A stretch of 64,000 nt of DNA from Iocasia fonsfrigidae (GCF_017751145.1 NZ_CP046640.1:3452137-3516136), one strand, 5' to 3'; counted from the stretch's first letter, positions 1 through 64,000 are shown. Program-made: numbers and translations. Notes: a model not told the origin generated them from the sequence alone.

Positions 1-1006
1 TACGCAGCTCTATTCTTGTGCCCACTCCTCTGGCTGAAGGAACCCTTATTAAAGCACTACGGTTCTGGCCAGACCAGGAAATATAAACAGGGGCTTCATA
101 ACCAGGAACAAGTCTTTTATAAGAATTAATTACTGGATTAGTTATTGCCGCCAGTGCAGGGGCATGTTTTAAAATCCCTCCCATATAATGATAAGCAACC
201 TCACTTAAACCAAGTTCATCATCAGGGTCATAAAAGGCATTTTCACCATCTTTAAATAATGACTGATGGACATGCATACCTGAACCATTTTCTCCAAAGA
301 TAGGTTTAGGCATAAAGGTTGCATGAAGATTATGTTCCATAGCAACTGCTTTAGTAACAAATTTAAAGGTAGCAATATTATCAGCAGTCCTTAAAACAGG
401 CGCATATTTAAAATCTATCTCATGCTGCCCAGGGGCAACTTCATGGTGTGAAGCTTCAACATCAAAACCCATTTCTTCTAAAGCCAGTACTATATCACGT
501 CTGGCATTTTCGCCCATGTCTACTGGTGAAAGGTCAAAATAACCACCTTTATCATTAGTTATTGTAGTTGGTTCCCCCTTTTCATCTTTATCAAAAAGGA
601 AAAATTCTGGTTCAGAACCAGCATACATCTCAAACCCCATCTCTTTAGCTTCAGCCATAACCTTTTTTAAAGTGCTGCGGGGACAGCCAGCAAAGGGTTC
701 ACCATCCGGGGTCAAAATATCACACATTAGTCTAGCCACTGCCCCCTCTTTAGGCCTCCAGGGAAAGATAGTAAAGGTGTCGTAATCCGGCTTTAGATAC
801 ATATCAGACTCCTGAATCCTGGTAAAACCCTCAATAGATGAACCATCAAACATAATACCATCATCTAAAGCAGTAGGCAACTGATCAACAGTAATAGCTA
901 CATTCTTTATTGTTCCTAGAATATCTACAAACTGCAACCTAACAAACTTTACATCCAGTTCTTCTGCCTTTTTTAGAATATCCTCTTTTGTTATTGACAA
1001 ACTCAT
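1..1006 (-). CDS. glnA: Glutamine synthetase type I, N-terminal part (cut by window edge)
   Basis: Makes glutamine from glutamate, ammonia and ATP in the cytosol. The minus strand reads open from ATG at 1006 to base 1, giving about 335 residues of a protein that is normally near 440. Visible family features are [11 protein letters not shown] at the start, the beta-grasp segment with [13 protein letters not shown], the FDGSSIEGF motif, the catalytic-domain segments [10 protein letters not shown] and [12 protein letters not shown], and [11 protein letters not shown]. The start codon overlaps the glnR stop by one base (TGATG), so the two are translationally coupled and share the promoter at 1427-1455. 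The C-terminus lies outside the window. Identification is secure; only the 3' end is missing. Confidence 0.97.
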
Positions 1007-1362
1007 CACTCCTTAGTCTTCTTATATTTTTCTTTTAAATTTCTACTTGAGCCAGGATAAATTCTAGATAAATCGCCTTTATTTATCCTGTTATTCAAAT
1101 TTGTTCGCAGATTAGATAAATTCCCCTTAATTGGTCGGGGATGATTTAGAACCTCTTTTATTGCCTCAATTTTATATCCTTCATCTAATAGGGATTTAAT
1201 CTTCTTCATTCTATTAATATCATCTTCTGAAAATAAGCGCTGATTCCCCTTTGTCCTTTCAGGAAAAATAAGTCCTACCTCATCATAATATCTGATCTGG
1301 CGTGCTGTTAAACCAGTCTTTTCCTTAACAACCCTCATCGGTATACTCTTTTTGCCAGCCAT
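1006..1362 (-). CDS. glnR: MerR-family nitrogen regulator GlnR
   Basis: Small transcription factor of 118 aa that in Bacillus-type bacteria senses nitrogen status through glutamine synthetase and represses glnRA. The N-terminal MerR winged helix is clear: the first helix-turn-helix runs through [20 protein letters not shown] (residues 9-28), followed by [20 protein letters not shown]. There is no effector domain, only a basic C-terminal tail of about 30 residues, as in GlnR/TnrA. Its position directly before glnA supports GlnR rather than another MerR protein. A consensus sigma-A promoter lies about 65 bp upstream. Autoregulation is expected from the family, but I could not find a clean TGTNA-N7-TNACA box. 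Confidence 0.92.
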
Positions 1363-1426
1363 ATCAAATTAACCCCCTGAAATTTTTTTAGAATTAAATT
1401 TAACCCCAATTTCACTTGCTACTATC

Positions 1427-1455
1427 AGTATATAACAGCAAAATGTATATGTCAA
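1427..1455 (-). promoter_or_regulatory. Sigma-A promoter of glnRA
   Basis: On the minus strand TTGACA (1455-1450) and TATACT (1432-1427) are separated by exactly 17 bp. Two TGACA direct repeats sit in and just above the -35 region. This is the only strong promoter between the divergent ATPase gene and glnR. Confidence 0.8.
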
Positions 1456-1548
1456 GTTTGTGTCAGCTTTTATTCTGTAATATTTCTTATATTTTAGATG
1501 AAAAGGCATATATATTAAGAGAAGATACTTTTTAAGGAGTGTGGCCAA

Positions 1549-2628
1549 ATGAATAAAGGAATTACTACAAACTTTTTCCCAGGTGGTAATACAAGTAAAG
1601 GGTTTTATTCCTACTATAAATATTTGCCCTATAAAACAGATAAGGTTTTTATAATCAAAGGAGGACCTGGAACTGGCAAGTCAACCCTGATGAAAAAAAT
1701 AGGCCAGCAAATTAATAAGCAGGGATATGACCTTGAACTCCACTGGTGTTCCTCTGATAATAATTCATTAGATGGTATTGTCATCCAAGAATTAGGTATT
1801 ACTTTTCTTGACGGCACCTCCCCACATATGATTGACCCTGTAAATCCCGGCGCAGTTGAAGAAATAATCAATCTGGGTGAGTTCTGGGACAGTAATTTTC
1901 TCCGCACACATAGTGAAGAGATAATAAAGACAAATAATAGAATTAAACATAAATTTAAACAGGTCTATAACTATTTAAAAGCAGGCGGCATCATTTTTAA
2001 TGATTGGTCTAATTATTACAAAGAAGCCCTTGATATTAACAAAACAAATCAGGTCTTTAAGGATATTATAGAAGACCTCCCCTGTCCAGATAGTTTATTA
2101 AAATATAAACCTGGACGACACCTTTTTGCCAGTGCTATTACCCCTGCCGGGATTATAAATTACCTTGATAACATTACAGAAAACATTAATACCCGCTATA
2201 TCATCTCAGGTGAACCAGGGTGTGGCAGAGGAGGTTTACTAAAAAAAATAGCAGACCACTACTCTCAACATAATTACTTTGTCCTCTATCTATATTCACC
2301 CCTTAAACCAGAAAATCCGGAGGCAGTTGTAATTCCCAAAATTTCCAGGGCCTTAATAACCAGTAATCCCCTCAACCAACCCCTGGAAAATCGTCAAAAT
2401 GATATAAAAATAAGTATGCTCAACTGTCTAAAACAAGATGTCCTTAAGCTCTACCAGCAAGAAATAAGTGAAGGAAAAACACTATTTACAGATATAATCA
2501 AAAAGGCAGTTACTAACCTTAAACAGGCCAAAAGTCATCATGATGAAATTGAGAAATACTATATTTCAGCCATGGACTTTTCTAAAACTGAGGAACTAAG
2601 GGAAAAACTTATCCAGGAAATCTTTTAA
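1549..2628 (+). CDS. Cytosolic ATPase with two P-loop domains (PRK06851-like)
   Basis: A 359-aa soluble protein with two P-loop NTPase halves. The first Walker A is GGPGTGKST near residues 38-46. The second, in ISGEPGCGRGGLLKKI near 217-232, keeps the glycines but lacks the usual GK[ST]. I believe it belongs to the widespread Firmicutes PRK06851 group of uncharacterised ATPases, but I give no function. There is no signal peptide or membrane segment. AAGGAGTG stands ahead of the ATG. It is transcribed divergently from glnRA and ends against a 16-bp inverted repeat shared with the convergent nucleotidyltransferase gene. The second site probably does not hydrolyse ATP in the normal way. Confidence 0.75.
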   Translation: MNKGITTNFFPGGNTSKGFYSYYKYLPYKTDKVFIIKGGPGTGKSTLMKKIGQQINKQGYDLELHWCSSDNNSLDGIVIQELGITFLDGTSPHMIDPVNPGAVEEIINLGEFWDSNFLRTHSEEIIKTNNRIKHKFKQVYNYLKAGGIIFNDWSNYYKEALDINKTNQVFKDIIEDLPCPDSLLKYKPGRHLFASAITPAGIINYLDNITENINTRYIISGEPGCGRGGLLKKIADHYSQHNYFVLYLYSPLKPENPEAVVIPKISRALITSNPLNQPLENRQNDIKISMLNCLKQDVLKLYQQEISEGKTLFTDIIKKAVTNLKQAKSHHDEIEKYYISAMDFSKTEELREKLIQEIF

Positions 2629-2638
2629 GGCTATCATT

Positions 2639-2678
2639 AGCAAATTGACAGTTGACAAATGCCAACTGTCAATTTGCT
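2639..2678. terminator. 16-bp perfect inverted repeat between convergent genes
   Basis: Arms 2639-2654 and 2663-2678 pair perfectly around an 8-nt loop. The right arm overlaps the stop codon of the minus-strand gene. Neither strand has a good U-tract after the stem, so it may act as a bidirectional terminator or mRNA end protector rather than a textbook intrinsic terminator. Confidence 0.5.
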
Positions 2679-3435
2679 ATAAAATATATTTATCCCTCAT
2701 CAATTGTAAATCACTGGGTTTATCCACATCAAAACCAATTTCCGGATATTCACTTATCATAAACTGCCCTTTAAAACCTATAATATCACTGACAGCATCC
2801 TCTATTTCATCTATAGAAAGATGGCCAATCACAAACTTAAAGATAAACTTCATCCCCAGGAGTTTACTCAATTTCCAGGGTTTTTTACGCCAGGCAATAA
2901 CCTTTCCCAACAGCTCAAAAGCCCCTGAAATAACATCAGGCTTGATAATAACCATATTCCCCCCAGTAAAAACCCCTTCTGTTAAATGGAAATAAGTTCT
3001 TTTCACTGCAGGAAACTTAGCCAGATTTTTTTCTTTAGGTATTATTGGATAATAGATATCAGCCTCATAATCATTAAGGCAAGTTTCAATAAAATCATCT
3101 ATTATCTCCGGTGTGATCAATGGTATATCACAGGTTAACATTAAAATATATTTGTTTCCCTTTAAAGAATTAATTCCCCTACTAATATTCTCTTTCATGG
3201 AGTCAACTGAATCAATTATTAAATCAACCTCTTCCTTTAAGGAATCCTTTAACTCTTTATAAGGCCCCACTACAACTATTTTACCAGTCTTTTTAGACTT
3301 TTTGGCTGCCTTAATAACATATTCTACCATTGGAATATCAGCAATCTCAATCAGGGCCTCATGCTCAGTTAAAGCAAATTCTTTAAGAGAATCTTTATTA
3401 CGGGCACCAGCTAGAATCAATACATCAACAATCAT
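2677..3435 (-). CDS. MobA-like NTP transferase domain protein
   Basis: A 252-aa protein of the nucleotidyltransferase (GT-A-like NTP transferase) fold. It begins MIVDVLILAGARNK, a variant of the nucleotide-binding LAGGxGTR loop, and has the central acidic segment MLTCDIPLITPEIIDDF, typical of MobA/GlmU/CTP-transferase enzymes where an Asp binds Mg. The C-terminal ISEYPEIGFDVDKPSDL is also typical (DIDTPEDL in relatives). The usual GG and lysine of the loop are altered to AGARNKDS, so the substrate cannot be assigned. It follows ispE by about 70 bp on the same strand and probably shares its promoter, but a role in isoprenoid synthesis is not implied: it does not look like IspD. Confidence 0.7.
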   Translation of the reverse strand: MIVDVLILAGARNKDSLKEFALTEHEALIEIADIPMVEYVIKAAKKSKKTGKIVVVGPYKELKDSLKEEVDLIIDSVDSMKENISRGINSLKGNKYILMLTCDIPLITPEIIDDFIETCLNDYEADIYYPIIPKEKNLAKFPAVKRTYFHLTEGVFTGGNMVIIKPDVISGAFELLGKVIAWRKKPWKLSKLLGMKFIFKFVIGHLSIDEIEDAVSDIIGFKGQFMISEYPEIGFDVDKPSDLQLMRDKYIL

Positions 3436-3506
3436 CTTTTTTCCCTCCTACAATGTAAAACCCAGGTCTAACTGCTAAAATTAGTATTTATATAATTCAT
3501 CACAAG

Positions 3507-4373
3507 TTAACAAACTCCTGCTTTAAGACCAGAGACATTTGTAATAAAATCCCCTTTTCTAGGCCAGTTCTCTACTATATGTTCTGCCTGCTTACTATCT
3601 TTGACAATACCAAAAACGGTAGGACCACTGCCTGACATCATTGTAAAAACTACCCCCATCTCCATCATTATCCCTTTAATCTCTAAGATATCATCAAGAA
3701 AATGAGTTGTTACTCCCTCCAGCACATTAGCCCATCCCTCATTCCATTTTATCTGCTGCTGACCCTGAATTATAGTAAGTAGTTTATTTACCGGCACATT
3801 AATATCTGGTTTTAAAAAATCATATTTTTGATAGACCTCAGCAGTACTTACTGGAACAGGTGGTGTAACTATAAGAAAATGGGTTTTTCTTATATCCGGT
3901 AACTGTTTTAATTTATCCCCTCTTTCATAGGCATAAGCAGTACCACCATTCAAACAAAAAGGTACATCTGAACCCAATTTAGCAGCAATTAAGCTTAATC
4001 GAGTAAAATCAAACTTTAAATTATATAAGCTATTAATCCCTTTTAAGACAGCCGCTGCATCTGTACTTCCGCCTGCCAAACCAGCAGCAATTGGTATCTT
4101 TTTTTCTATGTATATATCGACACCTACATTTAGGTCTGCTTCATTTAGAATCATCTCAGCAGCCCGATAGGCAATATTCCCTTGATCAGTTGGTAGTTCC
4201 TCTGCTGAGGCAGCCAGCTGAATACCACTTTCCTGCTGGCGGATAATTACTTTATCATAAAGACTGACTGTCTGCATGATCATCTCCACTTGATGATATC
4301 CATCATCATATAGACCAGTAATATCCAGAGCAATATTTATCTTGGCAGGTGCCTTTAAATTAATCTCATGCAT
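3507..4373 (-). CDS. ispE: 4-(cytidine 5'-diphospho)-2-C-methyl-D-erythritol kinase
   Basis: GHMP-family kinase of the MEP isoprenoid pathway that phosphorylates CDP-methylerythritol at the 2-hydroxyl. The 288-aa length is normal. Visible are the N-terminal substrate segment APAKINIALDI with DGYHQVEMIMQTV, the glycine-rich GHMP ATP loop IPIAAGLAGGSTDAAA near residues 89-104, and the C-terminal MMSGSGPTVFGI loop. AAGGAG lies 9-10 bases before the ATG. A sigma-A promoter sits immediately upstream, and the MobA-like gene follows. In Bacillus ispE lies near veg, yabG and rsmA; here it is about 50 kb away, so that block has been split. Confidence 0.95.
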   Translation of the reverse strand: MHEINLKAPAKINIALDITGLYDDGYHQVEMIMQTVSLYDKVIIRQQESGIQLAASAEELPTDQGNIAYRAAEMILNEADLNVGVDIYIEKKIPIAAGLAGGSTDAAAVLKGINSLYNLKFDFTRLSLIAAKLGSDVPFCLNGGTAYAYERGDKLKQLPDIRKTHFLIVTPPVPVSTAEVYQKYDFLKPDINVPVNKLLTIIQGQQQIKWNEGWANVLEGVTTHFLDDILEIKGIMMEMGVVFTMMSGSGPTVFGIVKDSKQAEHIVENWPRKGDFITNVSGLKAGVC

Positions 4374-4397
4374 ATATTTTTTAACTCCTTTTTATAT

Positions 4398-4426
4398 ATT
4401 ATAACATCATCTGACAAAAAAGTTAA
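4398..4426 (-). promoter_or_regulatory. Sigma-A promoter of ispE
   Basis: Minus-strand TTAACT (4426-4421) and TATAAT (4403-4398) with a 17-bp spacer. The predicted start point is about 18 nt before the ispE ATG, leaving just enough room for the ribosome site. Confidence 0.65.
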
Positions 4427-4452
4427 TCTACTGAATTTAATTTTCAAAGTAA

Positions 4453-4493
4453 ATTAAAAGGCTGTTGACTAAATGTAACCCTATCAACAGCCT
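4453..4493 (-). terminator. Terminator of the LarA-like gene
   Basis: Arms 4459-4468 and 4484-4493 form a 10-bp stem on the minus strand, followed by TTTTAATTT. It lies 30 bp after the larA-type stop codon. Confidence 0.7.
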
Positions 4494-4521
4494 AAACTAA
4501 AGTAATAAAATAATTAAACTA

Positions 4522-5898
4522 TTACTTTCTTATCGGCACCCCATATGGCCCATCAATTAAATAAGCTATGTCTATCTCCTCCCTACCCTGTTTCTTAAAT
4601 TGTTCAATTGTTTTATTTACAGCATTTTCTATAAACAGAGGTATATTGTTTACATCATCTTTATACTGCTTACTGACTGGTAAATACTTATTACCATTCA
4701 ACCCTGGTATATTTTGATAATCACCTTGAGAAAACTGTGGACTATAATATATCATATTGTCCTGTCTTATTCTGCTAAATAATTTACCCCACATCTGTAC
4801 CTGCCACTGCTCTGGTATAAATCCCCAGTCTGATGAAAGGATTAATTTTTTAAATTTCTCTGCCCCAAATCTCTTTAGCAAATATAAAGCAGTTTTGTAA
4901 TTAATACTGCCTATAGTATCATCATCGATATTATCGGCAGCTACTATTAACTTACTATCTGCTTTTAGTAAGGGAATAGATACTACTCCTACTTTAGCTG
5001 CCTGATAGTGGTTAATACCAACAAATCCTGCATGTGTTGCTACTATATCATATTCTTTGTCAACAGGAATAGCTACATACTCCCTAACATTTTCCATGGC
5101 TGCTTTATGGGCTTCTTCTAAATCACCAGAAAATACACCGGTAACATTAAAGTCATGGTCAAGTGTAACATTTACAATAAAATCTACACCAGCCTTCTGA
5201 GCAACCTCCAGGGCTTCTTCATGACAGGGATTCCCATCTAAAAATAAATCCCTTGCCTTAGGAGAACTTAGGATCTCAGCACCGTGAAAGACATAGGTGC
5301 TCTTTTCACCAATTAACCCAGGACAGACTGATTTCCTGCCACCTGAGACACCTGCCATAAAATGACTCTCTACCAGACCGGTTAAGATTTTAATATCTGC
5401 CTGCATGTAGTCTTTATTTATATAAACCATGCTTTTTCTACTGGTCTCTCCTAAATAAACAAGGTTATCCTGGTCATTGCAGTCATGGTTCTTTATTTCT
5501 ATACCAAGTTCAAATACCTCAGGGTCTATCATTTCTTTTAATTCTTCTTTTGTTAACGCCCGATGTGTCCCTGTAGCAACCAGTACAATGATATTCCCTT
5601 TTTTAACTCCATTTTTCAATAATTTTTCTATTATAGGGAGTAAGATTCCTGCTTCACCTTTATAGGGTACTGGTCGTGTATTATCAGAGATAACAACTAC
5701 TGCTCTGCTCTCTTTATTATCCCTTATTTTCCTTTTTATTAAATTGTCAAGACCTTCACTTTTAATTGGATTTTCCAGAGACTGGTGAATTGACTGTAAG
5801 GGGTCAGCTAAGGGGGTTGGTGTTTTCATAGATAAGACATCTGTTTTATCAGGTAAGTTTATTTTAAATTCTTTACCACAGTTTAATTTTACTTTCAT
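4522..5898 (-). CDS. larA: LarA-family nickel-pincer 2-hydroxyacid racemase/epimerase
   Basis: Member of the lactate racemase superfamily, which uses a covalently bound nickel-pincer nucleotide to racemise or epimerise 2-hydroxyacids. The open frame extends to 5919, but AAGGAGG lies 8 bases before the ATG at 5898, so I start there (458 aa). Key residues are visible: VVVISDNTRPVP, the ATGTHR histidine (residue 112 from this start), and SHFMAGVSGGRK, where His and the pincer-anchoring Lys are ten apart as in Lactobacillus LarA. No larB, larC or larE is in the window, so cofactor synthesis must be encoded elsewhere. The substrate could be lactate, malate or a sugar acid; the neighbouring sugar-catabolic genes favour the last. 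A terminator-like hairpin lies just upstream. Confidence 0.82.
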   Translation of the reverse strand: MKVKLNCGKEFKINLPDKTDVLSMKTPTPLADPLQSIHQSLENPIKSEGLDNLIKRKIRDNKESRAVVVISDNTRPVPYKGEAGILLPIIEKLLKNGVKKGNIIVLVATGTHRALTKEELKEMIDPEVFELGIEIKNHDCNDQDNLVYLGETSRKSMVYINKDYMQADIKILTGLVESHFMAGVSGGRKSVCPGLIGEKSTYVFHGAEILSSPKARDLFLDGNPCHEEALEVAQKAGVDFIVNVTLDHDFNVTGVFSGDLEEAHKAAMENVREYVAIPVDKEYDIVATHAGFVGINHYQAAKVGVVSIPLLKADSKLIVAADNIDDDTIGSINYKTALYLLKRFGAEKFKKLILSSDWGFIPEQWQVQMWGKLFSRIRQDNMIYYSPQFSQGDYQNIPGLNGNKYLPVSKQYKDDVNNIPLFIENAVNKTIEQFKKQGREEIDIAYLIDGPYGVPIRK

Positions 5899-5928
5899 TA
5901 TCACAACCTCCTTTTTCATGTATTTTAA

Positions 5929-5958
5929 AAAAAGCCCAGAACTTAATCTGGGCTTTTT
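5929..5958 (-). terminator. Strong hairpin between alcohol dehydrogenase and larA-type gene
   Basis: A 12-bp perfect stem (5929-5940 with 5947-5958), 6-nt loop, and a T-rich tract on the minus strand. It lies 10 bp after the dehydrogenase stop and only 30 bp before the next gene's ATG, so it should end or attenuate transcription inside the apparent operon. Confidence 0.8.
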
Positions 5959-5967
5959 CCTTGAAAT

Positions 5968-7248
5968 TTATTCTAAGTTCTTAATATTACTAAAATCACC
6001 TGTTTTAGCTGCTTCAAGAATAGGTCCCATGTATTCATCTATAAGTGAAGCATTTAAAGGAACTGGCATATTTTTTAGCTTCATATCAAGCTGTGGGTTT
6101 TTAGCTGCTTCAAGTGCCCTTGTAATGTGCTTATCATCGAAGCCATCCAGATCTGAAAGTTTGGTTGGGAAATCAATATCCTTAGCAAAGTTTTTCATGC
6201 CCTTAGCTACTGCAATACCTAAGTCTTTACCACTTAGTTTAGTAAGGTCTTCTTCAATATAGCCGTATTTCTTAAAGACATTACCGATTACTCTTAATTT
6301 CTTCTCTATTGCCGGGGCAAAGAATACTGTATAATATAGGTTCATAATTCCACAGGCCCTACCATGGCTGGTTACATCTACTAAAGAAAAGCTTGTTAGA
6401 TGGCCGCCATTGGTACCACCTACCATAATCGCATAACCACCAAGGTCTGTCGCCAGTCCTAATGCCTCTCTGGCCTCTGTATCTTCAAGATTATCAATTA
6501 CTTTTGGAGCATATTTTACAATTAGTTCTATTGCTGTTTCTGCTATTTCTTTGCATAATTCAAAGTTTTCTTCATCAATACCATAGAAAACCTCTAAAGT
6601 ATGTGCAATACCATCAAATGCCCCATCTATAGTAAGATTAAGTGGCATGGTCTCTGTTACAGAATAATCAAATACTGATTTAGTAGGTATAACTGCTTCA
6701 TCAACTATTAGTTTTTTCTGACCGCTTACCGGGTCAGTAACATTAGAGTATTTGGTTAAATGAGCACCAGAACTGGCAGATGTTTCAATAGCCATTAAGG
6801 GTAAAAGCTGTTTATCACTATGCTGTAAGGCCTTAGTAACCAATCCGGTGCCAAAATAATCCTCTATATCAGCACTATAATGTCCTACTGATGCTAATAC
6901 ATTGGCTGCTTTTGCTGCGTCTATTGCACTTCCTCCACCAATTACTATAATGCAGTCTGGTTTGAAGTTAAGAATATACCCTTCCAGTCTATAAACATCT
7001 TCACGAGGTGCATTAGGAGCTGCATCTCTGACTATACGATTACCAGCAAGGGCTACTCCATATTTCTTTAGAGACTCTTTAACCTTATCGACAACTGGTT
7101 TTAAATAAGTGTTATTGGAAATAAGCAAAGCACTATCTCCGTATTCCTTAGCATGTCTGCCGACATCGTCTAAAATTCCTACCCCTAACGCGTAGTCATC
7201 ACCTTTAAATTGTCTTAACAAATTTTTTGCTTTTTGTTTTAAATCCAT
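5968..7248 (-). CDS. Iron-containing alcohol dehydrogenase
   Basis: A 426-aa group III (Fe-ADH) oxidoreductase that interconverts an alcohol and an aldehyde or ketone with NAD(P). The nucleotide motif GGGSAIDAAKA is near residues 103-113. The metal site is visible as FDGIAHTLEVFYG (Asp and His) and, further on, NGGHLTSFSLVDVTSHGRACGI, which carries two more histidines. It lies about 110 bp downstream of the split transketolase genes on the same strand and ends at a strong hairpin. The context suggests it reduces or oxidises a small aldehyde formed or consumed by the transketolase step; the substrate cannot be read from sequence. Family certain, specificity unknown. Confidence 0.85.
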   Translation of the reverse strand: MDLKQKAKNLLRQFKGDDYALGVGILDDVGRHAKEYGDSALLISNNTYLKPVVDKVKESLKKYGVALAGNRIVRDAAPNAPREDVYRLEGYILNFKPDCIIVIGGGSAIDAAKAANVLASVGHYSADIEDYFGTGLVTKALQHSDKQLLPLMAIETSASSGAHLTKYSNVTDPVSGQKKLIVDEAVIPTKSVFDYSVTETMPLNLTIDGAFDGIAHTLEVFYGIDEENFELCKEIAETAIELIVKYAPKVIDNLEDTEAREALGLATDLGGYAIMVGGTNGGHLTSFSLVDVTSHGRACGIMNLYYTVFFAPAIEKKLRVIGNVFKKYGYIEEDLTKLSGKDLGIAVAKGMKNFAKDIDFPTKLSDLDGFDDKHITRALEAAKNPQLDMKLKNMPVPLNASLIDEYMGPILEAAKTGDFSNIKNLE

Positions 7249-7357
7249 TTAATATAACCTCCCTCATAAATTGAAGTAATATGATTAATATAATTTTTAA
7301 CTTCATTAAAAAATCTTTTTATTATTCATTATAAGCACCTTTATGACTACTTGTAGA

Positions 7358-8290
7358 TTAGTAAATAAACTCTTTAACTTTTTCAACTATATTATTAGCA
7401 CTTAAACCATATTTAGCAAGTAATTCTTCATAATCACCAGTCTCAGTAAATGTATCTTCTACTCCAACCATAGCTAATGGCTTGCCGATACCATTTTTTG
7501 CTAATGTTTCGGCAACTGCCGAACCCAAACCTCCTATTACATTATGTTCTTCCGCTGTAATTACCGCCTTTGTTTTTTGAGCCGATTTAACAATCATTTC
7601 CTCATCAATAGGTTTAACACTAGCCATCTCAATCAATTCTGCCTTAATTCCTTCATTGTCTAAGGTTTTAACAGCCTCTAATGCCTTTGAAAGCATTACA
7701 CCATTGGCAATTATAGTAACATCACTGCCTTTTTGAATTAAATTGCCTTTTCCTAACTCAAAATCATAATGATCATCAAATATTATGGGAACTTCCGCTC
7801 TACTCAAACGAAGAAATACAGGACCATCCCATTTAATGCTTTCTTTAACAATTGCTTTAGTTGAAGGTGCATCTGCAGCAACAACTACTTTCATATTAGG
7901 GAGTGACCGCATAATAGCTACATCACATATTGAATGATGTGTAGGACCATCAAAAGAATCAGATAATCCACCATAACCACCGGCAATTCTGACATTAAGC
8001 TTGGGATATGCTATTCCAGTCCTTACTTGATCTAAGGCCCTACTTGTTAATAAAAAGCTAAAGGTACTAACAAAAGGTATCTTACCTCCAAGGGCCAATC
8101 CTGATGCAATCGAAACCATATTTTGTTCAGCAATACCAACATTAAAGAATCTTTCTGGATATTCTACAGCAAATTTAGCTGTTCTGGTAGAACCAGAGAC
8201 ATCTGCATCAAGGACTACTACATCTTCATTTTCCAATCCAATTTCTACCAGTGCTTCACCAAAAGCATCTCTTATCATCTTTTTTTTCAT
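7358..8290 (-). CDS. Transketolase-like protein, C-terminal (Pyr + C) subunit
   Basis: A 310-aa subunit carrying the pyrimidine-binding and C-terminal transketolase domains. Motifs include VVLDADVSGSTRTAKF, the segment with the catalytic glutamate FFNVGIAEQNMVSIASGLAL (residues 47-66), and GGYGGLSDSFDGPTHHSICD. Its ATG overlaps the stop of the N-terminal subunit by four bases, so the two are co-translated and form a heteromeric TPP enzyme moving two-carbon units between sugars. Split transketolases occur both in general pentose metabolism and in dedicated catabolic clusters. Linkage here to a TRAP transporter, SDR and Fe-ADH favours a dedicated role on an unusual sugar or sugar derivative. 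It lies about 110 bp before the Fe-ADH. Confidence 0.9.
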   Translation of the reverse strand: MKKKMIRDAFGEALVEIGLENEDVVVLDADVSGSTRTAKFAVEYPERFFNVGIAEQNMVSIASGLALGGKIPFVSTFSFLLTSRALDQVRTGIAYPKLNVRIAGGYGGLSDSFDGPTHHSICDVAIMRSLPNMKVVVAADAPSTKAIVKESIKWDGPVFLRLSRAEVPIIFDDHYDFELGKGNLIQKGSDVTIIANGVMLSKALEAVKTLDNEGIKAELIEMASVKPIDEEMIVKSAQKTKAVITAEEHNVIGGLGSAVAETLAKNGIGKPLAMVGVEDTFTETGDYEELLAKYGLSANNIVEKVKEFIY

Positions 8291-9123
8291 TGAATATCAG
8301 CCCTTTCCAATTCAGCAATTGCTCGTTCATATTCTTCTTTACAGGGAGCCTGACCATGCCATTTATGATCATCTTCCATAAAGGATACACCTTTCCCTTT
8401 AATAGTATCTGCAATAATTACTACTGGTGTATCAGTAATTTGCTCAGCCCTATCGAGGGCAGCTAAAGTATCTGCAATATCATGACCATTTACCTCAATT
8501 ACTCTCCAACCAAACGACTCCCATTTCTCTTTTAATGGTGATAAAGGCATAATTTCATTAGTTGAACCATCAAGTTGAACTCCATTATAGTCAACAATAG
8601 CAGTTACATTATTTATTTTCATTTTACTGGCAAACATAGCTGCTTCCCATACCTGCCCTTCGTTTAATTCCCCATCACCCATTAAAACATAGGTTTTATA
8701 ATTCTTTTTATTCAGTTTAGCACTGAGTCCCAGTCCAATTCCTATAGAAAGTCCCATTCCCAGAGAGCCACTGGTCATATCAACCCCAGGGGTTTTATTT
8801 TTATCAGGGTGCCCCTGTAAAATACCACCAATCTGTCGAAATTCAGCTAACTCTTTTTTGGGGAAAAAACCCAGATCGGCTAAGTTTACATATAATAATG
8901 GAGCAGCATGCCCTTTAGATAAAATAAAACGATCTCTATCCTCCCATTCTGGATTTTGCGGGTCAATCTTCATCTTATGATGAAAAAGACAGGTTACAAT
9001 TTCAACAGCAGAAAACGAACCCCCACAATGCCCACTTTGAACATTATAAATTAATTCTAGTATTTTAGACCTTGTTTCAGTTACTTTTATTTCTAGTCTT
9101 TTAACTAACTGATCGTCGTACAT
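8287..9123 (-). CDS. Transketolase-like protein, N-terminal (TPP-binding) subunit
   Basis: A 278-aa subunit with the thiamine-pyrophosphate fold. The TPP motif begins at GDGELNEGQVWEA near residue 150 and closes at IVDYNGVQLDG. Also visible are SGHCGGSFSAVE near the start, FILSKGHAAPLLY, and MTSGSLGMGLSIGIGLGL. It pairs with the overlapping downstream gene for the other half of the enzyme. GGAAGGGATTAT precedes the ATG. Upstream lie 180 bp with a doubtful 21-codon ORF, then the VOC gene, all on the same strand. Function as a two-subunit transketolase is secure at family level; the donor and acceptor sugars are unknown. Confidence 0.9.
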   Translation of the reverse strand: MYDDQLVKRLEIKVTETRSKILELIYNVQSGHCGGSFSAVEIVTCLFHHKMKIDPQNPEWEDRDRFILSKGHAAPLLYVNLADLGFFPKKELAEFRQIGGILQGHPDKNKTPGVDMTSGSLGMGLSIGIGLGLSAKLNKKNYKTYVLMGDGELNEGQVWEAAMFASKMKINNVTAIVDYNGVQLDGSTNEIMPLSPLKEKWESFGWRVIEVNGHDIADTLAALDRAEQITDTPVVIIADTIKGKGVSFMEDDHKWHGQAPCKEEYERAIAELERADIQ

Positions 9124-9182
9124 ATAATCCCTTCCTTTCCTAATATTACCAGTTTTAATTATTGGGACAAAATTTATTTTTG

Positions 9183-9248
9183 TTACATCCCTAACAATGG
9201 CTTTAAAGTTTCTATCTTAGTAGGATCATTACCAAAAGCTAATCCCAT
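9183..9248 (-). CDS. Possible 21-codon ORF or gene remnant
   Basis: ATG at 9248 opens MGLAFGNDPTKIETLKPLLG plus one residue. The frame continues upstream as WGIII before a stop, and GGGG lies 10 bases before the ATG. The composition looks like a piece of an ordinary enzyme rather than random sequence, so it may be the relic of a gene deleted between the VOC and transketolase genes. I cannot name the parent family. Confidence 0.25.
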   Translation of the reverse strand: MGLAFGNDPTKIETLKPLLGM

Positions 9249-9302
9249 AATTATTATTCCCCATTTCTAAGTAAAGGGCAAAACTTATATTTTTTTGATT
9301 AC

Positions 9303-9695
9303 TTACTGGTTTCTTTCAGAAAGCTCAATTCTAACTTTATCTGGCCCTTCAATATATGCAATTTTTAAACCTTTTCTCACATTAATTGGACCTTCCAATA
9401 TATTTACATCCTTGTTTTTTAAGCTTTCAATTGCTTCTTCCATGTTATTAACTTCAAAACCAAAATGATCATTACCATACATCGGTCTTAATGAAGCGGT
9501 AATGGGCTCTTTTTCACCATCCAATTTACCAAATACAATAAAATCCATCCCATTAATATTAAAATAAACTACTTTTGAACCCTTAAAGTAACCTTCAAAA
9601 GTTATCTCAGCATCAAAAATATCACAGTACCATTTAGCAGTCTCTTCTACATAAGTTGACTTTAAATGAATATGATCACATCGATATTCTATCAT
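9303..9695 (-). CDS. VOC/glyoxalase-like metalloprotein
   Basis: A 130-aa single-domain vicinal-oxygen-chelate protein. It opens YRCDHIHLKSTYVEETAKWY, the first beta-alpha-beta unit with a candidate metal His, and later has YGNDHFGFEVNNMEEAIESL, with a second His, and YIEGPDKVRIELSER, with the C-terminal metal Glu. This arrangement suits an isomerase, epimerase or lyase acting on a hydroxy-ketone. It is 14 bp downstream of the SDR and is clearly in the TRAP operon. It could act on an enediol intermediate of the catabolic pathway. Family likely, reaction unknown. Confidence 0.75.
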   Translation of the reverse strand: MIEYRCDHIHLKSTYVEETAKWYCDIFDAEITFEGYFKGSKVVYFNINGMDFIVFGKLDGEKEPITASLRPMYGNDHFGFEVNNMEEAIESLKNKDVNILEGPINVRKGLKIAYIEGPDKVRIELSERNQ

Positions 9696-9709
9696 GTTTA
9701 ATTTGCCTC

Positions 9710-10459
9710 CTAATCCATTACTGTACCACCATTAATATTAATTGTTTCTCCTGTTACAAAATTTGAGCGTTTGCTTGCTAAAAATGCTACAGCATTTGCA
9801 ATATCAGCTGGCTTTCCAAGAGATTTAACTGCACTTTTTTCTACATATATTTGATTCTCATCATCTGAAACAGAACCTGCCATATCTGTAGCAATTCTAC
9901 CAGGAGCAATAGCATTGACTGTTATACCTTCTTCTCCAACTTGTTTGGCCAAATTACGTGTAAACGCCAGAACTCCACCTTTAGAAGCCGCATAATGTAG
10001 AGCACAAATAGTCCCACCATTTTTACCAGCTTCAGAAGAAATATTAATTATTCTCCCATATTGTTTTTTACGCATTCCTGGTAAAACAGCTTTTACTGTC
10101 AAAAAATAACCTTTAAGATTAATGCCTAATACCTTATCCCACTCTTCATTACTTATTTTTTCCACAGGGGTAAGGGGATGAATAGCCGCATTATTTATTA
10201 AAATATCAATTGATTCTGTTTGACTTTCAACACTTTCTACAAATTCATTGACCTGTCTCTCATTAGAAACATCTACACAACCTTCAAAAACCTTTACTTT
10301 ATAAGTATCTCTCAATTCTGCAGCAGTATCTTCTAATTGTTCCTTATTAACATCACATAAGGCTACATTAGCACCTTCAGAAGCAAACTCCTTCGCAAAT
10401 GCCTTACCCATACCACGAGCTCCACCAGTTATTAAAACAGTCATATTTTTAAATTTCAT
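9710..10459 (-). CDS. Short-chain dehydrogenase/reductase
   Basis: A 249-aa NAD(P)-dependent SDR. The open frame runs to a TTG at 10477, but AAGGAGG lies 7-8 bases before the ATG at 10459, so the protein starts MKFKNMTVLITGG. The cofactor motif TGGARGMGKAFA, the NNAA motif, the Ser in INISSE, the catalytic YAASKGG (Tyr and Lys), and GRIATDM after strand six are all visible. The C-terminal FVTGETININGG is typical of classical 3-oxoacyl reductase-like SDRs that often oxidise sugars or polyols. It follows the TRAP large permease and precedes the VOC gene, so it probably performs the first oxidation of the imported substrate. Confidence 0.88.
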   Translation of the reverse strand: MKFKNMTVLITGGARGMGKAFAKEFASEGANVALCDVNKEQLEDTAAELRDTYKVKVFEGCVDVSNERQVNEFVESVESQTESIDILINNAAIHPLTPVEKISNEEWDKVLGINLKGYFLTVKAVLPGMRKKQYGRIINISSEAGKNGGTICALHYAASKGGVLAFTRNLAKQVGEEGITVNAIAPGRIATDMAGSVSDDENQIYVEKSAVKSLGKPADIANAVAFLASKRSNFVTGETININGGTVMD

Positions 10460-10544
10460 AAATATTCCTCCTTGCAAAAATATATAATGATAAATCTCTT
10501 TATTTACTTATCACGTTTCTTTCACATGATTAAGTATTTTTCTG

Positions 10545-11816
10545 CTATTTAATCAAAAGATTAGGCAGAAACAGAACTATTTGTGGAAAGAATGTTATTA
10601 TTAATAATACTATAAAAATCGGCACTAAAAAAGGCAATGTTGCTGAAACAGCACGTTCAAATTTTATCTTTGCTATATCTGCAATAAGATATAAAACCAC
10701 CCCTACTGGAGGTGTGCTTAACCCCAACATCAATGTTAATATCATAACTAACCCAAAATGCAGCGGGTCAATCCCTAAATTAGTTGATAAAGGTACAAGT
10801 ATTGGAACTAAAATAATTATTGCTGCTGTTGTTTCAAGAAAACACCCTACAACAATAAAAAAACCAATCAATATCAACATAATTAAATGGGGATTCTGGG
10901 TAATAGAAAACAAAGCTGTTGCAACAGTCTGTGGAACCTGCTCCCTGCATAATAACCACCCATAGATTGAAGCTGTTGATATTATAATTAAAACAATAGA
11001 TGTTGTTTTTGCAGTATCAAAAAATATTTTCGGTATATCTTTCATCTTTATTTCTTTATAAATAAAGGTTCCTAAAATCAAACTATATGTCGAAGCAATA
11101 ATAGCAGCTTCAGTTGGAGTGAAAATACCTAATAAAATTCCTCCTAAAACAATTACTGGAGTGAACAAAGGAAGAATTGCCCTTTTAAAGGACTCAATGA
11201 TCTCCCCTAAATCGAATTTGTTGTGGATAGGATAATTCCTTTTCTTAGAAATGATATAAATCATTATCATTAGCGCCAAGCCTATCAATAATCCTGGAAC
11301 TGCTCCACCCAAAAACAATTTTCCTACTGATACTCCACCAAAGGCACCAAATAATATCATAGGAATACTAGGGGGGAAAATTGGACCAATTGTAGATGAA
11401 GCAGCTGTCACAGCCACACTAAATTCTGTATCATACCCTTCATCTTCCATTGCTTTAATTTCTATTGTACCCAACCCTCCTGCATCAGCTAATGCAGCAC
11501 CTGACATACCTGCAAATATAATACTAGCTATAACATTAGCATGACCAAGTCCTCCCGGAATATAGCCAACTATTGAACTAGCAAATCTGAATATTCTTTT
11601 TGTTATCCCACCAGTATTCATTAAATTTCCAGCAAGAATAAAAAACGGTATCGATAAAAGAGTAAAAATATCAATACCTGCTACCATCCTTTGCGGTATT
11701 GTAATTACTCCCAAGCCTTCTTTTAACATGTAAAACAATGAAGTTAAACCTATGGAAAAAGAAACAGGTATTCCTAAAGCAACTAGAAATAATAAAACAC
11801 CTATTAAGAAATACAT
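10545..11816 (-). CDS. dctM: TRAP transporter large permease (DctM family)
   Basis: A 423-aa integral membrane protein with about a dozen hydrophobic segments, the ion-coupled channel subunit of a tripartite ATP-independent periplasmic-type transporter. Typical stretches are FILAGNLMNTGGITKRIF, GMSGAALADAGGLGTIEIKA, IGPIFPPSIPMILFG and GLSTPPVGVVLY. The frame can be extended to a GTG at 11831, but GAGGTGG lies 6 bases before the ATG at 11816, which directly follows the dctQ stop (TGAAATG). It imports the substrate of this cluster together with the neighbouring DctQ and DctP subunits, driven by a sodium or proton gradient. Confidence 0.93.
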   Translation of the reverse strand: MYFLIGVLLFLVALGIPVSFSIGLTSLFYMLKEGLGVITIPQRMVAGIDIFTLLSIPFFILAGNLMNTGGITKRIFRFASSIVGYIPGGLGHANVIASIIFAGMSGAALADAGGLGTIEIKAMEDEGYDTEFSVAVTAASSTIGPIFPPSIPMILFGAFGGVSVGKLFLGGAVPGLLIGLALMIMIYIISKKRNYPIHNKFDLGEIIESFKRAILPLFTPVIVLGGILLGIFTPTEAAIIASTYSLILGTFIYKEIKMKDIPKIFFDTAKTTSIVLIIISTASIYGWLLCREQVPQTVATALFSITQNPHLIMLILIGFFIVVGCFLETTAAIIILVPILVPLSTNLGIDPLHFGLVMILTLMLGLSTPPVGVVLYLIADIAKIKFERAVSATLPFLVPIFIVLLIITFFPQIVLFLPNLLIK

Positions 11817-11817
11817 T

Positions 11818-12294
11818 TCATACCACCTCACCTAATTTAATTTTTATTATCTCTTTTATTTTTCGGACACTATTAATAAGAGCTAAAATACCACCTATAG
11901 GAGCAGATAAATAAATTAAACCCCAGGACCACCTCATTGCAGCAGTCGGAATAGTCCATGTCCTCACAGATAAATTAACTCCATAATAGATAACTATACA
12001 AAAGAAATAAATTACTAACAAATGATTTATTATTTCTAGTACTGTCTGACATTTAACGGGTAATTTAGAAGCAAAGTAAGTTACTTTTGTATGTGAATCA
12101 CTTCTAATTCCTACACTGGCACAAATCATTACAATCCAAATAAAACAGATTCTAGATAATTCTTCTGCAAAAAACAAAGGGCTATTAAATACATACCTTC
12201 CTAATACATGTCCCATTAATACTGTAAAAATTAAAAACATAAGAGTAACTACTAAAAACTTTTCTATTTTACTTAAATATTTCATTTGCAACAC
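11818..12294 (-). CDS. dctQ: TRAP transporter small permease (DctQ family)
   Basis: A 158-aa protein with four hydrophobic helices, the small membrane subunit of the TRAP system. The segment FVVTLMFLIFTVLMGHVLGRYVF... is cut short here; residues 13-37 show the usual first helix ending in GRYVFNSPLFFAEELSRI, a DctQ hallmark, and later MRWSWGLIYLSAPIGG. The start is uncertain: GTG at 12294 and ATG at 12285 are both in frame. The 3' end is followed one base later by the dctM start. A stable hairpin separates it from dctP, so it is likely made in smaller amounts than the binding protein. Confidence 0.9.
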   Translation of the reverse strand: MLQMKYLSKIEKFLVVTLMFLIFTVLMGHVLGRYVFNSPLFFAEELSRICFIWIVMICASVGIRSDSHTKVTYFASKLPVKCQTVLEIINHLLVIYFFCIVIYYGVNLSVRTWTIPTAAMRWSWGLIYLSAPIGGILALINSVRKIKEIIKIKLGEVV

Positions 12295-12327
12295 CCATCC
12301 CTTATTAAATTACTTAATAAAGTGGAG

Positions 12328-12352
12328 ACGGGGTAGCTTCATTATACCCCGT
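12328..12352 (-). other. Intra-operon hairpin between dctP and dctQ
   Basis: An 8-bp GC-rich stem (12328-12335 with 12345-12352) around a 9-nt loop, with no clear U-tract. This position, after the abundant binding-protein gene, commonly holds RNA structures that protect or partly terminate the upstream message. Confidence 0.5.
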
Positions 12353-12375
12353 TTCCCATTTTCTTTAAGTAAAAT

Positions 12376-13353
12376 TTATTTTACAGCTTTAATTTTTTGG
12401 TACATATTACCCCATTCATCTTCAAATTCCTTATAAACATTTGAACAGGCTTCTCTAAAGGCTTCTATATCAGGTTTTACTACAGTCATCCCTTTTTCTT
12501 TTAATTTTTTTAATAATTCAGTCTGCTGCTTATTAATTAACTGTGCATTATAATCTTCTGCTACCTTTATCGCATCAGTGACAATTTCTTTTCTTTCTTC
12601 AGACAAATTGTTAAACCAAGCTGCATTACAAACACCCATATTTACCCTGATCATATGACCAGTAAGATTTATATAATTCTGAGCTTCATAATATTTATAA
12701 GAATATATTGTAGGTATTGGATTTTCCTGACCATCTACTGTACCTTGCTTAAGTGCCATATAAAGATCTGAAAATGCTACAGGTGTAGCGGTAGCACCAA
12801 ATGCTTTTACTGTTTCCAAATAAATTGGTTGTTCAGGACAGCGAATTAGTAAACCCTTAGTATCTTCAGGTTTTCTAACTGGTGTATTCTTGGTGGTCAA
12901 ATGTCTTGTACCATATAACATAAATGGAGAAATTAATTTCATTCCCCTATTTTTTTCTAGCTTTTCATATAATTCTTCTCCAACTTTACCATTGACAACT
13001 TTTTTAAGATGTTCTTCATCCCTAAAAATATAAGGACAATCAAAAACACCAAATTCAGGCTGAAATAAACTTATAGCTCCAGGGGAAATAAACGCAAAAT
13101 CAAGTGTACCAAACATTATCCCTTCAACTAACTCCCTTTCATTCCCTAATTGTGCAGCGGGAAACACATCTATTGTTATGGCCCCATCAGTATTTTTCTC
13201 TACTTCGTCTGCAAATTTAAGAAGTGCTTTATGAATAGGGTGTTCTGGGGGTAATGTATGGGCTGCTTTTAAATTCATTCCTACTGCCTGTACACTAAAA
13301 CCAACCACCAAAATAATCATCATAATTAACAAATTTATAAGTTTTTTTCTCAT
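12376..13353 (-). CDS. dctP: TRAP transporter solute-binding protein (DctP family)
   Basis: A 325-aa extracytoplasmic binding protein that captures the substrate and delivers it to DctQM. It has a basic start (MRKKLINL), a hydrophobic core and a signal-peptidase site near SVQAVG at about residue 24. There is no lipobox cysteine, so it may be released or held by the permease. DctP signatures include AAHTLPPEHPIHKALLKFAD, ELVEGIMFGTLDFAFISPG, LIRCPEQPIYLETVKAFG (the carboxylate-binding Arg is in this stretch) and ALKQGTVDGQENPIP. The conserved Arg suggests an acid substrate such as a sugar acid. It is the first gene of the operon after a roughly 290-bp leader. Confidence 0.93.
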   Translation of the reverse strand: MRKKLINLLIMMIILVVGFSVQAVGMNLKAAHTLPPEHPIHKALLKFADEVEKNTDGAITIDVFPAAQLGNERELVEGIMFGTLDFAFISPGAISLFQPEFGVFDCPYIFRDEEHLKKVVNGKVGEELYEKLEKNRGMKLISPFMLYGTRHLTTKNTPVRKPEDTKGLLIRCPEQPIYLETVKAFGATATPVAFSDLYMALKQGTVDGQENPIPTIYSYKYYEAQNYINLTGHMIRVNMGVCNAAWFNNLSEERKEIVTDAIKVAEDYNAQLINKQQTELLKKLKEKGMTVVKPDIEAFREACSNVYKEFEDEWGNMYQKIKAVK

Positions 13354-13437
13354 TTTTTCCTCCTCTTTTTATACAATAGTAGTCAAACTCATACTAACGT
13401 AATAATTGAAATAACTAATGAATGTTATAACTATTAT

Positions 13438-13449
13438 TTAAACTTTCAT
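13438..13449 (-). other. Three-codon mini-ORF behind a strong ribosome site
   Basis: AGGAGGTGA (13465-13457) is followed 10 bases later by ATG AAA GTT TAA in the untranslated leader of dctP. It is either a decoy or leader peptide affecting dctP, or the relic of a deleted gene start. Confidence 0.3.
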
Positions 13450-13580
13450 AACTCGCTCACCTCCTAGTTTTTTTGTTTTCTATAATTAAGGGTTTTGACC
13501 CTCGATTTCGAATATTCTCATTGTCATAATAAATTAACTATTATAAATTTTTAACACAAACTTATATCTAATGCATATAT

Positions 13581-13633
13581 AAACTTACATTTAATGTATA
13601 ATGCATTATGCATTATGCATTAAATGTAAGTTT
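13581..13633. promoter_or_regulatory. 53-bp near-perfect palindrome, probable GntR operator
   Basis: Twenty-five of twenty-six base pairs match around a single central base. The outer arms are AAACTTACATTTAATG and its complement; the core is three overlapping ATGCATTATGC-type units. It lies between the regulator gene and dctP, so it can control the TRAP operon. The ATGCATTATGC core is shared with the repeats ahead of the regulator gene itself. Confidence 0.65.
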
Positions 13634-13643
13634 ATTGTTCGCC

Positions 13644-14354
13644 CTAATCAATCTTAACCTGAGTCAGTATATCCTCCTTTGAATTTCTAATGTGCTGTCT
13701 CATCATATTCTCTGCTGCATCAGTATCTCCACTAAGTATTTTATCTATTATGCTTATATGTTCCCGTGTTTCCTGTAATAATCTTTCATTTCTTTTATTA
13801 TCTAAATATTTGCTAATTTTATTTCTGTGTTGCATGTTTCTAATACTATAAGTCTGATTCATTATTAAGTCTATCTGTTTTCTCAATCTTTTGTTAGGAG
13901 CCAACCTGCGCACCAAGTCATGAAGTTCAACATCTAACTTATGTGGAACATCTCTGCTCCCAGCTAAAAATTCTTTCTCTTTTTTCTCAAATTCTTTTTT
14001 TAAGTTTCTTAACTCATCAGTATTAATCTCCTGATTGTTAATTTTTTGAGTTACAAGACGAACCGCCAGTCCTTCTATAACTTCTCTCATATCAAACAAT
14101 TCTATTACATCATCCTTTGAAAGTTCAATCACAAAAATACTATCATTAGGCCTTTTTTCGGCATAACCTGCTGAAATTAGTAATCTAAGGGCATCACGTA
14201 CAGGAGTAGAACTAACACCTATTTGACTGGCAAGTTTATCTATAACTAACCTTTCACCAGGCTTAAGTTCTCCATTGATTATTTGTTCTTTTAAAGCATT
14301 ATAGATTTGTTCACTTAATGAGACATTCTTTAAATTCAAATTTGACAGAGACAT
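13644..14354 (-). CDS. GntR-family regulator, FadR/FCD subfamily
   Basis: A 236-aa DNA-binding regulator. The N-terminal winged helix is seen in QIYNALKEQIINGELKPGERL and IDKLASQIGVSSTPVRDALRLL (residues 16-60). The C-terminal all-helical FCD domain has DMREVIEGLAVRL, an Asp with conserved histidines (ELHDLV, and later REHISIID and MMRQHIRNS), which in this family bind a metal and a carboxylate effector. It likely responds to the acid taken up by the adjacent TRAP system. It is read in the same direction, upstream of that operon, and has its own consensus promoter. Palindromic repeats flank the gene on both sides, suggesting autoregulation plus control of the operon. Confidence 0.9.
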   Translation of the reverse strand: MSLSNLNLKNVSLSEQIYNALKEQIINGELKPGERLVIDKLASQIGVSSTPVRDALRLLISAGYAEKRPNDSIFVIELSKDDVIELFDMREVIEGLAVRLVTQKINNQEINTDELRNLKKEFEKKEKEFLAGSRDVPHKLDVELHDLVRRLAPNKRLRKQIDLIMNQTYSIRNMQHRNKISKYLDNKRNERLLQETREHISIIDKILSGDTDAAENMMRQHIRNSKEDILTQVKID

Positions 14355-14386
14355 TGTTTTTCTCCCCTCACAATTTATCTTTTTAG

Positions 14387-14420
14387 ATGCATTATGCTTA
14401 ATGCTTAATGCTTAATGCAT
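14387..14420. promoter_or_regulatory. TTAATGC direct repeats in the gntR leader
   Basis: ATGCATTATGC is followed by three tandem TTAATGC units and AT. The outer edges form ATGCATTA...TTAATGCAT. The array lies about 25-60 bp downstream of the predicted start point, a classic roadblock or autoregulation position. It shares its core with the 53-bp palindrome at 13581. Confidence 0.55.
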
Positions 14421-14452
14421 GATATACAAAAAAATACCTCTGATTTATTTTA

Positions 14453-14481
14453 ATTATAATATTAAAATGAGGTATTGTCAA
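14453..14481 (-). promoter_or_regulatory. Sigma-A promoter of the GntR gene
   Basis: Minus-strand TTGACA (14481-14476) and TATAAT (14458-14453) with a 17-bp spacer, a consensus match. Confidence 0.8.
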
Positions 14482-14938
14482 GTGTTAATTTATTTAATTT
14501 ATAACGGGTCTCGGGTCGAGTCTTTGACAGTTACAACTTTTTAAACACGACTCAAAGCTTTTCCGCCACTGGATTTTTCATATCAAATTTTACTTTTAAA
14601 AAGTGTACTTTTTTGTAATTTACGTTTAAATTAAAATTCTACTTCCCAAGCTAACTAAAATGATGTAAACTATCAATAAACACAGCATTCTAAATGTCTA
14701 TAACATGTGCCTCAAAAAAAGTACGCACTTGTTAACATCAGAAAAGCCACAAAAGCCTTGTATTTACAGGGTTTATACGGCTTTTTATGTTTCTCAACTG
14801 TCAAATATGGAATTATAGTATTAGATGGGAGTATTTGTCAATAGCTAATTTAAATTTTTTGTTTATTCACACCCCAATCCTATTCAACTTTCTCAATTAA
14901 TTTACTAGAGCTATAATTAAATAATATCATAACATTGC
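14482..14938. other. Gene-free stretch, possibly a decayed mobile element end
   Basis: I see no coding frame with a ribosome site. The stretch holds a partial inverted repeat around 14517-14555 (CGAGTC/GACTC) and a weak hairpin at about 14743-14788, where AAAAGCC pairs with GGCTTTT. The patchwork of short repeats resembles an eroded insertion-sequence end, but no transposase fragment could be recognised. Confidence 0.3.
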
Positions 14939-15733
14939 CTAAGCAGTGATATCAATGTCAATTACAACAGGCAAATGATCTGATGCCTTAGTATTAATTA
15001 TTTTAGCCTCTTTTAATGTAATATCCTGACTTGCAAAAAAGAGATCAATCTCTTCAGAAGGCAGATCTGCAGGAAAGCTCTTGAGTCCGGAAATCAAAGG
15101 TGTTAACCCAAAAGATAGATCTAGCATTTTATTAAAATCACCCATTAATATATAACTATCTTTTTCCTGAGAGATATAATCCTCAATCTCTTCCATCTGC
15201 TGTTTCCTATCCTGCTGCTCAATTGAAAGGTGTGTTACAAATACAGTAATAGATTTATTTGCTGACAGATTAACTTCTGTAGTTAGTAATGCCCTTGTTT
15301 CACTATTCTTACTTGTCAATAAGTAATTCTCAGCACTTTCAATAGGGAAACGGCTTAAGATAGCATTACCATAATTCCCACTAATTCCTTTCAAAGTAGG
15401 TCCAAAAACATAGTTCATGTCCAGTCTCTCAGCCAGGTATGCTACCTGATCAACAAAATTACTCCTTTTTTGTCGCTGGTCAACCTCATTTAAGCCAACT
15501 ATATCAGCACCTGAATCCTTAATTACCCCTGCAATCCTGTCTAGAGCCAGCTTGCCATTAATACCACGTCCATGCTGAATATTATAAGTCATAATCTTAA
15601 TTGAAGAGGTGCTTTCCCGGGTAGTTATATTACTGGATACAAGTACTGCTGATTTATTAGATATATTGAGCATATAAACAGTAACAATTACTATAATAAC
15701 TACTATAATTAGAACTGCTGAATACTTCTTCAT
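14939..15733 (-). CDS. Membrane-anchored endonuclease/exonuclease/phosphatase-family protein
   Basis: A 264-aa protein with an uncleaved N-terminal anchor (KKYSAVLIIVVIIVIVTVYM) and an extracellular EEP (DNase I-like) domain. The fold's motifs are present: IMTYNIQHGRG (metal Asn), IVGLNEVDQ (metal Glu), ILMGDFNKM (catalytic Asp/Asn) and the terminal KASDHLPVVIDI (Asp-His). All catalytic positions look intact. Substrates in this superfamily range from DNA to phospholipids and inositol phosphates, so the exact activity is open. It stands alone on the minus strand, divergent from the L,D-transpeptidase gene. AGGAGGTGCCCC precedes the ATG. Confidence 0.82.
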   Translation of the reverse strand: MKKYSAVLIIVVIIVIVTVYMLNISNKSAVLVSSNITTRESTSSIKIMTYNIQHGRGINGKLALDRIAGVIKDSGADIVGLNEVDQRQKRSNFVDQVAYLAERLDMNYVFGPTLKGISGNYGNAILSRFPIESAENYLLTSKNSETRALLTTEVNLSANKSITVFVTHLSIEQQDRKQQMEEIEDYISQEKDSYILMGDFNKMLDLSFGLTPLISGLKSFPADLPSEEIDLFFASQDITLKEAKIINTKASDHLPVVIDIDITA

Positions 15734-15873
15734 AAAGGGGCACCTCCTCTGTGCCTTATTATAACATATGTAATTTATTAATTCTATATGTTTGTGCTGG
15801 TAAATAATGTTATCAATTAACGAAAATAAATATCGTTGAATATAATATTTATGTAGAACAAAGGAGGTTACTT

Positions 15874-16416
15874 ATGTCTTATAAGATTTATTTAGAGTTA
15901 AATACTAGACGCTTATATTTAAAAGAAAATGGTATAACTATTAATACATACCCAATAGCTGTCGGCAAGCCCTCAACCCCTACGCCAACAGGTGATTATA
16001 AGATCTTGAGCAAAATACTAAATCCCGGTGGTGTATTAGGTAGTAGGTGGATGCAGTTCACCTGGAGTGAACATGGTATACATGGGACAAATCAACCTTG
16101 GCTAATAGGTCAGGCTGTTTCTAATGGCTGTGTCAGAATGTATAATAATGATGTAGAACAGGTATATAGCAGGGTTTCTGTGGGAACAGCAGTTATTATC
16201 AGAAACTCCTTTAGCAATCCAGGTCAACCACTTAATCCTAAAGACCCTATTAATAAAAACAAATCAACATTTATTTATACTGTAAGAAAAGGGGATTCAC
16301 TCTGGAAGATTAGCCGACGCTACAATGTAAGTATCCAGGAGATAAAAACTCTAAACAAACTGGATAGTAATACTATTTACCCTGGACAAAAACTCCTGAT
16401 ACCCACCAGGAACTAA
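15874..16416 (+). CDS. L,D-transpeptidase (YkuD) with C-terminal LysM
   Basis: A 180-aa enzyme that crosslinks or modifies peptidoglycan stem peptides through a catalytic cysteine. The YkuD domain covers residues 1-113, with the motif HGT (His70) and SNGCVRM (Cys86, Arg88). A LysM wall-binding domain follows at about 133-178 (YTVRKGDSLWKISRRY...). There is no signal peptide, as in Bacillus YkuD, which is found in spores; mother-cell export or release on lysis is therefore possible. AAAGGAGG stands before the ATG. It converges with the antiporter gene, the two stops being 11 bp apart. In Bacillus YkuD the LysM is N-terminal, so the domain order here is reversed. Confidence 0.9.
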   Translation: MSYKIYLELNTRRLYLKENGITINTYPIAVGKPSTPTPTGDYKILSKILNPGGVLGSRWMQFTWSEHGIHGTNQPWLIGQAVSNGCVRMYNNDVEQVYSRVSVGTAVIIRNSFSNPGQPLNPKDPINKNKSTFIYTVRKGDSLWKISRRYNVSIQEIKTLNKLDSNTIYPGQKLLIPTRN

Positions 16417-16427
16417 TCTAAAAAATT

Positions 16428-17501
16428 TTAAGCAAAATAAAAAGCAATAGCAATAATTAAATAGGCAGCTATTAACTGCAGGCCTTCAAACCAGTTTGAT
16501 TTTCCCTGAAGATAAACAACATTGATTGCCAGGACTGATAAGCCTATCGAACTAATCTCCAGCAGATTAAATAAAACATTCATCGGCCGACCAATCAAAT
16601 GACTGAAAAAAATTAGTAAAGGGACAATAAAAAGAGAAACCTGGATACTGGAACCTATAGCTATGGTAATACTGAGGTCTATTTTATCTGCCCTGGCCAT
16701 ATTAATAGCAGTTACATTTTCAGCTACATTTGATATAATCGGTAAAATAATAACACCTATAAATACTGGAGAAATATTAAACCCCTCTTGAATTATTTCT
16801 ATAGAACCTACTAAAATACTGGCTTCAATAGCAATAAAAATAGTTGTTAAAAGCAGATAAAGAACATTATACCATAACTTCCCTTTTCCCTCCTTTTTTC
16901 TTGCACTGTCTCCTCCAGAGCCTTTACTGACATGAAAAACTTTTTTTTCTTTTTCATGAAAGATTAGTGTAAAATAGAGGCTTGCCAGATACGTAACAAA
17001 CAGGACAAAACCGACTCCCATACTCAATTTTCCTAAAACAAGTGTCTTAATATTTGATGAACCAAAATAAAAAATAGCCGGTATCAGCATTCCTATTACC
17101 GCCAACATCAGCATAGCACTATTAGTAATGGCTAATAATTTATCAAACTTTTGACGCTGATACCTTAATCCCCCCAATAAAAAAGACATACCCAATACCA
17201 ATAATAAATTCATAATTATTGACCCTGTTATATTGGCTTTGACAACATTTAATAATCCATCATAAATAGCAAAGATAGAAATAATCAATTCTGTGGCATT
17301 ACCAAAGGTAACATTTATAATTCCGCCCCAGCTGCTACCGAGAATATTCCTTAATCGATCAGTAATACTTGCCATTAATGCAGCCAGTGGTATAATAGCC
17401 AGGGCAGAAGTAATAAAACTCCAGATAGAACCATCCCGAAAGTAAGAAAATCCAAGACTAATGGGCACAAATATCAAAAGGTAGCGCATCTTCTTTACCA
17501 T
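16428..17501 (-). CDS. cax: Calcium/proton antiporter, CAX family
   Basis: A 357-aa membrane protein with about eleven hydrophobic helices in two homologous halves. The cation-binding alpha repeats are visible: GNATELIISIFAIYDG in the first half (near residues 67-82) and ISNVAENVTAINMARADKID in the second. A short hydrophilic loop, rich in Lys, Ser and Gly, lies between the halves. It exports calcium in exchange for protons across the cytoplasmic membrane. AAGGAGG lies 8 bases before the chosen ATG. Calcium handling matters for spore formation, but no sporulation promoter was found here, so I make no such claim. Confidence 0.9.
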   Translation of the reverse strand: MVKKMRYLLIFVPISLGFSYFRDGSIWSFITSALAIIPLAALMASITDRLRNILGSSWGGIINVTFGNATELIISIFAIYDGLLNVVKANITGSIIMNLLLVLGMSFLLGGLRYQRQKFDKLLAITNSAMLMLAVIGMLIPAIFYFGSSNIKTLVLGKLSMGVGFVLFVTYLASLYFTLIFHEKEKKVFHVSKGSGGDSARKKEGKGKLWYNVLYLLLTTIFIAIEASILVGSIEIIQEGFNISPVFIGVIILPIISNVAENVTAINMARADKIDLSITIAIGSSIQVSLFIVPLLIFFSHLIGRPMNVLFNLLEISSIGLSVLAINVVYLQGKSNWFEGLQLIAAYLIIAIAFYFA

Positions 17502-17554
17502 CCATTAATCCTCCTTAAGTATTATTATGCCCTACTAAAAAAGGATTACTACAA

Positions 17555-18193
17555 TTATTTTACTACTACAAACCCCTCTGCTTCTTTGAGCTGGGCTGAT
17601 GACGGCTTTATCACCAGAAAATCTACTATACTGGAAATTCTCTCTCTTGTATTTTCTAATACATCATTATAATATAAATCTATTTTAGGTAAATCTTTAT
17701 TTCTTGTAAAAAAATCAGCCAGTCTGACATCATATTCTCGCTTGAGATTAATCCCCACTTCAAGGGGTATTCCACTCCTTTTTTGTAGGGAATTTGCTAC
17801 CTGTACAGCAGCACGGTGGCAGACAATAAATTTTGGGGCTGTTAGATAAGGATAAAATAATTCTATTGTTAGTGAAGTCCTGGGGTCTTTCCACCCACAG
17901 TATTTACTGGAATCATTAATTTTTTGAACAAGTGAAAGAATATCATCTTTAAAAGTATTTTGCTTTTCCAATAAGGCCTCCCTGCCAGGGGGATTATACC
18001 AAAACCCCCCGGCAGCATGTAAGATCCTATCATTTAATTCTACAAACTCTTTATCCTCATAGTGCCCATACGGGTTTGAAGGCATTGCCCCTATTAAATT
18101 ATCCCCCATATTTATTCCTAATCTATCTAATATTCCGGCAATCATTGATGTCCCACTCCTATGCATACCTAAGACTATCACACAATCACCCAT
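17555..18193 (-). CDS. PAPS-dependent sulfotransferase-like protein
   Basis: A 212-aa P-loop sulfotransferase-family protein. The 5'-phosphosulfate loop is VLGMHRSGTSMIAGIL near residues 7-22, and the 3'-phosphate site is probably KFIVCHRAAVQVANSLQKR near 120-138. The segment GHYEDKEFVELNDRIL is typical of a group often found beside glycosyltransferases. It would transfer sulfate from PAPS to a sugar or other hydroxyl in the cytosol. It is divergent from a GT2 gene at 18369 and close to a second sulfotransferase/GT2 pair, pointing to a sulfated glycan. No PAPS synthesis genes are in the window. Confidence 0.82.
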   Translation of the reverse strand: MGDCVIVLGMHRSGTSMIAGILDRLGINMGDNLIGAMPSNPYGHYEDKEFVELNDRILHAAGGFWYNPPGREALLEKQNTFKDDILSLVQKINDSSKYCGWKDPRTSLTIELFYPYLTAPKFIVCHRAAVQVANSLQKRSGIPLEVGINLKREYDVRLADFFTRNKDLPKIDLYYNDVLENTRERISSIVDFLVIKPSSAQLKEAEGFVVVK

Positions 18194-18368
18194 TTAGTTC
18201 CCCCCATTCTCTTTTAAATCAAATGATATAATTATTTAACATAAAACCCTATATACTATAAATATGTTTAAGGGCTATCATAAGTTAATAGTAACAGCAG
18301 CATGTGCCGGGAATAATATGTATTATATATGATATTTAATTATTTAACATGAAAGGGGTTGGTATCAG

Positions 18369-19325
18369 ATGTATTCGACTGGAACACTACTTAAAACAGA
18401 TAATCCAGCTATATATATTGTTGATAATAATGAGATTAGACATATAACAAATCTGGCCAGCTATATTTCCTTCGGGTTTCAAGAAAAAGATTATAGAAAG
18501 ATATCTGAGCAAGAACTTTCCCGCTTAAATCCGGGTAAACCCATCGGAGATTGGGGGGATCTCAGTCCAGACCTCAAACTGTATATTAAAGAACACCTGT
18601 GGAGGGAAAAACTTGCTGTTGATATAATTATTGTTAATTATAATTCCTTACCACATCTTAAGAAATGCCTGCATAGTATTTACACAAATACAGATTATCC
18701 CTATAATATCATCATTATTGATAACAACAGTACTGATAAGAGTAGGGAATTTCTTGCTAGATTAAATAATATAACAGTCGTCTATAATCAAAAAAACAGG
18801 GGCTGCGCAGCTGCCTGGAATCAGGGCATAAAAAAAGGGAGTAATAATTTTATTGTTCTCTTAAACCCAGATACTGAGGTTACAATAGACTGGCTCTATC
18901 CACTTGTAAAAACAGCAGCTGCTAACCAGGATATAGCTTTAATTGGAACCAAACATGTTAACGAAAATGAAGCAGTAATCCATGCAGGTGTTATTAAAAA
19001 AAACAATGAATTTATTATACGTAAACATCCCCGGGATAACCCTGATGTTTATAATGAACCAGGGGATGTGGCCAGGATACACGGGGCCTGTTTTATGATT
19101 AAGCGGGAACTAATTCCAAAACTTGGTTATTTTGATGAACGATATTTTTTATACTCTGAAGAGACAGACTACTGCCTTAATGCTCAAAATAAGGGTTATA
19201 GAATCTACTACTATCCAGTTAAAATTTACCACTATGAAAAAGGCGCCTCTATCGACCAACAAAAGCGCCAAAAAATCAGGCTTGAAAGTATAGATAAATT
19301 CAAGAAAAAATGGGGTACTAAATAA
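18369..19325 (+). CDS. GT2 glycosyltransferase with an extra N-terminal module
   Basis: A 318-aa protein. Residues about 76-300 form a rhamnosyltransferase-like GT-A domain: VDIIIVNYNSLPHLKKCL, IIIDNNSTDKS, LLNPDTEV (the DxD-like motif) and RIHGACFMIKRELIPKLGYFDE cover the usual order. The first 75 residues (GTLLKTDNPAIYIVDNNE, then RHITNLASYISFG) are a separate small beta module like those found in some bacterial surface proteins, here attached to a cytosolic enzyme. AAAGGGG lies before the ATG. The gene converges with another GT2 gene and is divergent from a sulfotransferase. The sugar is unknown. No convincing promoter was found in the 175-bp divergent gap. Confidence 0.85.
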   Translation: MYSTGTLLKTDNPAIYIVDNNEIRHITNLASYISFGFQEKDYRKISEQELSRLNPGKPIGDWGDLSPDLKLYIKEHLWREKLAVDIIIVNYNSLPHLKKCLHSIYTNTDYPYNIIIIDNNSTDKSREFLARLNNITVVYNQKNRGCAAAWNQGIKKGSNNFIVLLNPDTEVTIDWLYPLVKTAAANQDIALIGTKHVNENEAVIHAGVIKKNNEFIIRKHPRDNPDVYNEPGDVARIHGACFMIKRELIPKLGYFDERYFLYSEETDYCLNAQNKGYRIYYYPVKIYHYEKGASIDQQKRQKIRLESIDKFKKKWGTK

Positions 19326-19349
19326 GAGCACTTATAAAAAGTGCTCTTA
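19323..19349. terminator. Hairpin between two convergent GT2 genes
   Basis: An 11-bp perfect stem (19323-19333 with 19339-19349) with a 5-nt loop, placed between the two stop codons so it can serve both strands. Confidence 0.65.
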
Positions 19350-19355
19350 CATAGC

Positions 19356-20156
19356 TCAATCTAGAGAAACCAGCCTATAACCCGATTTTTCTTTATCATC
19401 TAAAATCAAACCATATCCAAACCTCTTTATTCGTTTTCTAAGCTTTTCTAACCCACCAGGCTTTGCTTTATAATCCCTGACATAATAAGCCAAGTTATTC
19501 TTAATCTCATCTATAAGGTGGCCGTAATTAGTCACCAGGTACTCATCATTCCAGGCAACAATATAACCAGCTTTCATCACTTCCTGAGAAAAACTATAAT
19601 CATCAGGAAACCTGACTCCATTATTACCAATGTTCTTCCACCTGATTCCCTGCTGCCAGACCTCTCGCCTGAACACAGAACTGGAATGGACATTTATTCT
19701 GGTCTGATAAATAGTTAAGCCCTGACGGCTTATTCGTTCAGATGGTCTTTCCCCATCAATGTCACCCTCATTCCTGGCCGGGGAATGTGCATATAATGAT
19801 AACTGTCCTAATTCAGGGAAAACCCTAAATATCCTTATAACCCGTTCAACCCATCCTGGCTTATACTGTAGGTCATTTTCAGAGACATGTAATATATCTG
19901 ACCTTGCTCTTGTCAAAGCAAGATTTAGAGCAATTCCACCCATGTTTTTGTTTAATAGGATATTAGTACACAACTCATTACAGCTGCAAACATTTTTTAT
20001 ATACTCCTGTGAACCATCTCTTGAACCATTATCAACAATAATTAATTCATATGGTACATTTACTGTTGACAGATATGAATTAACCGTCTGCTCTAATAAG
20101 TAACGTCGATTCCAGTTTAACAATACAGTTGATATCAGTGGTTTTTTTCCTGCCAT
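19356..20156 (-). CDS. GT2-family glycosyltransferase
   Basis: A 266-aa GT-A enzyme. Motifs in order: ISTVLLNWNRRYLLEQTV, ELIIVDNGSRDGSQEYI, KNMGGIALNLALTRARSDIL, and SENDLQYKPGWVERVIRIF, where END replaces the usual DxD. A frame to TTG at 20171 exists, but GAGGGGG lies before the ATG at 20156. It follows the sulfotransferase gene by 11 bp, so the two should be expressed together from the sigma-K-like promoter at 20908. Together they could make and sulfate a glycan late in sporulation. Sugar donor and acceptor are unknown. Confidence 0.85.
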   Translation of the reverse strand: MAGKKPLISTVLLNWNRRYLLEQTVNSYLSTVNVPYELIIVDNGSRDGSQEYIKNVCSCNELCTNILLNKNMGGIALNLALTRARSDILHVSENDLQYKPGWVERVIRIFRVFPELGQLSLYAHSPARNEGDIDGERPSERISRQGLTIYQTRINVHSSSVFRREVWQQGIRWKNIGNNGVRFPDDYSFSQEVMKAGYIVAWNDEYLVTNYGHLIDEIKNNLAYYVRDYKAKPGGLEKLRKRIKRFGYGLILDDKEKSGYRLVSLD

Positions 20157-20167
20157 AAAAACCCCCC

Positions 20168-20887
20168 TCAATAATCTTTAAGCTGGCTTTTTATTTTATT
20201 ACAGGCATATGAATATAGTTTCATATCCAAACTATTTTTTTCCTTTATTAATTCGATCAGGCCTGTTGACAACTCTTCTTTTCTGGGCCTTCCCGGATTA
20301 ACATTCTTCTGCTGATAGTCAAGTTTATTCCATCCTAACTCCCTGCCCATTAATAATATTGATACATTAAAGTAATCAGTCACCCCGACTGTAAAATACC
20401 TTTCAAGGTTGTCAATAGCCTTTTCAAGATCTGGTTTTACTTCATTCTTGTATTTAATAAAATTTTCTAAACTCACCATATCTGCTAGATCAACATCCCT
20501 GGATAGAAATTTAGTCTGTAGATTACAAGCCTGTGTATAATAATTATTTAAAAATTTTTCTAAACCAATATCCTCAACCGGCAGGTATTTCTTGTTATAT
20601 AAACGATAATAGTATAAGGAAATAACCCTATCTACCGGCTCTCTTATAAAAGTAATATAATGGAAAGGCCTGTTATAATATGAATGAATTCCAAATGGTA
20701 TATGGCCAATAATACATTGTAATCCTGAAGCCCTATTACCCATATATCTACTCAAATTATTATATTCTTCTTTAAAACCACCATATCCATAAGCTATTTC
20801 TGAATATTCTTGTTCAATAATTCCCCTTAAAGTCGTCCCAGCCGTTTTAGGGATATGCATAAATATAATTACTTTACTAGTAGCCAT
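20168..20887 (-). CDS. Sulfotransferase (PAPS-type, HIPKTAGTT class)
   Basis: A 239-aa cytosolic protein whose N-terminus IIFMHIPKTAGTTLRGII is the phosphosulfate-binding loop of carbohydrate sulfotransferases, and whose 3'-phosphate site is ITFIREPVDRVISLYYYRLY near residues 78-97. Both PAPS-binding elements are intact. It is the first gene of a two-gene unit with a GT2, preceded by AC-N17-CATAGAATA, a perfect sigma-K-type promoter. This suggests sulfation of a sugar on a spore-surface molecule. It is unlike the other sulfotransferase at 17555 beyond the fold, so they probably act on different positions or acceptors. Confidence 0.85.
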   Translation of the reverse strand: MATSKVIIFMHIPKTAGTTLRGIIEQEYSEIAYGYGGFKEEYNNLSRYMGNRASGLQCIIGHIPFGIHSYYNRPFHYITFIREPVDRVISLYYYRLYNKKYLPVEDIGLEKFLNNYYTQACNLQTKFLSRDVDLADMVSLENFIKYKNEVKPDLEKAIDNLERYFTVGVTDYFNVSILLMGRELGWNKLDYQQKNVNPGRPRKEELSTGLIELIKEKNSLDMKLYSYACNKIKSQLKDY

Positions 20888-20907
20888 ATTACATTACACC
20901 CCTGATT

Positions 20908-20935
20908 TATTCTATGATTAAACAATCATTAAAGT
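20908..20935 (-). promoter_or_regulatory. Sigma-K-like promoter of the sulfotransferase/GT2 unit
   Basis: Minus strand AC (20935-20934), 17 bp, then CATAGAATA (20916-20908), an exact match to AC-N17-CATANNNTA. The start point would fall about 15 bp before the sulfotransferase ATG. Confidence 0.65.
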
Positions 20936-20960
20936 GATAATTATAGTATGTCCTATCTAA

Positions 20961-20995
20961 AGCAATAGGAAAGGAAATACTCCCTTCCTATTGCT
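20961..20995 (-). terminator. Hairpin after the first SPOCS-LysM gene
   Basis: Arms 20961-20974 and 20982-20995 pair over 14 positions with one mismatch. It starts 2 bp after the stop codon. The U-tract is weak. Confidence 0.6.
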
Positions 20996-20997
20996 AA

Positions 20998-22515
20998 TCA
21001 GCCTCTTGGTATTAATAATCTCTGCCCAATTTGAAGCTCTCCAGGGTCAGTGATATTATTAATTGAAGTAATCCTGTTAACTGTTACTCCAAATCGCTGG
21101 GCTATTAAATAAAGAGTGTCTCCAGATTTAACAGTATAAGTAATATACTGTGACGGTGCGGTTGGTTCCTGAATAGGCTGTTCAGATATACCAGTAATAA
21201 TCGGTACCCTAACCCTCTCTGTAACTACCAGATTCACATTAAGAACTGCTATAACAGTTATCTGTCTCTCTGAAGCCCGATTGGCAGTTATTCTATTAAT
21301 ACTGATATCGGCATATGCCTCCATATTAGAGGTAACCTGAGGTATATTTATAAAGCTGCTAAAAGTAATAACAGCAGGTGCAAAATATACAGGCTGATCA
21401 GGTAGATCAGCTACATAGATAATATTAGCATCAACTACACCACTTATTAAAACACCACCATTTTGAGCTTCAACCTCAAGACTAGCACCCCTTATATTTC
21501 CACTTGCACTGATTACACGACCAACATCAGGATTCCCTGCTGCTACTGTCACCTGATCCCTTGCCTGTATTCTGGTTCTTTCTTCAGCAACAATCCTCTC
21601 AACTATAACTGTCCTCCTTACCGGAAACATCCCATCAACCGGACTGATAATATCTGTAGGTAATTCTACTGTTTCCTCCAACACAACAAGGATTTGAAAT
21701 CTGAGCTCTGTATTTATCCTCACCCTACGATTATCTACTTTTTGGGCACTTTCAGAAATAACCGAAGTATCGACAAAGGCATTCATTTCTGGAGTAACAC
21801 CGCTAAAAGGGAAGGTTTCATTGAAACCATAGCTAAGACTACTGTATTCTACATCTTCCCCAGCAGCTACATATAAAAGATTACTTCTAATAGTTCCTCT
21901 GACTGTAACACGGTCATACCCTGTACTTACATCTATAATTTGAACTGTACTATCAACATCAATAATCCTATCTATATCTGAGGCCCCTGACGGTAACCTT
22001 TCAACTGATTCCAGTTCCCTGGTAAAATTACGTTCGCGCAGACGGCGTTGAATGGTATACCTTCTCCTTCTAAAATCAAAGTCCGGGGCTTCACCTATTG
22101 GGGTTACTACATCTACTGTAGTTACTTCTATATCACTAACTACAGTAAACTCTAATTCAATAAGCCTGTCATTTAATAATTCAAAATCTATATCTGAGAT
22201 AAGTGATTCAACATCCACCTGATAACCTGGCCTGACACCACTAATAACTTCCCTATCAGTAAAGGTAAAACTCCTCCTGACACTAACAACGTTTGATGGG
22301 TCATCAAGGGTAGCATAGTAAACCGTAACACGAATGATTCCACTTATTACAACAACCCCTCTTTCTGCACTTGTGTCAGTAATTTCAACCCTGGCATTAG
22401 CACTAACAACCCTTGCTGCAGCCGGTAATGTAGAAGGAATGTTGAGATTTCTACTTACCCTTGTTTGTGAAGTTCTTGTGGCAATAGATTCATTTACCTG
22501 TAATTGTTCAGGCAT
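20998..22515 (-). CDS. SPOCS (DUF3794) triple-repeat protein with C-terminal LysM
   Basis: A 505-aa predicted spore-envelope protein. Three SPOCS-type beta domains span roughly residues 12-135, 165-300 and 305-440. A LysM peptidoglycan-binding domain closes the protein at about 457-505 (YTVKSGDTLYLIAQRFGVT). The same architecture is seen in SipL of Clostridioides, which links the coat morphogen SpoIVA to the forespore. There is no signal peptide, as expected for a mother-cell protein. A 32-codon ORF precedes it in a unit with a perfect sigma-K-like promoter. The repeats are rich in Val, Ile, Arg and Thr. I cannot say which of the SPOCS-LysM genes here, if any, is the true SipL. Confidence 0.85.
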   Translation of the reverse strand: MPEQLQVNESIATRTSQTRVSRNLNIPSTLPAAARVVSANARVEITDTSAERGVVVISGIIRVTVYYATLDDPSNVVSVRRSFTFTDREVISGVRPGYQVDVESLISDIDFELLNDRLIELEFTVVSDIEVTTVDVVTPIGEAPDFDFRRRRYTIQRRLRERNFTRELESVERLPSGASDIDRIIDVDSTVQIIDVSTGYDRVTVRGTIRSNLLYVAAGEDVEYSSLSYGFNETFPFSGVTPEMNAFVDTSVISESAQKVDNRRVRINTELRFQILVVLEETVELPTDIISPVDGMFPVRRTVIVERIVAEERTRIQARDQVTVAAGNPDVGRVISASGNIRGASLEVEAQNGGVLISGVVDANIIYVADLPDQPVYFAPAVITFSSFINIPQVTSNMEAYADISINRITANRASERQITVIAVLNVNLVVTERVRVPIITGISEQPIQEPTAPSQYITYTVKSGDTLYLIAQRFGVTVNRITSINNITDPGELQIGQRLLIPRG

Positions 22516-22530
22516 CTTTTATTCCTCCTT

Positions 22531-22629
22531 TCATCCCTTCCTGATCTTAATAATCTTTTTAATCTTTTGTGGAGTAATATTTATTCTGCTTTTTTTTATC
22601 CGTTTTTTCTCTTCTTTTTTTTCAGCCAT
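22531..22629 (-). CDS. Lysine-rich 32-aa small protein
   Basis: ATG at 22629 opens MAEKKEEKKRIKKSRINITP followed by 12 more, mostly Lys, Ile and Arg, ending in a TGA 12 bp before the ribosome site of the SPOCS-LysM gene. GGGGGTGG lies 4-5 bases before its own ATG. A sigma-K-like promoter lies about 33 bp upstream. Very basic small proteins occur in spore coats, but I recognise no family. It may be a coat peptide, a translation-coupling leader or both. Confidence 0.6.
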   Translation of the reverse strand: MAEKKEEKKRIKKSRINITPQKIKKIIKIRKG

Positions 22630-22661
22630 AACACCACCCCCTGTTTTAATATTCTTTATAC

Positions 22662-22689
22662 TAATATATGCAGTAAACTGTATTATGGT
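22662..22689 (-). promoter_or_regulatory. Sigma-K-like promoter of the small ORF/SPOCS-LysM unit
   Basis: Minus strand AC (22689-22688), 17 bp, CATATATTA (22670-22662): an exact match. It starts directly at the end of the upstream gene's terminator. Confidence 0.7.
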
Positions 22690-22723
22690 AAAAAAAGAAC
22701 TGTAGGCTATAATCCCACAGTTC
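22690..22723 (-). terminator. Terminator of the 543-aa SPOCS-LysM gene
   Basis: Arms 22697-22703 and 22717-22723 with a further GG/CC pairing inside, followed on the minus strand by seven T. It lies 9 bp after the stop codon. Confidence 0.8.
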
Positions 22724-22731
22724 CTTAATTT

Positions 22732-24363
22732 CTACCCCTTTGGTTCAATTATACCGCGGGGAACACATATCTTCTGTCCTATCTGTAAATTATTTGGGTC
22801 TATATTCGGGTTAGCTTCTATTAAGGCATCTACAGTAGTACGATATCTCCTAGCTATTTTCCAGAGTGTATCTCCTGCCTGCACCACATAAACTACATAA
22901 GATGGTGGACATTCATCATCAGCAGCTGGAGAAATAACCACCAGGTCTGTAACTATCTCCATCTGTCTAAACTCTGTTACCTTGGCAAACTTCCTGATAA
23001 CTATATCAAATTCTATTGCACTACATACCTGTGTACCATTGACTTCTTCACAGTCTGTCAATGATGCATTAACTTTAGTAACTTCTACCTCTGTGTGTGT
23101 ATTCATGCCAGGTTCAGTACCTGGTATATCAATAAAATTATCAAAATTAAAGTAGTTTCCCTCTGGAGTTTCAACAAAGTGTACTGGTTGTAAGAATTCT
23201 CCCTCTTCAGCAACACCAACATAAACAGCTGCTGCCTCTATATCCCCTTCCAGATAAACCCCATCCTCATCAGTTGTAGCTTCATACTCAACAATTCTGG
23301 CAGAGGGCTCAATAATTCTCTGGGCAAGTGGTTTTTCCGGTGGAATATTTAAAATACTACTAATGGTTTCGTGAACAACATCCTCACCTACTACATCTTC
23401 TACCCTGAGAAGCTCCCTTTCAATCTCAACCAGATCACTTATTATATCAGTTATTACTGTAACTTGTTTAGGTTCAGTAACCTTTACAAAGAATTGAACT
23501 ACAACATCAATTTCAACAGTATCCTCATCAATAAAATCGAAAGAAAGACGTTTAATTGTTAAATTGGTATGGACTGTCATGTCCTCTTCAGCCCCTGCAA
23601 CATCAACTGTTTCAGTGAAATGAATTGTATCTTCCAGAAAATGTACTGGTTGATCACCATCTTCTACATCAGCCACATACATTGCACCACCAAAAATATC
23701 CCCTTCGACAATAACACCTTCATTAGTAATCTCTGTTGTCACATCCTGTATCTCTGCTAAAACCTTTAATACCCTTTCAATAGGCGGTTTGCCCGGAGGC
23801 AGTTCAAGTCTACCAGTAATAACACTTGTAACCGTATTTTCACCTATAACATCTTCAATCCTTAATAACTCCTCAACTATATTTTCTTCTGGAATGCCAG
23901 TTACATCTGTCACTACTGTTATCTGCTGATACTCGGTCAGCTTAACAAACTTGCTTAATACTACATCAACTTCTACAGTACGGGGGGCATTTTCATTAAA
24001 GTCCCAGGAAACACGTCTTATATTAATATCTACAAAAACATTCATTCCCGGCTCTGCTTCAGGAAAATCAAAGAAATTGGTAAAAGTTAGCTGCCCTTCG
24101 AAGAAGTGAACCGGCTGTTGTGGTTCATCTTCAGGAACTATTCCAACATATACTACACCAGCCTCTATCGTACCTGTTACTTCAACACCACCATCCTCAA
24201 TATTGCTCTCTACATCAAGGAGATCAGCTTTTACATCAATAACCCTCTCAATATCTGGTTTCCCATTGGGAACGGTAATATTTTGACTGACAGTTTCACT
24301 GGCTACATCCTCACCTATTACGAATTCCACTCTTATTAATTCTTCATCAAAGTTAATTGCCAA
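22732..24363 (-). CDS. Acidic SPOCS triple-repeat protein with C-terminal LysM
   Basis: A 543-aa protein with three tandem SPOCS domains (about residues 8-140, 165-300 and 315-465), each opening with a VEGE/IGE-type segment and containing a YVG...QPVHF stretch and an EPGMN turn. A LysM (YVVQAGDTLWKIARRYRTT) lies at about 492-537. It is strikingly rich in Glu, Asp and Val. The family acts in the spore coat/exosporium assembly layer, and the LysM probably binds cortex peptidoglycan or its precursor. It has its own sigma-K-like promoter (16-bp spacer) and terminator, so it is a single-gene unit within the SPOCS array. Confidence 0.85.
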   Translation of the reverse strand: MAINFDEELIRVEFVIGEDVASETVSQNITVPNGKPDIERVIDVKADLLDVESNIEDGGVEVTGTIEAGVVYVGIVPEDEPQQPVHFFEGQLTFTNFFDFPEAEPGMNVFVDINIRRVSWDFNENAPRTVEVDVVLSKFVKLTEYQQITVVTDVTGIPEENIVEELLRIEDVIGENTVTSVITGRLELPPGKPPIERVLKVLAEIQDVTTEITNEGVIVEGDIFGGAMYVADVEDGDQPVHFLEDTIHFTETVDVAGAEEDMTVHTNLTIKRLSFDFIDEDTVEIDVVVQFFVKVTEPKQVTVITDIISDLVEIERELLRVEDVVGEDVVHETISSILNIPPEKPLAQRIIEPSARIVEYEATTDEDGVYLEGDIEAAAVYVGVAEEGEFLQPVHFVETPEGNYFNFDNFIDIPGTEPGMNTHTEVEVTKVNASLTDCEEVNGTQVCSAIEFDIVIRKFAKVTEFRQMEIVTDLVVISPAADDECPPSYVVYVVQAGDTLWKIARRYRTTVDALIEANPNIDPNNLQIGQKICVPRGIIEPKG

Positions 24364-24404
24364 TCTTATTCCTCCTTTCTATTTTTTATTAAACTTATCA
24401 CTTA

Positions 24405-24431
24405 TAATATATGCGTAGATATTTAAAGTGT
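24405..24431 (-). promoter_or_regulatory. Sigma-K-like promoter of the 543-aa SPOCS gene
   Basis: Minus strand AC (24431-24430), 16 bp, CATATATTA (24413-24405). The spacer is one base short, but the -10 is identical to that of yabG. Confidence 0.55.
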
Positions 24432-24499
24432 GAATGATATAAAGCCCTTATTTAATATATATATTCTTTCTTCAATGAATATGACAAAATATTATATGC

Positions 24500-24527
24500 A
24501 CAACAGTTATCTAAGGTTCATAAAATA
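24500..24527 (+). promoter_or_regulatory. Sigma-K-like promoter of the 136-aa gene
   Basis: AC (24500-24501), 17 bp, CATAAAATA (24519-24527), an exact match. The -10 ends only 17 bp before the ATG, so the leader would be very short but still includes AGGAGG. Confidence 0.6.
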
Positions 24528-24544
24528 ATGCAGGAGGTGGTAAT

Positions 24545-24955
24545 ATGCCTTTTGGTTATTCAAAGAAAATATTTAAATATCCCCCTGTTCAATACATACC
24601 ACTGGATCAGTATCATAAGATCACAGGGGAAACCCCTAATCCCCACAGCAGAACGAAATTATATGTTTTTAATCAATTTGAAAAAAAAGACCTGGAAAGA
24701 AAAATAGCTTATCTAAGACTGGAAAAAAACTATACTATCAAAGAAGGGCAATTAGTAGTACTAATTATTAATGGCAAAGCTGATCTGCTTCAATATAGAG
24801 GACATGAAATAAGCATTGTTGGTCAACCAACAACAGGGCATTATCAACTGTTTACCATTACTACACAATATTTTTATAAGGATAGATTAATATTTATATT
24901 CTATGATGGGGAGGATAGTGAAAAAATAGATTGGTTTAATTATAATAGATTATAA
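24545..24955 (+). CDS. Unknown 136-aa protein in the SPOCS array
   Basis: I do not recognise this protein. It is soluble-looking, with no signal peptide, and rich in Tyr, Phe, Lys and Gln. The N-terminus MPFGYSKKIFKYPPVQYIPL resembles the aromatic, proline-containing ends of coat proteins. The centre (IKEGQLVVLIINGKADLLQY, followed by a Tyr/Phe-rich beta stretch) may form one small beta domain. GCAGGAGGTGG gives a strong ribosome site. It is the only plus-strand gene between the SPOCS genes and has its own sigma-K-like promoter and a shared bidirectional terminator. Context suggests a spore coat component; this is inference only. Confidence 0.7.
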   Translation: MPFGYSKKIFKYPPVQYIPLDQYHKITGETPNPHSRTKLYVFNQFEKKDLERKIAYLRLEKNYTIKEGQLVVLIINGKADLLQYRGHEISIVGQPTTGHYQLFTITTQYFYKDRLIFIFYDGEDSEKIDWFNYNRL

Positions 24956-24960
24956 TTTTT

Positions 24961-24998
24961 AAAAAAAGAGCCTGAATTAAATTCAGGCTCTTTTTTTT
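24961..24998. terminator. Bidirectional terminator
   Basis: A perfect palindromic stem (GAGCCTGAATT and complement) flanked by seven A on the left and eight T on the right. It serves the plus-strand 136-aa gene and the minus-strand SPOCS gene that ends at 25003. Confidence 0.9.
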
Positions 24999-25002
24999 CT
25001 TA

Positions 25003-26808
25003 CTAAACTCCATACGGTCCTACTTCACTTACATTAAATTGTATATTCTCTGTCACTTTCACAAAAATATCTCCAATAACCTTCTGGGTCAACAACTCAC
25101 CTTCTGGGTCAAGTTCTGGCTTAATAAAAGCAATTGTTGGTATAATATCTACGTCCATATCTGGTCTGGCTCCAATTACATCAACAAAGGTACTAAAGGG
25201 AACATTTTCTGCCTGATGATATTCTACGTTATCTTCGCCTACATAGAAAATCTGCTTATGTATTATTCCCTGTATAATGACTTTATCATTAATAACCACA
25301 GCATTGACATCCTCAAAACTGGCCTGTATATCCTTAATTTTAATTGCTGTCTGATCCAGTTCAAGTGTAGTCTCAGAAAGAACCTGCTTAGTGTTTTCGC
25401 CTACTACTTCTGGAAGCATCACCAGTGAATCTTCCCCAGTAACAAGATTGATCTGAACAGTTTCTGTAACCTTTACAAAAAGCTCTAATACTATTTCCTG
25501 AGTAACTGTAGTTCCATCAACACTTAACTCCTGTTTAATATGTTCAACATTGGGGTGCACCTGTACATTCATACCCGGTTCTGCACCAGGTATATCAACA
25601 AATTCACTAAAGGGGATATCCTCTGCTTGGTGGTGTTCTACATCATCTACACCAATATAGAATAATTGTTTATGAACAACCCCCTGTATAATAACCTTAT
25701 CCTCTATAATCTCTGTTTCAAGGTCAACAACCTCAGCATTAATATCTACAATTTTAATAGCATCAACAGCCAAAGTTACCTCATTCATGACCATAGTTTG
25801 AACAGAATTCTCTCCAATAACCCTTTCAACCTTGATTAAGGGCCCTACACCAGTCTCAACTATTAACTGCTGTATAGAAAGCACCTTGACAAAGAACTGT
25901 AAAACTACTTTTTGATGGAGAATAGTACCATCCATTATTAATCTTGTTACAATATGCTCTATCGTAGGTTCTACTAAAACATCCATACCTGGTTCTGCAC
26001 CTGGGACATCAACAAAATAACTAAAATTAATATCTTCTGCTTGATGGTGTATAATGTCATCTGTACCAACAAAAAATATTTGTTTATGTATTGTCCCCTG
26101 AATAATTACCTTATTATCAATTACATCAGTATCAAGATTAGTAACTGTTGCATTAATATCCCTAATTTTAATTGCAGAAGTATCAAGCGAAAGATCGGTA
26201 ACCTCCATTCTCTGAATAACATTTTCCCCAATTACTACCGGGGTTTTGATTAATTCTAACCCTTCTACCTGTTGCAATTCAGGCATTATCATACCTCCTT
26301 TTGTATTTTTACTTACCCATGTCGATTCAAACCTGATTTTACTGGTTTCAGATACTCCTTTAGACGACTCCATTTCATCTTTTATTAGCCGTTCATCATC
26401 TATTTGCCGGTCTTCTTTTAGTATTTTTTCTTTATCACTGGTATCTTCTTTAATCCTATTATTTTCTTCAGGATTTCCCCCCTTTCCTGCTGCTAACCCC
26501 TCCTTTCCTTCATTATCTTTTTTTTCACTCTTATCTGGGGGTTTAATACTATGAAAAGCAAATACTTCGTGCACTTTTTTATTACTCTGCTCCTTATCCA
26601 GACTATCTTTTCCAAAATTAGTATTATTCTGGTAGGCGAATTCATAAGCCGTCTTATTAACCTTAGGTACTACTTCCACTCGTTTAAAAACTCTGTCATC
26701 AAAATAATTCTCTATTTCACTCATTGGCTTAGTCCAGTATTGATATAAATAATAAGTGCTTATCATAAAACCAGTTATGATACCCATTAAGATTAACCAT
26801 GAATACAA
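25003..26808 (-). CDS. Membrane-anchored SPOCS triple-repeat protein with internal start
   Basis: The full frame is 601 aa. Residues 5-26 form a transmembrane helix (WLILMGIITGFMISTYYLYQ), then comes a charged, low-complexity linker to about residue 174, then three SPOCS domains (about 180-320, 325-460, 465-595). Each repeat has HKQIF(Y/F)(V/I)G and a GA(E/R)P(G/D)MDV turn. Inside the frame, AAAGGAGG followed 7 bases later by ATG at 26286 would start a 427-aa soluble form beginning MPELQQVEG, the same kind of start as the 505-aa SPOCS protein. Both forms are plausible. There is no LysM. A perfect sigma-K-like promoter precedes the long form. A possible role is tethering the SPOCS layer to the outer forespore membrane. 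Confidence 0.8.
   Translation of the reverse strand: MYSWLILMGIITGFMISTYYLYQYWTKPMSEIENYFDDRVFKRVEVVPKVNKTAYEFAYQNNTNFGKDSLDKEQSNKKVHEVFAFHSIKPPDKSEKKDNEGKEGLAAGKGGNPEENNRIKEDTSDKEKILKEDRQIDDERLIKDEMESSKGVSETSKIRFESTWVSKNTKGGMIMPELQQVEGLELIKTPVVIGENVIQRMEVTDLSLDTSAIKIRDINATVTNLDTDVIDNKVIIQGTIHKQIFFVGTDDIIHHQAEDINFSYFVDVPGAEPGMDVLVEPTIEHIVTRLIMDGTILHQKVVLQFFVKVLSIQQLIVETGVGPLIKVERVIGENSVQTMVMNEVTLAVDAIKIVDINAEVVDLETEIIEDKVIIQGVVHKQLFYIGVDDVEHHQAEDIPFSEFVDIPGAEPGMNVQVHPNVEHIKQELSVDGTTVTQEIVLELFVKVTETVQINLVTGEDSLVMLPEVVGENTKQVLSETTLELDQTAIKIKDIQASFEDVNAVVINDKVIIQGIIHKQIFYVGEDNVEYHQAENVPFSTFVDVIGARPDMDVDIIPTIAFIKPELDPEGELLTQKVIGDIFVKVTENIQFNVSEVGPYGV
26286..26302 (-). promoter_or_regulatory. Internal Shine-Dalgarno and start in the SPOCS gene
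   Basis: Minus strand AAAAGGAGG, then TATGATA, then ATG at 26286, in frame with the surrounding gene. Spacing of 7 bases is ideal. ATG at 26292 is also in frame but too close to the site. Confidence 0.6.
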
Positions 26809-26831
26809 TTAACCACCCCCTTTACCTGCTA

Positions 26832-26859
26832 TATAATATGGTCATAAATAGAAAAATGT
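26832..26859 (-). promoter_or_regulatory. Sigma-K-like promoter of the 601-aa SPOCS gene
   Basis: Minus strand AC (26859-26858), 17 bp, CATATTATA (26840-26832), an exact match; the gene starts 23 bp further on. Confidence 0.65.
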
Positions 26860-26882
26860 GCATAGCTATCTTTTTTAGAAAT

Positions 26883-28802
26883 CTAAAATTGTTCAACAAA
26901 AACCACTACTTCAACTGGAATCTGGCCTTCCCCGACAACATTCAAAATAATAGTCTCCTTGATAATAGTTTTTAATAAACCCTGTGGATCAAAAACATCA
27001 GTCACAACTGGAAAGGTCTCAATCCTGGTATCTATAGAATCATCTACTACCAGCACCTCTTCCCTGACCAGAATGGTCTCAGTAGTAATGCCTGGTCCTG
27101 TAATTGAACTTACAACATTGATAAACTCCGGACCTGCTGAACCAACACAGGCCTCCAGAACTATTAATTGGGATAAAAGACCACCACTAGCAAGTTTATA
27201 ACTTATATTCTCTATCTTTATAACCGGACTAAGTTGTTCAACTGGTATAGGTTCTGGCAACTTAACTTGAACAGTAAAGGGAATTGTTTCCTGCTGATAA
27301 TATACTATATTATCAGGACAGACATAAGCGATATCCTTAAGAATTTCACCACTTACTGAAACTAAATCATCAGTCAAGCCAGAGACTACAAGATTCTGGG
27401 CCTCAGCCTCAATGTTTTTTATCTTAATAGCTGGACACCCTAATTGTAGACTATTCTCTATAATCGCCTGCTGGCATGCTGATACCTCCTCTTCTCTGAC
27501 AATTGTTTTATAGATTATCTCTACTTCCTCAGCTGGTGGCTCTTCAACCCCTGAAATAAGTATCTGCCTGGTATTTTCACCAATGACTACCGGAAGAACA
27601 GCCTGTAAACCTTGCTCATCAACTAATATATTCAACTGGTTTAATTCTTCAAGCTGAACAGATATATCAAGGACTATTTCCTGATATAATAAATTATTGT
27701 CTCTCAAATTATAGATAATCTCTTCTATATTAATCAACGGTTTAAGCAGCTGGCCGTTTGAAGCCCCGGCTAGATCTAAAAAAGTACTAAAAGCTACATC
27801 TTCAACCTGATGATATTCAAGGTCATTAATGCCTATATAATATATCTGTTCATGGACAACTCCTCTTACTATTACTTTATTTTCAAAAATATCATAACGA
27901 ATATCTCTAATTTCCCTAACTATATTTTTTATTTTTTGAGCAGGTTGTTCCAGTAAAACAAGGTTTTCCTGCAGATACTGCCTGTCAGATTCACCAATTA
28001 TGAGGGGTAACTTAACCAGTAAATCATAGCCAGGGGCTATTCTTTCCTGAATAGTTTCACTTACCCGAACATAGAATTCCACTACAAGTTCCTGCTGTAG
28101 TGTATTTCCATCTGCTGAAAGTTGATAGCTGATGTGTTCTATAACAGCTTCTACTACTGCTTTCATACCTGGACTTACCCCTGGTAAGTCTATAAAGGTA
28201 TTAAAAGGAAAGTCTTCAGCCTGATGAAGAGCAGTATTATCTTCACTTATAAAAAATATCTGCTTGTGAATACTACCCTGGATTATTACTTTATCCATAA
28301 TCAACTCTATTTCCAGGTCCCTGACAGAACCCCTTACTTCATCTATTTTACTGGCCGTTTGATTTAACTGAACCTGATTCTCCCTGATTATTTGTTTTTG
28401 ACCATCAGCTACCAGGTGGTCAAGTTCAACAAGTCTGCCTGACTGGCTTAGTTCAACACCAATAGGCTCATCATTTTCGACCTTAACAAATATCTCTAAA
28501 ACAGCCTTTTGATCAATCAGCTCACCTGATGGACCTATATCTACTGACAGTTTCTCTATATTAACAACAATCTCTGCCTTCATACCCGGTTCTGCTCCAG
28601 GTATATCCAGAAATGTTGTAAAAGACATATCATCATCTATATGATATATAAGATTATCAACACCCACATAAAATATTTGTTTATGAAGGCAACCCTGAAC
28701 AAGTACTTTATCAGGAATAATATCATAAGTAAGTTTTACCACTTCAGCAGTAATATTCCTGATTTTTACTGCTGGTACCGGCATCTGTTCTGTTTTAAAC
28801 AT
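26883..28802 (-). CDS. SPOCS protein with four tandem repeats, no LysM
   Basis: A 639-aa protein made of four SPOCS-type domains (about residues 1-115, 125-265, 270-405 and 425-545) plus a diverged tail. The repeat signature VIIQG(S/V)(I/V)H(K/E)QI(F/Y)(F/Y)I recurs in the first three, with YHQ/LHQAED and a turn before each last strand. The fourth repeat (SGEILKDIAYVCPDN) is degenerate. It lacks signal peptide, membrane segment and LysM, so it may assemble by SPOCS-SPOCS contacts alone. It lies 74 bp upstream of the membrane-anchored SPOCS gene, each with a sigma-K-like promoter. Its closest relative here is that 601-aa protein. Confidence 0.82.
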   Translation of the reverse strand: MFKTEQMPVPAVKIRNITAEVVKLTYDIIPDKVLVQGCLHKQIFYVGVDNLIYHIDDDMSFTTFLDIPGAEPGMKAEIVVNIEKLSVDIGPSGELIDQKAVLEIFVKVENDEPIGVELSQSGRLVELDHLVADGQKQIIRENQVQLNQTASKIDEVRGSVRDLEIELIMDKVIIQGSIHKQIFFISEDNTALHQAEDFPFNTFIDLPGVSPGMKAVVEAVIEHISYQLSADGNTLQQELVVEFYVRVSETIQERIAPGYDLLVKLPLIIGESDRQYLQENLVLLEQPAQKIKNIVREIRDIRYDIFENKVIVRGVVHEQIYYIGINDLEYHQVEDVAFSTFLDLAGASNGQLLKPLINIEEIIYNLRDNNLLYQEIVLDISVQLEELNQLNILVDEQGLQAVLPVVIGENTRQILISGVEEPPAEEVEIIYKTIVREEEVSACQQAIIENSLQLGCPAIKIKNIEAEAQNLVVSGLTDDLVSVSGEILKDIAYVCPDNIVYYQQETIPFTVQVKLPEPIPVEQLSPVIKIENISYKLASGGLLSQLIVLEACVGSAGPEFINVVSSITGPGITTETILVREEVLVVDDSIDTRIETFPVVTDVFDPQGLLKTIIKETIILNVVGEGQIPVEVVVFVEQF

Positions 28803-28822
28803 TTCAATACCCCCTTTTTTCT

Positions 28823-28848
28823 TATTATATGCTATATTTCTATCTAGT
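28823..28848 (-). promoter_or_regulatory. Possible sigma-K-like promoter of the 639-aa SPOCS gene
   Basis: CATATAATA (28831-28823) with AC 15 bp upstream (28848-28847). The -10 fits, but the spacing is short, so this is the weakest of the set. Confidence 0.4.
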
Positions 28849-28880
28849 GATTATGATATACTTATTTTATATGTAAATAT

Positions 28881-28916
28881 ATATAAAGAGAGCTATCTAG
28901 ATAGCTCTCTTTATAT
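28881..28916. terminator. 36-bp perfect palindrome after the CAP gene
   Basis: Eighteen bases pair with no loop bases excluded (centre between 28898 and 28899). It lies 12 bp after the stop of the CAP-domain gene and upstream of the SPOCS promoter. It is likely a terminator or RNA 3'-end hairpin; T-richness after the stem on the minus strand is modest. Confidence 0.6.
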
Positions 28917-28928
28917 TTGCCAGGATAT

Positions 28929-29663
28929 TTATTCTGCCGGGTCTGGACTATCAATAAATAATTGAACAATCATTAAACCGTAGGGGCCGTCTTCAATAAT
29001 ACCAATACCTACTTTATCATACCTTGCTTTAAGGATATTTCCCCTGTGTTCCGGACTGGACATTAAAGAATCAACTGCTTTATTTATGGTAGCTGCCCCT
29101 GCCAGGTTCTCACCAGCCAGTGAATAGTTGATTTTTTGACTCTTGATCATCTCAAAAGGTGAACCATAATTAGGAGACTGATGATCAAAATAATTATTAT
29201 CAACCATGTCCTGAGCCTTCTTACGGGCTACATATACCAGTCTATTATCTACCTCAAGGGGATTAAGACCCCGTTCCTGGCGTATCTCATTTATTATATC
29301 TATCATCTCTTTTTCCTTAGTACCTATACTTACTCCTTTATAATTACTTACAGGATTATCTTCAGTTTCTTCACTATCAATTTCAATTGTTTCCCCTTCA
29401 TCAGCTACAGCATCATCAAGGTCAATATTTAAACCTTTTTTGATTGTGGAAGTAATAATATCATCACTGCCTGAACCTGTAGCATTATCTCTGATTAAAT
29501 TAAATATCCATAACATTATCAAACCTTTTACTACTGTATAAATACTATCTTTATGTTCATTAAAAAAACCAGCCTCTGCTTTAGGCAGAGATGGAAACCC
29601 AAGAAACATAAAATTAACGAGTAAAATAATGATTAAAAACACAGAAAAACACTTAGTTTTCAA
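28929..29663 (-). CDS. CAP/SCP-domain protein (YkwD-like)
   Basis: A 244-aa secreted protein. A signal peptide or anchor (SVFLIIILLVNFMFLGFPSL) is followed by a second hydrophobic stretch (VVKGLIMLWIFNLI), an acidic linker, then a CAP domain from about residue 113. CAP motifs are visible: DIINEIRQERGLNPLEVD, NYFDHQSP (metal His), AGENLAGA (Glu) and SPEHRGNIL (second His). Bacterial YkwD-type proteins are secreted or spore-associated, with unknown activity; CwlP-like roles have been suggested but not shown. AGGGGGTGAGG precedes the start. No convincing sigma-K site was found. Confidence 0.85.
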   Translation of the reverse strand: MKTKCFSVFLIIILLVNFMFLGFPSLPKAEAGFFNEHKDSIYTVVKGLIMLWIFNLIRDNATGSGSDDIITSTIKKGLNIDLDDAVADEGETIEIDSEETEDNPVSNYKGVSIGTKEKEMIDIINEIRQERGLNPLEVDNRLVYVARKKAQDMVDNNYFDHQSPNYGSPFEMIKSQKINYSLAGENLAGAATINKAVDSLMSSPEHRGNILKARYDKVGIGIIEDGPYGLMIVQLFIDSPDPAE

Positions 29664-29738
29664 GCCCTCACCCCCTAAAGCTTTTTCTTGTATTATAACA
29701 TAAGTTATTTATTTATTACTAATGTAATATATACCATT

Positions 29739-29770
29739 AAAAAAATACCCCTCTCCTTAGAAACGGGTAT
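29739..29770 (-). terminator. Terminator of the LiaF-like gene
   Basis: ATACCC (29745-29750) pairs with GGGTAT (29765-29770); on the minus strand seven T follow the stem. Confidence 0.75.
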
Positions 29771-29790
29771 CACTATATAATTCTAAGTTA

Positions 29791-30732
29791 TTAATAAAAA
29801 TCCAGTTTAATATCACTGGCCGGAGAAGTTATTTTAATATCAAGCTTATGGACAGTTGTATCATAGTTTTTAGTCAGATAAAAACCAGCCTCTTTTTGCA
29901 GGCCTTTTTCGATAAAATTATTATTATTTACAATCCCGGTAGTTTTTATCCTGACACCTATCCCCTCTGGCAGACTAAGATCAACATCGGCTGCCCCGGA
30001 ATTAAGCTCTAAATACCTTGTCTTAGACCCTAACTCTACCTCTAAATCACCTGCCCCAAGATTTAGTACTACTTCCTGGACCATTAAATCAAGTAATCTA
30101 AGTTTGAATTCACCTGCCCCTGAATTAATTAATAACTTGATAGGCATATCATCATTAAATAATAAAGACCATTTATTAGCTAACCTGGAGTAATTAAATG
30201 GGTTTGATTTGCCTGGCTGACTAATATTTAAACTAGCCTGTTTATTATTATCATTAAGATTATATTTTATAATAGGTTTTCTGGAAAAATACTCAAGCTC
30301 AGCAGAAAACAGATCATTTTCACTACCTGAAGATACAGTCAATTCACCTGAGGGAAAACTAAGTTTTATATCAAAGATATCAACAGGTCGATCATAATCT
30401 ACACTATAATTGTAAACACCACTCCTATCCTTTGGACTATAGAAATCAAACAATCCCCTATTATATTTATAATAATCTATCTGCCCAATACCAGGTTGAA
30501 AAAAGAAAAAGATAAGGATTGTTATGATCAGCAAAAGCGGTACTAACCACCATAACCATGTCCTACGCAAGATAATATTTAACCCAAGAAAAATAAGTAT
30601 AAGTGGCCAATATTTTAAAAATATACTCCAGTCTATTACAGGAATTATACTGAAAGTATTTAGAAGAAATAATACTCCAATAGAAATTAATATAATTCCA
30701 ATAATTATTTGAGAATGATTATCCCTATTCAC
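29791..30732 (-). CDS. LiaF-like membrane protein (DUF5668 plus toastrack domain)
   Basis: A 313-aa protein with three to four N-terminal helices (IIIGIILISIGVLFLLNTF, then YWPLILIFLGLNIILR, then LWWLVPLLLIITILIFFFF) and an extracytoplasmic beta-rich C-terminal domain of the toastrack type: LKLLINSGAGEFKLRLLDL-like and LNLGAGDLEVELG repeats are clear. LiaF/YvqF proteins repress cell-envelope-stress two-component systems; no LiaRS is present here. Its start overlaps the PspC gene stop by four bases, so they form a two-gene unit sensing membrane or cell-wall stress. The exact partner is unknown. Confidence 0.8.
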   Translation of the reverse strand: MNRDNHSQIIIGIILISIGVLFLLNTFSIIPVIDWSIFLKYWPLILIFLGLNIILRRTWLWWLVPLLLIITILIFFFFQPGIGQIDYYKYNRGLFDFYSPKDRSGVYNYSVDYDRPVDIFDIKLSFPSGELTVSSGSENDLFSAELEYFSRKPIIKYNLNDNNKQASLNISQPGKSNPFNYSRLANKWSLLFNDDMPIKLLINSGAGEFKLRLLDLMVQEVVLNLGAGDLEVELGSKTRYLELNSGAADVDLSLPEGIGVRIKTTGIVNNNNFIEKGLQKEAGFYLTKNYDTTVHKLDIKITSPASDIKLDFY

Positions 30733-31160
30733 TTCTCTCTAACCCCCTTTATCAGCAAAACAATACCAGCCGCTATTATAATTACTGGCCAGAACCTTTC
30801 CCAGTTTATATATGGCAGCCAGTTATCCAGTAGAAAAAACAGGCCGATTAGCATCAGTAAAATCCCCAGCAAACGCTTATTATTCTCTTTATGTTGGATT
30901 CCATCAGTAGAAACATTTACATAATCATCATGATTATCCCCTTCAGCAAAATTCTCTTCATTTTGAGAATTGAATTCTGGTTTTTCTGGTATTATTATCC
31001 AGGCCAACAAATAAATCATTACGCCAACTCCCCTTGTAAAGAAAAGAACCAGGAGGGCCAACCTCACCCATGTTGGATCAAGAGCTAAATAATCTGCTAT
31101 ACCTCCACAAACACCCCCTATAATTCTATCTTCTCTAGAACGATATATTTTCTTTGCCAC
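30729..31160 (-). CDS. PspC-domain membrane protein
   Basis: A 143-aa protein whose N-terminal 60 residues form a PspC domain (KKIYRSREDRIIGGVCGGIA, then DYLALDPTWVRLALLV and two helices). A charged linker leads to two more C-terminal helices like the DUF5668 part of its neighbour. The frame extends to a TTG at 31178, but AAGGGAG lies 7 bases before a GTG at 31160, which I take as the start. It is translationally coupled to the LiaF-like gene. Such pairs respond to envelope stress. Confidence in family is high, in role moderate. Confidence 0.85.
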   Translation of the reverse strand: MAKKIYRSREDRIIGGVCGGIADYLALDPTWVRLALLVLFFTRGVGVMIYLLAWIIIPEKPEFNSQNEENFAEGDNHDDYVNVSTDGIQHKENNKRLLGILLMLIGLFFLLDNWLPYINWERFWPVIIIAAGIVLLIKGVREK

Positions 31161-31207
31161 CTTTTCACTCCCTTTCAAATATTATATTATTATATATTTG
31201 TAGAGTC

Positions 31208-31319
31208 TGTTCGAAAAGTATCAATATATACCACCTGGGATTATATATCCCTTCACTCAACGGTAGCACCTTAACTTCGTTCAAGGATATATAATCCCCT
31301 ATTTATATCTTTTCGAACA
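31208..31319. repeat. 112-bp imperfect inverted-repeat element
   Basis: Ends TGTTCGAAAAG (31208-31218) and CTTTTCGAACA (31309-31319) are perfect 11-bp inverted repeats. A second inner pair, GGGATTATATATCC and GGATATATAATCCC, extends the stem. The unpaired centre is about 35 nt. No coding frame is seen. It could be a MITE-like element or a structured untranslated RNA between the PspC and phoU units. Confidence 0.6.
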
Positions 31320-31388
31320 CACACTTATAATATTATTCTTTAGATAATAAAATCCTTTTTTCAGAGTTAATTATTCACAATAACTAAA

Positions 31389-31419
31389 CCCTCAGATTCA
31401 CTATTCTTAAACCTGAGGG
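31389..31419 (-). terminator. Hairpin after phoU
   Basis: CCCTCAG (31389-31395) pairs with CTGAGGG (31413-31419); on the minus strand TTTAGTT follows. It lies about 55 bp after the phoU stop. Confidence 0.5.
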
Positions 31420-31472
31420 GGAATTTAAAATGTTTTTCATAATAAAACTTTCATTGCATAATTAATTAATTA

Positions 31473-32120
31473 TTAATAATTCTCTCTGACACCACTTACC
31501 ATATATATTACTCGCTCACAAACATTTGTTGAATGATCACCTATTCTCTCCAGAAAGCGGCTAATGAACATTAAGGAAGTAGCCTGTTTAATAGTTGATG
31601 GATCTTCTAACATAAAAGTAATCAGTTCTCTCATAATTTGTTTATCCAAAACATCAATTTCTTCATCTTCCCGGGCAACCCTTTTAGCTTGTTCAATATC
31701 CATGTTTATAAAGGCATCTAGACTCTCACGCAGTCTCCGGGTAACAATCTCAGTCATACGAGGGATATCTATCAATGGCTTCACAAGTGGTTCGTCAGCT
31801 ATATCCAGTACCTGATTGGCTATATTAGAGCCATAGTCCCCAATCCTCTCCAGATCAGTTACCAGTTTAGAGATTACAATAATAACCCTGAGATCACTAG
31901 CCACTGGCTGCTGCAGGGCAATTAATTTAGTGCATTTTTCTTCAAGTGCTGTCTCAAAATCATCTATTTTATCATCCTTTTTTATTACATTAGCAGCCAT
32001 CTCCAGATCTCCCTCTTTCAGGGATTCAATACTTTTATGGATGGCCATTTCCACCATACTTCCCATCTTGAGAAGGTCTTTTTTAATCTCTTTAATTGAT
32101 TCATGAAAACTCTTTCGCAT
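31473..32120 (-). CDS. phoU: Phosphate signalling regulator PhoU
   Basis: A 215-aa cytosolic helical protein that couples the Pst transporter to the PhoR kinase and restrains phosphate uptake. It has two three-helix PhoU repeats, each with an acidic metal-cluster motif: KDDKIDDFE and ERIGDYGSNIANQVLD in the first, REDEEIDVLD and ERIGDHSTNVCERVIY in the second. I start at the ATG at 32120, with AAGGGG 8 bases upstream; a GTG nine bases earlier is too close to that site. It follows pstB by 20 bp, so pstB-phoU is a unit with its own Pho box at 33006. Confidence 0.96.
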   Translation of the reverse strand: MRKSFHESIKEIKKDLLKMGSMVEMAIHKSIESLKEGDLEMAANVIKKDDKIDDFETALEEKCTKLIALQQPVASDLRVIIVISKLVTDLERIGDYGSNIANQVLDIADEPLVKPLIDIPRMTEIVTRRLRESLDAFINMDIEQAKRVAREDEEIDVLDKQIMRELITFMLEDPSTIKQATSLMFISRFLERIGDHSTNVCERVIYMVSGVRENY

Positions 32121-32140
32121 AACTACCACCCCTTTTTATT

Positions 32141-32899
32141 TTAACCAAACCTACCGGTTATATAATCTTCTGTCCTCTGATCGGACGGATTCTCAAATAT
32201 TTTCTCTGTTTTATCATATTCAATTACTTCTCCCATCAAAAAAAACGCAGTATTATCTGACACCCTGGCCGCTTGCTGCATACTATGGGTAACAATCACA
32301 ATCGTATAATCCTGTTTTAGAATATCAATTAATTCTTCAATTTTAGCTGTTGCCACCGGATCAAGAGCTGAGGCTGGCTCATCCATAAGCAAGACCTCTG
32401 GTTTTACTGCCAGGGCCCTGGCAATACATAACCTCTGCTGCTGTCCACCAGAAATACTAAGACCAGACTCATGTAATCTATCTTTAACATCATCCCAGAG
32501 AGCAGCCCCCTTAAGGCTCTCCTCTACTAATCTATCCAGTTCACCTTTGTTTTTCAGGCCATGAACCCTGGGACCATAGGCCACATTATCATAGATAGTT
32601 TTGGGAAAGGGGTTCGGTTGTTGAAAAACCATACCTACCTTTTTTCTTAATTCAACTACATCCATTTCCTTACTATAAATATCTTTTCCATCCAGAAGTA
32701 TCTCCCCTTCTACACAACTACCCTCAATTAAGTCATTCATGCGGTTAAGTATCCGTAGAAAAGTAGATTTGCCACACCCGGATGGACCAATCAAAGCAGT
32801 AACCTTATTCTCTTTTATAGTTAAGTTAATATCTTTTAGGGCCTGGAAATTTCCATAATAGAAATCAAGGTTTCTAACCCTCATTTTATTCTTAGCCAT
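32141..32899 (-). CDS. pstB: Phosphate ABC transporter ATP-binding protein
   Basis: A 252-aa ABC ATPase that powers phosphate import with PstSCA. Motifs in order: Walker [10 protein letters not shown], the Q-loop [20 protein letters not shown] (the NPFP insertion is a PstB hallmark), signature [17 protein letters not shown], Walker [14 protein letters not shown] and the switch His in VTHSMQQA. Start at the ATG at 32899 with AAAGGGG 9 bases upstream. It is separated from pstSCA by about 6 kb of phosphate-linked genes and is coupled to phoU. Confidence 0.97.
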
Positions 32900-33005
32900 A
32901 AACAATAACCCCTTTCTCCTACAGTATAGTTCTAAGAGCTTTTTAAGTTAGCTTTATATAATATATTGAAATATTACTATAACCGTCTTAAGTATAACAA
33001 TACTT

Positions 33006-33044
33006 TATTAATTCTATGTTAAATTTATGTTACAGGAATGTTAA
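33006..33044 (-). promoter_or_regulatory. Pho box of pstB-phoU
   Basis: Four hexamers at strict 11-bp steps (33006 TATTAA, 33017 TGTTAA, 33028 TGTTAC, 33039 TGTTAA on the plus strand), that is, TTAACA-N5 repeats on the coding strand, the Gram-positive PhoP binding pattern. They begin about 107 bp before the pstB start. Confidence 0.75.
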
Positions 33045-33049
33045 AATAA

Positions 33050-33823
33050 CTAAAATAGATTAAATACCCTTTTACATATTTTTTCCGCTGGTCTAGCAAT
33101 ATAATAACCCTGAACATAATCTACTCCCAGTTTATTTAAGGCATCTAATTCTTCCTTTCTTTCAACACCTTCAGCAATTAGACTTGAGCTTATTTTATGG
33201 CCAAATTGGACAAGCGACTCTAAAAGGGCCTGTTTAACCTTATCTCTATCAATATCACTTATTAGAGAACGATCTATTTTGATATAATCAAATGCTATAG
33301 AAACCAGTGACTGCAACCCTGAGTAACCTGCTCCTGTATCATCCAGGGCAATACGATACCCCTGCCGTCGATAATGTTTAAGTACTTTTTTAAAGGTGTT
33401 AAAATCATTAATAGATGTCCTTTCTGTTATCTCTATTACAATATTTTGTTGAGAAAGTGATAAATGTTTTAAAAGCTGCCTGGTAGTTCCCCTCTGAAAA
33501 TTAGTATCATAGATAACATGGGGATCTATATTTATAAATAGTTTATATTCTCCAGCAAAAATATGGGCCCTTTTCAATGCCTTTTCACGACAGATACTTT
33601 CCAGCAAAAATAATTTACCATGTTTTTTTGCAGAATCAAAAAGCCGGATAGGGTTTTCCAAATTAGTACCTGCCGGACCACGACTTAAAGCTTCATAACC
33701 CAGTATCCTACCGTTTTTTATATTGACAATAGGCTGAAAAAGGGTTCTAATTTTTTTGTTTTCAATAATATTATTTAGTTCCTGCAAATTAAAATCAAAC
33801 ATTACTGAATTAATTATAATCAC
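33050..33823 (-). CDS. EAL-domain cyclic-di-GMP phosphodiesterase
   Basis: A 257-aa protein consisting of one EAL domain that hydrolyses c-di-GMP to pGpG. The catalytic set appears complete: GYEALSRGP (EAL), LFINIDPH (Asn), VIEITERT (Glu), IALDDTGAGYSG (Asp-Asp), YIKIDRSL (Lys), LIAEGVE (Glu) and YVQGYYI (Gln). There is no GGDEF, sensor or membrane part. The start is unsure (GTG at 33823 or ATG at 33802). It follows the YibE/F gene by about 20 bp and ends right where the pstB Pho box begins, so phosphate starvation and c-di-GMP turnover may be linked by location; this is inference. Confidence 0.9.
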   Translation of the reverse strand: MIIINSVMFDFNLQELNNIIENKKIRTLFQPIVNIKNGRILGYEALSRGPAGTNLENPIRLFDSAKKHGKLFLLESICREKALKRAHIFAGEYKLFINIDPHVIYDTNFQRGTTRQLLKHLSLSQQNIVIEITERTSINDFNTFKKVLKHYRRQGYRIALDDTGAGYSGLQSLVSIAFDYIKIDRSLISDIDRDKVKQALLESLVQFGHKISSSLIAEGVERKEELDALNKLGVDYVQGYYIARPAEKICKRVFNLF

Positions 33824-33844
33824 CTTCTAGATAGTACTTGATTC

Positions 33845-35008
33845 TTACTTAACTTTATAATTTTTACTAAAATCACTAATCATCTTTTTCACTTTTATAT
33901 CTCTTAATTCAACAGTATAAATCCAGCCTGCTACAATAGCAGTTATCGGTGCAACAAGCACTAAACCTATACTACCAGTTACAATTCTTAGCAATTCTGC
34001 TGCCACTACTTTATAATTTAACATTCTAGTATAACTGGTGTTTTGGGATAGAAAAAGCATCATTAAAGTTAGATAACCACCTGAATATGCTAATAATAAT
34101 GTTGTTGTCATTGTACCTATAACTGCCCTTCCGACATTAAATCCAGAACGAACCAGTTCCCATAACTCAATATCAGGTTTTTTAATTTTAATTTCTTCCA
34201 TAGATGCTGAAATATCCATGGCAATATCCATGGCCGCACCTGAGGCACCAATAACAATAGCTGCATAAAAAATATGTTTCATATCTAAACCAATATTGCC
34301 ACTAAATAATAGTGTCTCAGCATAAGGAACAGTCATTCCCTGTAGGCTCATTTTATTACCAAAGATAACAGCAATACCACTTGCTGCCATTAGACCAACT
34401 ACTGTCCCAATAAATGATGCTAGACCTTTTTTAGTAAAACCAGCAATAGAAAACAATATTATAGCAGACAGTATTAACAATATTAGAGTTGAAAACAACA
34501 TCGGATTATATCCAGCCAGTAAACCTGGAATTAGAAATTTCCAGATTATATAGAGGCTAGCTATAAAAGAAAAAATAGCCTTTATACCAATGCTTTTAGC
34601 ATAAATAATTAATAATAAAACAAAAAGAACAAACAGAATAATCTCCCAACTGTTTCTATACATATCCACAGCATTGGCATTAACTAATTTATTATCTTGT
34701 TCCTGTAAAGCAACTAATATTGTATCTCCTACATTATAATAATTATCTAAGGAAGGTTTTCCCTGTAAAGTATTATAAGCTACAACCTGTTCTCCCTGGT
34801 GTTTGTCTTCCAGTATTTTGACAGTTAATTCCTGCATGCCAATTCTGGCAATACTGGACTGAATAACATCACTATCATCAGTCTCTATTACTTTTGCCTT
34901 AATTAAAGCCTGCCGTTCAATATTACTGTTTTTCATTTCCCCCAAAAATAGACCTATTACTGCCAAAAATAATAACAAAAATACAAGTGATAACTTTATA
35001 TTCCTCAT
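33845..35008 (-). CDS. YibE/F-family multipass membrane protein
   Basis: A 387-aa protein: one N-terminal anchor helix, an extracytoplasmic beta region of about 100 residues (residues 30-120, with the segment AYNTLQGKPSLDNYYNVGDT), then seven or so helices including SGAAMDIAMDISASMEEI, the YibE/F family signature, followed by GTMTTTLLLAYSGGYLTL. The family has no firmly established function. AGGAGGGG precedes the ATG. It is probably co-transcribed with the EAL gene and lies downstream of alkaline phosphatase, separated from it by a hairpin. Confidence 0.85.
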   Translation of the reverse strand: MRNIKLSLVFLLLFLAVIGLFLGEMKNSNIERQALIKAKVIETDDSDVIQSSIARIGMQELTVKILEDKHQGEQVVAYNTLQGKPSLDNYYNVGDTILVALQEQDNKLVNANAVDMYRNSWEIILFVLFVLLLIIYAKSIGIKAIFSFIASLYIIWKFLIPGLLAGYNPMLFSTLILLILSAIILFSIAGFTKKGLASFIGTVVGLMAASGIAVIFGNKMSLQGMTVPYAETLLFSGNIGLDMKHIFYAAIVIGASGAAMDIAMDISASMEEIKIKKPDIELWELVRSGFNVGRAVIGTMTTTLLLAYSGGYLTLMMLFLSQNTSYTRMLNYKVVAAELLRIVTGSIGLVLVAPITAIVAGWIYTVELRDIKVKKMISDFSKNYKVK

Positions 35009-35058
35009 CTAAACCCCTCCTATTTATATACAGTAAATTTAGTAGTCAGCTGCATATT

Positions 35059-35096
35059 AAGATAGTCAGGGAAAGATTACCTCCCCTGACTATCTT
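35059..35096 (-). terminator. Hairpin after alkaline phosphatase
   Basis: A 13-bp perfect stem (35059-35071 with 35084-35096) lies 36 bp after the alkaline phosphatase stop. T-richness after the stem is low. Confidence 0.65.
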
Positions 35097-35131
35097 CTGT
35101 TGATACAAAATATCTAAGAATTTTTAACAGT

Positions 35132-36547
35132 TTAGTTTAAATTAAGGCCAACAACATTAGCAATAGCTTTGGCAACCTCTGTATCATCTTTAAAACCACC
35201 CAGTTGCTCTGCCTTAACTCCCACAGCCGACAAAGGAACAACTGTACCAGAGTGGGCATATGTTGTCCAGTTCATATTGGCCCTTTCAGATATTATGTGG
35301 GTAACCTCAATAGCCACTGGATCATAACCACCATATCGCTTCGCTTTATCTTCTATCCCGGTATCAACCATATCCATAGCCTTTTCAATAGCCGACTTTT
35401 CCCCAACAGATAAATCCACCAGACCGTAGTTTGCTGCTATAAAATCAAAGAACTGACTCCTGTTCCCATTATATTTACTCTGTAGTATATCTGCAGTACT
35501 GGCTTTTACAGCCATTAATGGCTCCATTTTAAGAAAATAATTTGTGCCAAAACCCAATCCAAAACCACCTGTTTCATGGTCAGCTGCTACAATAATCAAG
35601 GTCTCATCAGGATGAGCCTGATAGAAGTCATAGGCTGTTGCTACTGCTTCATCAAATATAAGTGTATCATAAATACTACCTGCCGGGTCATTAGCATGAC
35701 AGGCATGGTCAATTCTCCCACCCTCTATCATCATAAAAAATCCATCGTCATACTTTTCAAGTACAGCAATACCTTTAGCTGTTAACTCAGCAATACTTGG
35801 TACCTCACTATCTATTCTATCAAGTTCATATGGCATGTGACTATATGTAAGGGCTGCAAATACCTTTTCTTTTCCTTTAGGTTCAAAAGACCTGAATTTA
35901 GCTGTATCATCTTCAGTCAAGAAAATATTATACCCTTCTTCATAGAATCTTTGTGCCACATTAATATCATCTTTCCTTTTAGATTTGCCCCACTCCCAGT
36001 CCTGAGGTACAAAATGCCGATATCCCCCACCAACTAAAAAGTCTACTCCACTATCTAAATAATCATAAGCTATCTCATTTTCAGCATTTCTATTAATATT
36101 ATGAGATGCAAAAACAGCAACAGTTGCATGTGTTACCCTAGTTGTACTAATAAGACCTGTGGCCATTCCCTTTTCTTCAGCTGCCTCTAAAAGGGTTTTT
36201 ACTGGAGTCCCATCAGGAAGCATAGCAATTATCCCATTATTAGTTTTATATCCACATGCTAAAGCCGTCCCAGCAGCAGCTGAATCTGTTATCAATGAGT
36301 CAGCAGAATGAGTAGTATTGATCCCTACCACTGGCAATTGATTCATCATTAACCTGGTATTTTCATCTCTTTCTACCGCCTGCAAATAATACTCGGCAGC
36401 CTGTCTTTGAGAAGCCCCCATACCATCACCGATAAAATAAAATACATATTTTGGTGATTGGGCACCTACTACATTAGTTACTACTGTTAAACTAATCAAT
36501 AGAGTTAACAAAACAATGCATATTTTTGGTAATTTTTTACTGTACAA
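35132..36547 (-). CDS. phoA: Secreted alkaline phosphatase
   Basis: A 471-aa extracytoplasmic phosphomonoesterase that releases phosphate from organic esters. A signal peptide (residues 8-29, VVGAQ cleavage) precedes the PhoA fold: FIGDGMGASQ (metal Asp), TDSAAAGTALACG with catalytic Ser89, EGGRIDHACHANDP (metal residues), and AADHETGGFG (metal Asp-His). Translation probably starts at a TTG with GGGGG 7 bases upstream. A Pho box at 36616-36653 and TATAAT at 36584-36579 give a clear PhoP-activated promoter. Symbol is by family; Bacillus has several paralogues. Confidence 0.95.
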   Translation of the reverse strand: MYSKKLPKICIVLLTLLISLTVVTNVVGAQSPKYVFYFIGDGMGASQRQAAEYYLQAVERDENTRLMMNQLPVVGINTTHSADSLITDSAAAGTALACGYKTNNGIIAMLPDGTPVKTLLEAAEEKGMATGLISTTRVTHATVAVFASHNINRNAENEIAYDYLDSGVDFLVGGGYRHFVPQDWEWGKSKRKDDINVAQRFYEEGYNIFLTEDDTAKFRSFEPKGKEKVFAALTYSHMPYELDRIDSEVPSIAELTAKGIAVLEKYDDGFFMMIEGGRIDHACHANDPAGSIYDTLIFDEAVATAYDFYQAHPDETLIIVAADHETGGFGLGFGTNYFLKMEPLMAVKASTADILQSKYNGNRSQFFDFIAANYGLVDLSVGEKSAIEKAMDMVDTGIEDKAKRYGGYDPVAIEVTHIISERANMNWTTYAHSGTVVPLSAVGVKAEQLGGFKDDTEVAKAIANVVGLNLN

Positions 36548-36615
36548 AACGATTCCCCCTTACTATTTTATATATCTAATTATAAAGGAGAAATATGTCC
36601 AAAATATTTAATTTA

Positions 36616-36653
36616 TGTTACAATAATGTTAAGTAATTATTAAAAAATGTTAA
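36616..36653 (-). promoter_or_regulatory. Pho box of alkaline phosphatase
   Basis: Plus-strand TGTTAC (36616), TGTTAA (36627), TATTAA (36638) and TGTTAA (36648) at 11, 11 and 10 bp steps, 69 bp before the phoA start codon, with TATAAT between them and the gene. Confidence 0.75.
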
Positions 36654-36654
36654 T

Positions 36655-38670
36655 TTAATCCTGAAAGGAAAAGCTTTTAACCATATTTTCAAGGTCACAG
36701 GAAAGGTCAGCAAGCTCATTAGCATAAACACTTATTTCCTGTACATTTGAGGTCTGCTCTTGGCTTGTTACAGTAACTTCATCTGCACTGGCAGAAGTTT
36801 CTTCAGCAATAATAGCAATATTCTCTATATTACTTACTATCATATTACTATTTTCTGTGGATTCTGCTACAGCAGCACTTGATATGTAAATACCTTCAGT
36901 CAAATCTTTAATAGCCTCTTCAATCCTTTTAAATGATTCAAAAGCCCCTTGTGCAATCTCAGCACCATCACTCACCTCTCTATTTCCCTGAGCCATTTTT
37001 TGACTGGCAGTTTTTGTTTCATCTTTTATCTCATCAATTAATCCCTTTATTCGATCAGATGACTTAGATGACTCTTCAGCTAACTGTCGTATTTCATCTG
37101 CTACTACACTAAAGCCCTTACCTGCTTCTCCGGCACGGGCAGCTTCAATAGCTGCATTTAAAGCCAGTAAATTAGTTTGTTTGGATATACTATTAATTAA
37201 AGTAAGGATATCATCAATCTCATCAGAACTCCTTTGAAGGTTTTTTATTCCTTCAGCAACATCAATAATAGCCTTACTAATATTATTCATTTGTTTACTA
37301 ACCCTTTCAACTTCATTCTGCCCGGTAGCAGCTGCCTGATTCATTTTCTCCGTTAAATTTTCTACTCTTTTATTAGATACTGCTAATTTATTTAAAGAGC
37401 CAGCCTGTTTCTTGATTTCATTATTTACATTATCAATATTAGCTGCCTGTTCTTCGGTACCAGCCGACACATTTTCTGTAGAAATACTAATAGCCTCAGA
37501 AGCAGTACTTATTTCCTGAAAAATATTCTTCATATTAAGCGATGTAACAGATACCTTTCCAGCAGTATTATGTATACCTGTAATAATCCCCTTTAACTGT
37601 CTAACCATACGGTTAAAAGTCACTGCTAATTTACCAATTTCATCCTGTCTTTTAAATTCTATCCTTCCCCTTAAATTACCAGCAGCAACCTCCTGCATCC
37701 TATCCTTAATTATTAATAAGGGTTTTATAAGTTGATAATCAATAATCATAGTAATCGTTACGGTCATAACTAACAAAACGATTAATGCAAAGATAAAAAT
37801 TTGCATTCTAACTACTTTTTTTGCTTCATATGCCTCAGCAAAAGGAATCATTGTTATTACAGCTGCATTTATTTTTTTTAAAGGCTGAAATGACATTAAA
37901 TACTCCTCATTTTTATATCGATAAATACCATGATGGAGTTCATTTTGATATATTTGATTTAAATCTGTATCAAGGGATAAGACCGTCCCGGCTTGTTCCC
38001 CTTCCTTCTCTGAAATCGTAATTACTTTACCCTGGCTATCAATTAATGAAACACAACCATTTTTGCCAATATTCCAATTTAAGATACTAGTTAAACTCTC
38101 CAGAGATATATCTGCACCTAGTACACCCATAAATTTATCTGTATAATCGTAGACAGGAACGGCCAGAGAGAGGGTATAATTAGCTTCATTTATTTTTTTG
38201 CTTGATGTAGTCCAGACTGGTTTATTGCTTTCTTTTGCTAACTGAAACCATTTTTCCTCTTGATAATTATAATCAGCTAACTTTCTTTCAGGAATTACTA
38301 TCTTATCGTCACTAGAAACATAATAAATAGATTGAAAATAATTGTTTTCCTCTAATTCACTACTAAATTTACTTTTGGCAACTATCTTTACCTGATCATT
38401 AGAGCGGAGTCCATAATCCTTTGAAAGTCTTAATACAGCACCTTCTGCCTCATCTAAAAAAGAAGCTATTTCCTTGTTTAATATCTTGGCAATCTCCATA
38501 TTGCTCTGCTCTGTTAAATCAGTAAGTTTAACTGATATTGACCTATTAATACTCCATCCTAACAAAAAAAAAGAAATAAGCATTGTTATAGCAACAATAA
38601 TTATTACTTTGGCAGCAATACTGCTTTTTAAATCAGATATTCTTATTAAGGGATTCTTTTTTTTTATCAT
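36655..38670 (-). CDS. Methyl-accepting chemotaxis protein with extracytoplasmic sensor
   Basis: A 671-aa transmembrane chemoreceptor. I start at the ATG at 38670, where AGGGGG lies 9 bases upstream; an in-frame extension of 19 residues has no ribosome site. Order: helix ([20 protein letters not shown]), dCache-type sensor to about residue 280, second helix, HAMP ([20 protein letters not shown]), then the long coiled-coil signalling domain with the hairpin tip [20 protein letters not shown]. It reports to CheA/CheW, which are not in the window. Its position between pstA and phoA suggests phosphate taxis, but the sensor ligand cannot be read from sequence and no Pho box precedes it. Confidence 0.92.
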
Positions 38671-38735
38671 TTTATTATTCCCCCTAAAACTATATAATTT
38701 TGAAATTGCACTAATAAATATATCCATTTTATAAA

Positions 38736-38775
38736 GATTAAAAAATAATTCCCAGATGGGAATTATTTTTTAATC
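38736..38775 (-). terminator. Terminator overlapping the pstA stop
   Basis: An 18-bp perfect stem (38736-38753 with 38758-38775) with a 4-nt loop, containing A/T tracts on both sides. It ends the pstSCA message and includes the last codons of pstA. Confidence 0.85.
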
Positions 38776-39632
38776 TTATTACTATATCTTATCCGTAGTA
38801 CAATAGCAATAAGATTGATAAACAATACTAAACCCAATAAAACTACCGCTGTACCATAGGCCAGGGCTGTCTGTTTATGCGGCATTGTACCAGCAGTAAC
38901 CAGGGCATATATATGATAGGGTAAAGCCATTACTTCACTAAAGATAGAAGAGGGTAGTTTAATAGAGAAAAAGGTTGCTGCTGTAAAAATAATCGGGGCT
39001 GTTTCACCGGCAACACGACCTACCCCAAGTATAACACCAGTCAAAATTCCTGGCATTGCCGCAGGTAAGGTAACCTTTTTTACTGTCTGCCAGGGGGTAG
39101 CTCCCATAGCAAGTGAAGCATGTCTATATTCATCCGGCACAGCCAGTAATGCCTCTTCAGAAGCTCTGATTATTGTCGGCAAAATTACAATAGCCAGTGT
39201 AGCAGAACCAGACAAAATAGATACCCCAAAACCAAAATACTTAACAAAAATAGCTAAACCAAACAACCCAAAGACAACTGATGGTACACCTGCCAGGTTA
39301 TTAATCCCTATCCGTATAAAACGTAGTAATTTCCCCTGATGGGCATATTCTGTCAGATAAATCGCTGCAAAAACACCCAGTGGAGAAGCTATCAAAATCG
39401 AGCCAGTTACCAGATAAAATGAACCCAGTAGAGCTGGTAATATGCCTCCCTCACTCATCCCCATACGGGGCATAGTGGAAATAAAACTCCAGTTAACTAC
39501 ACTCATTCCTCTGCTAAAAATAAAGTAAATTATTGAAAATAAGGCTGCTATTGTAAAAAGTAAAGTTACAGCAAAAACACTGAAGACTAATTGCTGTATT
39601 AAATGCCTTTTTCTTAATTGTCCTTTTGTCAT
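38763..39632 (-). CDS. pstA: Phosphate ABC transporter permease PstA
   Basis: A 289-aa inner-membrane permease with six helices; the binding-protein-dependent transport EAA loop reads [19 protein letters not shown], followed by [22 protein letters not shown], a PstA hallmark. It pairs with PstC as the transmembrane channel for phosphate. Its start overlaps pstC by four bases. An 18-bp hairpin covers its 3' end. It is the last gene of the pstSCA unit; pstB lies 6 kb further on. Confidence 0.96.
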
Positions 39633-40516
39633 TTCCCACTCACCCTTTTTTTAAATCTACTTGATATAAAATCAGCCGTAATATTAAAAGCCAGGGTAAT
39701 TATAAAAAGCACAATAGCTATTCCAAATAGTGCATGGTAATGTTCACTGCCAACTGGTGCTTCACCCATTTCCGCAGCAATAGAAGCAGTCATCGGTCTA
39801 ACTGGTTTTAAAATTGTTTTAGGTATAACTGCCGCCCCTCCAGCAACCATTAAAACTGTCATTGTCTCCCCAATAGCCCTTCCTATTCCTAAAATAGTCG
39901 CTGTTACAATCCCAGATGACGCTGTGGGCATGATAATTTTACTTATTGTTTCCCATTTAGTCCCCCCAAGAGCCAGTGATGCATCACGAAACTTTTTGGG
40001 TACAGAAGTAAGGGCATCTTCTGACAAACTCACAATTGTAGGCATAGCCATAATACCAAGCATTATTGAAGCATTAAGGGCAGTTAATCCTGTAGGGAGA
40101 TTAAATAATTCCCTGAGGAAAGGGGCTAATATCTTCATACCAAACAGACCATAAATTACAGAAGGAACCCCTGCTAACATCTCTATCATTGGTTTAACAA
40201 CATTCTTTAATTTTTTAGGCAAAATATAAGAAATAAATATGGCTGAAGATACACCTATAGGAACTGCTATCACCATTGCCCCTAGGGTAACCAACAATGA
40301 CCCGGATAATAATGGCAGAATACCAAAGTCAGGGGGTTCATAAGTAGGATACCAATCCTTGCCAAATATAAATTTGAATACACCTACCTGTTCAAATATA
40401 TAGAAACCTTCCCTGAATAAAACTATAACTATCCCTGTTAGGAATAGAATAGAAGATATAGCAAAAAACAGTAAGGCTATCCTGACTACCTTTTCTTTAC
40501 TCTTCCAGTCTAACAT
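39629..40516 (-). CDS. pstC: Phosphate ABC transporter permease PstC
   Basis: A 295-aa permease with six helices. PstC features are the periplasmic GKDWYPTYEPPDFGILPLLS, the conserved MLAGVPSVIYGLFG, and the EAA loop ASLALGGTKWETISKIIMP followed by GRAIGETMTVLMVAGG. It forms the channel with PstA. AAAAGGGG precedes the ATG. It is about 170 bp downstream of pstS, across a hairpin that probably lowers its expression relative to the binding protein. Confidence 0.96.
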   Translation of the reverse strand: MLDWKSKEKVVRIALLFFAISSILFLTGIVIVLFREGFYIFEQVGVFKFIFGKDWYPTYEPPDFGILPLLSGSLLVTLGAMVIAVPIGVSSAIFISYILPKKLKNVVKPMIEMLAGVPSVIYGLFGMKILAPFLRELFNLPTGLTALNASIMLGIMAMPTIVSLSEDALTSVPKKFRDASLALGGTKWETISKIIMPTASSGIVTATILGIGRAIGETMTVLMVAGGAAVIPKTILKPVRPMTASIAAEMGEAPVGSEHYHALFGIAIVLFIITLAFNITADFISSRFKKRVSGK

Positions 40517-40615
40517 GTACTCACACCCCTTTTAGAACAAACTTTAAGATCTATAAAAATTTTAATAAATAAACCCTGTTTATATGTTAATGGCATATTT
40601 TTATCTATATTATTT

Positions 40616-40651
40616 AAGTAAAGAGGGAATCAAAATTCCCCCTTTTTACTT
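40616..40651 (-). other. Hairpin between pstS and pstC
   Basis: Arms 40616-40630 and 40635-40651 pair imperfectly around a CAAA loop. It lies 35 bp after the pstS stop and is likely an attenuator or message-stabilising stem that favours pstS over pstCA. Confidence 0.6.
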
Positions 40652-40685
40652 TAACAAACATTATTTTATTTTTAATGTTATATCT

Positions 40686-41495
40686 CTAAAAGAGTCTAAC
40701 ATACCCCTGTTCCCCTACTATTTCTTGCCCTTCTTCACTTAAAATAAAATTAATAAAGTCAGCTGTTGTCCCTGTAGGCCAGCCATTAGTAAACATAAAG
40801 AGGGCACGTGAGATTGCATATGCACCAGATTTTACTGTATCTAAACTACACTCAACACCATTAACATCTACAGCCTGCAGACTTGGACTCAGGTATCCCA
40901 GACCTACATAGCCTATAGCATCTTTGTTTTCTGATACTACACCAGCAACAGCACCATTGGAGGCCTGCAATAAAGCATTCGGTGTTACTTTTTCTTCATC
41001 AAGGGCTAATTCCCCAAAGGCTGCAAAGGTACCGGAACTGGAGTCACGGGAAATTACAACTATTTCAGCGTTATTACCGCCAACTTCCTTCCAGTTAGTA
41101 ATTTCACCAGTATAAATACCTTTAATTTCTTCTAAAGATAGCTTTTTAACCGGATTAGCCGGATTAACTACTACTGCTATCCCATCAAGGGCAACCCGGT
41201 GTGGTACAGGATAAATACCATTGGCAACAGCATTCTTAACCTCTTTATCTTTAATAAACCTTGAGGCATCAGCTATATCACAGGCACCATCAACTAAAGT
41301 AGCAATACCTGTCCCAGAACCACCACCCCTTACAGAGATATCAACATCATTATTTCTCTGCATATATACCTCCGCAGCTCTTTGTGCAACAGGTAAAACA
41401 GTTGACGAACCAACAATAGTAATAGATCCAGCGAAAGCAAAACCAGAAACAACCATCATAGCAATAAAGGTGAAAACCATTATTTTCCTTAACAT
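40686..41495 (-). CDS. pstS: Phosphate-binding protein PstS
   Basis: A 269-aa high-affinity phosphate receptor. Signal peptide: basic start and hydrophobic core ending near GFAFAGS (residue 23); there is no lipobox cysteine. The mature protein opens TIVGSSTVLPVAQRAAEVY, and the phosphate loop is seen in RGGGSGTGIATLVDGACDIADASR and VVISRDSSSGTFAAFGEL. A four-unit Pho box lies 91-129 bp upstream. First gene of the pstSCA unit and presumably the most strongly induced gene of the locus. Confidence 0.96.
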   Translation of the reverse strand: MLRKIMVFTFIAMMVVSGFAFAGSITIVGSSTVLPVAQRAAEVYMQRNNDVDISVRGGGSGTGIATLVDGACDIADASRFIKDKEVKNAVANGIYPVPHRVALDGIAVVVNPANPVKKLSLEEIKGIYTGEITNWKEVGGNNAEIVVISRDSSSGTFAAFGELALDEEKVTPNALLQASNGAVAGVVSENKDAIGYVGLGYLSPSLQAVDVNGVECSLDTVKSGAYAISRALFMFTNGWPTGTTADFINFILSEEGQEIVGEQGYVRLF

Positions 41496-41585
41496 AGTAA
41501 TAAAATTCCCCCTAACAAATTTTTGTTTTTTTCTTCATTACACAATAAAGAATAGCATAGCTATGTTACGTAAGAATTAAACTAG

Positions 41586-41624
41586 TGTTAAGGCCTTGTT
41601 AAAATAATGTTAACAGAATGTTAA
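41586..41624 (-). promoter_or_regulatory. Pho box of pstSCA
   Basis: Four identical TGTTAA hexamers (41586, 41597, 41608, 41619) at exact 11-bp steps; on the coding strand TTAACA-N5, four times. This is the best Pho box in the window. Confidence 0.85.
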
Positions 41625-41655
41625 CATAAAAAAAGCAGCTATAAAAATTCTATAG

Positions 41656-43437
41656 CTACTTAACAATATCAAGATAAAACCTGAATAACGACCCTTGACC
41701 AGGCTGACTTTCTACTTCTATCTCACTATTATGATTATAAATAATGTGTTTGACAATTGAAAGACCAATACCTGTCCCACCCATTGACCTCGACCTGGCC
41801 TTATCTACTCTGTAAAATCGTTCAAAAATCCTTTCCTGCTCTTTTTCTGGAATCCCAAAACCATTATCTTCGATCTCAACAATCACCTTTCCATCCCCTT
41901 CATAGGCTCGTACTATCACTTTTCCCTGATCAGGGGTATATTTTATACTATTATCTATTAAATTAATAAAAACCTGTTCAATCTGTTCTGGTATCATATA
42001 GACTAATGGTAATAGCTTAGGGACATCTTTAATCAGTTCTATTTCCTTATCTTCAGCCTTTTCACTTAAAACAAGAACTGTTTTATCAATAATTTTATTT
42101 AAAATAGCAGCCCGCAGAATATAGCTCTTTTTGGCTTCTAATTTAGAAAGATCCAGTAAATCTTTGATTAACAAAAATAACCTATCTGTTTCTGCTTTAA
42201 TAATTTTCAGAAATTTATTTATAATCCTATGGTCTTTAATATCATTATCAAGTATTGTATCCACATATCCGATTATTGATGTTAGTGGGGTTTTTAATTC
42301 ATGTGATACGTTACCTACAAATTCCTTTCTATGCTGCTCTAATTTTCTTAATTCTGTTATATCACTAAAGACAATAATTCCACCGATCACAAATCCCTCT
42401 TCATTGCTAATCGGTACAAAATTACAGTCATAAATCTTTTTCTCATCTTTCTGTATTACAATCTCCTGGCTGATTATCTCGTTACTATTAAGGGATTTCT
42501 CCAGGGTCTGATCAATTTCATGGTGTCTAAAAATCTCAATAATATTCTTGCCTCTAACATCACCCTCAATAGAAAACATAATCCGGGCTGCCGGATTAAT
42601 AATTGTTAGTTTCATATTACTATCTACAGCTATTAAACCATCTACCATATTTGTTAAAATAGCTTCAGCCCTGTTCTTCTCCCTTGATATTTGATTTATT
42701 TTGTTATCTAACTGGGCTGCCATATTATTAAATACCCGGGCCAGGGTTCCAATCTCATTCTGGTAATTCTTTAATCTTATTCTCTCTCTAAAATTACCAT
42801 CAGCCAATTTGCTTGCTAACTCTGTTATCTGTCCTAAAGGATTGACTATATCCCTGGTAAACTTCCAGATTAATATTAAAGTCAAAAATAACATCAAGAT
42901 AAAAAAGATCAGATTGTTTATTATATTAGTATAAATTATAGCATTAATAGCCTGTAGTGACTTGCTGATACGAATAAAGCCAATTATATCATCTTCCTGA
43001 TAGATGGGTACTGCTGTATAAAGCATATCTATATTTAAGGTATCACTTTTGCGTATGGCCGATCCAGTACCTTCTCCATTAATAATCTTTTGAATCTCTG
43101 GACGGTTAAGATGGTTATCCATCTCTCCAGGATCATAATTAGAATCTCCAATAACCCTACCCCTCAAATCAATAATTGTTATCCTCTTATCTATCCTGGA
43201 ACCAATCTCTTTTACCCAGGCATCTATCTCCACTGCCTTTTGTGCCATAATATTGGCCTTTTGATTATTAATAATTAAAACTGCTTCACTTTCAAGGTTT
43301 TCCTTTAGTTGTGAGAGATAAAAATCTCGTTCGGAATAATTGAAATAAAGCATTACAATCAACAATAATACCACCTGAATAGCAAGAAAAAGGAGTATAA
43401 ATTGTTTTCTGAGACTTAAATTATTAAACTTTAACAA
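41656..43437 (-). CDS. phoR: Phosphate-regulon sensor histidine kinase PhoR
   Basis: A 593-aa membrane kinase. Two helices (about 13-32 and 172-194) bracket an extracytoplasmic domain of about 140 residues. Then follow HAMP (WKFTRDIVNPLGQITELASK), a PAS domain (AILTNMVDGLIAVDSNMKLT), the phosphorylation site VGNVSHELKTPLTS with His379, and the ATPase boxes INLIDNSIKYTP, IEDNGFGIP and GGTGIGLSIVKH. It phosphorylates PhoP when phosphate is scarce. Its gene overlaps phoP by 14 bp. PhoR identity rests on context with phoP, phoU and pst. Confidence 0.95.
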   Translation of the reverse strand: MLKFNNLSLRKQFILLFLAIQVVLLLIVMLYFNYSERDFYLSQLKENLESEAVLIINNQKANIMAQKAVEIDAWVKEIGSRIDKRITIIDLRGRVIGDSNYDPGEMDNHLNRPEIQKIINGEGTGSAIRKSDTLNIDMLYTAVPIYQEDDIIGFIRISKSLQAINAIIYTNIINNLIFFILMLFLTLILIWKFTRDIVNPLGQITELASKLADGNFRERIRLKNYQNEIGTLARVFNNMAAQLDNKINQISREKNRAEAILTNMVDGLIAVDSNMKLTIINPAARIMFSIEGDVRGKNIIEIFRHHEIDQTLEKSLNSNEIISQEIVIQKDEKKIYDCNFVPISNEEGFVIGGIIVFSDITELRKLEQHRKEFVGNVSHELKTPLTSIIGYVDTILDNDIKDHRIINKFLKIIKAETDRLFLLIKDLLDLSKLEAKKSYILRAAILNKIIDKTVLVLSEKAEDKEIELIKDVPKLLPLVYMIPEQIEQVFINLIDNSIKYTPDQGKVIVRAYEGDGKVIVEIEDNGFGIPEKEQERIFERFYRVDKARSRSMGGTGIGLSIVKHIIYNHNSEIEVESQPGQGSLFRFYLDIVK

Positions 43438-44110
43438 ATTTATAGCCCACTCCCCTCACTGTTTTTATACTATCTTCACCAATCTTTTTTCTTAATCGCC
43501 TGATATGAACATCAACAGTGCGGGTATCACCAGCATACTCATATCCCCAAATTTTTTGTAATAACAGATCCCTGGTCATAACCTTACCCTCATTAATCAA
43601 TAATAATCTTAGGAGACTAAATTCTTTAGGGGTTAATTCTAATAATTTACCTGATTTTTTGGCCTCATGGCTCTGTATATCAATCTCCAGTTCACCCTTT
43701 TTAATAAGCTGTTTTTTATCCTCAGTATTCCCTTCAACTATTAAAGCTGTCCTCCTTAAAACCGCTTTTATTCTAGCTATCAGTTCACGGGGACTAAATG
43801 GTTTAGTTAGATAATCATCCGCCCCCATTTCCAGTCCCAGTATTCTATCTACTTCCTCTCCTTTAGCCGTTAACATGATAATCGGCAGCTTACTATATTT
43901 ATCATCTGCCCTGATCTTTCGACAGACTGATAAACCATCAATAGCTGGTAACATCAAATCCAGAACAATAAGATCAACCCCCTCATCAAGCTTATCCAAT
44001 CCCTGCTGTCCATCAGCCGCCAGAACAGTTTCATATCCAGCAGCTTCCAGGTTGAATTTAATTAACTCCCTGATATTCTTCTCATCATCTATAACCAGTA
44101 CCTTCTTCAA
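43424..44110 (-). CDS. phoP: Phosphate-regulon response regulator PhoP
   Basis: An OmpR-class transcription factor. The receiver has VLVIDDEKNIREL, the phosphoacceptor in DLIVLDLMLPAIDG and the Lys in YLTKPFSPRELIARI; the C-terminal winged helix has ELTPKEFSLLRLLLIN and TVDVHIRRLRKKIG. The frame reaches 44128, but the first six codons overlap the ribosome site GGAGG; the most likely start is the TTG at 44110, beginning KKVLVIDDE (228 aa). A TATACT -10 at 44138-44133 lies right after the terminator of the upstream gene. It would bind the four Pho boxes listed here. Confidence 0.95.
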   Translation of the reverse strand: MKKVLVIDDEKNIRELIKFNLEAAGYETVLAADGQQGLDKLDEGVDLIVLDLMLPAIDGLSVCRKIRADDKYSKLPIIMLTAKGEEVDRILGLEMGADDYLTKPFSPRELIARIKAVLRRTALIVEGNTEDKKQLIKKGELEIDIQSHEAKKSGKLLELTPKEFSLLRLLLINEGKVMTRDLLLQKIWGYEYAGDTRTVDVHIRRLRKKIGEDSIKTVRGVGYKFVKV

Positions 44111-44132
44111 TGATAAACCCACCTCCAATCAC

Positions 44133-44138
44133 AGTATA
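44133..44138 (-). promoter_or_regulatory. Candidate -10 of phoPR next to a terminator
   Basis: TATACT stands immediately after the T-tract of the upstream terminator; the -35 (TTTTCG, 17 bp upstream) lies inside the terminator stem and is poor. phoPR may depend on this site, on read-through, or both. Confidence 0.4.
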
Positions 44139-44140
44139 AC

Positions 44141-44181
44141 AAAAAAAAGCCCCTTCGAAAAGGAGCCAGCAAGGGCTTTTT
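44141..44181 (-). terminator. Terminator of the Na/Pi cotransporter gene
   Basis: AAAAAGCCC-type and GGGCTTTTT arms (about 44144-44155 and 44171-44181) with an inner CCTT/AAGG stem; eight T follow on the minus strand. Confidence 0.85.
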
Positions 44182-44184
44182 GCT

Positions 44185-45843
44185 TTAAAGTATTTTATTT
44201 GTTCGGGCCTCAGTAATACTATGAGAAATATCAGCCAACTGGTCACTAATATGTTCCAGTTCATCAAGGACTTCCAGATAAACTATTCCTGCATTTGGGT
44301 CACAAATGCCATAGCCCAGTCTTTTCATATGTCCACTACGATGTTCAAGCAGAAGCCTGTCCATCTTTTCTTCACCTTTTATTATCTTATCAATCAAGGA
44401 AAGATCTTTTTTATCAATGAGTTGGTGTCCATCTTCCATTAAATTATTAATAAAAGCAAAATTATCATTAAGGGTCTCCCAGGCCTCATCAGAAAAACTA
44501 ATTTTATTGTCCTTTTTAAATACAGCCAGCTCTACAACATCAAAGGCGTCATCAGCTATACTCTCTATATCATCAATCATAGCATAATACATATCAACTG
44601 TTTTAACATCAGCTTCCGCCATTGTATTTCGGGGAAACCGGGTGAGAAAAGTAACCAGGTCTTCTTCCAGTTCATTAATTATTTCTTCCTTATTTCTAAC
44701 TGCCTTAACAAGGTCATCATTGGTATCTTTAAAGGCCATAATTGCTTCATCAACCATATCATTAGTGATCTTATACATTCTCAATACCTCTGATTTTAAC
44801 TGGTCGATAGCAAATGATGGAGTCTCCAGCATTCTCTCATCAAGGAAGGTTAAACCCCGTTTAATAGATGTTTCTTCACCAGGTATAATACGTTTAACCA
44901 GATTAACCATAAAGCCTACAAAAGGTATCCAGACTAAAGTGTTAATAACATTAAAAAAAGTATGTGTATTTGCCAGTAGCCTTTCAGCTGTAACATCTAC
45001 AATAAACATACTTGATATACTGTGCACTATATTATGTATTACGTTAGCAAAATTAGGTATTAAATAAAATAATAAGATAATTACAGAAGCCCCCAGGAAG
45101 TTAAAAACAAAATGAGCTGCAGCAGCCCTTTTAGCAGTAAGGTTAGCCCCCACACTTGATAAAATAGCTGTTATAGTTGTACCAATATTCTCCCCTAACA
45201 AAATCGGTACAGCTGACCAGTAATCAATTATTCCTACTGATAAAAGACTCATCAGGATACCCATACTGGCACTACTGCTCTGTAGGACTATCGTTACACC
45301 TGTACCAAGTAATAACCCCAGTAATGGTGATTTGCCGAAATTGCCCATCATATGTACAAATACCTCTGAATCCTTCAATGGCTCCATGGTATCCTTCATA
45401 ATAGATAAACCCAGAAATATTACCCCAAACCCAAGAATAATCTGACCAAACTGTTTACTTCTATCCTTTTTACTGAATAGGTATAATCCTGTCCCAATAG
45501 CAATGGCATGTAAAGAATAATGACTTAATTTAAAGGCAATTAACTGTGCTGTAATAGTTGTCCCAATATTCGCCCCCATAATAACGCCAATTGATTGAGC
45601 CAGTGTCATTAAGCCGGCATTAACAAAACCAACTACCATAACAGTTGTTGCACTACTACTCTGAACAACAGCTGTAACCAGTGTCCCTACAGCAAGTCCC
45701 GCAAAACGGTTATTGGTTAGCAATCCAAGAAGATGTTTTAATTTCCTTCCGGCGGCCTTTTGTAAACCCTCGCTCATCTGTTTCATCCCATAAATAAATA
45801 AACCAAGACCACCAAATAGCCCAAAAAGCATTGACAATGACAA
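44185..45843 (-). CDS. Na/Pi cotransporter family protein with PhoU-like C-terminus
   Basis: A 552-aa membrane protein of the NptA/PNaS type. Two homologous transport repeats show the QSSS signature: TLVTAVVQSSSATTVMVVG in the first and GVTIVLQSSSASMGILMSL in the second. About eight helices occupy residues 1-310. The cytosolic C-terminal third (residues 340-552) is helical and PhoU-like. It imports phosphate with sodium, or regulates it. A weaker 11-bp-period Pho-type array lies 69 bp before its start, the same spacing as for alkaline phosphatase. It sits just upstream of phoP on the same strand. Confidence 0.92.
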   Translation of the reverse strand: MSLSMLFGLFGGLGLFIYGMKQMSEGLQKAAGRKLKHLLGLLTNNRFAGLAVGTLVTAVVQSSSATTVMVVGFVNAGLMTLAQSIGVIMGANIGTTITAQLIAFKLSHYSLHAIAIGTGLYLFSKKDRSKQFGQIILGFGVIFLGLSIMKDTMEPLKDSEVFVHMMGNFGKSPLLGLLLGTGVTIVLQSSSASMGILMSLLSVGIIDYWSAVPILLGENIGTTITAILSSVGANLTAKRAAAAHFVFNFLGASVIILLFYLIPNFANVIHNIVHSISSMFIVDVTAERLLANTHTFFNVINTLVWIPFVGFMVNLVKRIIPGEETSIKRGLTFLDERMLETPSFAIDQLKSEVLRMYKITNDMVDEAIMAFKDTNDDLVKAVRNKEEIINELEEDLVTFLTRFPRNTMAEADVKTVDMYYAMIDDIESIADDAFDVVELAVFKKDNKISFSDEAWETLNDNFAFINNLMEDGHQLIDKKDLSLIDKIIKGEEKMDRLLLEHRSGHMKRLGYGICDPNAGIVYLEVLDELEHISDQLADISHSITEARTNKIL

Positions 45844-45911
45844 AAATTATCTCTCCCTCCATAAACTAGCCTAATGATTATCTGAATTAACCTGGTTTTC
45901 ACTACATCCTA

Positions 45912-45950
45912 TGTTTCTATTTTGTTAATAAATTGTTGCACCTTAGTTAC
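45912..45950 (-). promoter_or_regulatory. Degenerate Pho box of the Na/Pi cotransporter
   Basis: TGTTTC (45912), TGTTAA (45923), TGTTGC (45934) and AGTTAC (45945) at exact 11-bp steps. Only one hexamer is perfect, but the period and the distance to the gene match the other boxes. Confidence 0.5.
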
Positions 45951-45987
45951 ATTTCGACAAAGAGGGTTAAAATCCTTCAATGACTTA

Positions 45988-47787
45988 TCAATTTTTATTT
46001 ACTATTAACTGGTAATTACCCATCTTTTTTAATATTTGAAGACATTTTTTTTCTTCACATGAGCGGTCAAGCTGTCTGCAGCTCTCAATAAAGCAACTTA
46101 GCTCTGGCAAGGCAAAACCATTTGATAAGTCTTTTTTGAGATAATAATAGGCCTTATCCCACTTAGCATATCTAAAAAATAACTTGCCGATATACCTATC
46201 AGATTCCCGTATTTTTAGTTTTTTAATGATATCAAGCATTATCTCTACTGCCCTATCATCACAATACTCAATTAATAGACTTAGATAAGCAACTGCTTTC
46301 TCATAAAACTTATATTTCGATAATATATTGTTAAAATGAAAAGAAAAATCTTTCCCTTTAAAATAAATATTATTATATAATTTTAATAACTCCCAGTCAC
46401 TATCTCCCAACAACTTAATCTGGTTAACAATACTTTTAAATTCTTTATCAACAGGCAGTAAAATATTTAATATCCAGCGGTGTTTCAGGGTATCCTTAAA
46501 ATGCTTAAAGGCTGGCGAGATACTTCTAAGTAATTTTAAGGCCAGTCTATAATCCTTCGTCTTTAATAGAATCCTGGCCTTCCAGTAATAATAACTATCT
46601 TTTATTTCTTTAAACTCCAGTGCTTCCTTTAAGATATCAAGAGCGGTATAATAATCACCACAATGGTAATAAATATCTGCCAGCAAGAGTTTTCCCTGAG
46701 GAGATACCAGCCTTTCCCTAAGATAACTATACCCCTCCAATTTATTAATACCTTTTTTTTCTAAATCTATTAGATTGGAAATTACTGCTTTATTACATCT
46801 ATCAAGCCTATGGGCCCTTCCAAAAAAGTAATTAGCCTTTTTAAAATGTCTTATCCCTTTATAAGCTAAACCCAATAAAAAATATAACTTGAAATTAATA
46901 TTTTTATCTTTTTCTTTATTTAATAATTTTTGCAGACAAATAATTGCCTGTTGATAATCCTTTAGAACAAACCTTAAATAACCTTCCCAGAGAGCAAATG
47001 TAAATTCCCCAGGAAAAAATTCCTCAGCCTGCTTAATCACTCTTTCAGCCCTCAAGAATTTTCCTTGATTTAATAGAATATAGATAGCTTTATCCAGCAG
47101 ATGACAGTTGTTTTCTTCTGCAGCCTCTTTATAAGCCTCCTGTATGATACCTCCTACTATATCTTCTCTATTTTCCACCTTTTTTAAGAAATTTTCCCCA
47201 CTTATCTCCTGGGAGTATGGGAAAACTGCTGTCAGGCCCTGACTCGTATAAAATTTCGGGTATTGGTAACAATTTGTTATTATAGGAAGCTGTAAGGTCT
47301 TAATACTCATCTTTCTAGTATTCCTGTAAATAGATTTTATAATACTACCATAATCCTCACCTTTAAAACACATACCCTGTTTATTGCGCAAAAGACGAAA
47401 TACTAAACAAGGCATTTCTAAATCTAAATCTTCAGGGCCCCTATCCGGCAGAGCCAGGCTAATTATCGGGAGATAAAACCCAAAATTATCTGACTGTTTG
47501 AGTAATAACCTCAACTGATTATAGTCACTGGCAAGCTCTTCCCCACCATGCAAAAAAAGTACCCAGTCACCCTCTGCTTTTTTCAATATATAATTCCTTG
47601 TCTCTGCAAAACTACTATCATTACAGGAATACACCCTGACCCCACAATCGGCTGCCACTGCAGCAGACCTATCATATGAATCTATATCAAGTACCAGTAT
47701 TTCATCTGCCAGTCCTTTGACACTGTTTATAGTACGGGCTATATAGTCTACCCTATCCTGAACAATAACACAAGCCGTCAACAACAT
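45988..47787 (-). CDS. GT2-like domain with TPR-type helical repeats, DxD motif lost
   Basis: A 599-aa protein. Residues 1-90 match the start of SunT-type GT2 domains (MLLTACVIVQDRVDYIARTI, EILVLDIDSYDRS, FAETRNYILKKAEGDWVLFL), but where relatives have DADEE this protein has HGGEE, so the metal-binding aspartates are gone. From about residue 215 to the end it is helical with TPR-like repeats (YFLLGLAYKGIRHFKKANYF, LLADIYYHCGDYYTALDIL). It may be a scaffold or an inactive transferase in the glycan pathway. GGGGG lies 6 bases before the ATG. Last gene of the seven-gene operon. Confidence 0.75.
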   Translation of the reverse strand: MLLTACVIVQDRVDYIARTINSVKGLADEILVLDIDSYDRSAAVAADCGVRVYSCNDSSFAETRNYILKKAEGDWVLFLHGGEELASDYNQLRLLLKQSDNFGFYLPIISLALPDRGPEDLDLEMPCLVFRLLRNKQGMCFKGEDYGSIIKSIYRNTRKMSIKTLQLPIITNCYQYPKFYTSQGLTAVFPYSQEISGENFLKKVENREDIVGGIIQEAYKEAAEENNCHLLDKAIYILLNQGKFLRAERVIKQAEEFFPGEFTFALWEGYLRFVLKDYQQAIICLQKLLNKEKDKNINFKLYFLLGLAYKGIRHFKKANYFFGRAHRLDRCNKAVISNLIDLEKKGINKLEGYSYLRERLVSPQGKLLLADIYYHCGDYYTALDILKEALEFKEIKDSYYYWKARILLKTKDYRLALKLLRSISPAFKHFKDTLKHRWILNILLPVDKEFKSIVNQIKLLGDSDWELLKLYNNIYFKGKDFSFHFNNILSKYKFYEKAVAYLSLLIEYCDDRAVEIMLDIIKKLKIRESDRYIGKLFFRYAKWDKAYYYLKKDLSNGFALPELSCFIESCRQLDRSCEEKKCLQILKKMGNYQLIVNKN

Positions 47788-47831
47788 ATAAATCCCCCAG
47801 TCTCAAATAAAAATAAGAACAATCTTTATCA

Positions 47832-48818
47832 TTATATGAGACCATTAAGTAAGTCGTTATATATTTTTTTGGTTTTTTCAGCTATTACCCCCCAGCCAAA
47901 TCTCTTAAGAATAATCTCAGGCAGTCCCTCTTTTAAAGGGGTATAATAGGCCTGAATGGTTTTTTCTCTAATTTCCTTACAGTCATCAGGACTGCAATAA
48001 TAAGCATAGTCAGCAAAATACTCCTGTGCTGTACCCCTGTTAGTGGTAACTAAATTACAACCAGCCAGACCTGCCTCTAAATTGACCAGGCCAGGAGTAT
48101 CATACCAGCTTGCTAATAAATGCACTCTAGCTTCCCCATAGTAAGCAAGTAATTCACTTTGTTTTAAACCAGTAATTATCTTAATCTGCCTTTTTTTTTC
48201 TGACATACATTGTTGATAATAAGCCCGATCATTTACATCTCCAATAATAGTAACCGGTATATTTAAATCGTTCAAGGCTCTGATTAAAGTCAACTGATTT
48301 TTCCGTTGGTGAATCCGACCTACTGAAATGATACCGCTCCTCTCTTTACAGGAACTATTATAAAAAAAGGGATTAACCCCATTATAGATAACCCTATGAG
48401 GTAATCCTGGGGCAAAATCCTTTTCTATTTCTAGCCATTCTCTTTCAGCATTTGGGGCAATCAAATCTGCCATAGAAAGGATTTGCCCCCTTTTCTGCTG
48501 AGCATTATTCCATTTTGCTAATTTAGAGGGAGCAGCCCACTCTAAATATTCCCTCATATTCCAATATATTGGTGTTATGATTAATGGTTTTCTAAATGAC
48601 TTTACTGTCAGACACTGCTTAAGAGATGAATCACACCTTAAAACATTAAAAAGATGTACCAGGTCATAATCTCTCATCATATCATTATCTAATTCAGTCC
48701 TCAAATCTATGTTCAACCCCACTTTCTCCAGGGCAGTAGTTAATTGTACAAGCTGAACAGTGTCACCAGCCCTGATACGAAAGAGGTCAGGTCTAGCCAG
48801 AAAAAGAATTTTCATCAC
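47832..48818 (-). CDS. GT4-type glycosyltransferase
   Basis: A 328-aa GT-B enzyme. The N-terminal half has FLARPDLFRIRAGDTVQLV (glycine-poor acceptor loop) and the linker YNGVNPFFYNS; the donor half has GIISVGRIHQRKNQLTLIRA, VTIIGDV and the acidic donor motif VHLLASWYDTPGLVNLEAGL, an E-x7-E-like element where the first Glu is replaced by Asp. It would add a sugar from a nucleotide donor in the cytosol. Its start overlaps the stop of the preceding GT2 by four bases, so the two proteins are co-translated. Confidence 0.82.
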   Translation of the reverse strand: MMKILFLARPDLFRIRAGDTVQLVQLTTALEKVGLNIDLRTELDNDMMRDYDLVHLFNVLRCDSSLKQCLTVKSFRKPLIITPIYWNMREYLEWAAPSKLAKWNNAQQKRGQILSMADLIAPNAEREWLEIEKDFAPGLPHRVIYNGVNPFFYNSSCKERSGIISVGRIHQRKNQLTLIRALNDLNIPVTIIGDVNDRAYYQQCMSEKKRQIKIITGLKQSELLAYYGEARVHLLASWYDTPGLVNLEAGLAGCNLVTTNRGTAQEYFADYAYYCSPDDCKEIREKTIQAYYTPLKEGLPEIILKRFGWGVIAEKTKKIYNDLLNGLI

Positions 48819-49534
48819 CCTGTCTCTCCCCCCAGATACTTTCTAATCACCGCTGGATGTCTACCCTTAAATTCCCCTACTGAGATCTCAGGATAATCAT
48901 CCTGTCTATTGTCATTTGTTTTGAAGCCTTTTCCTAGTGCATAATGATAATGAAAGATTGTTATATCCTCAACTACCTTGGCTGTTTCACACAGGAAAGG
49001 ATATTTACCATAAAATAATAACTGACTATGATTTCCTTTATTCTCATAGCCAGCACCCTTTTTCTTTATCAGTCGGTAAACGGGTCCCTCCCAACAGGGA
49101 TCTCCTACTACATTTTTTCTAACACAGGACATCCCTCCCCAGAAAGACAGAAAAGAAAACCCGTAGATCTGGGTTTTCTGATTAGAAAGCAGCATCTTAT
49201 TAAAAAAATTGAGGAACTTATCTGAGATAAACTCATCTATATCAAGTATCAGTATCCACTCCCCCTTAGACTTATTAAGCAAAAAGTTTCTCCTCTTACC
49301 TTCAGCCCATTGATATGGTTTCCCCTCCTGTGGAATCTGCCAGAAACGTAATCCCTGATAGCTTTTTTGATAATTGCGTACTATTTTAATAGTATTATCC
49401 TGACTACCACCATCCAGTAACAATATTTCATCAGCAAATTGGGAAACAGCATCCAGATATAGAGGAAGAAAAAATTCCTCATTCAGTACTGGTGCTATGA
49501 CTGACAGAGATATTTTTTTATTCACTGCTTTCAC
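48815..49534 (-). CDS. GT2-family glycosyltransferase
   Basis: A 239-aa enzyme with a complete GT-A core: LSVIAPVLNEEFFLPLYLDA, EILLLDGGSQDNTIKIV, GKRRNFLLNKSKGEWILILD and LDIDEFI with the DxD intact. The C-terminal part (EGPVYRLIKKKGAGYENK and IFHYHYALGKG) is typical of the WaaE/KdtX-like group. The start is a GTG at 49534 overlapping the end of the large GT gene by 17 bp. It contrasts with the neighbouring 599-aa protein, whose equivalent motif is destroyed. Confidence 0.87.
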   Translation of the reverse strand: MKAVNKKISLSVIAPVLNEEFFLPLYLDAVSQFADEILLLDGGSQDNTIKIVRNYQKSYQGLRFWQIPQEGKPYQWAEGKRRNFLLNKSKGEWILILDIDEFISDKFLNFFNKMLLSNQKTQIYGFSFLSFWGGMSCVRKNVVGDPCWEGPVYRLIKKKGAGYENKGNHSQLLFYGKYPFLCETAKVVEDITIFHYHYALGKGFKTNDNRQDDYPEISVGEFKGRHPAVIRKYLGGETG

Positions 49535-52517
49535 CAGTTAACCACTCCTTTAAAATACTCAACCAGTTTTTACTATTCTTCTTAATAACCGGCTCTTCTA
49601 TTTTAACCAGATTATCTGATAACAGCTCATCTTCAGGCAGCTCAACTGATAGACTACCTTTATCTCCTTCAATTATATCCTCCAGTTCCTCTTCCTGCGG
49701 GTATAAGTCATAATAGGCAAAATATATTAGACTATTTATTTTTTCTGCCCTCCTCAGCCATGTTTTATTTTTAATAAGTTTATGTCTATCCTCTCTGTTG
49801 TCCTCACTAACATCATTATTTATCAAATCTGCCGCCTGACTAATAAAATCCGTTTTATCTTTAGCTATAGTAATCAGCTTTTCAAACTTCTTTACCTCTG
49901 GTAATTCGGTAGTCAGTACAGGCTTACCAGCAGCAAGATATTCATATAGTTTTACAGGATCACTCATAAGAGTTAAACTGTTTTTAATAAAGGGTATAAT
50001 CGCTAAATCAAAATAATATAGGTAATCTGCCAGAAGATGGTAGGATTTTTCACCCAGCAAACTTACATTTGAAAGATTGCTTAGATGACTAATATCTGTA
50101 CTTACCTCCCCAATCAAAACTACAGCTACTTCTGGCAGAGAAGCAGCAAGACTTTTAACAAGCTCCACATCAAACCATGACGATATTGCACCATAATAAC
50201 CTATAATTTTCCTACTATCTGGTATATCATTAGGTTTAATAGCTGGTTTATAATTATAGTTAAAATATCTGGTATCTACACCATTAGGGACCAAATAAGT
50301 ATTATCATTAACTGCTTTTTTTTCTTCATATAGACCTGTAGATGACGTTAAAACCAGATCAGCTAGATTTAAGAGTTTCTGCTCAGCTTTTTTTATTACA
50401 GCCTCATGATGAACCAGGTCTTCAAACTCCGTATAGTTATCTATACAATCATAGATTAATAAACTATATTCCCAAAACTGTAATAAAGGGGTCCAGTAAG
50501 GGGCATTAAGTAAAACAATACAGTTTTCAAAATTCAATTCCCTTAACAGAGAATTAATTTCCTGTCCTAACCTATCCCTTTTATTATGTTCGAGATTATA
50601 GAGTACTGTTCCATAACCATGTGGAGAATAAATATGTATATTCTCTTCCACCTCAATAGTTTCTCCACTCCCACATACTGGATTAAGATAGAGTATTTCG
50701 TAACCAAGCTGTGTCAGGTTTCTCATCAAATGCTGAGGACGCTGCTGCCTAAAATCCCACGGTATTAAACCGGCGACCATAATTTTTCGTTTCTGATGAC
50801 GCTTTTCACTGCCAGCTATAACTTCTCCCCATTTACTCTTAAATCTCTTTCTACCTGCACTAAAATATCTATCCTTTTTTAATTTGTTATTTTTATTACC
50901 AGACTTTAAACTGCCTTCATGGTGATGAATAACCCTTGCCTGAGGACAGTAAACCACCCGGTAGCCTTTTTCCCTGGCTCGTAATGAATAGTCCAATTCC
51001 TCAAAATAAAAGAAATAACCCTCATCAAAAAGCCCCAGAACTGGCAAAAGATCCCTTTTAATAAGATAGCAGGCACCTCCTACACTTAATAAATCTTCCT
51101 GCTGGTCATATACACCTGGTCTATCCAGCTCCTTCCAACCCCTTGGTTTAAAATCATCCCTTAAACTATCAACACCAGCACCTACAATTAGCCCTTCTTG
51201 ATTAATCAACTTCGGACCTACTACAGCAACATCATCCCCGGCGGCTACCTTAATCATCTTTCCCAACCAACATGTTGTTACCTCAATATCACTATTTAAT
51301 AAAACTATATATTCAGCACTTCCGGCAATAATACCTTGATTACAAGCCCGGGCATAACCTAAATTTTCTTTATTCTCTATTAATAAAATATCTTCCTGTT
51401 TTTTAAGATACTCTATGCTGCCGTCGCTACTACCATTATCAACTACAATAATATTATAATCTTCTCTGGTCTTACTCTTAATACTTACCAGACACTTCTT
51501 GAGGTAATCTAAAGTATTATAATTGACTATGATCAAATCAACTGGATTCTTCGTCAATCTTTTTGAATAATTCATCTGAGATTTATATTTGTGTTGCTTA
51601 TCTACTTCTTTGGAGTCAGCGGCAGGGTTTACTCCCTGTAAGACATCTTCAAAATACCCTGCCCAATCCTCTCCAACCTTATTTAACTTATACTCTTTAA
51701 CCAATCTCTCAGCTTCTACTAAGAGACTATTTCTCCACTGCCCCATCTTATATGACCTAATAATAATTAAGGCCAGTTCAAGAGGGGTATATTTACTTAA
51801 TTCAAGGGGATAACCCCATTTCCTTTCAGACAAATTAATGCTGATTGTCAGTACACCTGCTGCCATTGACCAGAGGGGAAGGAGTGGAAATTCATTCCTT
51901 CCAAGGTATATTAAATAAAATCCCCTGCTGAGTAAGCCTATAATCGGTTTATGATCAATATCTTCATAATAATAATTTATTTCTGTATCAAAAAAATACT
52001 TTTCTGGTGAATTAAGGATTACAACCCCATCATGAGTGATTGAAGAAGCTGCAATCTCAAGGGCAGAAATTATTTTTGATAAACCTTTTTTATCTAAACT
52101 ATCACCAGCCACTACTATTTTATCCCTTTTTTTATCTTCTTGAAGATAAAGTCTATCAGGTATCCCCGGTTTTAAGCTATTAAAACCAATCACCCTGATA
52201 CCAGCAGAAATTTCCTGCTTTTTCCCGGTATTATTTAAATAAACCAGTTCCCCCCTGGATAATAAACTTAATTGTCTTAATAAATCCAGTTGTGTACTTA
52301 AAATAATATCTGCTTCTGGAATCTCACTGGCAGAAAATCTATTAGTTAACCAGTGTATCTCAATACTAGCTTTAGGCAAGATATTATAATTCTTTATTTC
52401 AGGAATATACATTAAAACCTTGATATTTTTATTTTCCTTTAACCACCTGGCAATTTCAAAGAGCGACTTTATTATCATAATATTATCTTGCTCAGAAATT
52501 ATAAAAATAACTTGCAT
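49518..52517 (-). CDS. Large multi-domain glycosyltransferase (GT-B-like / GT2 / GT4 fusion)
   Basis: A 999-aa protein. Residues 1-290 look like a degenerate GT-B half (MQVIFIISEQDNIMIIKSLF, DKIVVAGDSLDKKGLSKII). Residues about 325-570 are a GT2 domain (VDLIIVNYNTLDYLKKCLVS, IVVDNGSSDGS, LLNSDIEVTTCWLG, VGGACYLIKRDLLPVLGLFD). Residues about 600-920 are a GT4 domain (MVAGLIPWDFRQQRPQHLMR, VPNGVDTRYF, DLAIIPFIKNSLTLMSDPVK, YEYLAAGKPVLTTELPE). The frame extends to 52550, but GGGGGG lies 6 bases before the ATG at 52517. It probably adds several sugars in succession. Fusions of this kind occur in surface-glycan clusters. Confidence 0.85.
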   Translation of the reverse strand: MQVIFIISEQDNIMIIKSLFEIARWLKENKNIKVLMYIPEIKNYNILPKASIEIHWLTNRFSASEIPEADIILSTQLDLLRQLSLLSRGELVYLNNTGKKQEISAGIRVIGFNSLKPGIPDRLYLQEDKKRDKIVVAGDSLDKKGLSKIISALEIAASSITHDGVVILNSPEKYFFDTEINYYYEDIDHKPIIGLLSRGFYLIYLGRNEFPLLPLWSMAAGVLTISINLSERKWGYPLELSKYTPLELALIIIRSYKMGQWRNSLLVEAERLVKEYKLNKVGEDWAGYFEDVLQGVNPAADSKEVDKQHKYKSQMNYSKRLTKNPVDLIIVNYNTLDYLKKCLVSIKSKTREDYNIIVVDNGSSDGSIEYLKKQEDILLIENKENLGYARACNQGIIAGSAEYIVLLNSDIEVTTCWLGKMIKVAAGDDVAVVGPKLINQEGLIVGAGVDSLRDDFKPRGWKELDRPGVYDQQEDLLSVGGACYLIKRDLLPVLGLFDEGYFFYFEELDYSLRAREKGYRVVYCPQARVIHHHEGSLKSGNKNNKLKKDRYFSAGRKRFKSKWGEVIAGSEKRHQKRKIMVAGLIPWDFRQQRPQHLMRNLTQLGYEILYLNPVCGSGETIEVEENIHIYSPHGYGTVLYNLEHNKRDRLGQEINSLLRELNFENCIVLLNAPYWTPLLQFWEYSLLIYDCIDNYTEFEDLVHHEAVIKKAEQKLLNLADLVLTSSTGLYEEKKAVNDNTYLVPNGVDTRYFNYNYKPAIKPNDIPDSRKIIGYYGAISSWFDVELVKSLAASLPEVAVVLIGEVSTDISHLSNLSNVSLLGEKSYHLLADYLYYFDLAIIPFIKNSLTLMSDPVKLYEYLAAGKPVLTTELPEVKKFEKLITIAKDKTDFISQAADLINNDVSEDNREDRHKLIKNKTWLRRAEKINSLIYFAYYDLYPQEEELEDIIEGDKGSLSVELPEDELLSDNLVKIEEPVIKKNSKNWLSILKEWLTGESSE

Positions 52518-52542
52518 ACTATTCCCCCCACTTAATTCTTCA

Positions 52543-53616
52543 CTACTCATATAATGCTAGCTGACTCTTATCCCCTAACAATAATTCATGAATACCCGGC
52601 TTACTTTTTCTATCTTCAATCACTACGTCTCTACCAATCAGACTATTAGCAATCCTTTTCTGGATACCAGAAATACGGGTATTCTCCATTACTATGCTTT
52701 TTTCCAGTTCACTGTTTATTATCTGTACCCCGCTACCTAAAGAGGTATATGGCCCAATATATGAGTCTTCAATCAAACAGCTCTCTCCAATAGCTACTGG
52801 TCCTGCAATAACTGAATTTTTTATAATACTTTCCCGGCCAAGGGCAATGCGTCCAGACAAATGAGAAGATAAAGCAACTTGACCACAATTAGTAGGGTTA
52901 AGGTCTTCCAGTAAAAAGCGGTTTACTTCCAATACATCCTCTTTTTTACCTGTATCTTTCCACCAACCATCTATCAAATAAGGTAAGACCTTTCCACCAT
53001 GATCAATAAGATATTGAATAGCATCAGTTATCTCCAGCTCTCCCCTCCAGGAAGGTTTAATACTATTAACAGCTCTAAAGATTTTATGATTAAATATATA
53101 AATCCCAACCAATGCCTTATTGCTTATAAAATTTACTGGCTTTTCTACCAAACGCTTTACATTATGATCATTATCCAGTACAGCAACCCCAAATTGCTGT
53201 GGATTATCTACTTCTGTTAATAAAATATTAATATCTTCCCCATTATTACCATATTCATTAACAAAAGATTTAATTCCTCTTCTAAGTATATTATCTCCCA
53301 GATACATCACAAAATTGTCATCACCTATAAATGGTCTGGCAATCTTAACTGCATGGGCCAGTCCACGGGGGGAATCCTGGACTATATATGTTATATTTAA
53401 ACCCCATTGCTCTCCATCCCCGACTACTTCTTTTATAAGATATCCTGTTTGTTTATCTATAACAATTCCTGCCCTTTTAATGCCTGCATCTGCAATATCA
53501 TCAAGGACATAAAAGAGGATAGGTCTATTAGCAACAGGAATTAATTGTTTAGCATAGCTAAAAGTAATAGGACGCAGTCTGGTACCACTCCCACCACTTA
53601 ATATTAATGCTTTCAT
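52543..53616 (-). CDS. Sugar-1-phosphate nucleotidyltransferase, long RmlA type
   Basis: A 357-aa enzyme that makes a dNDP- or NDP-sugar, most likely dTDP-glucose. The nucleotide loop is LILSGGSGTRLRPITFSYAK, followed by QLIPVANRPILFYVLDDI and the metal Asp in FVMYLGDNILRRG. After about residue 240 a left-handed beta-helix follows (hexapeptide-like turns: IIKNSVIAGPVAIGESCLIE and further), which marks the long RmlA subgroup. Bacillus SpsI, a related enzyme in a sigma-K-controlled spore polysaccharide operon, is a useful comparison. Its ATG directly follows the TAA of the GH18 gene. No rmlB, C or D is in the window. Confidence 0.88.
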   Translation of the reverse strand: MKALILSGGSGTRLRPITFSYAKQLIPVANRPILFYVLDDIADAGIKRAGIVIDKQTGYLIKEVVGDGEQWGLNITYIVQDSPRGLAHAVKIARPFIGDDNFVMYLGDNILRRGIKSFVNEYGNNGEDINILLTEVDNPQQFGVAVLDNDHNVKRLVEKPVNFISNKALVGIYIFNHKIFRAVNSIKPSWRGELEITDAIQYLIDHGGKVLPYLIDGWWKDTGKKEDVLEVNRFLLEDLNPTNCGQVALSSHLSGRIALGRESIIKNSVIAGPVAIGESCLIEDSYIGPYTSLGSGVQIINSELEKSIVMENTRISGIQKRIANSLIGRDVVIEDRKSKPGIHELLLGDKSQLALYE

Positions 53617-54558
53617 TTACTTCACCTCTGTTATTAGCTGCCAGATACCGGGATCCTCCTGACCAGGACGCCAGAATGCTACCCCGGCAAGTTGATATTC
53701 CTGGATTAGTTTTAGTTTTCTTGCAATACTTACCTTGTTTTCAAACCAGACCTCATGGGCTTCATTATTTTCTTTATATAAGAAATAGGGTGAACTTGAT
53801 TCCTGGTCCCAGTCTATCTGCAGCTTATATTTACTGGCAATATTCATAACCTGTGAATATATCAACCCACTGGCTCTTTTATCAGAATCAATAGTCCAGT
53901 CATAGCCATATAAACCCAGCGCTAAAAAAATTTTTTCGATAGGAATCTCTATAATAGCATAATCGATAACATCCTGGATCCAGTTCAATGGTGCTATAGG
54001 TCCAGGTGGCCCTCCAGGCCAGTGATAATCGTAGGCCATAATAATTATACTATCAACTATCTCCCCTAATATATGATAATCATATGCACCTGACCAGGTA
54101 GAATCCTTATTATTTTCAACTTTAGCAGGAATTGATAAACCGATTTTTATATTGTGTTCATGTAGTTTACTGGTGACTTTTTTAATAAATTCGGCGAATG
54201 GCTCCTTGTTACTATATTTCACACCCTCCATATTAATGTTTATCCCCTGGAAACCATATTTATTTAAGAAAGGAATTAAATCAGCCAGCATTGCTCGGGT
54301 AGAATTATCATCTTCTATGATAATGTTGCTAACCTTACTGGCCAATTGATAGTTTTGAAGCAGGGGAATAATCTCTTCAACATTGTAATGTCCCGCTATC
54401 AATGATAACTCCCCTGTAAAATCCTTAATAAGCAAACTGCCATTTTCCTTTATTTCTAACCAGGTTGGTAGGATTTTATTGAGACAACTACTGTTTTCCA
54501 TTATTGAACTTAAACCCTTTTTATTATTTAATAAATGATACCCTAAGACAATAAACAA
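53617..54558 (-). CDS. GH18-like protein of the spore-glycosylase type, catalytic motif altered
   Basis: A 313-aa TIM-barrel protein related to the catalytic part of YaaH/SleL cortex-fragment enzymes. Family stretches: ELSLIAGHYNVEEIIPLL, VDSIIIMAYDYHWPGGPPGP followed by IAPLNWIQDVIDYAI, and LAGVAFWRPGQEDPG. The active-site strand reads FQGININMEG (residues 103-112): the general acid Glu111 is kept, but the two preceding aspartates of DxxDxDxE are N107 and N109, and the first is Q104. Activity may be lost or altered. There is no LysM and no signal peptide. Second gene of the operon, 14 bp after the protease. Confidence 0.82.
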   Translation of the reverse strand: MFIVLGYHLLNNKKGLSSIMENSSCLNKILPTWLEIKENGSLLIKDFTGELSLIAGHYNVEEIIPLLQNYQLASKVSNIIIEDDNSTRAMLADLIPFLNKYGFQGININMEGVKYSNKEPFAEFIKKVTSKLHEHNIKIGLSIPAKVENNKDSTWSGAYDYHILGEIVDSIIIMAYDYHWPGGPPGPIAPLNWIQDVIDYAIIEIPIEKIFLALGLYGYDWTIDSDKRASGLIYSQVMNIASKYKLQIDWDQESSSPYFLYKENNEAHEVWFENKVSIARKLKLIQEYQLAGVAFWRPGQEDPGIWQLITEVK

Positions 54559-54571
54559 TTAATTAACCCCC

Positions 54572-55576
54572 TTAAAACACAATATTCAATTTTTCCATAA
54601 CATTATCAATCCGGTTACAGACAGTTGCCTGATCAGAACCAGCAAATAATAAACCAACAGCATTGTTATCCATATCAAGAACCAGTGAACCACTATCCCC
54701 TGCTTTTGATAAAGGAGTGGTTACTAGCTGATCTTCAAAAATAGCTACCTCTGACTCAGACATATTTACCTTTACTACTGTTCCCATAGCAATAATCTTA
54801 CCTGTTGTATAACCACTGGTCCTACCGCTTTTCTGTATTTTCATATCAAGCTCAGCCTCTTTTGCTCCCTTAACCTCCCCTATGTCAAGGATTTCTGTTT
54901 TAAGGTCTTTTACAGAAACAGGTTTAGCCACAGCACAATCAACCAGGTTGTTACCCTCTTCTTTGAAAAATTTCATATTATAACTGGGTCTAAAAAAGTG
55001 AATCAATAGATTTGCCAGTCTTTCAACAGCAATAGCTACCCCGCACTGTGGTTCACCATTCCCACTCTTAATAGGCACATATTTCTCTAGATAAGCAATA
55101 ATATCATCTGGTTTACTACCATCATCATAAACACCAGGTTGTAATATTGGATCCCCTTTTTGGGCTCTATTATCATGACCATTGGTAATATTAGCCAGAA
55201 CATGATTATTAGACAGAATCAAAGGTTCACCTGTTTTTCTATCCTTTACAACCGCACCAAAGGTCCCAGCTGTGATCTTATAATGTCCTATGCTAACACC
55301 AGGTTGAGCCGGACGCATTCTACCAGTCCTGGACTCTAAAAAACGCAGTTCTCCTACTTCAATAACATCTGTTTTAACTTTCTCTACAGACTGTGGGATG
55401 AAGTCATTTTTTTTAAGCTTATGTGATGGGAGTTTTTTTTCAACCAGGACCATAATAGCTTCTTCCCCTATTTTTTTACCCCTTTTCTCCTTAATACCAT
55501 AACCCAGACCAATAACATTTTTTAAACCCATAAAATTCTTTTTATATTTATTAATAATCCTTTTATAATCAGTCAT
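54572..55576 (-). CDS. Trypsin-like serine protease, cytosolic
   Basis: A 334-aa chymotrypsin-fold protein. The triad is visible: His in LILSNNHVLANI, Asp in NNLVDCAVAKP, Ser in KAGDSGSLVLDMD. The fold begins near residue 92 after an N-terminal segment (NVIGLGYGIKEKRGKKIGEE, residues 21-40) seen in other bacterial relatives. No signal peptide is present. The frame has an upstream ATG at 55591, but GGAGGG lies just before the ATG at 55576. First gene of the operon, behind a near-consensus sigma-K site, so a role in processing spore-envelope proteins in the mother cell is likely. Target unknown. Confidence 0.82.
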   Translation of the reverse strand: MTDYKRIINKYKKNFMGLKNVIGLGYGIKEKRGKKIGEEAIMVLVEKKLPSHKLKKNDFIPQSVEKVKTDVIEVGELRFLESRTGRMRPAQPGVSIGHYKITAGTFGAVVKDRKTGEPLILSNNHVLANITNGHDNRAQKGDPILQPGVYDDGSKPDDIIAYLEKYVPIKSGNGEPQCGVAIAVERLANLLIHFFRPSYNMKFFKEEGNNLVDCAVAKPVSVKDLKTEILDIGEVKGAKEAELDMKIQKSGRTSGYTTGKIIAMGTVVKVNMSESEVAIFEDQLVTTPLSKAGDSGSLVLDMDNNAVGLLFAGSDQATVCNRIDNVMEKLNIVF

Positions 55577-55604
55577 TTCTTTTCCCTCCATAAATTGATA
55601 TTTC

Positions 55605-55632
55605 TATAATATTCAGAAGGGATTCAATTAGT
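55605..55632 (-). promoter_or_regulatory. Near-consensus sigma-K-like promoter of the protease/glycan operon
   Basis: Minus strand AC (55632-55631), 17 bp, AATATTATA (55613-55605); only the first base of the -10 departs from CATANNNTA. The start codon lies about 29 bp downstream. Confidence 0.5.
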
Positions 55633-55650
55633 GAAGGATGTAAAAATACA

Positions 55651-55684
55651 AAAACCAGCAAGCTTAATCCAGCTTACTGGTTTT
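55651..55684 (-). terminator. Terminator of veg
   Basis: AAAACCAG (55651-55658) and CTGGTTTT (55677-55684) enclose a second short AAGC/GCTT stem; on the minus strand five T follow. Confidence 0.8.
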
Positions 55685-55707
55685 CATATCTTGTATTTCA
55701 TTTTTGT

Positions 55708-55974
55708 TTAAACAATACCAATCTTAGTATTTGCATCCTTTAACTTTAATTCTACATTATCTGTTAAAAGGTCGGCATAACTATAAGAAAGACGCCTAAT
55801 CTGTGCATTATCATCCACCTTTACTACAAACACATTGGGGTGGGTCTTTTCTAAAACACCTTCTTTTTCTAAACTCTTTCTCCTACCGCGATTAGCCTTA
55901 ATCATAACCTCCTGGCCTACAAAGGAATTAACGTTTTCCCTAATCTCGGTTAATACATTTAGATTTTTTGCCAT
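55708..55974 (-). CDS. veg: Veg protein
   Basis: An 88-aa protein of the Veg family, in Bacillus linked to biofilm-gene control and matching the usual length of about 86. The family core is clear: EIRENVNSFVGQEVMIKANR, then GRRKSLEKEGVLEKTHPNVF and VVKVDDN, then LSYSYADLLTDNVEL. An in-frame extension to 56082 is only the untranslated leader; AAGGTGG lies 6 bases before the ATG at 55974. Two strong tandem sigma-A promoters precede it, as in Bacillus. It lies just after yabG, the conserved order. Confidence 0.95.
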   Translation of the reverse strand: MAKNLNVLTEIRENVNSFVGQEVMIKANRGRRKSLEKEGVLEKTHPNVFVVKVDDNAQIRRLSYSYADLLTDNVELKLKDANTKIGIV

Positions 55975-56031
55975 TCCATTCCACCTTTCTATGGATAACA
56001 GCTTTCTAGAATTAGGATGTGCATTACTAAT

Positions 56032-56061
56032 AGTATAACACAAAAAAGAAATAATAGTCAA
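56032..56061 (-). promoter_or_regulatory. veg promoter, proximal
   Basis: TTGACT (56061-56056), 18 bp, TATACT (56037-56032). Confidence 0.7.
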
Positions 56062-56072
56062 GTTAAAACGAT

Positions 56073-56101
56073 AGTATATCAAAGTGGGAAAAGCCTGTCA
56101 A
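56073..56101 (-). promoter_or_regulatory. veg promoter, distal
   Basis: TTGACA (56101-56096), 17 bp, TATACT (56078-56073), full consensus. It overlaps the 3' flank of yabG by about 50 bp. Confidence 0.8.
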
Positions 56102-56149
56102 GAGAAAAATTACAAAATACACTTATTATTGCAATTCTTTTATAAAATT

Positions 56150-56950
56150 TTACGGATACCGCATCCTCATCTTTCCTCTTGTCTCTATACCGCCTATCCC
56201 TCCTTTACCTGATACAGTATTGCTAATAACGTCTTGAACAGGGATTATCTCCCCGATAGAAGTAGAAACCACCTTTTCTACTACCAGAATCGGATCAAGA
56301 AAATGAATTAATTTATTACCTGGTGAACTAGCATAATTTGCACCAATGTCTATTAAACGGTCATAGTCTGATTGGCATGCACCCGCAAAAATAACTAAAC
56401 TATCCAGATCAGAGATTATATCACGGGCATATTTAACAGCTTCAACAAAGAAATCAGATGTGTGGTAAAGCCTATTATTTACTTCTCCATCATGACCTGT
56501 AAGAACCAGTATATCTGGTTTTATTTCTTTTACAAGCCCCCCTATTTTCGCTGGTTGTCCCTTTTCAGGAATAAATAATCCCTTGACAGATATATCTAAA
56601 TTATTATAATTTGCTATTGATAAGTCAAGGTACTCTTTATCCCCATCAATATGAAGTACCTTCACAGGGTATTCCTGAAAGGAATCTTTGTTATTTCTCC
56701 CCTGTTTGCCATTTAAGACAAGGTATCTCTGCTGGCGTTGAAGACAATCATAGGATTCAAGCAGCAATTCCTTTTTTAAGGCCCTACTATCTTTCTGGTT
56801 CATCTTAAGCAGGTCACTAAGTTCAGCATCAGCCATTAACCTTATACGATAACTCCTTAAAATAGCACGACTCCCCTCTATCCTTTCTATTCTAAAAACA
56901 ACATCCGATTTATATGAACGCCTTGTAACAAAATCTCCCACTTCAAACAC
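56150..56950 (-). CDS. yabG: Sporulation protease YabG
   Basis: A 266-aa cysteine-type protease made in the mother cell that trims coat proteins (in Bacillus, SpoIVA, SafA and others). Recognised by KVLHIDGDKEYLDLSI, PDILVLTGHDGE, the conserved LVIFAGACQSDYDRLIDIGA with its Cys, NYASSPGNKLIHFLDPILV and the C-terminal GKGGIGGIETRG. Slightly shorter than the Bacillus form. A perfect sigma-K-like promoter precedes it, matching its known sigma-K control, and this supports the other sites of the same form in this window. Confidence 0.96.
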   Translation of the reverse strand: MFEVGDFVTRRSYKSDVVFRIERIEGSRAILRSYRIRLMADAELSDLLKMNQKDSRALKKELLLESYDCLQRQQRYLVLNGKQGRNNKDSFQEYPVKVLHIDGDKEYLDLSIANYNNLDISVKGLFIPEKGQPAKIGGLVKEIKPDILVLTGHDGEVNNRLYHTSDFFVEAVKYARDIISDLDSLVIFAGACQSDYDRLIDIGANYASSPGNKLIHFLDPILVVEKVVSTSIGEIIPVQDVISNTVSGKGGIGGIETRGKMRMRYP

Positions 56951-56981
56951 ATTCCCCTGCCCCCTTTATTAGGGAATGATA

Positions 56982-57009
56982 TAATATATGATACAGGGAA
57001 ATTAAATGT
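56982..57009 (-). promoter_or_regulatory. Sigma-K promoter of yabG
   Basis: Minus strand AC (57009-57008), 17 bp, CATATATTA (56990-56982): exact consensus, and yabG is a known sigma-K gene in Bacillus. Confidence 0.8.
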
Positions 57010-57022
57010 GTCTAAAATTTAA

Positions 57023-57502
57023 CTATTTAGTATATTTATCAGCTACAGTAGAAGCCGCATATGAATCAGGTTTAATCATTGCCTCATAACCACTGCCAAC
57101 TACCATACCAACTACCTCTTTAATGATTGCATTAGTAGGCCCCTTTTCTCCTACATCAACATGGATCTCAACCTTTAAATTTTCACTAAATTCCCTTTCA
57201 TCTGCCAGAAATCCAGTAAGTTTACTGGCAACCTCAAGGCTTTTAGAGACTTCATAAAAAATACGCTGTTTCATACTTGTATGTATTTTTTCAGCTTTTT
57301 TATGATAAAAAAACCTCCCCCCCCTACCAACACGGTAAATTACAATAGCGGTTACAAACATAATATCCTCTATACCAGCCTGGGAATCTGTACCAACTAT
57401 CAACCTGTATTGATTTTCCGACTCTTCTTTTATGAATTTAACAATAGTCTGATAAACCTGCTCCAGATGCATTGAACCATCAGTAGGACTAATAAACTCC
57501 AT
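57023..57502 (-). CDS. ykuK: YkuK-like RNase H-fold protein (DUF458)
   Basis: A 159-aa cytosolic protein. Residues 30-45 read YRLIVGTDSQAGIEDI, with the acidic residue typical of the first strand of an RNase H-like fold, and IHVDVGEKGPTNAIIKEVVG near residues 113-132 supplies another Asp. The family is common in spore formers but its role is not settled. It follows rsmA by 15 bp, so it is probably co-expressed with it. I recognise the family by these motifs and length. Confidence 0.8.
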   Translation of the reverse strand: MEFISPTDGSMHLEQVYQTIVKFIKEESENQYRLIVGTDSQAGIEDIMFVTAIVIYRVGRGGRFFYHKKAEKIHTSMKQRIFYEVSKSLEVASKLTGFLADEREFSENLKVEIHVDVGEKGPTNAIIKEVVGMVVGSGYEAMIKPDSYAASTVADKYTK

Positions 57503-57516
57503 TTTTTCACCATCTC

Positions 57517-58401
57517 TTATTTATTATTTTTCTCCCATAATGAATTACTTAATTTGGCTAAAACTGAAATCGACAATTTTTCTCCACGGATCCGTGGATC
57601 TATACCTACTTCTGCCAGACTACTAACAACCTCTTCCCTGGTAAAATTTAAATTAGCGGCTTTACTTAGTCCATTTTTAATATTTTTTCTCCGCTGTTGA
57701 AAAATAGCCCTGACAACCTGAAAAAAAAACTGCCGATCTACTACTTCAACCGATGGTTTTTGATGAGGGTAAAGGGTTATGACAGTAGAATAAACATCTG
57801 GCCGTGGAATAAAAACCGAAGGAGAAACCTCATGAACAATCTCAACCCTGGCAAAATACTGAACAGCTATACTCAACACACCATATTCTTTACCACCTGG
57901 CGAAGCTGCCATCCTTTCAGCAACCTCCCTTTGAACCATAAAAATCAACTGTTTAAATAAAACATTCGATTCCAGCAAACTCATGATTATAGGGGTAGTA
58001 ATATAATAAGGGAGATTTGCCAGAACCTTTACCTCTCCATCTTTTAATTTCTTTTCCCGAAAAAAAGAATGCCATTCAATATCAAGAACATCTTTATTTA
58101 TTAAATCAAGATTATTGTATCCAGAAAACTGAGCAGTCAGTACTTTTATCAAACGGCTGTCCTTCTCTATAGCCATTAAACTACCTGACGATAATCTTTC
58201 TAAGATACCCTGGGTCAATGAACCAATACCCGGCCCTATTTCTATAACAGAATCATTAGCTGTTAGAGTAGCTGTCTCAATAATTATATCTACAATCTTT
58301 CTGTCTATTAAGAAATTTTGACCTAAACCCTTTGATAATCTAATCTTATTTTCCTTTAATATCTCACGTGTCTTATCTGGGGATGCTATAATATCAATCA
58401 C
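57517..58401 (-). CDS. rsmA: 16S rRNA dimethyladenosine transferase
   Basis: A 294-aa SAM-dependent methyltransferase that dimethylates two adjacent adenosines near the 3' end of 16S rRNA. Motifs: LGQNFLIDRKIVDIIIE, SAM site VIEIGPGIGSLTQGIL, catalytic VLANLPYYITTPIIM (NxPY), and the C-terminal PRPDVYSTVI followed by FFQVVRAIFQQRRKNIKNGL. A GTG at 58401 with GGGG 7 bases upstream is preferred over TTG at 58404. The order rsmA, ykuK, yabG, veg follows the conserved Firmicutes block with ykuK inserted. Confidence 0.95.
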   Translation of the reverse strand: MIDIIASPDKTREILKENKIRLSKGLGQNFLIDRKIVDIIIETATLTANDSVIEIGPGIGSLTQGILERLSSGSLMAIEKDSRLIKVLTAQFSGYNNLDLINKDVLDIEWHSFFREKKLKDGEVKVLANLPYYITTPIIMSLLESNVLFKQLIFMVQREVAERMAASPGGKEYGVLSIAVQYFARVEIVHEVSPSVFIPRPDVYSTVITLYPHQKPSVEVVDRQFFFQVVRAIFQQRRKNIKNGLSKAANLNFTREEVVSSLAEVGIDPRIRGEKLSISVLAKLSNSLWEKNNK

Positions 58402-58587
58402 CAATTTTCCCCTTTCATGTCATATTATTTTTTTTAATTGTAACACAAATCCTTATTATAATCAAAAATCATATCTTGCTAGTAATAGATATATATATTA
58501 AAAAAGACCCTGTATTTCAGTTATAAAACAATCATCTTAATGTAACAGTACCAAATCCATTTTTTATTATACCAGCTCTATCTATTA

Positions 58588-58615
58588 ACAAATAAATTCC
58601 CCCTTTCATATATTA
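58588..58615 (+). promoter_or_regulatory. Sigma-K-like promoter of the 82/154-aa operon
   Basis: AC (58588-58589), 17 bp, CATATATTA (58607-58615): exact match with the yabG -10. The ATG is 36 bp downstream. Confidence 0.65.
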
Positions 58616-58651
58616 TCTTAACAAAGACTTTTTTATGAAGGGAGGGCAATT

Positions 58652-58900
58652 ATGATCTTTCCATTTTTTGACAGCCAGGATAGTAACTACAATGCCTATA
58701 ATCTTTTTCTAATCTTAATTTTACTTATCCTTTCTGAAGATGTATTAACTATGATTAAAAAATTATCAAAAAATGCCGCAGAAAAAGAAACTGCTGGTCA
58801 AAAGGAAAAGGGAGAAATAAAAAGAGGGTTTAACATTCTTCCTATCCAGAAAAAAGAAGAAAAAAGCCGGCCTAAGACTGAAGACGGGGACACAGAATAA
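58652..58900 (+). CDS. Small membrane protein, unknown (sporulation-type)
   Basis: An 82-aa protein I do not recognise. It starts MIFPFFDSQDSNYNAYNLF, has one hydrophobic helix (NLFLILILLILSEDVLTM, about residues 17-34) and a highly charged Lys/Glu-rich tail. GGGAGG lies before the ATG. It is followed 16 bp later by the 154-aa gene, which also contains an FGLLGLILLIQIVD helix of the same style, suggesting they act together. A sigma-K-like promoter precedes it. The hydrophobic helix plus charged tail resembles small coat or outer-forespore-membrane proteins. Function unknown. Confidence 0.7.
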   Translation: MIFPFFDSQDSNYNAYNLFLILILLILSEDVLTMIKKLSKNAAEKETAGQKEKGEIKRGFNILPIQKKEEKSRPKTEDGDTE

Positions 58901-58916
58901 TCAAAGGGGGTAAACA

Positions 58917-59381
58917 ATGATAAGTAACAGACTCCTTAGTATCATAACAAATACAATCCAGAAAAATAGTAATAATTACAGTAGTAATGAATTATTCGGT
59001 TTACTAGGCCTAATTCTCTTAATTCAAATAGTAGATATATTTGAGGGAAAATCCGGCAGTAGTACTCCTGAGGTAAGCAACAATACTCCTTCAAATAACA
59101 TAGGAAGCCTTGCTTCACTTGGTAATCTATCTGGTCTACTCGGGCAATTACAGGGAAATGGTGATGGAAAAAATCTACAACAGATGCTGCCCATGTTAAT
59201 GGGAGCACTTGGCAGTGGGGGGAACAATTCAGGTATAGACATGGGTAATATATCTAAACTCGTCCAGTCTATAAGCAAAAATAATCAACAGGATAATAGC
59301 GAAATAAGTGACCATGAAATTAATACTGAACAAATAGAAAGTAATAAAAAAGAAACTAAAAAAAAAGCTATCCAAAAGTAA
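58917..59381 (+). CDS. Unknown Asn/Ser/Gly-rich protein with one helix
   Basis: A 154-aa protein. Residues 26-42 form a hydrophobic segment (LFGLLGLILLIQIVDIF); the rest is low complexity, rich in Asn, Ser, Gly and Leu (NNIGSLASLGNLSGLLGQLQ, MLPMLMGALGSGGNNSG) and ends in a Lys-rich tail. AAAGGGGG precedes the ATG. Such composition is common in spore coat proteins, and the sigma-K-like promoter of the operon agrees. No family can be named. Confidence 0.7.
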   Translation: MISNRLLSIITNTIQKNSNNYSSNELFGLLGLILLIQIVDIFEGKSGSSTPEVSNNTPSNNIGSLASLGNLSGLLGQLQGNGDGKNLQQMLPMLMGALGSGGNNSGIDMGNISKLVQSISKNNQQDNSEISDHEINTEQIESNKKETKKKAIQK

Positions 59382-59429
59382 AAAACCTCGACTGGAGTAA
59401 ACTCAAACTATAATAAATATCTTACACTC

Positions 59430-59456
59430 AACCCTGCCTTTTGAGCAGGGTTTTTT
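59430..59456 (+). terminator. Terminator of the two-gene operon
   Basis: AACCCTGC (59430-59437) pairs with GCAGGGTT; six T follow. Confidence 0.85.
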
Positions 59457-59565
59457 ATATTATTTACCGATATCTGTCAGCTATATTTTTATCCCTTTTT
59501 ACTAATACTTACTAGTGTATTATAAATAAAAGATATCATTATTTCTAAATAAAAGGAGTTATTAA

Positions 59566-60774
59566 ATGGATAAAAAACATAAGATGATGATGCTTGCCTT
59601 CAGTGGTGTTCCCTTTATTATGGTACTGGGTAATTCAATGTTGATTCCTGAATTCCCTCAAATAAAAAATGCCCTCAATATCGACCAGTTTCATGTAGGA
59701 CTACTTATAACTACATTCTCTATTACAGCAGGTATATCTATTCCTTTCCTGGGATATTTATGTGATCAAATTGGACGAATCAAGGTCATTGTGCCAGCTT
59801 TACTAATTTATGGATTAGGAGGGGTAGTATCTGGTCTGGCTGCCCTTTTTATGGAAAATCCCTATAATATTATTTTAGTAGGCCGCGTTATCCAGGGACT
59901 GGGAGCTGCTGGTACAGCGCCAATAGTTATGGCCCTAGTAGGAGATGTTTTTCAGTCCAGGCAGAGGAGTGAAGCCCTGGGAATCATTGAGGCCTCTAAT
60001 GGTATCGGGAAAGTCCTCAGCCCTATACTGGGATCAGCTATTGGCCTAATAAGCTGGATAGCCCTTTTCTTTTCCTATGCCCTCCTCTCTATTCCTATAG
60101 CAGCAGGAGTTTATTTCCTTGGAGAAGAAGGTCAAACCCCACAAAAACAATGTATTAAAGATTATCTGGGAAAAACAAGTGATATCTTTAAAAACAAAGG
60201 AGGATCACTCCTGTCAACTATCCTGGCCGGGATGATTGTCCTCTTTATTCTCTTTGGATTATTGTCCTATTTCTCAGATATACTTGAAAGCAAATATAAT
60301 ATTAAAGGTTTTATTAAAGGGCTGATTATTGCCATACCTATTTTATTCATGTCAATTACTTCATACACCAGTGGGCATATCTTAAAAAAAGCAAAAAAGC
60401 ACTTCAAATTATCGATTATTACTGGACTAATCCTAGTTGGAGGGGCTTTGCTCGCCCTGAATTTCCTTGAATCTCTGGTGCCTTACCTTGTATTCTTTTC
60501 ACTACTGGGGATTGGTACAGGCCTCGTTCTTCCTGCTATCAATACAATGGTAACAAGTTCATGTAATAGTAAACAAAGGGGGGTTATTACATCTCTCTAT
60601 GGGAGTGCACGTTTTATAGGGGTTGCCATCGGACCACCGAGTTTTACAGCACTCCTGGAAATAAGCAAACCTGTTATGTATTTAACTAGCAGTGGTATTG
60701 TTGCCCTGATAACAATAATATCAGTAATTTTTATCAAAGAAAAAGGAATGACACCACAGGGAGAAAAAAATTAA
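59566..60774 (+). CDS. MFS transporter, drug-efflux type
   Basis: A 402-aa protein with twelve predicted helices. The motif A loop GYLCDQIGRIKVIVPALLIYG lies between helices 2 and 3 (the D-x-x-G-R core is intact) and VGRVIQGLGAAGTAPIVMAL holds motif B (R) and C-like glycines. IEASNGIGKVLSPILGSAIG is motif C of 12-TM multidrug antiporters. AAAGGAG precedes the ATG. It most likely exports small organic molecules with proton exchange; substrate unknown. It converges with the 49-codon ORF, whose stop it overlaps by four bases. Confidence 0.88.
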   Translation: MDKKHKMMMLAFSGVPFIMVLGNSMLIPEFPQIKNALNIDQFHVGLLITTFSITAGISIPFLGYLCDQIGRIKVIVPALLIYGLGGVVSGLAALFMENPYNIILVGRVIQGLGAAGTAPIVMALVGDVFQSRQRSEALGIIEASNGIGKVLSPILGSAIGLISWIALFFSYALLSIPIAAGVYFLGEEGQTPQKQCIKDYLGKTSDIFKNKGGSLLSTILAGMIVLFILFGLLSYFSDILESKYNIKGFIKGLIIAIPILFMSITSYTSGHILKKAKKHFKLSIITGLILVGGALLALNFLESLVPYLVFFSLLGIGTGLVLPAINTMVTSSCNSKQRGVITSLYGSARFIGVAIGPPSFTALLEISKPVMYLTSSGIVALITIISVIFIKEKGMTPQGEKN

Positions 60775-60920
60775 TAATCGATATCCCTTTTTTTATATCT
60801 GGTTTTTTCTTTTTGCTGAAATTTATCTATATATAAGAGATAAGAGTTTCTCTCCCTTTCTAAATAAGGGTGGTATGCAACTATAATAAAGATAAATAAT
60901 AATACAATTACTATTATCAA
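60771..60920 (-). CDS. 49-aa single-helix small protein
   Basis: TTG at 60920, GGGGG 9 bases upstream inside the end of the DUF441 gene. The protein has a hydrophobic N-terminus (MIIVIVLLFIFIIVAYHPYL) followed by a charged, Tyr/Lys/Arg-rich tail. It begins 5 bases after the DUF441 stop, so it would be translated by coupling. No family recognised. Overlap of its 3' end with the convergent MFS stop is 4 bp. Confidence 0.5.
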   Translation of the reverse strand: MIIVIVLLFIFIIVAYHPYLERERNSYLLYIDKFQQKEKTRYKKRDIDY

Positions 60921-60925
60921 TTTTA

Positions 60926-61384
60926 TTATCCCCCTGTAATAATTTCACATAAGTAAATAATAACAGCTGCTATCCCAGCTGCCATTAATGGACCAACAGG
61001 AATACCATCAAAAATTAATATACCTAATAAAGAACCAATAATAATACCCAGAATTAAATGAGGCTTCTCACTCAATAATTGAAGCCCCATACCATTAAAC
61101 TGTGTGGCCAATAGACCAGCTGCTATCCCGATAATTCCCTGCCAGCTCATTAATACCGATTTTATTTCTTTCCAATCCAGTGTTTCCTTTAATAAAGGTG
61201 ATAAAATAGCCAACAGCAAAAAAATAAGTCCTATTTCAATCCCTTTATTAGCTAAAAAACCAAAAACTCTCTCTAATTCAAGCTCTATCAAGAGTAATAA
61301 AGAAAAACCAGTCAAGATAACAACCCTTGACTGAGCAAGAAAACCCAGGATTATTATTATAATCAAAAAATATGTATTATTCAC
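60926..61384 (-). CDS. DUF441 membrane protein (YeaL/YtwI-like)
   Basis: A 152-aa protein with four hydrophobic helices (FLIIIIILGFLAQSRVVILT, EIGLIFLLLAILSPLL, IGIAAGLLATQFNGMG, and ILGIIIGSLLGILIFDGIPV). The ending GPLMAAGIAAVIIYL is typical of DUF441, a family with no established role. GTG start at 61384 with GGGGG 7 bases upstream. Likely co-transcribed with the small ORF that follows. Confidence 0.85.
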   Translation of the reverse strand: MNNTYFLIIIIILGFLAQSRVVILTGFSLLLLIELELERVFGFLANKGIEIGLIFLLLAILSPLLKETLDWKEIKSVLMSWQGIIGIAAGLLATQFNGMGLQLLSEKPHLILGIIIGSLLGILIFDGIPVGPLMAAGIAAVIIYLCEIITGG

Positions 61385-61477
61385 CCCACTACCCCCAACA
61401 GCAAATAAACTTCTAAGATAATACTATGCAGTAACCCAATGATATATAATAATAATTCCTGTAATTAAATTATAAAT

Positions 61478-62329
61478 TTAAGCCCCAACCCTATCCCCCT
61501 TAATCCTATTATCTTCGCTCCCTTTATCCTTCAAGCTAAATTTAAAGGTATCACCCCTGAGACCACGCCTTAATGTTTCAAGGGCTAAAATTTCATCTAC
61601 TGCTATATTACCCAGGTTGACATTTGATCCTAATTTACGAATCAAACTAAGCTGTTGTTTTTTAAGTGGTGCTTCCCAGAGTAAAACATCTCTATTAGAA
61701 CCAACTGTTACAAGTATATCATCCACCATTCCCATATCAATGCTTCCATCCTCATGATAGATTGATACCCCTCTACCAGATTCCCTGCCTTCAATAATAA
61801 TTCTATATGCACCAGCAGATATATCGTCCTTGATCTGATCCTGCATCTCTTCAACAGTAAGTGCATCAGCTTTATCTTTTTTACCAACCTCAGTAAACAC
61901 CTTAAAACCAAGTGAATTGGCCTTATAGATAGTTTCTCTCCTGAGTTTAGGTGAAATATCTATTGTACCATTAGATATCTCAACAGCTGTAAACCCTAAC
62001 TGTTTTGCCCGGAAAAGGAAATCATTAATCTTACTTTGATCAAGGGCAACTTCAAACAGCGTACCCCCAGGGTAAACATCAATATTATATTCCAGAGCTA
62101 TTTTAATTTTATCACACAACACCTTATCCGGATATAGTAATGATGTCCCAAAAGTAAACTTTAGTATGTCTATATAGTCACCAGCTATCTTAAGAATATC
62201 CCTCAATTCTCCAGGACCAACCCCTTTATCAAGAACCATAGTAAGGCCTTTATTTCTGGGCTTATTTACCCTACCTTTAAGAGGGTCACTAATATCAATA
62301 CCCCAACCATTGTAACAGCCTTTCTCCAC
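61478..62329 (-). CDS. comA: Phosphosulfolactate synthase (ComA family)
   Basis: A 283-aa TIM-barrel enzyme that joins sulfite to phosphoenolpyruvate to give (R)-phosphosulfolactate. Family features: GLTMVLDKGVGPGELRDIL, LKFTFGTSLLYPD, VYPGGTLFEVALDQ, FTAVEISNGTIDI, VFTEVGKKD and IIEGRESGRGVS. In Bacillus the homologue serves 3-sulfolactate made for spores. The frame extends to 62419, but the GTG at 62329 has GAGGAG 8 bases upstream, and a perfect sigma-K-like promoter at 62369-62396 lies inside the extension, so the longer form would not be transcribed. The downstream phosphatase and dehydrogenase are not in the window. Confidence 0.9.
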   Translation of the reverse strand: MEKGCYNGWGIDISDPLKGRVNKPRNKGLTMVLDKGVGPGELRDILKIAGDYIDILKFTFGTSLLYPDKVLCDKIKIALEYNIDVYPGGTLFEVALDQSKINDFLFRAKQLGFTAVEISNGTIDISPKLRRETIYKANSLGFKVFTEVGKKDKADALTVEEMQDQIKDDISAGAYRIIIEGRESGRGVSIYHEDGSIDMGMVDDILVTVGSNRDVLLWEAPLKKQQLSLIRKLGSNVNLGNIAVDEILALETLRRGLRGDTFKFSLKDKGSEDNRIKGDRVGA

Positions 62330-62368
62330 ATCTCCCACTCCTCTTCTTGAGATAATATAGAACAATAA

Positions 62369-62396
62369 TATTTTATGCAGGAGATAAATATATCGT
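62369..62396 (-). promoter_or_regulatory. Sigma-K-like promoter of comA
   Basis: Minus strand AC (62396-62395), 17 bp, CATAAAATA (62377-62369), an exact match; the GTG start lies 40 bp downstream. Confidence 0.7.
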
Positions 62397-62448
62397 GAAG
62401 AGTAAAGTGACTTCGCCACCCAGACTTAATCAATAATTAATTTTTCCA

Positions 62449-62572
62449 GACAGATATATTTGTTGTACGACTCTAAAAATTATCTGTAGGCAGGAAGCCG
62501 GAGGGTAATTTCTCGACAGTAAGCGGAGGTAGGACACCGCAGCGCACGACAAGGAAAACAAATATATCTGTC
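62449..62572. repeat. 124-bp inverted-repeat element with GC-rich core
   Basis: Perfect 16-bp terminal inverted repeats GACAGATATATTTGTT (62449-62464) and its complement (62557-62572) enclose a GC-rich centre unlike the surrounding sequence, with inner stems such as AAATTA/TAATTT. No ORF. Size and form resemble the element at 31208, though the sequence differs. It may be a MITE or a structured RNA. Confidence 0.6.
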
Positions 62573-62619
62573 GGTCTTCAAAGTTATCCACAATTTCAAA
62601 ATCATAATTTCCCTGAACA

Positions 62620-62656
62620 AAAAAAGACTACCCTTTCAAACAGGTAGCCTTTTTAG
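62620..62656 (-). terminator. Terminator of the transaldolase-like gene
   Basis: GGCTACC and GGTAGTC pair (one G-U) around a 10-nt loop; on the minus strand seven T follow. Confidence 0.8.
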
Positions 62657-62676
62657 CATTAACATATTATCTAAAT

Positions 62677-63321
62677 TTAGTTCCTACTCTCCCAATCAGC
62701 CAGAAACCTTTCAATACCCTCATCTGTCTTGGGATGCTTAACCATTTTCTTTAGGACATCATATGGTACTGTGGCAATATCAGAACCTGCCTTAGCAGCT
62801 GCCAGTACATGTTCAGGATGACGGATACTGGCAGAGATAATTTTAGTTTCAATATTAAAGATTTTAAAGATGTCAGCTATATCTTTTACCAGCTGCATAC
62901 CATCCATACCAATATCATCAAGTCTACCAACAAAGGGACTAACAAAGGTAGCCCCTGCCCTGGCTGCTAGCAAAGCCTGGTTGGCAGAGAAAACAAGGGT
63001 AACATTTGTCTTTATTCCTTCAGCTGATAATGTTTTTACAGCACTTAAACCCTCTGGTGTCATAGGTATCTTAATTACTACATTATCACCTATTTTGGCA
63101 AGCTCTCTAGCCTCTTTCACCATACCTTCTGCTTCTAAGCTGATAACCTCAGCACTTATGGGCCCTGGAACCATCTCAGTAATCTGTTTAATAACATCCT
63201 CAAATTCAACATCGCCTTCTTTAGCGATTAAACTGGGATTGGTGGTAACTCCAGATAAAATACCCCATTCCTTAATTTCCCTTATTTCGTCTAGATTTGC
63301 TGTGTCAATAAAAAACTCCAT
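62677..63321 (-). CDS. Transaldolase/fructose-6-phosphate aldolase family (TalC type)
   Basis: A 214-aa short transaldolase-family enzyme. The Schiff-base lysine is Lys84 in [11 protein letters not shown]. Other motifs: [64 protein letters not shown], and the C-terminal [20 protein letters not shown]. Small enzymes of this type act as transaldolase (moving dihydroxyacetone) or as fructose-6-phosphate aldolase; sequence alone does not settle it. AGGAGG lies before the ATG. Single gene with its own terminator. It could supply pentose phosphates alongside the split transketolase elsewhere in the window. Confidence 0.93.
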
Positions 63322-63579
63322 CTGTTTTCCTCCTAGTATTTTATTTTAAGGAAAGTTTATTACATCTTCCCTTAATTTATAAATTTACCTTTTCAGGTAT
63401 TTTATAAACATCTACTATATAAATATTTTAATCCAAAAACACTGAATTTTTGAGTTTGATATACCATTTTATGGTTCAATTGTCAGTAATAGTACATTGA
63501 AACTCACTGCTTTAATTTATTATAATAGTTTATGTAACATATGTTATTTGAATATAATCTAAGAAAGGGAGCTATCTTT

Positions 63580-64000
63580 ATGCATTTTTTCCATAAATAT
63601 AAAAAACTATTAGCCATTTTACTGATATTCTTTATTTCTCTACCCTTTCCACTCGTTTTATCATCCAATATAGTTTACGCTGATAATGGGGATAGTGGGC
63701 ACCCCTCATGGCTTAAAGGAATTTTACTTATTCTCATCTCCTTTATTATAAATAATTTTGTAGAAAAAAACAACACTATTGATGAAAATAATGGAGGGAT
63801 AATTGATGACAAACCATTATTAGATGACCTGGAGGGGGCAGGAAAAAACCTATCACGTGAAGTACTCGGATATTATGTTAACTGGTTAAGCCCTAATGCC
63901 AGTTCCTTTGACGCCCTAAAGACAAACCACAACCAACTTGATTATATAGCCCCTTTCTGGTATACAATAAACCCTGATGGAGGAATTGAAGAACGATATG
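63580..64000 (+). CDS. Secreted GH18-like protein, N-terminal part (cut by window edge)
   Basis: ATG at 63580 with AAAGGGAG upstream; open to the window end (140 codons). A signal peptide (FHKYKKLLAILLIFFISLPF, cleaved about residue 36 after VYA) is followed by a second hydrophobic stretch (GILLILISFIINNF), a linker, and the start of a GH18 barrel of the YaaH/spore-germination type (EVLGYYVNWLSPNASSFDAL, then LDYIAPFWYTINPDGG). It is probably a cell-wall or spore-cortex glycosidase. CATATGTTA at 63538 resembles a sporulation -10, but no matching -35 was found. The catalytic motif lies outside the window. Confidence 0.8.
   Translation, partial: MHFFHKYKKLLAILLIFFISLPFPLVLSSNIVYADNGDSGHPSWLKGILLILISFIINNFVEKNNTIDENNGGIIDDKPLLDDLEGAGKNLSREVLGYYVNWLSPNASSFDALKTNHNQLDYIAPFWYTINPDGGIEERY

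Follow-up and report, generated by a model that had tools for sequence, protein, structure and literature searches.

A seven-gene operon behind yabG and veg

The DNA analysed here, a stretch of 64,000 nucleotides referred to as the window, comes from a spore former of the order Halanaerobiales, whose 3.93 Mb genome forms one contig and carries spoIVA together with a sigma-K gene (sigK) that scores above its curated cut-off. On the minus strand of the window, at positions 45988–55591, seven co-directional ORFs lie directly downstream of yabG and veg. The first encodes a trypsin-type serine protease of 334 aa with a predicted NAL1-like N-terminal domain (54572–55576), the second a GH18 protein with a TTG start (53617–54558) and the third RmlA, a glucose-1-phosphate thymidylyltransferase (52543–53616), which is clearly the long-form enzyme (TIGR01208, 468.7 bits; cut-off 320.25). 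By family matches, these are followed by a 1010-aa protein with GT2 and C-terminal GT4-type domains (GT1010, 49518–52550), a GT2 glycosyltransferase (GT239, 48815–49534), a GT4-type glycosyltransferase (GT328, 47832–48818) and a protein in which a GT2 domain precedes TPR repeats (GT/TPR, 45988–47787). The number, direction and families of the genes agree with an earlier note on this DNA. The tight packing that it described also holds: in ORF coordinates, gaps of 13, 0 and 44 bp separate the protease from GH18, GH18 from RmlA and GT328 from GT/TPR, respectively. Its two overlaps, however, become three (RmlA–GT1010, 8 bp; GT1010–GT239, 17 bp; GT239–GT328, 4 bp), a count that depends on the start codons chosen.

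The genes upstream on the same strand are ksgA, an RNase-H-like gene, the sporulation protease gene yabG (56150–56950; PF05582, with TIGR02855 just below its cut-off at 267.4 versus 270.4) and veg (55708–55974); downstream, the operon is followed by a Na/Pi cotransporter and then a PhoB/PhoR pair. A terminator-like hairpin behind veg (55641–55690; 20 pairs, −26.2 kcal/mol, z −8.6) stands between that gene and a promoter-like site, AC-N17-AATATTATA (55605–55632). At the upstream edge of this site lies a short arm, CCTTCA (55632–55637), recognized by comparison of orthologues, with a predicted partner in read-through RNA, TGGAGG (55590–55585). Translation of the protease probably starts at 55576 rather than at the annotated ORF start of 55591, since the Shine-Dalgarno sequence GGAGGG is at 55589–55584 and the alignment of orthologues begins there.

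A protease with a predicted NAL1-like fold

The protease matched no NCBIfam family, and its Pfam match was partial, covering the plant Nal1 C-terminal domain. Alignments of 17 and of 13 diverse copies show no change in the catalytic His, the Asp or the GDSGS serine motif, and no export signal is evident in the protease. Placement of the fold from sequence alone was abandoned, as the match was too short, and it was an AlphaFold model (mean pLDDT 74, with weak loops) that gave the placement. Among solved structures, the closest to the model is rice NARROW LEAF 1 (NAL1) at full length, with a Z score of 23.7 over 270 residues at 3.5 Å (model range 1–334), compared to 17.5 for the best match by the protease domain alone. 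A sequence profile also recovers NAL1, in both its N-terminal and its catalytic parts. Membership of the NAL1-like fold family follows from the full-length match of the model and the profile match in both parts, and is well supported as a prediction. The two proteins have in common the whole fold including the N-terminal domain, the His and GDSGS, but they are only ∼21% identical, and NAL1 has a developmental role in plants with no link to spores; a common function is not implied by the fold.

The distribution of the protease follows that of sporulation. Among 61 near relatives, 29 have spoIVA, and 27 of these carry the protease gene, which the other 32 genomes all lack. In an even sample of 299 genomes from the phylum, all 120 genomes with the protease have spoIVA, and it is absent from all 42 that lack spoIVA (hypergeometric 4.8e-11, a value that ignores phylogeny). 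As the remaining 137 of the 257 spoIVA-bearing genomes, about half, do without it, the protease is not essential to sporulation in general. Sporulation signature genes are defined by their presence in ≥95% of spore formers and <5% of other genomes (PMC10681294); the protease is absent elsewhere (0/42), yet at 120/257 it is far from near-universal among spoIVA-bearing genomes and does not belong to that class. Its named carriers include Moorella, Sporomusa, Desulforamulus, Natroniella, Halonatronum, Fervidicola and Symbiobacterium. An account of the protease in sporulation was not found in the open-access literature, nor was the protein found in the main text and tables of the published Moorella spore proteome.

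The GH18 protein and the sugar genes

Among solved proteins, the GH18 domain most resembles the spore enzymes YaaH (E 5.8e-48), SleL and YdhD. The protein differs from these glycosylases in having no LysM match against Pfam and in its catalytic motif, where the usual Asp-x-Glu reads Asn-Met-Glu, so that the Glu is kept and the Asp replaced by Asn. The motif is altered or lost among other copies as well: the relative L032 also has Asn, L036 lacks the Glu, and in the class-level genome L049 only the last 140 residues are left. Some copies may therefore bind rather than cut glycan.

The earlier note had pointed to gene order in related spore formers as a check, and the answer differs along the operon. 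Each of the 11 spoIVA-bearing genomes at the order level has the succession yabG-veg-protease-GH18, while the full sugar cassette is not conserved. It is complete and in order in a single family relative, L031; in L033 the sugar genes are present up to the contig end; L032, L034, L035 and L038 have only GT/TPR, L037 and L041 only a GT4 gene, and L039 none. At the class level, L049 has, in order, the protease, the truncated GH18 gene, RmlA, several glycosyltransferases, GT239 and GT328, with GT/TPR missing; six genes thus recur in order at 38%–55% identity. Judged by gene order, the front of the operon is a stable spore pair, the protease and GH18, and the rear an exchangeable glycan cassette.

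The closest described system is the sps operon of B. subtilis, listed as spsABCDEFGIJKL and spsM, with spsIJKL as the dTDP-rhamnose genes (PMC7439481). Both loci combine an RmlA homologue with glycosyltransferases for spore-surface glycan, a role predicted for the present operon, and mother-cell sigma-K control, shown for sps, is inferred for the present operon. Unlike sps, the operon described here includes a protease and a GH18 gene and stands behind yabG-veg. RmlA is its sole dTDP-rhamnose gene, whereas the set is complete in sps. These differences bear out the view of the earlier note that the two systems are distinct. Since an RmlB is encoded elsewhere in the genome, dTDP-rhamnose is a possible sugar linked to the operon.

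The promoter-like site

The earlier note described the site as near-consensus and as the only promoter-like signal, and neither description was confirmed. A sigma-K matrix trained on yabG and dpaA sites gives the operon site 6.3 bits, compared to 9.9–16.8 bits for the training sites themselves (shuffle p = 0.13), and a relaxed site pattern turns up 21 times in the window where 10.7 occurrences would be expected. The region is also rich in sigma-A-like matches (77, versus 53.6 ± 8.6 in shuffles), and one of these overlaps the operon site. Genome-wide searches gave no enrichment either, with 2 matches to CACT-N15-GAATANNATA versus 3 for the reversed control and 13 matches to AC-N17-CATATATTA versus 16. 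Sigma-H, considered for the GAAT, was dropped by eye as there is no AGGA at −35.

Despite this weak single-copy score, the site gains credibility from its retention in each of the 12 order-level copies. None of the 12 departs from GAATAnnATA, CAC is nearly invariant, and the mean column identity is 0.96 in the core compared to 0.52 in the 60 columns upstream. Sites of the AC-N17-CATATA[TG]TA type, in register with the operon site, are found in the yabG and dpaA leaders, among them ACATTTAATTTCCCTGTATCATATATTA ahead of yabG in the window (56982–57009); the site in the spoIVA leader differs from all three. Canonical CATA is seen in other clades. Of the 95 protease leaders compared, 30 contain a CATA-type element and another 30 a GAATA-type one (60/95), as against 5/120 leaders of the control genes veg, ksgA and the RNase-H-like gene. 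Sigma-K is the best reading of the operon promoter. The broader suggestion of the earlier note, a sporulation-linked operon probably of sigma-K type, is supported, the sigma-K part by sequence comparison only. The note had not picked up the yabG/veg neighbourhood, the confinement of the protease to spore formers or the pairing arm described next.

Predicted pairing of an upstream arm with the ribosome-binding site

At the protease and at yabG, the ribosome-binding site is predicted to pair with an arm that precedes the inferred start of transcription. For the protease leader of the window, the predicted energy is −12.8 kcal/mol in read-through RNA and 0 in RNA begun at the site. Compared with dinucleotide shuffles, the pairing reaches p < 0.05 at 35/95 protease and 13/35 yabG loci versus 14/154 control loci (Fisher 1.8e-8). 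When arms were swapped between loci, the own pair was better for protease leaders (Wilcoxon 3e-11) and for yabG (0.003), with no such advantage at veg or ksgA; base composition is a partial confounder of this comparison but does not affect the shuffle test. These p values over orthologues ignore phylogeny and overstate independence, as the loci are related. Arm pairing with the ribosome-binding site at the protease and yabG, beyond shuffles and neighbouring genes, is a new observation.

The structure is also apparent from consensus folding. De novo, arm pairing is the only structure found in the 12 order-level leaders, and five class-level copies give a consensus stem of 17 pairs, mostly kept, with G-U exchanges; L049 alone reaches z −5.5. 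Within the window, the yabG arm, at its promoter-like site, is significant (p = 0.003), while the protease arm by itself is within chance (p = 0.24). A scan of 58 ORFs in the window ranks yabG first. Six of the 58 fall under 0.05 and a single one under 0.01, an overall excess that is only slightly beyond chance. The test was negative at SipL, YkwD and two further neighbours and marginal at dpaA (combined p 0.0026, 2/10 loci), where start codons are uncertain. Families differ in where the arm sits, which is either at −35 or in the interval from −35 to −10. The effect is less marked at loci whose upstream neighbour is encoded on the other strand (one-sided p 0.036), as a device against read-through would predict.

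Analogous to this arrangement, a hairpin between an upstream arm and the ribosome-binding site was proposed to form in read-through RNA of B. subtilis sigG (PMC5942855). Promoter-initiated sigG RNA lacks the arm, and here the arm would be missing from RNA begun at the inferred start. The sigG gene, however, encodes a forespore sigma factor of Bacilli, whereas the protease and yabG are mother-cell type genes from many Clostridia-type families. By analogy, the arm should silence read-through RNA and leave promoter-initiated RNA unaffected, and the protease message seems to be kept silent by the hairpin unless begun at its own spore promoter.

Alternative explanations

Instead of sigma-K alone, sigma-E could recognize the promoter-like site, either by itself or followed by sigma-K as reported for C. 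difficile yabG, whose expression begins under sigma-E. A CATA-type −10 is common to both mother-cell factors, and a candidate sigma-E gene adjoins sigG in the genome. The leader nevertheless has CAC at −35 like the dpaA sites and not the ATATTTT found upstream of spoIVA, and a sigma-E-like matrix finds nothing above shuffles, which makes this reading quite unlikely compared to sigma-K alone. Still less probable is a vegetative sigma-A promoter (TTCACT-N18-TATTAT) driving synthesis of an ordinary envelope polysaccharide. The same bases do score 9/12 as a sigma-A site, and vegetative expression is common for glycosyltransferase operons. On the other hand, the lead gene is confined to spore formers, the invariant G and A of GAATA fall outside any sigma-A −10, the element is CATA in other clades, and a terminator and anti-read-through arm would be pointless for a gene that is on during growth. 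A sigma-K-type site remains the preferred assignment.

Two further doubts concern the unity of the operon and the role of the arm. Among relatives, the protease–GH18 pair is accompanied by the complete set of sugar genes, by just one or by no sugar gene, which would fit a spore pair with a passing insertion of sugar genes behind it. Since the junctions abut or overlap and six genes recur in order in the class-level L049, it is somewhat doubtful that the seven genes are not one unit. It is likewise rather unlikely that the arm is a by-product, either of pyrimidine-rich spacers or of an inverted repeat in protein-binding DNA, with no role in translation. Several order-level copies, including that of the window, do fail to beat composition-keeping shuffles, as would be expected of a by-product; over the orthologues, though, the true pairs outscore both dinucleotide shuffles and swapped partners, and the pairing is not seen at neighbouring or other sporulation genes. 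The stem tolerates G-U substitutions, a feature more in keeping with RNA than with a palindrome in DNA, and the position of the arm relative to −35 and −10 varies by family.

A working model of the operon

Taken together, the seven genes probably help finish the spore surface. The locus is best described as an operon of late sporulation, active in the mother cell, whose products mature and decorate the spore surface and which is guarded by a terminator and an arm, a reading to which we assign a probability of roughly 60%. The sigma-K-type promoter behind the veg terminator would fire late in the mother cell. The protease would act in the mother-cell cytosol alongside YabG, as its neighbours and distribution suggest, on at least one protein of the coat or basement layer. 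By its family, the GH18 protein would join the spore envelope as a glycan hydrolase or binder of the SleL/YaaH type. RmlA may supply dTDP-glucose, used directly or converted to dTDP-rhamnose with the RmlB encoded elsewhere, from which the glycosyltransferases would build a lineage-specific spore glycan. Mistimed production would be restrained twice, by the veg terminator and by the arm on the protease ribosome-binding site in read-through RNA. RNA from the operon's own promoter would lack the arm; the pairing is statistical over orthologues, and its effect on translation is presumed.

More tentatively, and at somewhat less than even odds, late mother-cell genes of Clostridia-type spore formers that stand behind vegetative genes may be widely insulated by a promoter-overlapping RNA arm, the first such case here being an undescribed NAL1-type spore protease beside YabG. 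If so, the promoter used would also decide whether the message can be translated, and the device proposed for sigG would extend to mother-cell-type genes. The protease itself, which is found next to yabG in many families and is a second protease limited to spore formers, makes a concrete candidate for a coat-maturing enzyme; this bacterial protein is also related to a plant protease of interest to agronomy. Among the sigma-K genes of the published sporulation signature, yabG alone is strictly specific to sporulation (PMC10681294).

In many families the protease gene comes directly after yabG or veg, and its further neighbours encode SpoIID/CwlD, YkwD and SipL proteins. The placement resembles that in C. 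difficile, where a spore-surface gene, sipL, likewise stands behind yabG and veg (PMC10681294); there sipL follows veg, whereas here the serine protease does. In Desulforamulus and Fervidicola, sipL and the protease gene are both present and lie near each other.

Erosion of the GH18 Catalytic Motif and Second Copies of the Protease

The catalytic motif of the GH18 protein encoded behind the protease is eroding across copies. The catalytic Asp is replaced by Asn in the window copy (53617-54558, minus strand) and in the order-level relative L032, the catalytic Glu is lost in L036, and only the C-terminal 140 amino acids are left in L049, a class-level relative. Some genomes carry a second, more distant copy of the protease at another place (L058, L059, and L060); those of L058 and L059 are ∼30–40 residues shorter, upstream of the catalytic Asp.

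Other Promoter Sites and Sporulation Genes

Divergent from ksgA, an 82-aa ORF without a family match (region 58588-58900, plus strand) is preceded by a perfect AC-N17-CATATATTA site. A pairing arm, predicted to pair with the ribosome-binding site in read-through RNA, was detected at this site (p = 0.03). The product is perhaps a small spore protein. In a dpaA leader (L171, G010), a long inverted repeat, AACCAGAC ... GTCTGGTT, flanks the promoter, and the test for a pairing arm gave p = 0.003.

Two SipL (SPOCS) domain proteins, one of them with LysM, are encoded on the minus strand at 22732-24363 and 26883-28802, ∼30 kb away from yabG and not behind veg. In Fervidicola, a gene between yabG and veg encodes a fusion protein that combines a SpoIID domain with a CwlD-like amidase (L103:8050-9498); in other Tepidanaerobacter-type genomes, this interval holds ORFs close in length to the fusion.
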